From Oscillospiraceae bacterium (lineage in GTDB: Bacteria; Bacillota; Clostridia; Oscillospirales; CAG-272), in assembly GCA_015064555.1 (NCBI GenBank), contig SVRZ01000026.1, positions 1 to 36,907 on the forward strand: 36,907 bases of DNA, read 5' to 3'. A program made the position numbers and the translations under genes. Under the pieces are notes generated by a model. It saw only the letters and a program-made list of their open reading frames with translations. It had not been told where the DNA came from and did no database searches. Shown one piece after another: positions 1 to 36,907 of the stretch (position 1 is the first letter of the stretch; the number at the start of each line of letters is the position of its first letter).

Positions 1-112
1 ACGAGATTCCTTCGCACTTTTCAGTGCTGTTCAGAAATTTCATTGTTGTTCAATTTTCAAAGATCAATTCCGCCACAAGTTTTAAGGCAGTTTTCCGCCC
101 TCAACTTGACAG
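1..112 (-). other. Probable rRNA operon leader (5' part), running off the left edge
   Basis: Read leftwards, this stretch follows a strong promoter and contains a boxA-like antitermination element (TTGATCTTTGAAAA, complement of 54-67), then AATTGAACAACA and a short hairpin (GCACT/AGTGC, 14-27). The CTTTGAAAA..GAACAA sequence is typical of leaders and spacers of Firmicute rRNA operons. No mature rRNA is inside the window, so the 16S gene assignment is inference. No protein gene is seen in 1-307; the short + strand ORF here has no ribosome-binding site. Confidence 0.5.
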
Positions 113-119
113 CTTACCT

Positions 120-148
120 ATTATACAACATACTTCGTAAATTGTCAA
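120..148 (-). promoter_or_regulatory. Strong sigma-A promoter directed leftwards (rRNA-type)
   Basis: On the minus strand the -35 TTGACA (143-148) and -10 TATAAT (120-125) are both perfect and separated by 17 bp. Just upstream lies an A-rich tract like the UP elements of rRNA promoters. It drives transcription off the left end through the boxA-like leader. Confidence 0.75.
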
Positions 149-250
149 GCCTTTTTTTGAAAGTTTTTTCGATTTTTTCACTTTTTATCCTTATGTTGCT
201 TTTTAACGAATTTGGCACGGATGTTTTGTGCATATTTACCAAAGAAGTTT

Positions 251-275
251 AAGCGATGGACTTGCCACACCGCTT
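251..275 (-). terminator. Weak hairpin after the LRR gene
   Basis: AAGCGATG (251-258) pairs with CACCGCTT (268-275), giving 8 bp with one G-U wobble. It lies about 30 nt past the stop of the leftward LRR gene, but no clear U-tract follows, so function as a terminator is uncertain. Confidence 0.25.
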
Positions 276-307
276 ACGCTTATTTACAATCGGCATTTTG
301 AGCAATT

Positions 308-1915
308 TTATTTCTCTTTAATAATGGGATAATAATGTTTATACCCAAGAAAATAATGGGCAACATATCCGTTTTTAAATATAAAGGAAGGGATATTATA
401 ATATTCGCCGTCCTGCTCTACCCAAGCCTTCCATCCATCGGTGTCGGAAAATTCTATTTTATGAAATAGATATCCCATATCGAAAGCAAACTCACCTATA
501 TATCTCACACCTCTGCCTATCCTTACTACGAATAAGCGATCTGTAGAAAAGGCGAAATCGCCTATTGTATGCACACTGTCAGGAACCGTTATCTCCCTGA
601 AATCAGATTGATAGAATGCTGCATCTTCTATTTCGAGAAGTCCCCGAGGAAGCTCAATCTCCGTCGCCGATGAATATTTGAAGGCATTTTCTCCTATAAT
701 CTCAGTGCCGGAAAGAACGGTTATGCTCCCTTTTTTGCCCATTGGCGAACGTATGAGGCGCTTACCGTCCTTGGTGTAAAGAATACCGTCTACCGATTTA
801 TAAGCCGAATTTTCTTCACTGACGTTTATCGCCGAAAGTAATTCCGCATAATCAAACGCATCATCCCCGATCGACTTAACGGTAGAAGGAATACATATCT
901 CTTTGAGTGAATGACAACCGTCTATAAGCCAGCCGCCTAACACCTCGAGTCCATCAGAAAAAACTATCTCTTCAAGATTTCCGCATCCCTTAAATGCAGA
1001 GTCGCCAATGCTTTTAACAGAAAACGGTATTACAATTCGCTTAAGTAGATCACTGTCGTAGAATGCCGAAGCGGATATATCGGTAATAGATTCAGAAAGG
1101 ACAAGCTCTTCATCGTTTCCGAAATAAAGTATCAAGCGCTCCATATTTTTAGTATAAAGGGCACCATCTTTCGCCGTCAGATGCTCATTTTCTTCATTTA
1201 CAGAAATATGCGATACGCCTCTCATATCAACAAACGTATCTTCAGAAATTACAGAAAGATTTTTGCCGATTTCAATCGTTCCGATCTGTGCGAAATCAAA
1301 AGCATGCTCGCATATTTCAACAACAGAATCGGCAATTCCGACATAATCAAAAGCATGATCGCAAAAGGTATACGAACCGATAACCGATACGCATTCCGGA
1401 ATTTCAATACTTTTAGTACCGCCGTTTATTACGCTTACAAGTATTCCGGTGCTTTCCCAACAGAGCATATTTTCATATACTTCAAAGCAGAGATTTTCTT
1501 CATCTACGGTTATACGTGCGATATCCGATGCAAAAAACGGATTAACGCCCATAGATTCGACCGAAGATGGAATATGAACCTCCTCAAGCCACATCAAATT
1601 TGCAAAAGCCATATCTCCGATATGTTTAACGGTATCCGGTATAACCAGCTTATCTATCCAAGCTCCTTCAAATGCGTAATCACCTATAGCCACAACCTTA
1701 TGCCCATCAATCTCTGCGGGAATTATCGCCTGATAGAACGGTGTCATATGACCTCCCAGAATATAATTATCAACTATAACGGCATCGCCATCATCGTTCA
1801 GCTCATATACGTAGGAATCGGCATCGACGATCCGGTCAGACGCATAGCACGAAATCATAATACCGAGCGGCAAAATCAGAAATGCCAATACCAAAATCAA
1901 TCTCAGTAATCTCAT
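308..1915 (-). CDS. BspA-like leucine-rich-repeat surface protein
   Basis: A 535-residue exported or surface protein. It begins with a basic, hydrophobic signal segment (residues 1-22) ending in MISC, a poor lipobox, so a lipoprotein or a cleaved secretory protein are both possible. The rest is LRR_5 (BspA/TpLRR) repeats such as VKSIGDSAFKGCGNL and LEIEDAAFYQSDF. They are interrupted by the usual strand-forming inserts (VDGILYTKDGKRLI type) at roughly residues 135-165, 240-265 and 370-395. Family members are thought to act in adhesion or host/matrix contact; no enzymatic domain is seen. AAGGAGA lies 6 nt before the ATG, and a good promoter lies upstream, divergent from htpG. A shorter LRR_5 protein is encoded at 33425-34423. 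Family assignment is firm; the role is inferred. Confidence 0.85.
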   Translation of the reverse strand: MRLLRLILVLAFLILPLGIMISCYASDRIVDADSYVYELNDDGDAVIVDNYILGGHMTPFYQAIIPAEIDGHKVVAIGDYAFEGAWIDKLVIPDTVKHIGDMAFANLMWLEEVHIPSSVESMGVNPFFASDIARITVDEENLCFEVYENMLCWESTGILVSVINGGTKSIEIPECVSVIGSYTFCDHAFDYVGIADSVVEICEHAFDFAQIGTIEIGKNLSVISEDTFVDMRGVSHISVNEENEHLTAKDGALYTKNMERLILYFGNDEELVLSESITDISASAFYDSDLLKRIVIPFSVKSIGDSAFKGCGNLEEIVFSDGLEVLGGWLIDGCHSLKEICIPSTVKSIGDDAFDYAELLSAINVSEENSAYKSVDGILYTKDGKRLIRSPMGKKGSITVLSGTEIIGENAFKYSSATEIELPRGLLEIEDAAFYQSDFREITVPDSVHTIGDFAFSTDRLFVVRIGRGVRYIGEFAFDMGYLFHKIEFSDTDGWKAWVEQDGEYYNIPSFIFKNGYVAHYFLGYKHYYPIIKEK

Positions 1916-1969
1916 AAGACTTCTCCTTTATATAATATATAGGAAGAATTTTTACACACTTCTACAATA

Positions 1970-1998
1970 ATTTTACCATACCTCCTCCGCTATGTCAA
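1970..1998 (-). promoter_or_regulatory. Sigma-A promoter of the LRR gene
   Basis: Minus-strand TTGACA (1993-1998), 17 bp, TAAAAT (1970-1975). It is divergent from the htpG promoter, about 50 bp away. Confidence 0.65.
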
Positions 1999-2048
1999 GT
2001 AAAGCGATGCTTGATTATTAACAATTAATAAATAATCTGTTTTACCTA

Positions 2049-2077
2049 TTGACAAGTCGGGCTTGCGGTGCTATAAT
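2049..2077 (+). promoter_or_regulatory. Sigma-A promoter of htpG
   Basis: TTGACA (2049-2054), 17-bp spacer, TATAAT (2072-2077), a consensus promoter. The CIRCE operator starts 5 bp after the -10, so HrcA binding would cover the transcription start. Confidence 0.85.
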
Positions 2078-2081
2078 GCTG

Positions 2082-2108
2082 TTAGCACTCAAGTGAAGCG
2101 AGTGCTAA
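2082..2108 (+). promoter_or_regulatory. CIRCE operator (HrcA binding site)
   Basis: TTAGCACTC (2082-2090), a 9-nt spacer (2091-2099), GAGTGCTAA (2100-2108). This is an exact match to the CIRCE inverted repeat, the target of the heat-shock repressor HrcA. It overlaps the predicted start site of htpG. The same palindrome in the 5' leader would also fold in the mRNA. Confidence 0.95.
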
Positions 2109-2132
2109 CAAGAAAGTCAGAGGTTATTAATA

Positions 2133-4010
2133 ATGAGAAAAAAACAGTTCAAAACAGAATCACAAAAGCTGCTTGATATGATGATCAACTCGATCTACAC
2201 ACATAAGGAAATATTCCTGCGCGAGCTGATATCCAATGCAAGCGATGCCGTTGATAAGCTTTATTTCAAGTCACTTACCGATACCAGCATTCCGCTTTCA
2301 AGAGGCGACTATGCGATATGGATAAAGGCAGACAAGGATGCAAGAACGCTCACTATTTCCGATAACGGATGCGGTATGACCGAAAGCGAGCTTGAGACTA
2401 ATCTCGGTACTATTGCAAAGAGTGGATCCTTCGATTTCAAAAAGAACAACGAGGGCGGCGACGAGGTTGATATTATCGGTCAATTCGGCGTTGGCTTCTA
2501 CTCTGCATTTATGGTAGCAGATAAGATACGCGTGCTCTCAAAACCTTACGGAGAAGAAGTCGCGCACGTATGGGAATCCGAGGGGGCATCCGGTTATACT
2601 ATAGGCGAATGTGACAAGGAAAGCTTCGGAACGGAAATAATTCTTTACATTAAGGCAGATACAGAGGATGAAAAATATTCCGATTTCCTTGAGGAATACA
2701 GGATCCGCGGTCTTATCAAAAAGTATTCCGATTATATCAGATACCCCATAAAGATGGAGGTAGAGCGCGAGCGCCTTAAGGAAGGAACGAAGGACGAATA
2801 CGAATCCTACACCGAAATCGAAACGCTCAATAGCATGATCCCCCTCTGGAAGAAGGCACAGAGCGAGGTTGCAAAAGAGGAGTACGATGGATTCTATAGC
2901 GATAAGTTCTACGACTATGAAGCTCCCTTGAAGGTAATTACCCAGAAGTCGGAGGGAACGGCGACCTATACTGCACTCATGTTCATTCCCTCGCACGCAC
3001 CCTTCAATTATTACACTAAGGACTACGAAAAGGGACTTGAGCTTTATTCAAGCGGCGTTATGATAATGGAGCGCTGCGCGGATCTGTTGCCCGATTATTT
3101 CGGATTTGTCAAGGGACTCGTTGACTCCTCGGATCTGTCGCTGAACATTTCGCGCGAGATGCTTCAGCATGACAGACAGCTTAAGATAATGGCAAAGGCA
3201 ATTGAGAAGAAGATACAGAAGGAGCTTCTTGAAATGCTTGAGAGCGACAGAGAAGCATACGAAAAGTTCTTCGATGCTTTTGGTCTTCAGCTCAAGTTTG
3301 GCATCTACTCGGATTACGGAATTCACAAGGACACGCTCGTCGATCTCGTTCTCTTCCGCAATTCAGAGGGCAAATATCTGTCGCTCAAGGAGTACGTTGC
3401 CGGTATGAAGGAGGGACAGAGCGCAATCTATTATGCTTCGGGCGAAAGCGAAGCAAAAATCGGTATGCTTCCTCAGGTCGAGGCAGTCAAGTCTCGCGGG
3501 TACGAGGTGCTTTACCTCACCGATGACGTAGACGAATTCGCGCTCAAGGTTCTCGGAAAATACGATGAGAAGGAATTCAAGAGCGTTACCGCAGAGGCAC
3601 TCGACCTCGGTGACGATGCCACCAAGGAAAAGATAAAGGAAGCGAACGAAGGCGCAAAGGAAATGCTCGATTTCCTCAAGGATGCAATAGGAAGTGTAGA
3701 GTCGGTCAAATTCTCTGCAAATCTCACCAAGCATCCCGTATGCCTTTCGAGCGAGGGTGAGCTTTCTGTCGAAATGGAGAAGGTTCTCAAAAGAATGCCC
3801 GGTGCCGAGGGCGCTCCCACCGCAAGAGTAGTGCTGGAGATAAACCATTCGCATCCTATAGCAGAAAAGCTGCTTCAGCTCTTTGCGACAGATAAGGATA
3901 AGCTCGGCAAGTATGCGCGCATACTCTACGCTGAGGCATGCCTTATAGGTGGCGTTTCTATTGAAAATCCCGGTGAGCTCGCAGAGCTTATTTCGGAGCT
4001 TATGGTGTAA
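2133..4010 (+). CDS. htpG: Chaperone HtpG (bacterial Hsp90)
   Basis: A 625-residue cytosolic ATP-dependent chaperone of the Hsp90 family, full length. The GHKL ATPase signatures are present: ELISNASDAVDKLY (from residue 31), the DNGCGM motif (about 77-82) and IGQFGVGFYSAF (about 115-126). The middle-domain segment SSDLSLNISREMLQ, with the catalytic-loop Arg, is also intact. The ATG follows AGAGG (2119-2123). Transcription starts at a consensus promoter covered by a CIRCE element, so it is predicted to be repressed by HrcA and induced by heat. In Bacillus subtilis htpG is not in the HrcA regulon, so this regulation differs from that model. A lipoprotein gene follows after 3 nt and probably shares the transcript. 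Confidence 0.97.
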   Translation: MRKKQFKTESQKLLDMMINSIYTHKEIFLRELISNASDAVDKLYFKSLTDTSIPLSRGDYAIWIKADKDARTLTISDNGCGMTESELETNLGTIAKSGSFDFKKNNEGGDEVDIIGQFGVGFYSAFMVADKIRVLSKPYGEEVAHVWESEGASGYTIGECDKESFGTEIILYIKADTEDEKYSDFLEEYRIRGLIKKYSDYIRYPIKMEVERERLKEGTKDEYESYTEIETLNSMIPLWKKAQSEVAKEEYDGFYSDKFYDYEAPLKVITQKSEGTATYTALMFIPSHAPFNYYTKDYEKGLELYSSGVMIMERCADLLPDYFGFVKGLVDSSDLSLNISREMLQHDRQLKIMAKAIEKKIQKELLEMLESDREAYEKFFDAFGLQLKFGIYSDYGIHKDTLVDLVLFRNSEGKYLSLKEYVAGMKEGQSAIYYASGESEAKIGMLPQVEAVKSRGYEVLYLTDDVDEFALKVLGKYDEKEFKSVTAEALDLGDDATKEKIKEANEGAKEMLDFLKDAIGSVESVKFSANLTKHPVCLSSEGELSVEMEKVLKRMPGAEGAPTARVVLEINHSHPIAEKLLQLFATDKDKLGKYARILYAEACLIGGVSIENPGELAELISELMV

Positions 4011-4013
4011 TAT

Positions 4014-5204
4014 ATGAGGCGAATAACAAAATCACTTTTAATAATATCACTTATGCTCGCCTTTTGCCTGATCCTTTCATCCTGCGATCCTTCATCACTT
4101 TTCCCATCGGGTAACTCGGCAGGTACGAACAACTCTGCAGGTAGCGGAAATTCATCCTCAGACAATACCCAAAGCGGAGAGGATGAAGGTGATATCTCCA
4201 ACCAATTAAATACCGAGCGTCAAGATCTCATTGCGGCGATGAGTGCGGACTGGACAGCGATTATGCAAACATTTAATTACAAAATCGCTATGGAATCTCA
4301 CAAAAACGCTTTCAAGAGCGAATATGATTCACTTGTTATTTCCGCAAGCTCAGCAAGCACTCACGATGCCCTCGAGAACGTTAGAAACAGTTTTCATCAA
4401 CTTATCTCCCACATATCAGGCAACGAGGTAACATCCTCTTATATCAAAGAAAACATCGGTGAAAAGCTGCGGCTTGGAGAGAGTCTCGAAAAAGAGGTCG
4501 GAAGACTTCTCATCGGAAAGACCTTGTGCATTGAAAAAGCTTACACGGGTATAGAGGAGCACACTATCACAGCAGATTTCATAGCACTCAGCGATACCGA
4601 AATAATGCTTACCGAATACACCGTGCTCGTAGGGCTTCCCGTTCTGTTCGAGGAAGGCGCATACTTTGCTGCGTTTGAGCTTACATTCGACACGGCACCC
4701 GACGTAAGTGAAATGGACATAACACGGGTATATACCGTGGCTGAGAAGAATCCCCTCGGATGGGAGAGAATAGAGGTATACGGAGATCTTTATGCCTTGG
4801 TCAATGGCGAGAAGTTCGTTGGTTTCACAGGTGACGATATCTCCGTGGTGCTCTCGCTGAACGGATATGACGTATTCATGACGCCAGACGACACGGGTGA
4901 CCGCCTTTTCTTCGAGCGGCCCGCGGACGACCTTATGATGACTCTGACCTACGATGACGGTGGCAGCCTCTACGTCTTCAGGGTATACGGAATACAAAAC
5001 CCGGACACGGTGACCTACAAAACAGCTGTCGATATTACCCACTCTAACACAGATACCGGGACTATCACATGCTACGGTTATCTTGATAGGACAAACGGAG
5101 ACGGCAACCGCTTTGATTGCCCTGTTATAAGTCTTTGCGGATTGGAGTACGATTCCGACGGTACTCTAACAAAGAGTAATGATTCCCCGAATAAGGGTAA
5201 ATAA
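4014..5204 (+). CDS. Lipoprotein of unknown function, co-transcribed with htpG
   Basis: A 396-residue protein with a lipoprotein signal: basic start, hydrophobic stretch and lipobox LSSC (Cys about residue 24). A low-complexity Ser/Asn/Gly linker (about 30-65) then lets the domain extend from the membrane. Residues about 70-150 look helical and the rest is predicted mainly beta. I do not recognise a family. The ATG lies 3 nt after the htpG stop, with only a distant GGAG inside htpG, which suggests translational coupling. No promoter is visible between them. A strong terminator follows at 5224-5279. The location implies heat-inducible expression from the CIRCE promoter; a link to envelope stress is inference only. 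Confidence 0.8.
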   Translation: MRRITKSLLIISLMLAFCLILSSCDPSSLFPSGNSAGTNNSAGSGNSSSDNTQSGEDEGDISNQLNTERQDLIAAMSADWTAIMQTFNYKIAMESHKNAFKSEYDSLVISASSASTHDALENVRNSFHQLISHISGNEVTSSYIKENIGEKLRLGESLEKEVGRLLIGKTLCIEKAYTGIEEHTITADFIALSDTEIMLTEYTVLVGLPVLFEEGAYFAAFELTFDTAPDVSEMDITRVYTVAEKNPLGWERIEVYGDLYALVNGEKFVGFTGDDISVVLSLNGYDVFMTPDDTGDRLFFERPADDLMMTLTYDDGGSLYVFRVYGIQNPDTVTYKTAVDITHSNTDTGTITCYGYLDRTNGDGNRFDCPVISLCGLEYDSDGTLTKSNDSPNKGK

Positions 5205-5223
5205 CATCAAATTCACACGATAG

Positions 5224-5279
5224 AAAATGATCAATGCATATAAGGTCATGTGCGCCTTATTATGCTTTGATCATTTTTT
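5224..5279 (+). terminator. Rho-independent terminator of the htpG operon
   Basis: An AAAATGATCAA-type left arm and its complement TTGATCATTTT form the base of a long imperfect hairpin, with an inner AAGG/CCTT stem. The distal arm ends in a T run. Confidence 0.85.
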
Positions 5280-5336
5280 GTTTATTTACATCAAATGCAT
5301 CCACTTTTGTAAATTAAATTTATACACACTTTTCTA

Positions 5337-5365
5337 TTGACTTTTCACGCGATGTATGTCATAAT
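5337..5365 (+). promoter_or_regulatory. Promoter of the DUF1538-PII operon
   Basis: TTGACT (5337-5342), 17-bp spacer, CATAAT (5360-5365), about 50 bp upstream of the first gene's ribosome-binding site. Confidence 0.65.
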
Positions 5366-5421
5366 ACTTTGGATGCTTAATTATAATAAAACGTATTTCT
5401 AAGGATAGGAGGTTTTTCATT

Positions 5422-6942
5422 TTGTGGAGTGTTTTGCTTAAAAAGATCAAGGAATCAATGGTCTCGGTGCTTCCGGTCGTAGCGATAGTATTCGTTCTGA
5501 ACCTGACTCCCCTGACCAATTTCACCACCAATGAAACGGTCACGTTTCTTATATCGGCAGTATTCCTCATAATCGGAATAGGCTTATTCAATATGGGCGC
5601 AGATATGGCTATGACGCCTATGGGCGCGCATATCGGCTCGGGACTTACCAAGCTTAAAAGTATATTCATTCTTCTTTCGGTATGCTTTGCTATGGGAATA
5701 CTCATTACGGTTGCGGAGCCGGATCTTTCGGTCCTTGCAGGACAGGTCAGCGATATCATAAGCAGCACCTCGCTTATACTCACCATCGGTGTAGGCGTCG
5801 GACTGTTCCTGGTATTTGCTATACTTAAGATCATATTCAGAAGACCTATCTCCTCCATCCTTATGTTTTTCTACATGATGCTGTTTGCCCTCACCTCTTT
5901 GCTTATAATCAAGGGCAATGAATCGCTCATTCCCCTCGCTTTTGACTCAGGCGGAGTTACTACCGGTCCTATTACAGTCCCCTTCATAATGGCACTCGGC
6001 GTCGGTATCGCATCTGCGATAGGAGGTAAGAATTCGGGGGAAAACTCCTTCGGTCTTATCGCACTTTGCTCGGTAGGTCCTATGCTGGCAGTTCTGCTTC
6101 TCGGAACGACTACCACAGGCTCTCTTACCTTTACACCCGAGTACGAAATGGACAATGCCTTCATCAGCATAATACATAAGCTTATCGATACCTCGGGCGA
6201 GGTCGGACTCGCACTTGGCCTTATCGTAGTATTCTTCGTTGTTTTACAGTTAGTTTGCTTAAAGCTCCCAAAAAAGAAGCTGATACAGATAGCGATAGGT
6301 ATTGCATACACCTTCGTCGGTCTTGTAATATTCCTCTCTGCGGTATCCATTGGATTTATGCCTATCGGATACAAGCTAGGATGCGCGCTTGCAAAGAATC
6401 CCGTAATTCTGATAATCTTTGGATTCATCGTCGGAATGGTGGTAGTCCTTGCAGAGCCTGCGGTTCACGTTCTTAACAAGCAGGTCGAGGAGATCACCGA
6501 GGGAACTGTCAGCCGCCACTCGATGATGATAGCACTCTCTATAGGTGTCGGTGCCTCTATAGGTCTTTCGACTCTCCGTATAGTTTTCGGATTTTCTCTG
6601 CTCTACTATCTCATCCCGGGATATCTTATTTCACTCGGGCTCTCGCTCTTTGTCCCCGGTCTTTATACCGCGATCGCGTTTGACTCGGGCGGAGTTGCGA
6701 GCGGACCTCTTACATCAAGCTTTATTCTTCCATTCGCAGTCGGTGCATGCGTTGCCGTAAACAGCGGTGCATCCGCCGTTCTTACCGACGCATTCGGTAT
6801 AGTTGCGATGGTTGCTATGGCACCCCTTATCACGATACAGCTTCTCGGCTTCAGGGCTATAATCACCAAGAAGATACGCGATAAGATTGCCACAAACAGA
6901 ATACTCAATGCCGACGATGAGCAGATCATCGACTTTATGTAA
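5422..6942 (+). CDS. DUF1538 family multi-pass membrane protein (putative transporter)
   Basis: A 506-residue integral membrane protein with about 12 hydrophobic segments. It is built as an internal duplication. The first half carries GLFNMGADMAMTPMG, AEPDLSVLAGQV and FDSGGVTTGPITVPF. The second half carries AEPAVHVLNKQVEEIT and FDSGGVASGPLTSSF. The repeated AEP and FDSGGV..GP motifs are the glycine-rich hallmarks of DUF1538 and probably line a substrate path, as in other inverted-repeat carriers; the substrate is unknown. The start is TTG, chosen because AGGAGG (5407-5412) lies 9 nt upstream; the next ATG would remove part of the first hydrophobic segment. Two PII-like genes follow at once, suggesting a carrier controlled by PII-type sensors, as AmtB is by GlnK. 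That function is inference. Confidence 0.85.
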   Translation: MWSVLLKKIKESMVSVLPVVAIVFVLNLTPLTNFTTNETVTFLISAVFLIIGIGLFNMGADMAMTPMGAHIGSGLTKLKSIFILLSVCFAMGILITVAEPDLSVLAGQVSDIISSTSLILTIGVGVGLFLVFAILKIIFRRPISSILMFFYMMLFALTSLLIIKGNESLIPLAFDSGGVTTGPITVPFIMALGVGIASAIGGKNSGENSFGLIALCSVGPMLAVLLLGTTTTGSLTFTPEYEMDNAFISIIHKLIDTSGEVGLALGLIVVFFVVLQLVCLKLPKKKLIQIAIGIAYTFVGLVIFLSAVSIGFMPIGYKLGCALAKNPVILIIFGFIVGMVVVLAEPAVHVLNKQVEEITEGTVSRHSMMIALSIGVGASIGLSTLRIVFGFSLLYYLIPGYLISLGLSLFVPGLYTAIAFDSGGVASGPLTSSFILPFAVGACVAVNSGASAVLTDAFGIVAMVAMAPLITIQLLGFRAIITKKIRDKIATNRILNADDEQIIDFM

Positions 6943-6953
6943 AGGAGGACGCT

Positions 6954-7379
6954 ATGGCTAAGCTTAAAATTAAAAGAGCATCTAAAGCGATAAAGAGTAA
7001 AAATACGCAGGAAAGCGCAAGCTCAATGACCGCACCAAATAAGATGCAGCTTCTCTTCACCATCGTTAACAGAGAAAAGACCGAGTTTTACGTAGATCTC
7101 CTTTATAACTTCGAGATCAATTTCCAGACCGTTCTTTCGGCTCAGGGAACTGCAAATGACGATATCCTCTCACTCCTCGGTCTTACCGATAGCTATAAAT
7201 CGGTCATCATAAGCGCAGTGCGCCGAGATAAGGCTAAGGAGGCGCTTGCACTTCTCGAGAAAAAATTCAAAACCGTTAAGGGCGGTAAGGGTATCGCATA
7301 TACCGTTCCGATCAGCAGTACCATAGGAGTTGCTATATACCAGTTCCTTTCCAACACGACAAACGGAGGTTTAAGATGA
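6954..7379 (+). CDS. Divergent PII-like signalling protein (first paralog)
   Basis: A 141-residue protein with a basic, polar N-terminal extension (residues 1-28) and then a PII-like (GlnB superfamily, ferredoxin-like) domain. Recognisable parts are the first strand MQLLFTIVNR and the C-terminal loop and strand GGKGIAYTVPISSTIGV, which matches GQGIAFTLPVESVVGL in the next gene. The T-loop region is atypical, and no uridylylation-site Tyr in GlnB context is evident. AAAGGAGG lies just before the ATG. The stop codon overlaps the next ATG by 4 nt, indicating coupled translation. It probably regulates the upstream DUF1538 protein; the ligand (nucleotide or other) cannot be told. Confidence 0.75.
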   Translation: MAKLKIKRASKAIKSKNTQESASSMTAPNKMQLLFTIVNREKTEFYVDLLYNFEINFQTVLSAQGTANDDILSLLGLTDSYKSVIISAVRRDKAKEALALLEKKFKTVKGGKGIAYTVPISSTIGVAIYQFLSNTTNGGLR

Positions 7380-7729
7380 GTAACTATAAGCACGAGGTTA
7401 TATTATGTATCGTTAACAGCGGATTTTCCGAGGAGGTTATGGATGCCGCACGTCAGTTCGGCGCACGCGGAGGAACCGTTATCAGGGCTCGCGGAACTGC
7501 CAATGCAGAGGCAGAGAAGCTCTTTAATATAGCAATCCAGCCCGAGAAGGAGATCGTTATGATACTTGTTGAATCAAAGATCAAAAATGATATTCTCCAT
7601 GCACTTTATAAGGCGGTAGGACTTAACACCCCCGGTCAGGGAATAGCATTCACTCTGCCCGTCGAAAGTGTTGTAGGTCTTACAGACTTCAAGCCCGAAT
7701 CGACCGGGAATGAGCCTGATTCGGAATAA
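7376..7729 (+). CDS. PII family regulatory protein (second paralog)
   Basis: A 117-residue PII (GlnB/GlnK-like) protein. GARGGTVIRARGT corresponds to the strand and T-loop entry of PII proteins, and NTPGQGIAFTLPVESVVGL to the B-loop and following strand. The T-loop is short and lacks the canonical uridylylated Tyr, so covalent control as in E. coli GlnB is unlikely. An acidic tail follows (to residue 117). GGAGGT precedes the ATG, which overlaps the previous stop (ATGA). Last gene of the operon; a strong terminator follows. Two unequal paralogs translated together could form a mixed trimer, which is inference. Confidence 0.82.
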   Translation: MSNYKHEVILCIVNSGFSEEVMDAARQFGARGGTVIRARGTANAEAEKLFNIAIQPEKEIVMILVESKIKNDILHALYKAVGLNTPGQGIAFTLPVESVVGLTDFKPESTGNEPDSE

Positions 7730-7769
7730 GGGATATTTCTTCTCATAAATCCGCTTATACCCCTAACAC

Positions 7770-7817
7770 AACCGAGGGTAGCTCAAGCTTTTGCAGCTTC
7801 AGCTACCCTCGGTTTTT
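7770..7817 (+). terminator. Terminator between the PII operon and the convergent AEC gene
   Basis: A near-perfect stem of ACCGAGGGTAGCT (7771-7783) with AGCTACCCTCGGT (7801-7813), followed by TTTTT. A weaker outer repeat (ATATTTCTT..AAGAAATAT) encloses it, and a small AAACCG/CGGTTTT hairpin follows (7841-7858), so it may act in both directions. Confidence 0.9.
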
Positions 7818-7856
7818 ATGAGATAAAAGAAATATCGGTAAAACCGGAATTCGGTT

Positions 7857-8885
7857 TTATATAAGCCCGAATATGAATATCATAAGCGGCATTGTTGCTA
7901 TAGACAAAATGGTGGATATCGTGACAATACGGGAAACGTACGCCGAATCGCATCTGTACTTTTCGGCAAACATTGTTGCAGAGGATGCGGCGGGAGCAGA
8001 TGCCATTATGACTACGACCATAGCAGCAACGGTGCTTGTGGGAATGCCGATAAGCTCAATAAGCTTTATAAGCAAAATAACGACAAGGGGTAACGCGATA
8101 TGGCGCAGGGCAAGGAAGATATACATGTATTTATCCCTGTGGGCACCACGAAAGTCCATATCGGCAAGCCTTATGCCTATGACCACCATAGAAAGAGGAG
8201 CAACGAGATTTTTAAGCATAGTCAACGATTCTATAACTATTTTGGGAATATAACCGTTTATCGGAAGAATGAAGAAAACGAGTCCCAAAGCGGCGGCTAT
8301 CGTGACCGGGTGCTTCAGTGCCTTCAGAATCGATCCGCCCGCCTTTGTCGAGGCTCCGACCTCGCTTGCAATGCGATCTGCCTCCTCCTTATAATCACAC
8401 ACACCGTTTTCGTTCTCGTCCCTGTTCTCGGTACATATTCTGACGCCGAGCGACCAGAGGAAGAGATTGAAGGTTATGTTGTATATAGATGCATATAGCG
8501 TAGCACCCGGATACTGCTTCTCGAGGACCGCATTGATAAGCGGAATACCAAGGAAGGCAGCATTTGAAAATATGGTTGCAAACTTAAGCATCCTAGCCTT
8601 TGAATCGGGCGTTTTTTTGAATACAAGCATCGCGCATACAGAAAAAAGAAAATGACAGATTATCGAGAAAATAAAAACATAGATGGAATTTATCAGTATA
8701 TTCTTATCGAAATCCTTCACGTATGCCAAAAATACCAATGCCGGCTGAGCGATATACAAAACGAGATTTGAAAGCCCTTTTCCGAAGCCGTCGGATATCA
8801 TATTACATTTTTTTAAGATAATGCCGGGTATCATCATTATGAAGAATATACCCACATTGTAAATTATTGCCGATACTACGTCCAT
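7857..8885 (-). CDS. AEC family transporter (auxin efflux carrier superfamily)
   Basis: A 342-residue membrane protein with about 10 hydrophobic segments in the two halves typical of AEC/PIN carriers. Motifs seen are GLSNLVLYIAQPALVF (half 1), SNAAFLGIPLI, and the second-half segments APLSMVVIGIRLAD and ASAPAASSATMFAEKY. Substrates in bacteria are organic acids and similar solutes; none is predictable here. The hydrophilic mid-loop (about residues 151-190) contains D156-E-N-E-N-G-V-C-D-Y-K-E167, which fits an EF-hand-like calcium loop. The start at 8885 is chosen because AGGAGG lies 6 nt upstream; an in-frame ATG 42 nt earlier lacks one. A good promoter lies upstream (8915-8943), with a small TGTGC/GCACA hairpin in the leader. 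Confidence 0.88.
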   Translation of the reverse strand: MDVVSAIIYNVGIFFIMMIPGIILKKCNMISDGFGKGLSNLVLYIAQPALVFLAYVKDFDKNILINSIYVFIFSIICHFLFSVCAMLVFKKTPDSKARMLKFATIFSNAAFLGIPLINAVLEKQYPGATLYASIYNITFNLFLWSLGVRICTENRDENENGVCDYKEEADRIASEVGASTKAGGSILKALKHPVTIAAALGLVFFILPINGYIPKIVIESLTMLKNLVAPLSMVVIGIRLADMDFRGAHRDKYMYIFLALRHIALPLVVILLIKLIELIGIPTSTVAAMVVVIMASAPAASSATMFAEKYRCDSAYVSRIVTISTILSIATMPLMIFIFGLI

Positions 8886-8914
8886 TTTAACCTCCTGTGC
8901 TAAGCGCACAGAGT

Positions 8915-8943
8915 ATTCTATCATCAAATACGTAAAAAGTCAA
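8915..8943 (-). promoter_or_regulatory. Promoter of the AEC transporter gene
   Basis: Minus-strand TTGACT (8938-8943), 17 bp, TAGAAT (8915-8920). A hairpin TGTGC/GCACA (8896-8910) lies between the start site and the ribosome-binding site. Confidence 0.6.
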
Positions 8944-8997
8944 GTTTTACATTGAATTTTATTTAAAGAACGTGCATTTTTTTCGACTCATGTGCTA

Positions 8998-9026
8998 TTG
9001 ACATTTGAGCGCCTTTATGCTATAAT
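8998..9026 (+). promoter_or_regulatory. Promoter of pepT
   Basis: TTGACA (8998-9003), 17 bp, TATAAT (9021-9026), a consensus sigma-A promoter. It leaves a leader of about 100 nt before the pepT ATG, in which I recognise no riboswitch. Confidence 0.8.
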
Positions 9027-9130
9027 CGCATAGCATAAGTCTTCAAGTCAAAGGTGCATGCAACAGCTGTACAACAGATAAATCGCACTAAAATGCTGCA
9101 ACTTTTATGACGTTTTTGAAAGGAGTTTTT

Positions 9131-10348
9131 ATGAGAGCATACGAAAGATTGCTTAAATATGTAAAGTTTAGTACGCAAAGCTCGGATAATAGCGGGCTTC
9201 ACCCAAGTACGCCATCACAGTTTAAGCTCGCGGAAGCATTAGCCGAAGAGCTTAAGGAAATAGGATGCGAAAAGGTCAGAATCAGCGACAAATGCTATCT
9301 CTACGCAGAGATACCCGCGACGAAAGGGTATGAAGAAAAAAAGCGCATCGGATTTATCGCACATATGGACACGGCCCCCGACTTCTCGGGAGAGGGAGTG
9401 TCACCCATAGTTACCGAAAATTATGATGGCGGCACACTTCCCTTATCCGATAGCGGCAGAGAGCTTTCACCGAAGGTATTTCCGCATCTTCCCTCACTCA
9501 AGGGCAGAACGCTTATCACCACTGACGGAAGAACGCTTCTCGGCGCGGATGATAAAGCCGGTATCGCGGAAATAGTAACACTTGCCGAAAGGCTTATTTC
9601 GACAGGTGCTCCGCACGGCAAGGTTCTGATCGCCTTTACCCCCGACGAAGAGATAGGAGAGGGCGCAGATTTCTTTGACGTTCAGGGCTTTGGCGCGGAT
9701 TTCGCCTACACGGTGGACGGAGGTCCCGAGGGTTTTCTTGAATACGAAAACTTCAATGCGGCATCGGCATCCTTCACGGTGAACGGCTTCAACGTGCATC
9801 CCGGCTCAGCCAAGGACGTAATGATAAATGCATCTCTTGTGGCTATGGAGATAAATTCGGCGCTCCCGGCGCTCTCCACCCCCGCAAATACAAGCGGATA
9901 TGAGGGATTTTTGCATCTTACCGAGATGAGCGGCACTGTAGAAAAGGCTACACTTTCATACATCGTGAGAGATCACGATGCGACTCTCTTTCAGGAAAAG
10001 AAGCGTATGCTCACCGCTATAGCCGATGCTATGAACAAAAAATACGGAAACGGAACGGTTGTCCTCGAGATCAAGGAAAGCTACAGGAATATGAAGGAGA
10101 TGATAGCTCCCCATATGCACCTTGTTGAAAATGCTATGCTAGCGGCAAGAAGAGTTGGACTGACACCCGTCGTTGAGCCCATCAGAGGCGGTACAGACGG
10201 AGCGCGCCTCTCCTTTATGGGACTTCCCTGCCCCAATCTGGGAACGGGCGGCTATGCATACCACGGCCCGTTTGAGCACATAACCGCCGAGGGAATGGAT
10301 TCTGTAGTCGATATGCTCGCAGAGATCGTTTCGATATACAAGGATTAA
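9131..10348 (+). CDS. pepT: Peptidase T (tripeptidase)
   Basis: A 405-residue cytosolic zinc aminotripeptidase of family M20B, which releases the N-terminal residue from tripeptides. Metal ligands are visible: HMDTAPD with H78 and D80, LLGADDKAGIAE with the bridging Asp, and the catalytic PDEEIGEGAD. FAYTVDGGPEGFLEYENFNA and the C-terminal RGGTDGARLSFMG..LGTGGYAYHGPFEH with the last His ligand are also present. Length matches the family. The ATG at 9131 is chosen because AAAGGAG precedes it; an upstream in-frame ATG (9107) lacks a site. Monocistronic, with its own consensus promoter. Confidence 0.95.
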   Translation: MRAYERLLKYVKFSTQSSDNSGLHPSTPSQFKLAEALAEELKEIGCEKVRISDKCYLYAEIPATKGYEEKKRIGFIAHMDTAPDFSGEGVSPIVTENYDGGTLPLSDSGRELSPKVFPHLPSLKGRTLITTDGRTLLGADDKAGIAEIVTLAERLISTGAPHGKVLIAFTPDEEIGEGADFFDVQGFGADFAYTVDGGPEGFLEYENFNAASASFTVNGFNVHPGSAKDVMINASLVAMEINSALPALSTPANTSGYEGFLHLTEMSGTVEKATLSYIVRDHDATLFQEKKRMLTAIADAMNKKYGNGTVVLEIKESYRNMKEMIAPHMHLVENAMLAARRVGLTPVVEPIRGGTDGARLSFMGLPCPNLGTGGYAYHGPFEHITAEGMDSVVDMLAEIVSIYKD

Positions 10349-10430
10349 CCGTCTTTCGCGCCGCACAGTGTTGAATTTTTATTAAAATCAGGCAAAAAGA
10401 AAATTAATTTATCTTTTTTTGAAAAAGGTA

Positions 10431-10459
10431 TTGCTTTTTCAGATATAATGTGATAAAAT
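10431..10459 (+). promoter_or_regulatory. Promoter of secG
   Basis: TTGCTT (10431-10436), 17 bp, TAAAAT (10454-10459), preceded by an A/T-rich tract. The sequence around the -35 (AAAAAGGTATTG) is almost the same as at the ptsH promoter (about 19789-19800). Confidence 0.55.
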
Positions 10460-10512
10460 TACTATATATTTTGATGCCCATATGGGAATAAAACAATCGG
10501 AAGGAACAAAAA

Positions 10513-10821
10513 ATGATAGGCGAGTACATTCTTCTCAGCATACTTCTCGTAAGTGCAATAGCAATCGTAGTTGCGGTAACACTTCAGAAATCCAACGAAG
10601 GTCTTTCCGGCTCGATCGCCGGCGGATCCGAAACATATTACGGTAAGGATAAGTCTGCTCAGACCGGTAAGAAGCTCTTTAAGATCACCCTTGTTGCGTG
10701 CATCGTGTTTGCTCTTGCTACTCTCGCGGTCTACGTTATGCAGCCCGATTATTCCGCTATTGAGAACAATTGGCAGTCCGCATCGGACTATAGCTACGTT
10801 TTCCCCAAGAAGACAAATTGA
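10513..10821 (+). CDS. secG: Preprotein translocase subunit SecG
   Basis: A 102-residue membrane protein with two hydrophobic helices (about 1-22 and 56-78), joined by the SecG loop with LQKSNEGLSGSIAGGSETYYGK. That loop matches the conserved QxxxxxGLSGAxxGG segment of the family. It is the accessory subunit of the SecYEG channel and helps preprotein export. The C-terminus (about 80-102) is longer than usual. It is followed by rnr, matching the common Firmicute order secG-rnr. AAGGAA precedes the ATG. A terminator hairpin follows directly. Confidence 0.92.
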   Translation: MIGEYILLSILLVSAIAIVVAVTLQKSNEGLSGSIAGGSETYYGKDKSAQTGKKLFKITLVACIVFALATLAVYVMQPDYSAIENNWQSASDYSYVFPKKTN

Positions 10822-10846
10822 CATTGGCTGAAGACCGTAATAAAAG
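10818..10846 (+). promoter_or_regulatory. Possible rnr promoter overlapping the secG stop
   Basis: TTGACA (10818-10823) overlaps the secG stop codon. After 17 bp, TAAAAG (10841-10846) lies in the left arm of the secG terminator. A transcript started here would begin inside the hairpin and escape termination. Confidence 0.4.
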
Positions 10847-10880
10847 GTTGGGATTTTTGATATCCCAACCTTTTATTTAT
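10840..10880 (+). terminator. Terminator of secG
   Basis: Perfect stem ATAAAAGGTTGGGA (10840-10853) with TCCCAACCTTTTAT (10863-10876), followed by an A/T-rich stretch. Confidence 0.75.
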
Positions 10881-10899
10881 AAGAAAATAACCGAAACGG

Positions 10900-13035
10900 A
10901 TGATATTAATGAAAAAAAACAGAAAAAGCTTTGATAAATTTTCCTCGCGGTCAAACGTGCGCGAAAGAGCACGGCGTGAGCTTATGAGGCTGGTCGAGGA
11001 AACAAACGTCGGCACAGATCATGCCAGGATCCGTCTTACAGACGATTCGGGATATCGGGCGAAGCGCTCGGAATCGATCGCGGATGGAATTTTTTCGGAA
11101 ACGCAGTACGGCTACGGATTTGTGAATATATACGGCGAGAAGAGAGATATTTTCATTCCCGAAGGATACACCATGAATGCCGTCGGCGGAGATACTGTAA
11201 GGATAAAATATAAAAAATTTCTGAGCTCCTCGGGCGAAGAAAAGACTGAGGGACGGATAACCGAGATACTCGAATACGGCAAGATGACTATCATAGGCAC
11301 GGTCACTGTGGATATCGTCCGTATGCACAAAAAGCGGATCAACAGATGGTTCGTTATCCCCGATGACTCCAGGATAAAAAGGCGCATAGCTCTTCGGGGC
11401 ATAGAGGGTGCCTCCCACGGCGACAAGGTCATGGTGCGACTCATCCGTGATGGATTCTCATTGTATGAGCTCGCAGGGGACGTCGTATCGGTATTCGGAA
11501 GAGCCGACACAAAGGATGCAAGCTATCTTTCAATACTTGCAGAGTCGGAGATAGACACCGAATTTACAAAAGAGGAGCTTTCCGCGGCAGACGAGGCTGC
11601 GGCAGAGGTTATTTCAAATAACAACCGCTTCGAAAAACGACAACTAATATTTACAATCGATAGTGAGTCAGCCAAAGATTTAGACGATGCAATATCGCTC
11701 AAAATCAACACGGATGGCACTTATACTTTAGGAGTCCATATTGCGGACGTTTCACATTACGTTAAAGAAAAGACGGTGCTTGACAGGCTTGCTACAAGGC
11801 GCGGAACAAGCGTCTATTTCACCGACAAGGTAGTACCTATGCTCCCGGAGGCACTCTCTAACGGTGCTTGCTCGCTTAACCCCGGAGAGAAAAAATACGC
11901 GCTCTCCGCCACAATAGATTTAAGCGCGACGGGAGATATACTCAACACCGTGATTGAAAACAGCATCATAACAAGTCACGTCAAGGGCATATATTCCGAG
12001 ATCAACGCGATATTTGAAGGTCGTGCGGACTGTGCGATCATCGAAAAGTATCGCGAGTGCATCCCCACCCTTTCGGATATGCACTCTCTTTATAAGATAC
12101 TCGCCAAGAAGAGCGAGCTGCGCGGTGCCTTGGAGCTTGACAGCCCCGAGGCAGAGATAGCTCTCAACGAAAACGGAGATCCTGTTGAAATAGTCAGGCG
12201 CACAAGAGGCGATGCGGAGAAGATGATAGAGCAGTTTATGCTCACAGCAAACGAAGCGGTGGCTACACTCCTTCTCTCGGAAGGCATCCCCTGCGTTTAC
12301 CGCGTGCATGAGCCACCGCCCGAGGATAAGATATCCGATTTTATCACCTTTGCCCACAATCTCGGCTTTGATACAAGCTATATAAGCAGCGAGAAATGCT
12401 CCTCGGGTGATCTTGCAAGGCTTATGAAGGAGGCAGAGCTTCGCGGAATATCAGAGCCTATATCATATGCCTGTCTGCGCTCTATGTCAAAGGCGGTATA
12501 TTCTGATATCCACCGTCCTCATTTTGGGCTCGGTATAGAAAACTACTGTCATTTCACCTCGCCTATCAGGCGGCTTTCCGACCTGGCAACCCACAGAATA
12601 ATCAAAAAGGTTCTTATCGAGGGTAAGGCTAAGGAGAAATACCGTTCTTATGCAAAGAGAGCCGCCGCTGCGGCAACCGACGGCGAAATGCGCGCCGCCA
12701 ACGCAGAGAGAAGAATAGATTCGCTCTACAAGGCGATATATATGAGCGATCACATCGGAAATATTTACGATGCCGCCGTGTCATCCATAACGTCCTTCGG
12801 AATTTTCGTTTCGCTCGAAAATACCTGCGAGGGGCTCATACCGATCTCGACTCTGGACAATGCCGCCTTCGATGAAGCCAATATCTCGATGCGCAGTGCG
12901 GTGGGTGTTATAAGAATAGGCGATATCCTGACCGTCCGTCTTGAGGAATCGGATATAAGCCGCGGTAAGCTGAGATTTTCGTTTATAGATAAAAAGGTCA
13001 TACGAGGTGGCGGCAAAGGAGATGCATCAACGTGA
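10900..13035 (+). CDS. rnr: Ribonuclease R
   Basis: A 711-residue 3'-5' exoribonuclease of the RNase II/R family, used for structured RNA turnover and ribosome rescue with SmpB-tmRNA. It has a cold-shock/OB domain (about 62-130, with GIFSETQYGYGFV and DIFIPEGYTMNAVGGD). The catalytic RNB domain has DSESAKDLDDAIS and CHFTSPIRRLSDLATHR. A C-terminal S1 domain follows (about 615-700, ITSFGIFVSLENTCEGLIP). The N-terminal helix-turn-helix of many RNase R proteins is absent, and the C-terminal basic tail is short. ATG at 10900 or 10909; neither has a strong ribosome-binding site. smpB, often next, is not present; a CPBP protease gene overlaps the stop by 4 nt. Confidence 0.93.
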   Translation: MILMKKNRKSFDKFSSRSNVRERARRELMRLVEETNVGTDHARIRLTDDSGYRAKRSESIADGIFSETQYGYGFVNIYGEKRDIFIPEGYTMNAVGGDTVRIKYKKFLSSSGEEKTEGRITEILEYGKMTIIGTVTVDIVRMHKKRINRWFVIPDDSRIKRRIALRGIEGASHGDKVMVRLIRDGFSLYELAGDVVSVFGRADTKDASYLSILAESEIDTEFTKEELSAADEAAAEVISNNNRFEKRQLIFTIDSESAKDLDDAISLKINTDGTYTLGVHIADVSHYVKEKTVLDRLATRRGTSVYFTDKVVPMLPEALSNGACSLNPGEKKYALSATIDLSATGDILNTVIENSIITSHVKGIYSEINAIFEGRADCAIIEKYRECIPTLSDMHSLYKILAKKSELRGALELDSPEAEIALNENGDPVEIVRRTRGDAEKMIEQFMLTANEAVATLLLSEGIPCVYRVHEPPPEDKISDFITFAHNLGFDTSYISSEKCSSGDLARLMKEAELRGISEPISYACLRSMSKAVYSDIHRPHFGLGIENYCHFTSPIRRLSDLATHRIIKKVLIEGKAKEKYRSYAKRAAAAATDGEMRAANAERRIDSLYKAIYMSDHIGNIYDAAVSSITSFGIFVSLENTCEGLIPISTLDNAAFDEANISMRSAVGVIRIGDILTVRLEESDISRGKLRFSFIDKKVIRGGGKGDAST

Positions 13036-13862
13036 AAAGAAGAATAAATTCGCTGGTAACGGTCGACCTCGCATTTCTTTTCATTCTTGCTGCCGCAGGC
13101 TCTGCGGCAGACGAAAGGATAGGAAACATTATATACTATCTGGCGTTTATAATACCGATAACGATAGGCATTATATATATGCGAAGCTTCGATTGCGAGC
13201 TTTACTCCGATTCCGAGGACCGATCTGGGGATATTCCGCCGCTTGGAATAAGCATCACCGCAAGAAATGCGCTGATCACTCTCCCTATCATAGCTCCGAC
13301 CGTTGCCGTTATATGTCTTATATCATATCTTACGGGGATAGTTATGTCTGCACTCGGATATGTGGAGCCATTTGTCCCCGAGGAAAGCTTCCTCTATTCG
13401 GTGCTGATGCATGCGCTTATCCCCTCTGTGCTTGAGGAGATGCTTTTCAGATACATCCCTTTAGGTATACTGAGAAGGAATAAAAAAGCTGCTATCCTCA
13501 TATCCGCAGTACTTTTTTCGCTTGCTCACGCAAGTCTTTTCCAGATACCGTATGCATTCGCAGCAGGTATAGTCCTTGCATCGGTATCGGTCATGAGCGG
13601 AAGTATAATTCCCGCCATAGTCATTCACTTTGTCAATAACCTCATATCGCTCGCTCTGAGCTACGGTATAGGCGGAGCGATATTTCCGTCAGTGTGCGCG
13701 GTGATAGCCATCCTCTCGCTAATCCCGATAATAATATTCCGTAAGACTTACATTGGTGTGATAAAAGAGCTTTTCACAGGTGATCGAATAAAGATCGAGC
13801 GTTCGATCATTATATACGGCGGACTTTCACTCTTCCTCGCCGTATCAGCCCTTTTCTTATAA
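13032..13862 (+). CDS. CPBP family intramembrane glutamic endopeptidase
   Basis: A 276-residue polytopic membrane protein (about 8 hydrophobic segments) of the CPBP/Abi (Rce1-like) family. The family's active-site motifs are all present: E135-E136-x3-R140 (EEMLFRY), FSLAH166, and H199-x3-N203 (HFVNN). Relatives process prenylated proteins, bacteriocin or peptide substrates, or act in membrane proteolysis; no substrate can be named. The GTG start overlaps the rnr stop (GTGA) and has GGAG about 10 nt upstream, so translation is coupled to rnr. tadA follows after 20 nt in the same direction. Confidence 0.87.
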   Translation: MKRRINSLVTVDLAFLFILAAAGSAADERIGNIIYYLAFIIPITIGIIYMRSFDCELYSDSEDRSGDIPPLGISITARNALITLPIIAPTVAVICLISYLTGIVMSALGYVEPFVPEESFLYSVLMHALIPSVLEEMLFRYIPLGILRRNKKAAILISAVLFSLAHASLFQIPYAFAAGIVLASVSVMSGSIIPAIVIHFVNNLISLALSYGIGGAIFPSVCAVIAILSLIPIIIFRKTYIGVIKELFTGDRIKIERSIIIYGGLSLFLAVSALFL

Positions 13863-13882
13863 AAACGAAGGGAGAAAGCAAA

Positions 13883-14434
13883 ATGCAGGAAAATAAAGAA
13901 GAAATACTCTCTTTCGGAAAGTCAAAAGACGATGATGCCGCAGAGCAGAACAGTACTCTGCCGGATACATATGCCGATGCGGATGCCGACGATATCGCAT
14001 TTATGCAAGCGGCAATAGACGAGGCAAGGATAGCACGGGATGAGGACGAGGTCCCGATAGGCGCCTGCATAGTCAGGGACGGAGTCATAATAGCGCGCGC
14101 TCATAACACGCGAGAGGGCTCGAAATGTGCGACTCACCATGCGGAAATACTCGCTATAGAGGAGGCATGCCGCGCCCTTGGCGGCTGGCGTCTACCCGGC
14201 GCAACTCTTTATGTAACCCTTGAGCCCTGCGTTATGTGTGCGGGAGCGATAGTCAATGCGCGGATACCGAGAGTGGTATACGGTGCGCCCGATATAAGAT
14301 TCGGAGCACTCGGCTCTCTTATAGATATCTCCGAGGTGCCGCTGAACCACAAGCCCGAGATAAAACGACAGGTACGCGGCGAGGAATGTAAAAATCTTCT
14401 CAGCGAATACTTCAGACAAAAGCGGAAAAAATAA
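13883..14434 (+). CDS. tadA: tRNA-specific adenosine deaminase
   Basis: A 183-residue zinc deaminase that converts adenosine 34 to inosine in tRNA-Arg(ACG). The active site is intact: H86-A87-E88 and P115-C-V-M-C119 supply the Zn ligands and proton-shuttle Glu. An acidic N-terminal extension of about 36 residues (DDDAAEQ..DADADD) precedes the deaminase fold and is absent from typical 150-170-residue TadA. The good ribosome-binding site (AAGGGAG) sits before this first ATG, and the internal Met41 has none, so the extension is probably real. Followed by a strong terminator. Confidence 0.93.
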   Translation: MQENKEEILSFGKSKDDDAAEQNSTLPDTYADADADDIAFMQAAIDEARIARDEDEVPIGACIVRDGVIIARAHNTREGSKCATHHAEILAIEEACRALGGWRLPGATLYVTLEPCVMCAGAIVNARIPRVVYGAPDIRFGALGSLIDISEVPLNHKPEIKRQVRGEECKNLLSEYFRQKRKK

Positions 14435-14445
14435 CAGCAAGAATC

Positions 14446-14480
14446 GCCCACGGGTAAGAGGCATTCCCGTGGGCTTTTTT
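14446..14480 (+). terminator. Rho-independent terminator after tadA
   Basis: GCCCACGGG (14446-14454) pairs with CCCGTGGGC (14466-14474) and is followed by six T. The next gene starts only 20 nt later. Confidence 0.93.
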
Positions 14481-14499
14481 ATTTTGTCGGAGGTTTTAA

Positions 14500-15663
14500 A
14501 TGAAGATCACGCACGTAATAAGCGACACAAACATAGGAGGTGCAGGAATACTTCTTTCGGCTATAACCTCTGAGCTGAAGGACGAATTCGACTTTGAAAT
14601 AATCCTGCCGAAGGGCTCGCGACTTATCGAAAGACTCCCCTGTGCCGGCATCAAGATAACCGAGGCGGATATGGCGCCCGATAACAGCTTTTATCTGCCC
14701 GATATCAGAAGGCTCACTCGCTATTTCAGGTCAACCTCCCCCGATATAGTCCATACTCACGCCGCTCTTTCCCCGAGAATCGCCGCAAGGCTTGCGGGAG
14801 TTGAGGTCTGCCTCTCCACCCGTCATTGCGCTAAGCCGCCCGAGGGGGTGAAAAGGTTGAATTTTATGCAAAGAAATATTTACAATTGGTCTACCGATAT
14901 CACCGTTTCCACTGCCGATTTTGCCACGCAGAATCTAATAAAAGAGGGCAAGAGCAGCCGACGGATAATTACTATACGAAACGGTGTGCGTATTAATCCA
15001 AATCAAGACACAGGTAGCGGTATAGATATATTTGAGCAGTTAAAAATACCGAGAAATTCAAGGCTTGTAGGCTCGGTCGCAAGACTGGAAAGGATAAAAG
15101 GCCAGGACCTCATTATCCGAGCGGCGGCGAAAATTGTAAAGGATTTCGATGACGTTTATTTCTTATTTATCGGCGACGGCTCCTGTGCCGAGGAATACAA
15201 GCATCTTTCGGCGAGGCTTGGGCTTGGAGAGAGAGTTATTTTTACCGGTTACGTAAGCGATCCCGGAATATATCAAAGGCATTTCTATCTCAACGTAAAC
15301 GCCTCGCGCGGCACCGAGACCTCCTGCCTTGCCATATCCGAGTGTATGGGGCTCGGGATACCGACGGTAGCTTCCGATTTCGGTGGGAATACCGAAATGA
15401 TAGAGCATCTTGTGAACGGCCTTATATTCAGGAGTGACGATACCTTCGATATCGAGAGGTGCATAAGAAGCGTCCTCATCTCACGCGAGCTTTATTCAAG
15501 GCTCTCCAAGGGCGCGGAGCGCATCTATCGCGAGCGCTACACCGCAGATAGAATGATATCCGAATACCGAAGGCTTTACCGGAGGGCGGCGGCTCTTGCA
15601 CGAGAGCACAGGCTCCCCGACTTTTCCACACACAATATACACACACGCTCACGGAGGATTTAG
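14500..15663 (+). CDS. Glycosyltransferase family 4 protein
   Basis: A 387-residue GT-B fold sugar transferase. The N-terminal acceptor domain starts ITHVISDTNIGGAGILL and includes SPDIVHTHAALSPRIAARLAG. The C-terminal nucleotide-sugar domain contains VGSVARLERIKGQDLIIRA, IGDGSCAEEYK and the GT4 E-x7-E type region ECMGLGIPTVASDFGGNTEMI. It probably adds a sugar to a cell-surface glycan from the cytosolic face; donor and acceptor are unknown. CGGAGG precedes the ATG. There is no room for a promoter between the tadA terminator and this gene, so expression depends on read-through or a promoter inside tadA. An O-antigen-ligase-like protein is encoded 1.3 kb downstream. Confidence 0.87.
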   Translation: MKITHVISDTNIGGAGILLSAITSELKDEFDFEIILPKGSRLIERLPCAGIKITEADMAPDNSFYLPDIRRLTRYFRSTSPDIVHTHAALSPRIAARLAGVEVCLSTRHCAKPPEGVKRLNFMQRNIYNWSTDITVSTADFATQNLIKEGKSSRRIITIRNGVRINPNQDTGSGIDIFEQLKIPRNSRLVGSVARLERIKGQDLIIRAAAKIVKDFDDVYFLFIGDGSCAEEYKHLSARLGLGERVIFTGYVSDPGIYQRHFYLNVNASRGTETSCLAISECMGLGIPTVASDFGGNTEMIEHLVNGLIFRSDDTFDIERCIRSVLISRELYSRLSKGAERIYRERYTADRMISEYRRLYRRAAALAREHRLPDFSTHNIHTRSRRI

Positions 15664-15691
15664 GTCACTCGCGCAAATATTATAAAAAAGA

Positions 15692-15721
15692 TTGACATTC
15701 ATCCTTGATATGTGGTAAAAT
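15692..15721 (+). promoter_or_regulatory. Promoter of rimM, placed for a leaderless transcript
   Basis: TTGACA (15692-15697), 18-bp spacer, TAAAAT (15716-15721). The rimM ATG (15729) starts 8 nt after the -10, so the predicted start site coincides with the start codon. Confidence 0.65.
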
Positions 15722-15728
15722 GTAGTGT

Positions 15729-16256
15729 ATGGATACTAACGTTAACAAAAAGAAATTCCTCGAGGGCGGCAGGATCGTCGGCGCTCACGGCGTCAGAGGA
15801 GTTGTAAAGCTTGAGAGCTGGTGCGATACGCCTAAGGTTCTGGCCGCGCAGAAGCGCATCTTCCTTGCCGAAAAGGACGGCAGCTATAAGGAGGTCGGAG
15901 TGACTACCGCATCGGTTTCCGGACCGCTTGTGCTTATGGGGCTTGACGTCCTGACCGACAGGGAGGCGGCACAGGCTATGAAGGGCACTGTTATTTACCT
16001 GGCGAGAGAGGATATACCGCTTAAGCGCGGTGCCGTGCTTCTCGCAGATATTATAGGACTTCCCGCAATAGACGTGGATACAGGACACGTATACGGTACG
16101 GTTGCGGATATACGCGATGCCGTTACCTCTCGCCTGTACGTTATAAGCGTTGAGGGCGGAAAAGAAGTCCTTATCCCCGACGTAAAAGAATTTATCAAGG
16201 AGATAAAAACCGAGGAGGGCGTATTCATCAGGCCCATTCCCGGATTTTTCGATTGA
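15729..16256 (+). CDS. rimM: Ribosome maturation factor RimM
   Basis: A 175-residue 16S-processing protein that binds S19 and helps assemble the 30S head. The N-terminal RimM beta-barrel (GGRIVGAHGVRGVVKLES) and the C-terminal PRC-barrel (ADIIGLPAIDVDTGHVYGTV..VLIPDVKEFIKEI) are both present. The start is ATG at 15729: an in-frame stop lies 6 nt upstream and no alternative start follows before the conserved GRIVGAHG motif. No Shine-Dalgarno is visible, and the promoter -10 ends 8 nt before the ATG, suggesting leaderless translation. trmD follows with essentially no gap. The usual neighbours rpsP and rplS are missing here. Confidence 0.95.
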   Translation: MDTNVNKKKFLEGGRIVGAHGVRGVVKLESWCDTPKVLAAQKRIFLAEKDGSYKEVGVTTASVSGPLVLMGLDVLTDREAAQAMKGTVIYLAREDIPLKRGAVLLADIIGLPAIDVDTGHVYGTVADIRDAVTSRLYVISVEGGKEVLIPDVKEFIKEIKTEEGVFIRPIPGFFD

Positions 16257-16258
16257 CT

Positions 16259-17014
16259 ATGCGATTTCACGTAATGACGCTTTTCCCCGAGCTCATAAAG
16301 AACGTTCTCGGTGAAAGCATTATAGGCAGAGCACAAAAGGAGGGACTTATATCCCTCAGATGCTACAACATACGCGACTGGTCGGAGGATAAGCACCGCA
16401 AGACGGACGACACGCCATTTGGCGGAGGTATGGGAATGGTTATGACCTGCCAGCCGATCTTCGACTGCTTCGATGCTCTGCACCGCGAGATCCCCGAGGG
16501 CTCGAGGTCGCGGGTGATATATATGTCGCCCAAGGGCAGACATTTCACACACGATGTTGCGCGTGAGCTCTCCGCATATGACGATCTTATATTCCTGTGC
16601 GGTCACTACGAGGGAGTCGATCAACGAGTAATAGACGAGCTTGTCGATGACGAGATATCCATCGGAGATTACGTTGTCACCGGCGGAGAGATCCCCGCCT
16701 GCATAGTCATTGACGCCACCTCCCGCCTGATAGACGGCGTGCTCGCATCCGAGGAATGTCATATGGATGAATCGGTCGCCTCGGGAATACTCGAATATCC
16801 TCAGTACACAAAGCCGCGAAGCTTCCGCGGGCTTGACGTTCCCGAGGTCCTTCTCTCGGGTGACCACAAAAAGATAGCGCGCTGGAGACTTGAGCAGGCG
16901 GTTGCCATAACCAAGGAAAGGCGGCCTGACCTTCTGCTTATGCACCCCGAGTTTGAGGAGTTGCTCAAGCCGCGCGAAAAGAAAAGACGCAAAAAGACGG
17001 AGGATAAACAATGA
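16259..17014 (+). CDS. trmD: tRNA (guanine-N1)-methyltransferase TrmD
   Basis: A 251-residue SPOUT methyltransferase that makes m1G37 in tRNAs and prevents frameshifting. Family motifs: MTLFPELI near the N-terminus, GGGMGMVM, the trefoil-knot SAM-binding segments LCGHYEGVDQRVID and ISIGDYVVTGGE, and LEYPQYTKP. The start chosen is ATG 16259 because MRFHVMTLFPE matches the usual protein start. A TTG at 16253 overlapping the rimM stop is possible. Neither has a good ribosome-binding site, so translation is probably coupled to rimM. The stop overlaps the next ATG (ATGA). Confidence 0.95.
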   Translation: MRFHVMTLFPELIKNVLGESIIGRAQKEGLISLRCYNIRDWSEDKHRKTDDTPFGGGMGMVMTCQPIFDCFDALHREIPEGSRSRVIYMSPKGRHFTHDVARELSAYDDLIFLCGHYEGVDQRVIDELVDDEISIGDYVVTGGEIPACIVIDATSRLIDGVLASEECHMDESVASGILEYPQYTKPRSFRGLDVPEVLLSGDHKKIARWRLEQAVAITKERRPDLLLMHPEFEELLKPREKKRRKKTEDKQ

Positions 17015-18870
17015 AAGGCTCAAAGCTTATCGATCTGCTTTTCGGATATGAAAGAATAGAGTCCTCATTTGACGAAAGCCACGTGGCGCGCGCCGAGAGA
17101 CGCTTTGCCGAAAGAAGCATCTCCGGAGTTGGTTCAAGCTACGCAAAAAGGATATTGTCGCACCCCGTGTCGCGATTTTTTGCTAAGCTGTCCAATTCCT
17201 TCTCGCTCGCACCCGTAAGAAATTACGGAGTGTTCTTCCTCTCATTCGGACTTGCTACACTGTTTTTGAATTTTGCCAATTACTATTTCAATTCCCTCCC
17301 CGGCATCCCCGCACTCGCACTCATAGTAGGCGCGGCGGCTATGCTGATCTCACTTCCGCTTTTTCTGACGGGCACTCCGCTGGCAGATTTCGTTCAGGGA
17401 CACGCATTCACCGAAAACCTTCTGTTTGACGTTCTCTGCCTCCGACACGTAAGACGAGTGGAAGCCACGGGCTCTGTCATGACCTGGCAGGCGGCAGTAG
17501 CCCTCGGGGCGATCATAGCGATACTCGGATTCGTTCTTCCGCTCGGTGCGGTGCTGATAGGCCTCGCAGCGATCATCTTCGTTGCTATGACTTTTTCCTC
17601 TCCCGAGTTCGGATTTATGATAACGCTTCTTATACTGCCCGTCTTTCCGATAATGCCTTATCCCACGCTTATCCCGATGCTTACAGTCGGTATATCAGCG
17701 ATCTCAATGGCACTCAAGGTGATCCTCGGAAAGCGAGTATTCAACTTTGAGCAATACGATCTCGTTATATTCCTTTTCACTCTCTTTATAGCAATAGGCG
17801 GAATATTCAACGGGGCGGAGGGCTCATTCGGCAGAGCGGCAGCTATGACCGTGCTTCTGACCTCATACTTTCTCGCCGCAAACATCATCGTCAACCGCAG
17901 AATTGCCGACAATGCGATAAAGATAATAGTTTTCTCGTCCGTGCCGACCTCTGTGTACGGAATAATAACCTTCTTCACAAATGACGTTCACCCGGAATGG
18001 ATAGATCCCGTCTATAGCGGAGGAATTGCCGCAAGAGCTACCTCCACCTTCGGAAACCCGAATATATATGCGGTATTTCTCCTTGTGGCGACGGTATTTT
18101 CGGTCAGCTTTGCATTCGATAAGAGTAAGAGAAATCACTCGGTTTATTACACGCTGGCATCTCTTCTGAATATATCTGCACTCGTTCTTACCTTCACGCG
18201 CGGTGCCTGGATAGCTTTGATTCTTACCGCGCTCGGCTTCATCGTTATAAGAAGCCGCCGCGCGCCAAAGATTCTCCTCGCGCCTCTGGCGATAATCCCC
18301 GTTGTGCCTCTCTTTATCCCGGATAACGTGATAGAAAGATTCCTGTCTGTCTTCAATAAAGCCGATTCGTCGATAGCCTCCCGCCTTTCTATATGGAGAT
18401 CCTCTCTCCGTATTCTCGCAGACAAGCCGCTTATAGGCACAGGTGTCGGCGATAAGGCGTTTGCCGAGGAATTCCTCAAGTACGCGGAGGACAGCGTTAC
18501 CGCGCCTCACAGCCACAATCTTTTCCTGGAGATAGGATGCGAGCTTGGCATATTCGCGCTTCTTCTGTTCGTATTTCTCATACTTGTACGCATCATCCAC
18601 AGAGCTACCTATGCGCGCTACGTGCGCGACTCATCGGTAGATAACCTCTGTACTATGTCGGGCGCGGCATTCTTCGCGCTCCTGACCTTCGGTATGACCG
18701 ATTACGTCTGGTACAGCACGTCTATGTATCTTTTGTTCTGGATAGTATTCGGAATAGGCAGCGCGACCTTAAGAATATCGAAGAATGAATACAGTGACAC
18801 TATGGCGGCGATATCGCTTCACACCGAGCACAGCGCAAACCATTCAACTGCTACCATAAACATAAAATGA
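17011..18870 (+). CDS. O-antigen ligase-like (Wzy/WaaL superfamily) membrane protein
   Basis: A 619-residue polytopic protein with a polar N-terminal region (1-70) and about 11-12 hydrophobic segments. The Wzy_C/O-antigen ligase core is recognisable: TSTFGNPNIYAVFL, LTFTRGAWIAL, the large outer loop with SRLSIWRSSLRILADKPLIGTGVG, and APHSHNLFLEIGCELG. Such proteins join or polymerise lipid-linked glycans at the outer face of the membrane. In a Gram-positive setting the acceptor would be a wall or capsular glycan, which is inference. The ATG overlaps the trmD stop by 4 nt, so a surface-glycan enzyme is translationally coupled to a tRNA methyltransferase. Two DUF4330-like genes follow. Confidence 0.85.
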   Translation: MKGSKLIDLLFGYERIESSFDESHVARAERRFAERSISGVGSSYAKRILSHPVSRFFAKLSNSFSLAPVRNYGVFFLSFGLATLFLNFANYYFNSLPGIPALALIVGAAAMLISLPLFLTGTPLADFVQGHAFTENLLFDVLCLRHVRRVEATGSVMTWQAAVALGAIIAILGFVLPLGAVLIGLAAIIFVAMTFSSPEFGFMITLLILPVFPIMPYPTLIPMLTVGISAISMALKVILGKRVFNFEQYDLVIFLFTLFIAIGGIFNGAEGSFGRAAAMTVLLTSYFLAANIIVNRRIADNAIKIIVFSSVPTSVYGIITFFTNDVHPEWIDPVYSGGIAARATSTFGNPNIYAVFLLVATVFSVSFAFDKSKRNHSVYYTLASLLNISALVLTFTRGAWIALILTALGFIVIRSRRAPKILLAPLAIIPVVPLFIPDNVIERFLSVFNKADSSIASRLSIWRSSLRILADKPLIGTGVGDKAFAEEFLKYAEDSVTAPHSHNLFLEIGCELGIFALLLFVFLILVRIIHRATYARYVRDSSVDNLCTMSGAAFFALLTFGMTDYVWYSTSMYLLFWIVFGIGSATLRISKNEYSDTMAAISLHTEHSANHSTATINIK

Positions 18871-18902
18871 TCAAAAATAAATCAATCGCAGGATGATAAA
18901 TC

Positions 18903-19280
18903 GTGAAAAAAGCTATATTTTGTAAATATAAGTTCTCAATTCTTTTTGATTTCATCATTCTATCAGTCATTTTTGCTATTTTCGCATTCTCAATTTTCTT
19001 TATAAGAAATATACTTTTTGACTCGACTACATCAGCTCGGACAGTGATTTTCAAAACCGAGGTCATCCCGGTGGAGAAGGCTCTGCCACCGAATGAAGGG
19101 GATATTCTCTACGATCCTATCACCAAGCGGAAGGTAGGCAGAGTCAAGGAAGCTTATGCCACCGAATACAACGGTGGCATAAGCTTTATAATAACCGCAG
19201 ACATTACGGCACAGCCACGCACCGATGCCCTTCGTACCGTCGGATTATGGTTTCGTTTTTACGAGGAGTCAGAAGCATGA
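18903..19280 (+). CDS. Small membrane-anchored DUF4330-like protein A
   Basis: A 125-residue protein with one N-terminal transmembrane helix (about residues 12-36), followed by a predicted beta-rich outer domain: VIFKTEVIPVEKALPPNEGDILYDPITKRKVGRVKEA. This layout resembles DUF4330, which has no known function. The start is GTG with AGGA about 8 nt upstream. The gene follows the O-antigen-ligase-like gene after 32 nt and overlaps the next gene by 4 nt (ATGA), so the pair is probably co-translated. Confidence 0.65.
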   Translation: MKKAIFCKYKFSILFDFIILSVIFAIFAFSIFFIRNILFDSTTSARTVIFKTEVIPVEKALPPNEGDILYDPITKRKVGRVKEAYATEYNGGISFIITADITAQPRTDALRTVGLWFRFYEESEA

Positions 19281-19660
19281 AAAGGATAAATTTTTTTGAT
19301 GCATTCTTTATCCTTTACACCGTTATTCTTATCATTACCGCACTGACTGCGGCATTTTCACCCGATCCCTCGGATGCGGAAGGAATAATCATAATAACCG
19401 CCGAGATCGAAGAGGATACCGATCTCAGCCGTGAAGCCGAATATATGATAGACGGCAGATATAAGACCGAGCTTCTCTCGGTCGAGGAAGGCATTATTAC
19501 CCTGAGCGCAAGAGGGAGTCTTGAGGAGGCGGGATACCTTCTCTGCGGAGCAAAATATCTCTCGATCTGTCAGCCTATCCGCATTGTATACGCAACGGGA
19601 CAGGTCGATGCTATAGTCAGTGCTATCTGCTTTGATGATGCCGATCCATTCGCTCGTTGA
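19277..19660 (+). CDS. Small membrane-anchored DUF4330-like protein B
   Basis: A 127-residue protein with the same plan as its upstream neighbour: one N-terminal transmembrane helix (about 7-28) and a small beta-rich outer domain. The start ATG overlaps the previous stop, and GAGGAG lies about 8 nt upstream; an upstream in-frame start at 19247 would overlap the neighbour by 34 nt and lacks a site. Function is unknown. Two unequal membrane-anchored partners downstream of a glycan ligase suggest an accessory role in surface glycan assembly, which is inference. Confidence 0.6.
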   Translation: MKRINFFDAFFILYTVILIITALTAAFSPDPSDAEGIIIITAEIEEDTDLSREAEYMIDGRYKTELLSVEEGIITLSARGSLEEAGYLLCGAKYLSICQPIRIVYATGQVDAIVSAICFDDADPFAR

Positions 19661-19691
19661 TGCGAGGCATAGACGCTTATGAGGCCGATTT

Positions 19692-19767
19692 TGCAAAAAA
19701 ATCATCAATTTCCTGATTTTTCCTTCCAACACGGGCAATTTCAAATGCTTTTTATGATTTTTTTGCA
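19692..19767. repeat. 14-bp perfect inverted repeat between the DUF4330 pair and ptsH
   Basis: TGCAAAAAAATCAT (19692-19705) and ATGATTTTTTTGCA (19754-19767), separated by 48 nt, with T-rich sequence after the right arm. It could end the upstream operon or form a regulatory structure; it lies just before the ptsH promoter. Confidence 0.6.
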
Positions 19768-19797
19768 TTTTATTTGCTTGTTTTTTTAAAAAAGGTA

Positions 19798-19826
19798 TTG
19801 ATTTTTATTATTTTATTTGATATACT
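19798..19826 (+). promoter_or_regulatory. Promoter of the HPr gene
   Basis: TTGATT (19798-19803), 17 bp, TATACT (19821-19826), preceded by a T/A tract. AAAAAAGGTATTG at the -35 nearly repeats the secG promoter sequence. Confidence 0.6.
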
Positions 19827-19865
19827 TGTTTCACTATCAAACACCACTCAAGGAGCGCTATTAAA

Positions 19866-20132
19866 ATGATTACCCGTAATGTCACTATGGAAAACGGTGT
19901 AGGACTTCATGCCGGCCCTGCCGCTCTCTTTATTCAGAAGGCTAGTTCGTACAAGAGTTCTATCTGGGTTGAGAAGGATGATTGCCGCGTAAATGCGAAG
20001 AGCTTGCTTGGCGTTCTTTCCCTCGGTATCACAAAGGGGACCACTATCACGATTATCGCCGACGGCAGCGATGAGGCAGATGCCGTACAGGGACTCTCCG
20101 ATCTTATCAATAACGATCTCGCCGCAAGATAA
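19866..20132 (+). CDS. HPr-like phosphocarrier protein with altered active-site loop
   Basis: An 88-residue HPr-fold protein. Numbering coincides with classical HPr: H15 (the PEP-dependent phosphorylation site) and S46 (the HPr kinase site, in AKSLLGVLSLGI) are both present. The active-site loop reads GLHAGPA: the highly conserved R17, which stabilises the phosphohistidine and contacts EI/EII partners, is Gly. Phosphotransfer in the PTS may be weak or absent, leaving a Ser46-based regulatory role as in Crh. AAGGAG precedes the ATG. Monocistronic, with no other PTS gene in the window. Fold assignment is firm; the functional consequence is inferred. Confidence 0.88.
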   Translation: MITRNVTMENGVGLHAGPAALFIQKASSYKSSIWVEKDDCRVNAKSLLGVLSLGITKGTTITIIADGSDEADAVQGLSDLINNDLAAR

Positions 20133-20271
20133 TTGCCGACGGATCGGATTTCGATCAGGATCAGCCATTGATACCGACAGTGAAGACCGCATATAAGGCT
20201 GCCGAGCTCTGCCATATCTCTATGAGCTTAATCCGCGCGTGCAGCCTGCGGACCTCACTCTAAAATTGATT

Positions 20272-20339
20272 CTTTTTTGCCGCCGTTCGGGAGCTACCGC
20301 CAAAGTGGTTTCTCTTTCGGGCGGCATTTGCTTTTTTCC
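20272..20339 (+). terminator. Possible terminator downstream of the HPr gene
   Basis: TGCCGCC (20276-20284 region) can pair with GGCGGCA (about 20320-20326), with a partial inner stem, then TTTGCTTTTTT. The loop is long, so confidence is limited. It lies upstream of the chosen uvrC start. Confidence 0.4.
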
Positions 20340-20381
20340 GAGGCGACGGACCTACATCTTCACGAAAGGCAGGTGATATCC

Positions 20382-22214
20382 TTGACGGTAAACGAATATC
20401 TTCGCGATAAAGCCAATTCACTTCCCGAAACTCCGGGAGTTTACATTATGAAGGATTCCGACGGAAAAATAATCTACGTCGGAAAATCGAAAAAGCTGAA
20501 AAACCGCGTTTCAAGCTATTTTTCGCAGAATCATACCTCATACAAGACCTCAAGGATGGTAAGCCTTGTCAGAGATTTTGATTATATACTCTGTAACACC
20601 GAGATAGAGGCTCTGACGCTGGAGAATACACTCATAAAAAAGCACTCTCCAAAATACAACATAAAGCTGAAGGATGCAAAATCCTACCCTTATATAAAGA
20701 TATCGGCAGACGAATACCCTACCCTTACCGTCACGCGCGAAAGGCGCAGCGACCGCGGAAAATATTTCGGGCCGTATCAGGGTGTCTCACAAGCGTACAC
20801 CGCGCTCGAAACGGTCAAAAAAATATTCGGTTTGCCAACCTGCAAGCGCAGCTTTCCGCGCGACATAGGCAAGGAGCGCCCCTGCATATATAAGGATATG
20901 GGACGGTGCATCGCTCCCTGCACGGGTTCCGTCACAAAAGAAGAATATTTATACCTGGTCAAGCGCGCGGCGGAGGTTCTGGACGGAAACGTGCGTGACA
21001 CCGAAAGACAGCTCACCGAGGATATGATGGCTGCCGCTGAGGAAATGAATTTCGAGCGTGCGGCGGCTCTGCGTGACAGTATTGCCGCGCTCGGCAGACT
21101 CTCCGAGAAGCAGAAGGTGGTTGCAGATTCGAAGATCAACCGCGACGTATTCTCGCTTTACACATCCGAGACTATCGGCGTTCTTGCGACTCTTTCGGTG
21201 CGCGGCGGTGCACTCGTTGCAAAGAACGAATTTATGCTCTCTGCCGCCGAGCCGACCTCGCCTGAGGATATACTTAACCTGATACTGCTTCATTATGAAA
21301 GCGGCATCAGCATCCCACGCGAAATAATAACCGATATCCCCGCCGAGGAGGATGATATCCTTCTGCTCAGTGAATATCTGTCCTTACTTGCCAAGAAGAA
21401 AATAACCGTCAAGATCCCCGAGAGAGGTGACGGACGCGCCCTGTGCAAAATGGCATATGAAAATGCACGTGAGATGGCAAAGCAGGCACAGCTTGAGGGC
21501 GAGCGCGACAACAAGAGTCTATCGCGTCTTGCTGAGCTTCTCGGCATTGAATATCTGCCTCGACGTATAGAGGCATACGATATATCCAATATCGGTGACG
21601 AGCACATAGTTGCCTCTATGGTGGTATGTGTTGACGGCAAAATGAAAAAAAGCGACTACAGAAGCTTCAAAATAAACACTACGGACGGCAGAGATGACTA
21701 CGGTTCTATGAAGGAGGCTCTCGGAAGAAGGCTCTCACACATAGGTGATTCCTCACCATCTCTCGGCGAGCGCCCCGATCTGATACTCTTAGACGGCGGA
21801 GATGCACACGTAGGGGTTGTGAAGCCGCTTATCCGGACTATGAAATTCGATATTCCTGTATTCGGAATGGTTAAGGATGACTTCCATAAAACAAGAGCAA
21901 TCACAGACGGGGAAAAGGAAATTTCTATAGCTACCGAGTTCAATGTGTACAGTTTTGTTTACAATATCCAGGAAGAAGCTCACAGATTTGCCTATTTGAA
22001 TTCTCAGGGTGCAAAGCTAAAGAGTCTTACAAAATCATCGCTTGAAAACATCAAGGGAATAGGAAAGAAAAAAGCGGCGATACTTCTTCGTGCGATGCCG
22101 CTTGGCGAATTGAAGATAGCCGAGAAGGACAAGATCGCGGCAATAGACGGAATATCCGAGCGCGATGCCGCAAATATATACGAGTATTTCCGCTCGGTAG
22201 CAAAACAGGCTTGA
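20382..22214 (+). CDS. uvrC: Excinuclease ABC subunit C
   Basis: A 610-residue nuclease that makes both incisions in nucleotide excision repair with UvrA and UvrB. Domains in order: N-terminal GIY-YIG nuclease (about 14-95, PGVYIMKDSDGKIIYVGKS), UVR motif binding UvrB (about 205-235, EEMNFERAAALRDSI), the RNase H-like C-terminal nuclease (about 385-540, IEAYDISNIGDEHIVASMVV and LILLDGGDAHV), and helix-hairpin-helix (LENIKGIGKKKAAILLRAM). The start is TTG at 20382: AGGTGAT lies 5 nt upstream and the protein then begins TVNEYLRDKANSLPETPGVY, as in the family. The open frame continues 35 codons further upstream, through a likely terminator, with no ATG. Confidence 0.93.
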   Translation: MTVNEYLRDKANSLPETPGVYIMKDSDGKIIYVGKSKKLKNRVSSYFSQNHTSYKTSRMVSLVRDFDYILCNTEIEALTLENTLIKKHSPKYNIKLKDAKSYPYIKISADEYPTLTVTRERRSDRGKYFGPYQGVSQAYTALETVKKIFGLPTCKRSFPRDIGKERPCIYKDMGRCIAPCTGSVTKEEYLYLVKRAAEVLDGNVRDTERQLTEDMMAAAEEMNFERAAALRDSIAALGRLSEKQKVVADSKINRDVFSLYTSETIGVLATLSVRGGALVAKNEFMLSAAEPTSPEDILNLILLHYESGISIPREIITDIPAEEDDILLLSEYLSLLAKKKITVKIPERGDGRALCKMAYENAREMAKQAQLEGERDNKSLSRLAELLGIEYLPRRIEAYDISNIGDEHIVASMVVCVDGKMKKSDYRSFKINTTDGRDDYGSMKEALGRRLSHIGDSSPSLGERPDLILLDGGDAHVGVVKPLIRTMKFDIPVFGMVKDDFHKTRAITDGEKEISIATEFNVYSFVYNIQEEAHRFAYLNSQGAKLKSLTKSSLENIKGIGKKKAAILLRAMPLGELKIAEKDKIAAIDGISERDAANIYEYFRSVAKQA

Positions 22215-22230
22215 TCGAAAGGAAGAGAAA

Positions 22231-22803
22231 ATGAAGATAATTACAGGAACGGCAAAGGGCCGTAATCTTAAGACACTGACGGGAGATATGACACGCCCCA
22301 CCTCCGAGAGAATAAAGGAGGCTATGTTTTCATCCATACAGTTTGATATCGAGCACAGGCGCACGCTTGACCTGTACGCAGGCTGCGGTCAGCTCGGACT
22401 CGAGGCTCTCTCAAGAGGCGCGGAGTCGTGTATGTTCATAGATTCCTCGCGCGATGCGATGGAGATCGTCAAGGCTAATGCGACAGCAACGACACTTGCC
22501 GACAGATGCAAATATCTTGTGAGCGATGCGCGCAACTACGTGCGAAAGGTGTCGGGGCGTGAGAAGTTTGACCTTGTATTTATAGATCCGCCTTATGCTC
22601 AGGAATGCTGCGCTGAGCTTATGCGCCGACTCGCCGATGGGGGCGTGCTTGCCCTCGGCGCTATAGTTGTCTGCGAGAGCGGTACAGAGCGGATAGATCC
22701 CGCGAGCTTTGCAGACTTTGAGCTCACAAAATCAAAGAGCTACGGCTCAAAGACCAGCCTGAATATATTCATATACAGAGGCACGGGAGATGACACGCTA
22801 TGA
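22231..22803 (+). CDS. rsmD: 16S rRNA (guanine-966-N2)-methyltransferase RsmD
   Basis: A 190-residue class I SAM-dependent methyltransferase acting on helix 31 of 16S rRNA. The N-terminal MKIITGTAKGRNLKT and TRPTSERIKEAMFS, motif I LDLYAGCGQLGLEALSRGA and the catalytic FIDPPYA are all family signatures. AAGGAAG precedes the ATG, 16 nt after uvrC. The stop overlaps the coaD start by 4 nt, the usual rsmD-coaD pairing in bacteria. Confidence 0.94.
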   Translation: MKIITGTAKGRNLKTLTGDMTRPTSERIKEAMFSSIQFDIEHRRTLDLYAGCGQLGLEALSRGAESCMFIDSSRDAMEIVKANATATTLADRCKYLVSDARNYVRKVSGREKFDLVFIDPPYAQECCAELMRRLADGGVLALGAIVVCESGTERIDPASFADFELTKSKSYGSKTSLNIFIYRGTGDDTL

Positions 22804-23282
22804 GTGATAAGGTTAAAAAGGCGGTAATTTTACCGGGCAGCTACGATCCCGTTACCACAGGTCACCTCTCAATGATAGAAAGGGCAGCGGCAGAATATGA
22901 TGAGGTCTACGCGGTAGTCTTCATAAATCCGGAAAAGGAATACACATTTCCGCTCGAAGACAGAGTTAAGATGCTTATGCTCGCAACCGATGAGCTTGAT
23001 AACGTGCTGGTGAGCTATTCTACCGGGCTTGTAATAGACTATATGCGCGATCACGGCATCGACCTGATAATAAAGGGCTACCGTAACGCCACCGATCTTG
23101 AATACGAAAGAAAGCAAGCGGATTGGAATCTCAAGAACGGCGGATACGAAACACTCCTATGGGAATCAGAGCCCGAAAAGACCGAAGTAAGCTCGACACG
23201 GGTAAGGCGTATGCTCTCCGAAGGCTTATCGGTTGACGGTCTTCTTCCCAAAAAAGTGATAGAGTTTATCAAAAATCGTTGA
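22800..23282 (+). CDS. coaD: Phosphopantetheine adenylyltransferase
   Basis: A 160-residue enzyme for the penultimate step of coenzyme A synthesis (4'-phosphopantetheine + ATP to dephospho-CoA). The nucleotidyltransferase motifs are present: PGSYDPVTTGH (T/HxGH ATP site), KGYRNATDLEYE and VSSTRVRRMLSEG (ISSTxIR type). The ATG overlaps the rsmD stop (ATGA). The stop codon overlaps the -35 box of the pheS promoter, so the pheST unit starts immediately. Confidence 0.96.
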   Translation: MSDKVKKAVILPGSYDPVTTGHLSMIERAAAEYDEVYAVVFINPEKEYTFPLEDRVKMLMLATDELDNVLVSYSTGLVIDYMRDHGIDLIIKGYRNATDLEYERKQADWNLKNGGYETLLWESEPEKTEVSSTRVRRMLSEGLSVDGLLPKKVIEFIKNR

Positions 23283-23307
23283 CAAACACAAAAAATAGTT
23301 ATATAAT
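23279..23307 (+). promoter_or_regulatory. Promoter of pheST, overlapping the coaD stop
   Basis: TTGACA (23279-23284), 17 bp, TATAAT (23302-23307): consensus. The leader is only about 30 nt, too short for a T-box. Confidence 0.85.
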
Positions 23308-23345
23308 ATCTTTGTTTAAATATTTATACCGAAAGGAATGTCAGA

Positions 23346-24368
23346 ATGAAGGACAGAATTGAAGCACTCGGCGCATCCTTCGCCGAGGCCATCTCAAAGG
23401 CGGTAAACGAAACCGAGCTTGAGGCGCTCAGGATCGAATACCTCGGTAAAAAGGGACATATCGCATCGCTTATGCAGAGCCTGCGCGACGTTGCGGATAA
23501 AAAGGCGGCAGGTCAGATGATAAACGCCTTTAAGTGCGAGGTGGAGGCAAAGCTCACCGAGGCACAGGAGGCTCTCAGACGTGCGGCAGTAGAGGCACAG
23601 ATAAGAGGTGCCAAGAAATACAACCCCACTCTCAATTTCTCCGAGGAGCTCGGCTCATACCATCCCATCACCCTTGCTACCCGCGAGGTGGAACAGATCT
23701 TCCGCAGCATGGGCTTCACCATTGAGGATTATGCAGAGGTGGTCGACGATTACGAATGCTTCGAGTCGCTCAATATACCCAACCATCACCCCGCACGAGA
23801 TATGCAGGATACATATTATCTTGAAAACGGTCAGCTTCTTAAGACACAGACCTCCGCGGCGCAGAATGCTATTATGAAGAAGTACGGCGCTCCCCTGCGT
23901 GCTATTTTCCCCGGCAGATGCTTCCGTAACGAGTCTACCGATGCATGCCATGAAAACACCTTCTTCCAGATGGAGGGCATGATGATAGGCGAGGATATCT
24001 CAATATCAAACCTCATTTACTTCATGAAGACTATGCTCTCTGAGGTGTTCAAGAGAGATATAAAGGTGCGACTCCGCCCCGGCTTCTTCCCCTTCGTGGA
24101 GCCCGGCTTTGAGCTTGATATCAACTGTCTTATCTGCGGTGGAGACGGCTGCCCGTCCTGTAAGAATTCCGGATGGCTCGAGCTTTGTCCCTGCGGAATG
24201 ATCCACCCCAACGTATTGCGTGACGGCGGTATCGATACCGAGAAGTACACCGGCTTTGCATTTGGACTCGGACTTACCCGCCTTGCTATGATGAAGTACG
24301 GAATTAAGGATATCAGAGATTTCAACAGCGGCGATCTTAAATCGCTCTCGCAGTTCAAGTCGCTCTGA
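23346..24368 (+). CDS. pheS: Phenylalanyl-tRNA synthetase alpha subunit
   Basis: A 340-residue class II aminoacyl-tRNA synthetase catalytic subunit; with PheT it forms an alpha2-beta2 enzyme charging tRNA-Phe. An N-terminal coiled-coil (about 1-85) precedes the catalytic domain. Motif 2 is RCFRNESTDACHENTFFQMEG, and the C-terminal GFAFGLGLTRLAMMKYGI contains motif 3. The Cys-rich ICGGDGCPSCKNSGW loop near residue 265 is a common variant. AAAGGA precedes the ATG. pheT follows after 26 nt. The short leader excludes T-box control, which is common for this operon in Firmicutes. Confidence 0.97.
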   Translation: MKDRIEALGASFAEAISKAVNETELEALRIEYLGKKGHIASLMQSLRDVADKKAAGQMINAFKCEVEAKLTEAQEALRRAAVEAQIRGAKKYNPTLNFSEELGSYHPITLATREVEQIFRSMGFTIEDYAEVVDDYECFESLNIPNHHPARDMQDTYYLENGQLLKTQTSAAQNAIMKKYGAPLRAIFPGRCFRNESTDACHENTFFQMEGMMIGEDISISNLIYFMKTMLSEVFKRDIKVRLRPGFFPFVEPGFELDINCLICGGDGCPSCKNSGWLELCPCGMIHPNVLRDGGIDTEKYTGFAFGLGLTRLAMMKYGIKDIRDFNSGDLKSLSQFKSL

Positions 24369-24394
24369 TAGATCAGGAAAGGTAGGTCAAACTA

Positions 24395-26767
24395 ATGTTT
24401 TTATCTATGAATTGGATCGGAGATTTCGTTGATCTCCGCGGCCTTGACAAAAAGGCACTTATAAAGAATTTCACACTCTCTACCGCCGAGGTCGAGGATA
24501 TTATAGTTAAGGGTGAGGATACCTTCGGAGTTGTTGTCGCAAGGATACTCTCTGTTGAAAACCATCCGAAATCGAAGAAGCTCCACCTCCTCAAGGTAGA
24601 CACCGGAAACGGCGTTATAGACGTTGTGTGCGGCGCGCCCAACGTGCGCGAAGGGATGAAGGTCGCACTTGCTACCGAGGGCGGCTCGGTTGCCGGACAT
24701 GCCATCGGCGCGGCAGTCGTTGCCGGCTTTGAATCTCACGGTATGTGCTGCTCGGAGGCTGAGCTCGGTATAAGCGACGATAATTCGGGCATTATGGAGA
24801 TATTCGAGGATGCTCCTCTCGGCACCGACATAAAGTCGCTTTACGATATTGACGATATAATCTTCGAGGTTGATAACAAGTCGCTCACTAACCGCCCCGA
24901 CCTCTGGGGACATTACGGTATAGCACGCGAATTTGCAACTATAATCTCCCGTCCTCTCAAGGCACCGGAAACGATAAGCGTTGATGAATATTCCGCGCTC
25001 CCCCCTGTATCTGTTATGATCAAGGATCCCGAGCTCTGCTATCGCTATACCGCCATGAAGGTTGATAACGTTACACTCGCAAAGAGCCCTGTAAATATGA
25101 GGATCCGTCTTTACTACTGCGGCTCACGCGCTATAAACTTCCTTGCAGACCTTACGAACTACGTTATGCTCGAGCTTGGTCAGCCTATGCACGCATTCGA
25201 TAACAGGCTGGTCGACAAGATCGAGGTCCAGACCTTTGATAAGGAATTCAAGTTCGTAACCCTCGACGGTACCGAAAGAAATATCGATACCAATATGCTT
25301 ATGATAACCTCGGGCGACGAGCCTGTTGCGATCGCAGGCGTTATGGGCGGAGATGCATCGAAGATATCCGACAGCACCACCTCACTTCTTCTTGAATCGG
25401 CTACGTTCAACGGCGTTTCGGTAAGAAAGACTACCACAAAGCTCGGTCTTCGTACCGATGCATCTATGAGATATGAAAAGATGCTTGATCCCGAGCTGTG
25501 CCGCCTTGCTACCGAAAGAGTTCTTTCGCTCATTATGAAGAACGATTCCGGCGCGCGTGTCATTTCATCCTTCACCGACTCTTACCCCTATCACTATCCC
25601 ACGATCGAGCTCGATTTTGACAAGAGCTACGTGGATCGCTACACGGGTATAGATATTCCTAAAGAAACTATAGTAAAAACTCTCACAGGTCTCGGCTTTG
25701 GCATAAATACCGAGGGTGACAGCTTCAAGGTTACCGTCCCCTCCTGGCGCTCAACCAAGGACGTAACGATCAAGGCCGATATAATAGAGGAGATCTCCCG
25801 TATTTACGGCTACGATAACTTCGACGTATGCACCTCTGTAAGCGCACTTGCTCCCATCAGAGAGGAGGCTCTCAAGTCTAACGAGGACCGTATGAAGGAT
25901 ATACTCGTTTCCTCATACCGTATGCACGAGGTCCACTCCTACATCTGGTCGGACAGCAAGAAGAACCGCGAGCTTATGATCGACACTCCCGAAAACGTCA
26001 GGATAATCAATGCACAGACTCCCGATCATCAGTATATAAGAGTATCCATGATACCTACGCTTCTGTCCTTCATCAAGGAAAACCGCGGTTATAACGATAG
26101 CTACGGACTTTTCGAGATCGGACACACGGTTGAAGGTATTGACGAAAACGGACGCTGCAATGAGCAGAAGAAGCTCGGTGCCGTTCTTTATTCAAAGACC
26201 GAATGTGAGGAGAAGCTCTTCTGCCGCCTTACCGATATGGCGAAGGAGCTTTGCAGAAATATACTTCATAAGGCTCCTACCTTCCGTTCAGTAGCACCCG
26301 TGTACGGATTTGAGCATCCCGCCAACTGCTTTGAAATAAGTGTTGAGGGCAAAAAGATCGGCTTCATATCGGTGCCTCATCCTACCGTTCTTGCAGCTAT
26401 AGACAAGAAGTGCGCCGTTGCATTCCTTGAGCTTTGCACCGAGATATTCTCGGATATCACTCCCCTTCCCACCTCGTATAAGGTTCCCTCAAGATTCCCC
26501 GAAATAGACATTGACCTGACCTTCTCCACCAATCTTTCCGAGGTTGTATTTGATGAGCTTGCCGGCGCTGCTACAGCCGCTGCAGACGGTCTTCTTTCCG
26601 ATATTTCGGTTAAGGATATCTACACCGAGGAGGATGGAAGCTGTGCGCTCACCGTAAGATTCTCCTTCGTTTCCTCCGACCGTACCCTTACCAAGCAGGA
26701 GCTCGCTCCCGTTACACAGAGCATCGAGGAGGCACTCAAGCCTCTCGGACTTACGGTAAAGCTCTGA
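24395..26767 (+). CDS. pheT: Phenylalanyl-tRNA synthetase beta subunit
   Basis: A 790-residue subunit that binds tRNA-Phe and edits mischarged Tyr. Domains in order: N-terminal segment MFLSMNWIGDFVDL, EMAP-type tRNA-binding domain (about 40-150, ENHPKSKKLHLLKVDTG), B3/B4 editing domain (about 210-380), B5 DNA/RNA-binding domain (about 400-475), a catalytic-like core and the FDX-ACB anticodon-binding domain (about 698-790, PSRFPEIDIDLTFS). Full length and uninterrupted. Translation follows AGGTAGG. Several hairpins and a strong bidirectional terminator follow. Confidence 0.97.
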   Translation: MFLSMNWIGDFVDLRGLDKKALIKNFTLSTAEVEDIIVKGEDTFGVVVARILSVENHPKSKKLHLLKVDTGNGVIDVVCGAPNVREGMKVALATEGGSVAGHAIGAAVVAGFESHGMCCSEAELGISDDNSGIMEIFEDAPLGTDIKSLYDIDDIIFEVDNKSLTNRPDLWGHYGIAREFATIISRPLKAPETISVDEYSALPPVSVMIKDPELCYRYTAMKVDNVTLAKSPVNMRIRLYYCGSRAINFLADLTNYVMLELGQPMHAFDNRLVDKIEVQTFDKEFKFVTLDGTERNIDTNMLMITSGDEPVAIAGVMGGDASKISDSTTSLLLESATFNGVSVRKTTTKLGLRTDASMRYEKMLDPELCRLATERVLSLIMKNDSGARVISSFTDSYPYHYPTIELDFDKSYVDRYTGIDIPKETIVKTLTGLGFGINTEGDSFKVTVPSWRSTKDVTIKADIIEEISRIYGYDNFDVCTSVSALAPIREEALKSNEDRMKDILVSSYRMHEVHSYIWSDSKKNRELMIDTPENVRIINAQTPDHQYIRVSMIPTLLSFIKENRGYNDSYGLFEIGHTVEGIDENGRCNEQKKLGAVLYSKTECEEKLFCRLTDMAKELCRNILHKAPTFRSVAPVYGFEHPANCFEISVEGKKIGFISVPHPTVLAAIDKKCAVAFLELCTEIFSDITPLPTSYKVPSRFPEIDIDLTFSTNLSEVVFDELAGAATAAADGLLSDISVKDIYTEEDGSCALTVRFSFVSSDRTLTKQELAPVTQSIEEALKPLGLTVKL

Positions 26768-26821
26768 TCGGCTTTTTGGATACACTCGCAAATCCGCGAG
26801 CATATAAGCTTGTAACAAGCA

Positions 26822-26858
26822 GCACACTTGATATAAATTCAACTTATATCAAGTGTGC
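26822..26858. repeat. 15-bp hairpin after pheT
   Basis: GCACACTTGATATAA (26822-26836) pairs perfectly with TTATATCAAGTGTGC (26844-26858) over a 7-nt loop. No T-run follows, so it may be a processing or stabilising hairpin. Two smaller hairpins lie just before it (CTCGC/GCGAG at 26785-26800 and GCTTGT/ACAAGC at 26808-26820). Confidence 0.7.
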
Positions 26859-26861
26859 ATC

Positions 26862-26913
26862 ACAATACAAAAACCCCTGCGCAGAAATTCCTGCACAGGG
26901 GTTTTTGTATTGT
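26862..26913. terminator. Bidirectional terminator between pheT and the phosphoesterase gene
   Basis: A 23-bp stem (26862-26884 with 26891-26913) with a 6-nt loop and one G-U wobble. The core CCCCTG/CAGGGG is flanked by A5 on the left and T5 on the right. This symmetrical form serves both convergent genes. Confidence 0.9.
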
Positions 26914-26936
26914 TTTGTTTACATTTTTAATGAATA

Positions 26937-28088
26937 TCAAAAATCTATATCTCTATTTTCGAGAGCTGCAAGTCCTACGCGGAGCGCACGAGCTGCGAGC
27001 AATCTCTGCTCCTCGTTCTCATCCTCGAGCATTGGAAGAAGATTTCTGAAGAGCTCGCCCTTTACACTCATATCGCGCCTGAGCTTCTCGGTGCCGTAGA
27101 GCGGAAGAGTTTTATCTATCATATCGAAGGAATAAAGACCGAACGCCTCGGAATCAAGATTTTTCGGAACGATGAACCTCGGATCAATATAGCCTATAAG
27201 CTTGACACGGAGAGCGGTCTCAATACCGTATTTCTTCTCGCTTATCAGGCGGCTGATGCGATTTATGATCTCATTGTAGGCATCAACTCCGGTTATATCT
27301 ATTACCTCGGTATGGAATCTCAGGTGACCGAAGGTAAGGCGACGGACGTCTATTGATATGCCGCCGTTTTTATCATCAACTATAATAAGGTTTGCACCGC
27401 CTATGCCGGGATCGTCAAAGCCTGTGCATTCAAGAGAGCCGCAATAGGTATAGAAGGATGCTCCGACACGCTCAATGGTTCCTGCCTCATGGCGCGAGCC
27501 GAGGGCGTAATAATCAGCGCCGAAGTTTTTGAGATCCTGGGAGGTTATAACGCAGACGTCACCGTTGATATCACCGTCAAGATCGGCATATCCGCACACA
27601 ATATTAACTCTGGAAACATCATCCACCCGCTTATCGTAAAGAGGATTTTCAACGACCTTTCCCGCTCTTGTTCCCCAACCGTAAACGGTCACGTTCAGAT
27701 CGTCAAGATCGACACGTGAAAGCACCTCATCGGTTATAACGCGGCAATTGGATGGCAATCTTCCCGATTTATATATTGGATTGTTTTCGTATGCATCAGA
27801 TCTGCCGGGGGTGATAACGAATACCGTATCGGGGCAACTGTTGAATGCCCTGATAAGATTCTCCGCAGTCAGGTTCGTCGCATAGCTTGTATCGAAAATA
27901 TCGCCGCACATAAGAACGACGTCTATGCGCCTGTCACATACGTACTGCATCATTCTCTCAAAGGAATCAAGAAGTGCGCGGCGGCGCTCCTCACTCTTTT
28001 CTGCCGTGAGTCCCACGAAGGGAGTATCAAGGTGAATATCTCCGCACTGCAGGAATTTTATATGTCTTTTATCGGTTGACTGAGCCAT
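26937..28088 (-). CDS. SbcD/Mre11-like metallophosphoesterase with a degenerate active site
   Basis: A 383-residue protein of the calcineurin-like phosphoesterase superfamily, closest in layout to DNA-repair exonucleases SbcD/YhaO. Motif I is intact (GD17-I-H19) and motif II is intact (GD63IFD66). Motif III, normally GNHD, is G95-R-S-D98, losing both Asn and His. The motif IV His position (family LHG) reads C165-G. Motif V, normally GHxH, is G197-S-R-H200. At least three or four of seven metal ligands are therefore missing, pointing to a non-catalytic or altered protein. GGAGG precedes the ATG at 28088; the open frame beyond it crosses the promoter and is not coding. No SbcC/YhaN-type ATPase gene is adjacent. 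The divergent neighbour is a DNA methyltransferase. Confidence 0.82.
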   Translation of the reverse strand: MAQSTDKRHIKFLQCGDIHLDTPFVGLTAEKSEERRRALLDSFERMMQYVCDRRIDVVLMCGDIFDTSYATNLTAENLIRAFNSCPDTVFVITPGRSDAYENNPIYKSGRLPSNCRVITDEVLSRVDLDDLNVTVYGWGTRAGKVVENPLYDKRVDDVSRVNIVCGYADLDGDINGDVCVITSQDLKNFGADYYALGSRHEAGTIERVGASFYTYCGSLECTGFDDPGIGGANLIIVDDKNGGISIDVRRLTFGHLRFHTEVIDITGVDAYNEIINRISRLISEKKYGIETALRVKLIGYIDPRFIVPKNLDSEAFGLYSFDMIDKTLPLYGTEKLRRDMSVKGELFRNLLPMLEDENEEQRLLAARALRVGLAALENRDIDF

Positions 28089-28131
28089 TAGAAAACCTCC
28101 GCTAAACTCTGAATATATTTCTTCAAGTATA

Positions 28132-28160
28132 AGTATAACACTAAAATCGCGCTTTTGCAA
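28132..28160 (-). promoter_or_regulatory. Promoter of the phosphoesterase gene
   Basis: Minus-strand TTGCAA (28155-28160), 17 bp, TATACT (28132-28137). Confidence 0.55.
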
Positions 28161-28189
28161 CATTTTTTTAAAAAAAGAGTAAAAAACTA

Positions 28190-28218
28190 TTGCAAGAATA
28201 ATAAAAATATGATACAAT
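28190..28218 (+). promoter_or_regulatory. Promoter of the DNA methyltransferase gene
   Basis: TTGCAA (28190-28195), 17 bp, TACAAT (28213-28218). Both divergent promoters use TTGCAA as the -35, which is a palindrome. Confidence 0.55.
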
Positions 28219-28263
28219 ATTCCTAAATAAACCGTGGCAGAATAAAAGGGAGGTATTTGCGCT

Positions 28264-29784
28264 ATGCTGAATCTTGCCGTCCGTAATACGGGAAAGCTCA
28301 TAAGAGAAAAATCTAAGAGTGAGAACATACGTCTAGGTAGAATATTCACGAAAAAAACCACAGCTCGTCTTATGGCAGATATGATAAAGCTCGATATCGG
28401 CAAGAATGCGTATACCGTTCTTGATCCCGGTGCGGGTACAGGCATTCTCAGCGCGGCGGCGGTCGAGCATATTTGTCGCTTTGCCCCCTCCTGCAAGCAG
28501 ATATTCCTGACCTGCTATGAGGATAATCCCGAATTTATTCCCATGCTTGAGGATAACCTTGAGCGAATACGTAAGAAGTGCCGTCACGATTATGACGTGC
28601 GCCTTTTTGTCACCGTTTACAGTGAAAACTATCTTATCGACGTCAAGAACCATTATACCGTAGGACTTTTTGATACAGTCGAGGACAAGTTCGATATCAT
28701 AATCTGCAATCCGCCCTTATACCTTGTTGAGAAGGGCTCTGCCGAGGCAGAGAGCGTCGGCGGTGTTACCATGCTCAAGCTTTCCGCGGCATTCCTCTTT
28801 GCCAAGGTTGCGGCATCTCACCTTGAAAAGGACGGACAGCTCGTTATAATGCTGCCCACCACGATAGCAAGCGCATCCTCGCTCACCGCACTCAGGTGTG
28901 AGCTGGCAAAGACTCTTGCACTCAGAAAGATACATCTTTTCGTCGGCAAGCAGAAGAATACAAAGCGCGCTATCCCTCTGAAGAAATCGGTGATACTCGC
29001 TTATGAGAATACCGAAGCCCATAATGATATCACAATCAGCACCTCCACCGATGACGGCACTCCCGAAAAAACGGTGGTGCTCGACCCTCTTCCCTACGAT
29101 TTCATCGTCGACAAGAAGGACGGAACGCTTACTCTGCCCAAGAGCCTTGAGGAAACGAGGATAGTCAAGTATATCACCTCCTTCCCCGAGACACTTGCCT
29201 CACTCGGTATGAAGATGCGCACAGGACTCGTTATCGACTCGAAGTGCTCGCGCATACTCTTTGATCAGGAGCTGCCCGGCAGTATTCCGGTTATCCGCCA
29301 GAGCTCTATGATAGGCGGCGGTATAAAATTCGGAGATCCTAAGAAAAAAAAGCAGTATCTTATGCCTATCTCGCCCTCGCTCTTCCAAAAGAACAAGAAT
29401 ATGATTATCATAAAGCGTGTTCCGGCAAAGAGCGACGAGAGATTCATAAATGCATCCATCTACTTTGCAGGTCAAAGACCGGCAAACAAATACATCTCCA
29501 CTCACAATAAGGTAAACTTCATAGATATGACGGATGAAAAGGAGGAGATGTCTGCGCGCATCGCATTCGGACTCTACGCACTCCTGAATTCCACCATATA
29601 CGACAGATACGTATCTATAGTTTCCAAGTCGAAGCAGATCAACGCAAAGGAAATGCGCGAGCTTCCGCTTCCTCCGAGAAACATAATCGAGTACATAGGA
29701 ATGCGGCTTATGCAGGTAAGGCAGACCTCGGTTGCCGCCTGTGATTCTATCGTAAATCCAACACTTCACATAAAGAGTAAATAA
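28264..29784 (+). CDS. Solitary adenine-N6-type DNA methyltransferase
   Basis: A 506-residue class I SAM methyltransferase of the TaqI/Eco57I/PstI-like gamma type. Motif X-like segment LGRIFTKKTTARLMADM (24-40) is followed by motif I VLDPGAGTG (52-60), an acidic YEDNPE (motif II-like) and the catalytic motif IV IICN149-P-P-L152. The usual aromatic residue of NPP(Y/F/W) is replaced by Leu, with Tyr next. The C-terminal half (about 300-490) would be the target-recognition domain (RTGLVIDSKCSRILF, FAGQRPANKYIST, NSTIYDRYVSIVSKSKQINAKEMRELPLP). No restriction endonuclease gene is nearby, so it is probably an orphan methylase with an epigenetic or maintenance role, like CamA of C. difficile in concept only. 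GGAGG lies 10 nt before the ATG. Confidence 0.82.
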   Translation: MLNLAVRNTGKLIREKSKSENIRLGRIFTKKTTARLMADMIKLDIGKNAYTVLDPGAGTGILSAAAVEHICRFAPSCKQIFLTCYEDNPEFIPMLEDNLERIRKKCRHDYDVRLFVTVYSENYLIDVKNHYTVGLFDTVEDKFDIIICNPPLYLVEKGSAEAESVGGVTMLKLSAAFLFAKVAASHLEKDGQLVIMLPTTIASASSLTALRCELAKTLALRKIHLFVGKQKNTKRAIPLKKSVILAYENTEAHNDITISTSTDDGTPEKTVVLDPLPYDFIVDKKDGTLTLPKSLEETRIVKYITSFPETLASLGMKMRTGLVIDSKCSRILFDQELPGSIPVIRQSSMIGGGIKFGDPKKKKQYLMPISPSLFQKNKNMIIIKRVPAKSDERFINASIYFAGQRPANKYISTHNKVNFIDMTDEKEEMSARIAFGLYALLNSTIYDRYVSIVSKSKQINAKEMRELPLPPRNIIEYIGMRLMQVRQTSVAACDSIVNPTLHIKSK

Positions 29785-29825
29785 GGATAGGTCCTCGGGG
29801 CATATTTTCCGCGCCCCGGTCCTAC

Positions 29826-29933
29826 GGGGCTGTCACATTTGGCGAACCCGAAAATACGAAGATCGGTAATAATTTAATTATCTTGTTGATTTTCTTTTTT
29901 CGGACCTTCGGTTTTGTCAGATGTGGCAGCCCC
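29826..29933. repeat. MITE-like palindromic element
   Basis: A 108-bp quasi-palindrome with terminal inverted repeats GGGGCTGTCACAT (29826-29838) and ATGTGGCAGCCCC (29921-29933), which differ at one base. A smaller palindrome, ATAATT-T-AATTAT, is at its centre (29868-29880). No ORF is inside and no target-site duplication is obvious. GGGGCTGTC recurs at 34444-34452. It sits 43 nt before the GTPase-nuclease gene, so it could alternatively be a leader structure of that gene. A GGGGC/GCCCC hairpin (29797-29817) just before it may end the methyltransferase transcript. Confidence 0.55.
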
Positions 29934-29976
29934 TTCTTGAAGGAAACCAAACAAATACAAGGAAAGGAGAAGCAGG

Positions 29977-32574
29977 ATGGCAAAGAAGCACACAGTCATC
30001 GGTATTCTGGCTCACGTCGATGCGGGTAAGACGACATTATCCGAAGCAATGCTCTACCTTAGCGGCACTCGCACGCATCTCGGCAGAGTCGATAAGCGAG
30101 ACTCATTTCTCGATACTCACACCATAGAGCGCGAGCGCGGAATAACCGTTTTTTCAAAGCAAGCCACCCTCTCACTCTCCGATACCGATATCACTCTGAT
30201 AGACACGCCCGGGCACGTGGACTTTTCCTGCGAGACAGAGCGCGCACTATCGGTGCAGGACTACGCGATATTGGTAGTCAGCGCGCAGGACGGCCCCACT
30301 CCGCATACGATGCTGCTATACAAGCTGCTTCGGTCCAGAAAAATCCCCACCTTCATCTTCGTGAACAAGACAGATATCGCAGAGCGCCGCAGAATAGATC
30401 TTATGGGCGAGATAAAGCGCGCATTTGGTATGGGGGCGTGTGACTTCAACCTCGAAGCCGAAAACCGCGAGCGCTTTCTTGAGGAATGCGCCGGATGCGA
30501 CGAGGAGCTGATGCACTTATATTTCGAGAATGGCACGTATCCGACCGAGGCACTCGCCGCTTCGATAAGAAAGGCGCGCGTGATACCTTGTATATTCGGC
30601 TCCGCATTAAAGTGCGAAGGCGTTAAGATTCTTCTGGATGCTCTTGATAAATACACCTTGAAAAAGCCATATTCAAGCACGATTCTGGGAGCAAAGGTTT
30701 ACAAAATAGCCACAGATTCAACAGGAAAGCGACTTACCTATTTAAAGGTTACAGGCGGAGAGATGCATCCCAAAGAAACACTTTCGCTTACCCTGAAGGA
30801 CGGCTCACGCACGCAGGAAAAGATAGAAGAGATCCGCCTTTATTCGGCGGATAAATACAAAACGCTGAAAATTGCCGAGGCGGGTTCCGTGTGTGCGGTT
30901 ACCGGACTTTATTCAACCTATGCGGGTATGGGAATCGGTGCTGAGCCTGATGACGACATTACCCTCGAGCCCGTGCTTGATTACAGAATGAGCTTTACCG
31001 ATCCATCGGTTGACGTCTATCGTGCATATCTTTCGCTCCTTCCGCTCGGTGAGGAGGACCCCTCGCTCGGTTTGAGATATGACTCCGAGGCAAAGGAGAT
31101 ACGCGTCAAGCTCATGGGTAAAATACAGACCGAGGTTCTCGCACGTATGATATCCGATCGCTACGGTCTTAAGGTGTCGTTTGACGAGGGACGTATCCTC
31201 TATAAAGAAACTATATCCGAAAAATGCTATGGAGCAGGACATTTCGAGCCGCTTATGCATTATGCGGAGGTCAGGCTACGGCTTGAGCCCATGCCGAGGG
31301 GCTCGGGGAATATCTTCCTCTCCGATTGCCCCACCGACAGGCTCAGGACAAATTGGCAAAGGCTCATTCTCTCGCATCTTGAGGAAAGAGCTCACAAGGG
31401 TGTTCTTATCGGCGCGCCTATCACCGATATAAGAGTAACGCTTATCGCAGGCAGAGCTCACCCAAAGCATACCGAGGGGGGAGATTTCCGCGAGGCTACC
31501 TTCCGCGCGCTCAGGCAGGGACTTATGAAATCGACTACCGTGCTTCTTGAGCCGACCTTTGAATTTACTATAGAGATACCCCAGGAATATATCGGCAGAG
31601 CCATGACCGACATATCTAATATGCACGGTGAATGCGATCCGCCGGAATACACGGATGGGCTTGCCGTTCTGCGCGGAGTCTGCCCAGTGTCGACTATGCG
31701 CTCATACGCGACCGAGCTTCGATCATATACGAGGGGTGCGGGGCGCATCAGCCTCATGGTAGGTGAATACACCGTCTGCCATAATACTGAGGAGGTCATA
31801 GCCGATATGGGATATTCTCCGGAGCTTGATTCCTCCGTCAGCGCCGACTCTATATTCTGTAAGGGCGGTACGGGCTACACCGTCCCATGGCAGGATGCCG
31901 ATTCTATGATGCATACCGACAATCCCGAGTCCGAGCGAGTGAGCAGTGAGAGCACAGATCCGTCGGCATCGGCAGCTACGAGGGCAAGCTCATCCTATCG
32001 CGGCACAGTCGAGGAGGACAAGGAGCTTATGCGTATATTCGAGAGCACCTACGGAAAAATCAAGGAGCGCAGAGCTCCCGAGAAAAAGGTTAATGCCGCA
32101 CCCGAGCCTATAAAGCGCAGATCACGCCCGAAGGAAAAGGGCGAGGATTATATCATAATCGACGGCTACAATCTTATATTCGCCTGGGAGGAGCTTGCAA
32201 GGCTCGCAGAGCGCGACCTCTCACATGCAAGGGATACGCTCATACACCTGATGTGTAACTATCAGGGCTTCAAGAAGTGCAATCTTATTCTCGTATTCGA
32301 TGCATACAAGCGCAAGGACAACGAGGGCTCGGTCGAGCAGATAGGCGGAATCACCGTCGTTTACACCAAGGAGAGGCAGACCGCAGACGCCTATATAGAG
32401 AGATCGACTTATCTTCTGGCAGAGAAGAACAGCGTACGCGTGGTTACGTCTGATTACGTCGAGCAGCTCGTCATCCTCGGCAGCGGCGGAACAAGAGTAA
32501 GCGCGCTCGAGTTTATCAAAGAGGTGGAATCCACCGCCGCGGATATAAGAAGCCTGATCGACGGAGTTATATAA
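29977..32574 (+). CDS. TetM-like ribosomal GTPase fused to a YacP/Rae1-type NYN nuclease domain
   Basis: An 865-residue fusion. Residues 1-650 are an EF-G/TetM-type translational GTPase: P-loop AHVDAGKTT (12-20), switch regions ERERGIT, DTPGH (76-80), NKTD (130-133) and SALKCEG, then domains II-V ending YTVCHNTEEVIADMGYSPE. In the domain IV tip, RAHPKHTEGGDF takes the place of TetM's SPVSTPADF loop, nearer to the TetB(P)-like branch. A polar linker (about 675-720) leads to residues 723-865, an NYN/PIN-like domain with IIIDGYNLIFAW, VFDAYK, QTADAYIE and TSDYVEQ. This matches YacP/Rae1, which cleaves mRNA in the ribosomal A site in B. subtilis. AAAGGAG precedes the ATG. True tetracycline protection is unproven; a stalled-ribosome surveillance role is inferred. 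Confidence 0.88.
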   Translation: MAKKHTVIGILAHVDAGKTTLSEAMLYLSGTRTHLGRVDKRDSFLDTHTIERERGITVFSKQATLSLSDTDITLIDTPGHVDFSCETERALSVQDYAILVVSAQDGPTPHTMLLYKLLRSRKIPTFIFVNKTDIAERRRIDLMGEIKRAFGMGACDFNLEAENRERFLEECAGCDEELMHLYFENGTYPTEALAASIRKARVIPCIFGSALKCEGVKILLDALDKYTLKKPYSSTILGAKVYKIATDSTGKRLTYLKVTGGEMHPKETLSLTLKDGSRTQEKIEEIRLYSADKYKTLKIAEAGSVCAVTGLYSTYAGMGIGAEPDDDITLEPVLDYRMSFTDPSVDVYRAYLSLLPLGEEDPSLGLRYDSEAKEIRVKLMGKIQTEVLARMISDRYGLKVSFDEGRILYKETISEKCYGAGHFEPLMHYAEVRLRLEPMPRGSGNIFLSDCPTDRLRTNWQRLILSHLEERAHKGVLIGAPITDIRVTLIAGRAHPKHTEGGDFREATFRALRQGLMKSTTVLLEPTFEFTIEIPQEYIGRAMTDISNMHGECDPPEYTDGLAVLRGVCPVSTMRSYATELRSYTRGAGRISLMVGEYTVCHNTEEVIADMGYSPELDSSVSADSIFCKGGTGYTVPWQDADSMMHTDNPESERVSSESTDPSASAATRASSSYRGTVEEDKELMRIFESTYGKIKERRAPEKKVNAAPEPIKRRSRPKEKGEDYIIIDGYNLIFAWEELARLAERDLSHARDTLIHLMCNYQGFKKCNLILVFDAYKRKDNEGSVEQIGGITVVYTKERQTADAYIERSTYLLAEKNSVRVVTSDYVEQLVILGSGGTRVSALEFIKEVESTAADIRSLIDGVI

Positions 32575-32597
32575 ATTCAAAAAACAAATAATATAAC

Positions 32598-32645
32598 AAA
32601 ACAGAGAATAAAGCTTTGCTGACAGCAGCTTTATTCTCTGTTTTT
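32598..32645. terminator. Bidirectional terminator after the GTPase-nuclease gene
   Basis: ACAGAGAATAAAGCT (32601-32615) pairs with AGCTTTATTCTCTGT (32627-32641), followed by T5; AAA precedes the left arm. It serves the convergent membrane-protein gene too. Confidence 0.9.
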
Positions 32646-32668
32646 GTATATATTGATTTACATTTTTA

Positions 32669-33385
32669 TTATTTCAAGTGTTCTCCGAATATTTTATTGA
32701 CCATTTTATTTATGCCACTGCACATATGCATTCCGAACGCAAGAACGAGGAATATTCCAAAGTAATAAGCGACAAGAGTTGCCTCAAAGCTACCGAAAAT
32801 ATCTATCATATATATTCTGTAATCACCGTACGGATCCATACCGAAATAATCTCTGTGAAGAAGGAAATTCATAACCACGGCGAAGCTGATTATCGAATAG
32901 AGATATGCCATGGATTTAAGAAGATTTTTGTAGCTTACCTGCACCTGACCGCTGATTATCAGATATATGCCGAATAGAGAGCAAAGCATATGACAGGCTG
33001 TTTCGGCTGTGTAGTTAAGATTTGCCTCGGCAAGATAGTTGAAAAGATATGCGTGCTCGGGGCTTATCAGCATAGCGAGAAACATTCCCAGCGACAAATA
33101 GGCTATCGCCGCCTCGGCAAACGAGCGCGTAGCCCGATTCATAAACGGCAGAAGCATTATCGTAGTGAACATCAGAGGACTTATATTTCCAAATGTCAGA
33201 AATCCGTCACCAAGCCATCCGCTCAGGTAGGCGGAATAGGTCCAGAAGGCGAAGAATACAAAATCGGCTATTATAAATGCTATATTTGCCACCCGTACGT
33301 TTATCCTGTCACGGTAAAGGCATAAAAGCAGCAGGCTTGCAAAGTAGACGAGCGTCATCGCGCCAACCATCTCTATAATATGCAT
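32669..33385 (-). CDS. Multi-pass membrane protein of unknown function
   Basis: A 238-residue protein with about 6-7 hydrophobic segments. Segments such as FGNISPLMFTTIMLLPFMNR, CHMLCSLFGIYLIISGQVQ and NFLLHRDYFGMDPYGDY recall the YwaF/TIGR02206 (TMEM164-like) family, but I cannot establish this. AAGGAGG lies 8 nt before the ATG. It follows the LRR gene after 39 nt in the same direction and probably shares its transcript. No catalytic motif is evident apart from two intramembrane His (in ACHML and LLHRD) that are candidates for function. Confidence 0.6.
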   Translation of the reverse strand: MHIIEMVGAMTLVYFASLLLLCLYRDRINVRVANIAFIIADFVFFAFWTYSAYLSGWLGDGFLTFGNISPLMFTTIMLLPFMNRATRSFAEAAIAYLSLGMFLAMLISPEHAYLFNYLAEANLNYTAETACHMLCSLFGIYLIISGQVQVSYKNLLKSMAYLYSIISFAVVMNFLLHRDYFGMDPYGDYRIYMIDIFGSFEATLVAYYFGIFLVLAFGMHMCSGINKMVNKIFGEHLK

Positions 33386-33424
33386 ATTCTTCCTCCTTCC
33401 CTTTCGTAATAATTTGACACGGGA

Positions 33425-34423
33425 TTACTTTTCCTTCTCAGCCTCGTCTTCGGACTCAACTTTCTCGTCCGTTGGGGGCTGATATCTTTCTATGGTTGCA
33501 CCCTCTGCCCACTCGGCATCAAAGCCCGGAGGCGGCTCTTCACCCTCATATTCGGGCACCTTTACAACTATATTCTCATTTTTGAATGCCGCCGCGCCAA
33601 TGGTGGTAACACTCGTCGGCAGAGTTATCTCGGAAAGCCCTTTGCAATCGGCAAAAGCACCTGCTCCGATCTCAAGAACACCCTCGCTCAGCACAACAGA
33701 TTCGAGCGACTCGCATCCGCGGAATGCGCCCTCTCCGATATACTTTACAGTGGAGGGGATCACGATAGCGGCGAGCGATTTACAGTTTTCGAAAGCGCCC
33801 GCGCCTATATATTCAAGACCGTCGGGCAGAATTATCGTTTCGATCTTCTCACAGCCTGCAAAGGCTCTGTCACCGAGCGATATGACGGTTGCAGGCATCT
33901 CAATACTTTCAAGATTCGTGCAATCCTCGAATACCGACCTTCCTATGTTTATTATACCGTCCAGAAGATGCATCTGCTTTATCTTGTTTCTGCCCTTGAA
34001 GGCATTGTCCAGTATCGCGAGGATCTTCTTTTCGTCATGATACGCACCTATATAAACATCGCCGGAAAGACCTTCGAACGAACCGGTTATCTCTGTGTAA
34101 TTTTTATTCTCCGACTCCGAATATTCAATTCCCTCGGTGGTTTCATATTCCCAGATAGCGATCGTGTAAACGTCCTTTGTGACCTTATTGTAGGATGCAC
34201 TCCAACGGAGCAGATAGCATCCGTCCTTGGTTACTCTCGGGGCATTCGCCGTGCCTCCCTGCGTTACCTTCTGTACAAGGTCACCGCCAAGCAGTGTTCC
34301 TCCATTCAGATCAAAGGTAACCGTGTAGCTTTTCTTTCCTGCAAAGAATACCAGAAGCAGTATTACAACTACCGCCAGAAATTCCATTGCAAAAACTGTT
34401 ATCAGTTTCCATTTGTGTTTCAT
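33425..34423 (-). CDS. Membrane-anchored BspA-like LRR protein with a Listeria-Bacteroides repeat
   Basis: A 332-residue surface protein. A basic N-terminus and transmembrane anchor (about 7-28) are followed by a Flg_new/InlB B-repeat-type module (YTVTFDLNGGTLLGG, about 33-92). At least six LRR_5 repeats follow (about 135-280), for example GLEYIGAGAFENCKSLAAI and TVKYIGEGAFRGCESLESV. The tail is acidic and Pro/Glu-rich with no cell-wall anchor motif. AGGAGA precedes the ATG. It is less divergent between its own repeats than the 535-residue LRR protein at the left end. The usual role proposed for such proteins is adhesion; none is shown here. Confidence 0.85.
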   Translation of the reverse strand: MKHKWKLITVFAMEFLAVVVILLLVFFAGKKSYTVTFDLNGGTLLGGDLVQKVTQGGTANAPRVTKDGCYLLRWSASYNKVTKDVYTIAIWEYETTEGIEYSESENKNYTEITGSFEGLSGDVYIGAYHDEKKILAILDNAFKGRNKIKQMHLLDGIINIGRSVFEDCTNLESIEMPATVISLGDRAFAGCEKIETIILPDGLEYIGAGAFENCKSLAAIVIPSTVKYIGEGAFRGCESLESVVLSEGVLEIGAGAFADCKGLSEITLPTSVTTIGAAAFKNENIVVKVPEYEGEEPPPGFDAEWAEGATIERYQPPTDEKVESEDEAEKEK

Positions 34424-34445
34424 AAATATCTCCTAAAAATATTGG

Positions 34446-34469
34446 GGCTGTCGCAAAATCAGGACAGCC
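34446..34469 (-). terminator. Hairpin after the esterase gene, resembling the MITE terminus
   Basis: GGCTGTC (34446-34452) pairs with GACAGCC (34463-34469). On the minus strand it is followed by CCAATATTTTT, so it could end the esterase transcript. The preceding GGGGCTGTC is identical to the start of the palindrome at 29826. Confidence 0.5.
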
Positions 34470-34482
34470 TTGGTTGAGTTTA

Positions 34483-35265
34483 TCAAGAGTCAATAAATCC
34501 TATGAACTTAAGCCAGAATGCAAGATCGCTCGCCCAGCGTGTTACCGCGGGAACGTCAGCGGCAATTCCCATACCATGCCAGCCTGTAGGATATATATGC
34601 ATTTCATGGCGGATATCAAGCTCGCGGAGTCTGGATGCATACTTATAGGTCGATGCGACTTTGACCGTTTTATCGGTTTCGGTATGCCATATGAACGCCT
34701 GTGGCGTATCGGCTGTGCAAAGAGCTATCGGATTATAATCCTCGCATATCCGCTCGGCATTCTCACCGAGAAGATTTCTGTAAGAACCGTTATGGCTATC
34801 CATATCGGTCACGGGATAGCAGAGTATCTGTGCATTCGGCAGACAATCGGTATTGTCGAGCTCATCTGCTCCCTCGCCGTCTATTTCGCCGCGATAAGTA
34901 GAGATAAGAGCCGCAAGATGTCCGCCCGCTGACGAGCCCATAACGGCGATCTTATCTTTATCTATTCCGAATTTTTCGGCATTTGCACGGACATATCTTA
35001 CCGCCCGTCTTGCATCAAGCAGAGGATACGGGAATCTCGTGGGCGCAACGCGGTACTGAAGCACGAAGCAGCTCATCCCCTGCTCGTTGAGAAATTTGGC
35101 ATATCCCTCGCCCTCATGAGGCGCTCTGCGCGCGTAGCCTCCGCCCGGAAAAATTATAACCGTTCCCGATGCGTGCTTATTCTCTGCCGGATAATATTCA
35201 AGTGTGGGATGATGATGCCCTTCCTCATACCCGGGCACACTATCCCAAAGCTCAATCACCTTCAC
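34483..35265 (-). CDS. Alpha/beta hydrolase, probable acetyl-xylan-type esterase
   Basis: A 260-residue serine hydrolase of the esterase/lipase (BD-FAE/COG0657-like) group. The oxyanion region is FPGGGY (39-44). The nucleophile elbow is G110-S-S112-A-G. Acid D198 lies in WHTETDKTV and the catalytic His is H230 in YPTGWHGMG. No signal peptide is seen, so it acts in the cytosol, perhaps deacetylating imported sugars or glycan precursors. The start is GTG, overlapping the stop of the upstream glycosyltransferase by 4 nt, so translation is coupled. Substrate is inferred only. Confidence 0.85.
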   Translation of the reverse strand: MKVIELWDSVPGYEEGHHHPTLEYYPAENKHASGTVIIFPGGGYARRAPHEGEGYAKFLNEQGMSCFVLQYRVAPTRFPYPLLDARRAVRYVRANAEKFGIDKDKIAVMGSSAGGHLAALISTYRGEIDGEGADELDNTDCLPNAQILCYPVTDMDSHNGSYRNLLGENAERICEDYNPIALCTADTPQAFIWHTETDKTVKVASTYKYASRLRELDIRHEMHIYPTGWHGMGIAADVPAVTRWASDLAFWLKFIGFIDS

Positions 35266-36428
35266 TGTGCGCTACCATCCTTTCTTTTCCGACCGAAGAT
35301 CCTTTTCAGGAATGCTCTGAAGCTTCTTCTTCTCTCACTCCTGTCGAGCTTGTTATCTATCTTATCCTTATCAAGATGCCTGCCCCTCGATAGACGCGAC
35401 ATATACTGATCATAGCTGTAAAGCTCAACGTTTGCAACAAAATCGCACACCTCGGGCTTTTCAAAGTCCTCTACCCTGTGATCTCTCCAGCCAAGCAGAT
35501 CGGTGTATTCATTATGAAGCAGGTTCCAGAATTCCGCCTTTGCATCAGAACCGAGCAGATCGTATATATGATGACATCTGCTGGCAGAAAGATTGAGAAA
35601 TCCCTTTGCAAGCGGATGATACATACCGCCCTTCATAAGAAATTCCTTCGTTTTGGAGTATACAAAAGGCACCTGCGCGTAATACTTCTTAAAGGTACGG
35701 ACGCGGCTCTGCTCATTGTATATCCTATGGTGCACAAGAATATCGGGTATCATACCGACACGCTCGGCAAAGGCAAGTGCCGTAACGGTAAAGTATACGT
35801 CCTCAAACATCATAACGTCCGGCAGGAAGGTTATACCCTTTTCACAAAGAAAGCTTCGCTTAAAGAGCTTATTCCATGCCGCACCTGTGGTGGATGCAAG
35901 AATATAGTCGGGATACTCGTTTTTAGAGGTGACTACACCTCCGTCATATATACGCGAATGCAGATTATCAATATTAGCGCGGAACTTTGACTTCTTGCTA
36001 TTATATATATCGTATCTGGTGATCGATATATCGAGATCCTTTTCCTTGGCCTCGCTATAAAGTCTCTCAAGAAGCTCGGGCTCATAGAAATCATCGCTGT
36101 CAAGGAAAGCAACGTATTCGCCTCTCGCACGGCGGAAGCCGTTATTTCTCGCAATAGCAGGACCTGCATTTGTCTGCGTTATTATTCTGATACGCGGATC
36201 TCTTTCCTTATATATCCTGAGCATATCAAGCGACGTATCGGTAGAGCCATCATCAACGCAGATGATCTCTATCTCTTCAAGCGTCTGGTGCATTATACTG
36301 TCCATCGCAGGACGGATATACTTACAGGAATTATATATGGGGATTATAACAGATACCTTTATATCTGAATTATCCTGAATGGATTCGGAGGATTGTAAAA
36401 GCTCGGTTGCATCTGTGTTGTTATTCAT
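35262..36428 (-). CDS. Glycosyltransferase family 2 protein
   Basis: A 388-residue GT-A fold transferase. The family signatures are VSVIIPIYNSCKYIRPAMDSI (25-45), VDDGSTD (58-64) and LDSDD (109-113, the DxD metal site). NAGPAIARNNGFRRARGEY lies between. The C-terminal region (about 330-388) is rich in Arg/Lys (RRRSFRAFLKRIFGRKRK) and may bind the membrane surface. It is expected to build a cell-surface glycan. The start at 36428 has AAAGGAAG upstream; two earlier in-frame ATGs (36464, 36455) have no site. A promoter lies at 36491-36519. The esterase start overlaps the stop codon. Confidence 0.88.
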   Translation of the reverse strand: MNNNTDATELLQSSESIQDNSDIKVSVIIPIYNSCKYIRPAMDSIMHQTLEEIEIICVDDGSTDTSLDMLRIYKERDPRIRIITQTNAGPAIARNNGFRRARGEYVAFLDSDDFYEPELLERLYSEAKEKDLDISITRYDIYNSKKSKFRANIDNLHSRIYDGGVVTSKNEYPDYILASTTGAAWNKLFKRSFLCEKGITFLPDVMMFEDVYFTVTALAFAERVGMIPDILVHHRIYNEQSRVRTFKKYYAQVPFVYSKTKEFLMKGGMYHPLAKGFLNLSASRCHHIYDLLGSDAKAEFWNLLHNEYTDLLGWRDHRVEDFEKPEVCDFVANVELYSYDQYMSRLSRGRHLDKDKIDNKLDRSERRRSFRAFLKRIFGRKRKDGSAQ

Positions 36429-36490
36429 AAAAGCACTTCCTTTGCTTTGAGCCATGACGATCATACAGGATCATCAAGATGATTATACTT

Positions 36491-36519
36491 ATTTTAACAC
36501 TTTTTAAGTAAAAAGTCAA
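36491..36519 (-). promoter_or_regulatory. Promoter of the GT2-esterase unit
   Basis: Minus-strand TTGACT (36514-36519), 17 bp, TAAAAT (36491-36496). Confidence 0.65.
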
Positions 36520-36599
36520 TAGTAAGCCGTAATTGTAAACAATTATATTACAAATCTCTTAAAAAAGGCATATTTTAACAAATAAACGGCATATAATAA

Positions 36600-36637
36600 C
36601 CGCCCGAGCCTGCATTTTAATATTGCAGATCGGGCGG
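36600..36637 (-). terminator. Hairpin downstream of the small peptide gene
   Basis: CCGCCCGA (36600-36607) pairs with TCGGGCGG (36630-36637), with an inner CTGCA/TGCAG stem. On the minus strand it is followed by TTATTATATG and further A/T-rich sequence, without a clean T-run. Confidence 0.5.
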
Positions 36638-36768
36638 CTGTTGTTTATTTTCTTTTTATTTCAACCCGCGAAATTTCCGCGGACTTCATCGCGAAGCGAT
36701 TTAATCCATCTTTGCCGGATCTATTCCGCCCCTATAAAACCGGGCGGATCTCATCCGATCGGGATTTC
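36638..36768. other. Intergenic stretch with two small palindromes
   Basis: Between 36429 and 36768 no protein gene is supported. Besides the promoter and hairpin listed separately, it holds CCCGCGAAATTTCCGCGG (36665-36682) and ATCGC-GAA-GCGAT (36688-36700). Both lie downstream of the small leftward ORF and may be parts of a dispersed intergenic repeat. Confidence 0.4.
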
Positions 36769-36897
36769 TCACAGATCCAGATCCCAGATTCCGTCATTCT
36801 CCTCCTTGGGAGTCGTTTCGGTTCCGGGCGAGGAGGTTATGATATCCTCTGCCGAAAGCATAATTATTTCAAGCTCGGGGTTCTGATACTTTTTCAT
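36769..36897 (-). CDS. Putative 42-residue small protein at the right edge
   Basis: A minus-strand ORF of 42 codons, starting MKKYQNPELEIIMLSAEDII and ending in an acidic NDGIWDLDL. The pattern K-Y-x-x-P-E-L-E followed by a D-I-I-T-S segment and a short acidic or Gly-rich tail resembles small hypothetical proteins I have seen in gut Clostridia; I cannot name a family. It has no transmembrane segment and no Cys. Only 10 nt of upstream sequence is in the window, so its ribosome-binding site and promoter cannot be checked. Hairpins follow on the same strand. The overlapping + strand ORFs have no supporting features. Function unknown; a peptide-precursor role is speculation. Confidence 0.55.
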   Translation of the reverse strand: MKKYQNPELEIIMLSAEDIITSSPGTETTPKEENDGIWDLDL

Positions 36898-36907
36898 TTT
36901 TCATAAT

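Follow-up and report, generated by a model that had tools for sequence, protein, structure and literature searches.

What does a GTPase of the EF-G/TetM type do when a nuclease domain of the Rae1/YacP type is attached to its C-terminus? The question is raised by one gene of the window, the stretch of 36,907 nucleotides of Oscillospiraceae DNA analysed here, which the original prediction had read as coding for an 865-residue protein made of these two parts. This architecture was confirmed by Pfam, by the single open frame and by the homologues of the protein. The features of the gene are listed below.

29977..32574, + strand: whole fusion gene, 865 aa, ATG start, stop at 32572-32574, one continuous open frame
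29983..30657, + strand: GTPase (G) domain, residues 3-227 (Pfam GTP_EFTU, E 6.6e-48)
31045..31182, + strand: EF-G domain III-like, residues 357-402 (Pfam EFG_III, E 3e-6)
31192..31533, + strand: EF-G domain IV-like, residues 406-519 (Pfam EFG_IV, E 6.9e-20; EF-G-like fold in the model)
31459..31482, + strand: domain IV tip loop HPKHTEGG, residues 495-502 (alignment and motif counts)
31540..31785, + strand: EF-G domain V-like, residues 522-603 (Pfam EFG_C, E 7.6e-19)
31777..31914, + strand: C-terminal extension of the GTPase (CHN...FCxxGxGxxVxW...MH), residues 601-646 (motif counts)
31915..32142, + strand: linker, residues 647-722, predicted to be mostly disordered with one helix (678-692)
32146..32571, + strand: Rae1/YacP-type NYN nuclease domain, residues 724-865 (Pfam NYN_YacP, 5mq8 match, active-site residues)

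All five Pfam domain matches of the fusion exceed their own curated cut-offs. The EF-G/TetM-like GTPase part corresponds to residues 1-646 and carries the G motifs AHVDAGKT (P-loop), DTPGH (switch II, with H80) and NKTD, as seen in an alignment of fused, unfused, Tet and EF-G proteins. These motifs, including the DTPGH histidine, and the EF-G-like domains IV and V place the fusion among the translational GTPases. At the other end of the protein, the NYN_YacP match (residues 726-859, E 1.1e-45) reaches 156 bits for a cut-off of 24.6, and a match to B. subtilis YacP/Rae1 (PDB 5mq8 and 5mq9; E 4.1e-23) covers the final 143 residues. The best 120 of at least 7987 protein matches, the window's own included, all possess both the GTPase and the NYN_YacP domains and are 855-881 aa long. 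Since these 120 best listed homologues share domains and length, the fusion is neither a chance frame nor an assembly joint.

Residues 1-640 are predicted by structure modelling to fold like EF-G. The linker is modelled with pLDDT below 50 at residues 653-677 and 695-719 and of about 67 around its helix. In a structure comparison of the model, the matches listed were filled by EF-G-type chains, so that it is silent on Rae1; the NYN fold proposed for the C-terminal domain derives from sequence and from a model that is mostly confident. A single-sequence model of the fusion (pLDDT 32.6) was of no use.

The acidic residues of YacP/Rae1 that had been recognized in the C-terminal domain are indeed kept. 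D729, D775, D804, E808 and D826, as well as N732 and Q830, are all present in the window fusion, and the seven positions are invariant in 170/170 fused rows of the alignment, except D826 (169/170); these rows, which correspond to 169 distinct sequences and include the 120 closest relatives of the window protein, were picked for having both parts. The equivalent residues are kept in 24/24 separate Rae1 proteins, drawn from the best-scoring matches of the phylum sample (L031-L060) and hence biased to high scores. These positions conserved in Rae1 presumably have a catalytic role in the fusion, and their invariance in at least 169/170 fused rows suggests that the nuclease has been kept active. 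B. subtilis Rae1/YacP (5mq8) belongs to the same NYN_YacP family; it is, however, a small separate protein, whereas the NYN domain of the fusion is tied to a GTPase. The tail past Q830 comprises 35 residues in the window fusion versus 57-64 in the 24 separate Rae1 proteins. Among the 170 fused rows, it comprises 27-38 residues in 146, 43-49 in 3 and 56-70 in 21.

The helix motif of the linker is found in 129 or 143 of the 170 fused rows, depending on the pattern used, and short tails occur in 141/143 fusions with this motif versus 8/27 without it. The idea that the linker helix (EDKELxxIFExTYGxI) is a relocated C-terminal helix of Rae1 was rejected: profile scoring of the 24 tails missed the expected helix, two fused proteins (L076 and L085) have both elements, and two with a long tail (L063 and L064) have a similar linker helix. 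Other long-tail fusions scored no better than shuffles.

The GTPase part had been described as TetM/EF-G-type; comparison showed that it is not Tet(M)-type. The fusion shows 27-30% identity to Tet(M/O/S/W) and is about as far from Tet(M) (29.6%) as from EF-G (25-27%). Its nearest NCBIfam model is tet_protect (NF012153), with 382.7 bits for a cut-off of 775; it scores 246.6 bits against the TetM/W/O/S model (NF033148, cut-off 1100) and 272.6 bits against the EF-G model (cut-off 659.4). The window genome also encodes an EF-G proper, together with another EF-G-like protein. The SPVSTP tip of Tet proteins has a role in dislodging the drug. It was found in 4/4 Tet proteins compared and in 0/170 fused and 0/10 close unfused rows. 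The original prediction correctly read HPKHTEGG instead of SPVSTP at the tip, but no TetM tip has been replaced: the protein belongs to a separate clade with a tip of its own, HxKHTxGGDF, present in 158/170 fused, 6/10 close unfused and 0/4 Tet rows. The shorter motif HTxGGD is present in 164/170 fused and 10/10 close unfused rows, the latter being nine unfused homologues and one split gene. In EF-G-type rows the tip is HEVDSSE or similar, and the fusion tip has a histidine where EF-G also has one.

The core of the C-terminal extension, FCxxGxGxxVxW, was detected in 163/170 fused and 10/10 close unfused rows and in 0/10 distant unfused, 0/4 Tet and 0/7 EF-G-type rows. The close unfused proteins terminate shortly past this extension; in the fusions the linker comes next. 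Compared with Tet(M/O/S/W), the fusion is thus without the SPVSTP tip, falls in another clade and has an additional C-terminal extension, linker and nuclease. Judged by its sequence, its GTPase is neither an EF-G nor a Tet(M)-type protein; it has its own clade and its own tip.

A quick tree search on the GTPase part (86 rows, SH-aLRT support only) placed the 55 fused proteins in one clade with support 100, with two unfused proteins inside. One of these (L125) is a split gene in a draft genome, with the NYN domain in the following frame; the other (L151) is a megaplasmid protein of Ligilactobacillus salivarius. Other close unfused proteins, Bacillales among them, were placed just outside the fused clade, and Tet(M), Tet(O), Tet(S) and Tet(W) in another clade. 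A careful tree of 38 of the same rows grouped the fused proteins with the Ligilactobacillus protein (support 90/97); fused proteins stood alone on one side of a branch in 0/200 bootstrap trees, and a constraint holding them together was not rejected (AU p 0.254). A single branch with support 99 divides fused from separate in the NYN-domain tree, which has 55 fused and 24 separate proteins. One fusion event is compatible with the trees of both halves, although the unfused Ligilactobacillus protein is nested inside the fused clade. More than one fusion origin was also considered and is not needed, fused monophyly not being rejected by the same test.

At least 151 distinct sampled genomes carry the fusion, as judged by frame length over the union of the relatives and the phylum, family and class samples. 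The GTPase part was confirmed for the fusions of the relatives and of the phylum sample; those of the class sample and of family f91 were recognized solely from a frame of 600 aa or more. Named carriers include Agathobacter rectalis and Monoglobus pectinilyticus. The nearest named relatives of the window genome are Clostridia draft genomes from herbivore guts. Automated names of the protein vary between "TetM/TetW/TetO/TetS family tetracycline resistance ribosomal protection protein", "translation factor GTPase family protein" and "NYN domain-containing protein". In the window genome (82% complete), the single NYN_YacP domain is that of the fusion. NYN_YacP was found in 39 of its 98 relatives, and in the same 39 the GTPase part has a strong orthologue (E at most 3e-186), counting one (G016) in which the frame contains a stop codon. 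Both parts are missing from 59/98 relatives, four of which have a weaker, ordinary Tet-like GTPase.

The original prediction had proposed to look for the loss of separate yacP in fusion genomes, and this loss is nearly always found. Among the 398 genomes of the phylum sample, 229 match NYN_YacP, 224 of them over the cut-off: 30 have the fusion (GTPase part confirmed in 30/30) and 194 have NYN_YacP outside a fusion-length frame. Fusion and separate Rae1 were seen together in 0/398 of these genomes, for 14.6 expected (Fisher p 7.6e-10, genomes taken as independent). In this count, genomes with sub-cut-off matches only (G357, G471, G128, G445 and G382) and a sub-cut-off second match of G408 were dropped, and G331 and G408 were assigned to the separate-gene genomes from contig-edge fragments.

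Similar counts were made in the class sample, where 193 of 293 genomes match NYN_YacP. Among the 150 matches listed, at least 84 genomes have a fusion-length frame, at least 62 a separate gene and at least 4 an intermediate frame of 295-376 aa, which was left unclassified; 44 matched genomes lie outside the matches listed. One class genome, G734, has both forms: reading of the two loci gave an intact 882-aa fusion and a 171-aa separate Rae1. The latter lies between rlmB-like and sigma-factor-like genes (named by sequence look), apparently its usual place beside rlmB. Three more genomes (G598, G642 and G670) each have a second NYN_YacP match that could be of either kind. For 17.8 genomes expected with both forms, Fisher p is 2e-9 if one genome has both and 9e-7 if four do, genomes again taken as independent. 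Absolute mutual exclusion was therefore dropped as a candidate, G734 having the fusion and a separate Rae1.

Because the Fisher tests treat related genomes as independent, families in which both forms occur are the better argument for exclusion, and there are six of them. Family f77 (5 genomes) contains 1 fusion and 4 separate Rae1, and f91 (19 genomes) contains 9 fusions, 1 separate Rae1 and 9 genomes with neither; none has both. The two forms are likewise found in different genomes of f28, f183, f202 and f184. In a further family, f206, the sole separate Rae1 is that of G734. Many genomes, many of them incomplete drafts, are without both forms, so that the function seems dispensable.

Seven genomes of the phylum sample encode an unfused close homologue of 640-670 aa, with 39-45% identity over the GTPase part. 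A separate Rae1 accompanies it in 4/7 of them (G368, G260, G280 and G318), and no NYN_YacP match was found in the other 3/7 (G456, G411 and G372). The difference between these 4/7 genomes and 0/30 fusion genomes (p 5e-4) indicates that exclusion is explained by redundancy of the nuclease and not of the GTPase. The GTPase is compatible with a separate Rae1, and the thing avoided is another nuclease domain. Since 4/7 is close to the background of 194/398, nothing points to cooperation between the two halves when they are separate. The unfused homologues, from Bacillales, other Bacillota and Ligilactobacillus salivarius, share the HTxGGD tip and the C-terminal extension with the fusion in 10/10 rows and, unlike it, are without an NYN domain.

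The surroundings of the gene were also inspected. Upstream lie pheT, a metallophosphoesterase gene and an N6-methylase-like gene. A conserved operon was not seen, since no neighbour family recurs in more than 8/39 loci, some of which are short. A strong hairpin (29826-29933) precedes the gene, in a region that folds better than 200/200 shuffles (z -3.9). Its reading as an attenuator was rejected: Rfam, run at gathering scores, gave 0 matches in the window, and the genome has hairpin ends of a similar kind at other places. A phage-defence role was likewise dropped, as the fusion matched 0 PADLOC families at E 0.001.

The architecture itself has been in print since 2015. According to Atkinson 2015 (PMC4342817), Tet proteins of ten Clostridiales species gained a YacP-like NYN domain, and an RNase-based resistance was proposed; the part of that article available to us reports no experiment on the Tet-NYN fusion. 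The published proteins have the same architecture as ours, a Tet/EF-G-like GTPase followed by a YacP-like NYN domain, in Clostridiales. They are assigned there to the Tet subfamily; our own tree places the fusion outside the Tet(M/O/S/W) clade. A literature search, in which the Rae1 literature was partly covered, found no other paper describing the fusion. New here are its presence in 151 sampled genomes by frame length, compared with ten species, the measured near-exclusion with separate Rae1, the unfused GTPase homologues beside separate Rae1, the trees of both halves, the assignment of the GTPase outside Tet(M) and the invariance of the active site.

Together, these results lead us to favour, tentatively and with a probability a little below even, the reading that the fusion is the cell's Rae1 and that its GTPase would bring it to ribosomes whose A site is vacant or blocked, for the NYN domain to cut mRNA there. 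That the fusion acts on ribosomes would follow from the families of its two halves; GTP hydrolysis may time the cut, and the protein may have a role in stalling or in the drug response. The GTP form would occupy the factor site, with domain IV and its HxKHTxGGDF tip reaching into the A site, and domain IV would be withdrawn on GTP hydrolysis. The NYN domain, held on a mostly disordered linker of about 75 residues, could then enter the emptied A site and cut the codon, as proposed for B. subtilis Rae1, and the ribosome would finally be freed by tmRNA. The order of these steps is conjecture, because domain IV and the NYN domain are unlikely to fill the A site together. A tmRNA was found over the curated cut-off in 29/30 fusion genomes tested; the thirtieth (G178) gave a weak match only, of a kind also given by archaeal controls.

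In B. subtilis, Rae1 is not known to need such a GTPase. This speaks against the favoured reading and for its main rival, in which the GTPase, EF-G-like and on ribosomes, and a housekeeping Rae1 each do their own job, the fusion providing togetherness or co-expression and cleavage not being gated by GTP. We consider this passive arrangement possible but rather unlikely. It agrees with the long, mostly disordered linker predicted between the halves, with the occurrence of both halves as separate proteins in other Bacillota, including four sampled genomes that hold both as separate genes, and with the nested unfused Ligilactobacillus protein, which indicates that separation may happen. It accounts less well for a fusion that is compatible with one origin and kept across many families, for the finding that neither half stands alone in the 39 relatives having either, and for the recurrent linker helix, which together suggest more than co-expression. 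The favoured reading has its own difficulties: exclusion is not absolute, the function seems dispensable, the unfused GTPase is not enriched beside Rae1, and the tail is shorter than in separate Rae1. In B. subtilis, losing either rae1 or the adjacent yacO suppresses an efp mutant, and one of the suppressors found is R166P (PMC6613710). This loss-of-function change would fall in the tail past Q830 if B. subtilis Rae1 is as long as its 170-aa relatives here.

The second alternative is the resistance role: the fusion would be a ribosomal protection protein that removes tetracycline, or some other drug of the A site, and the RNase would add a further step; a role of this kind was put forward in Atkinson 2015. 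The assignment to the Tet subfamily in that article (PMC4342817), the automated TetM/TetW/TetO/TetS family names and the nearest NCBIfam model all point this way, but the scores lie far below the cut-offs, SPVSTP is absent from every fused and close unfused row, and the clade is apart from Tet(M/O/S/W); we judge this role improbable. Ligilactobacillus salivarius isolates are described as tetracycline-susceptible (PMC7178285) and an intermediate strain carries tet(M) and tet(L) (PMC12502609); neither source, in the text covered, deals with the fusion-related gene, and these phenotypes do not decide the matter. Very improbable, in our view, is a function of the NYN domain on rRNA or tRNA, in maturation or quality control, with the GTPase as a ribosome-assembly or checking factor. 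A role in rRNA and tRNA maturation was the first proposal for NYN_YacP (Anantharaman and Aravind 2006, cited in PMC4342817), and at two separate-Rae1 loci that were read the gene adjoins an rlmB-like gene and lies near an mrnC-like one (names by sequence look). Against this, Rae1 of B. subtilis cuts mRNA in a translation-dependent manner (PMC10100781, PMC11780869), S1025 being its first characterised substrate (PMC11780869).

Genes named "tetracycline resistance ribosomal protection protein", as in Agathobacter rectalis, Ligilactobacillus salivarius and a Clostridia draft genome, may not confer resistance, and possible misnaming of family members matters for resistome surveys. The fusion ties Rae1 to a GTPase whose relatives enter the A site, and it is the only Rae1 in nearly all sampled fusion genomes. 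These two features make a direct test possible of whether GTP hydrolysis by a translation factor controls mRNA cutting on the ribosome. More speculatively, and with a probability clearly below even, Clostridia may have swapped free Rae1 for a GTP-driven form, in which a dedicated GTPase, forming its own clade, would sense a blocked A site or clear it, after which the tethered nuclease would cut the mRNA. If true, a large share of these bacteria would possess a one-protein machine for mRNA surveillance on the ribosome, gated by its GTPase.

Immediately upstream of the fusion gene, a strong inverted repeat occupies nt 29826–29933 of the window, with arms GGGGCTGTCACAT ... ATGTGGCAGCCCC. Short hairpins sharing ends with this repeat were found at two other places in the window's genome (loci L168 and L172), and one arm alone is present at a third locus, L173. 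Also upstream in the window, a metallophosphoesterase and a methylase-like frame overlap on opposite strands (26937–28496, minus, and 28264–29784, plus); the long TTG start in this pair is probably wrong.

Two records from human faeces that match 98–100% of the fusion, at 49.5% (L192, 5421–8021) and 45.6% (L193, 6001–8484) identity respectively, are labelled 'UNVERIFIED: Bacteriophage sp.' and are possibly bacterial scaffolds. The 1153-aa fusion of genome G074 (L150, 4082–7540) carries about 300 residues N-terminal to the GTPase with no Pfam match, and the 1190-aa frame of genome G652 may be similar to it. Genome G734 was the only one seen with both an intact fusion (L188, 2278–4926) and a separate Rae1 gene (L189, 4746–5261), the latter adjoining an rlmB-like gene.

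In the draft-genome locus L125, the GTPase (684 aa, 1109–3163) and the NYN domain (136 aa, 3564–3974) of a fusion lie in two frames; the gene may be genuinely divided there, or the break may stem from a sequencing error. An unfused homologue adjoins rpsN (S14) on a Ligilactobacillus salivarius megaplasmid (L151, 5983–7917). In the tree, this protein is nested within the clade of fused proteins, and loss of the nuclease from a fusion is a possible origin for it.
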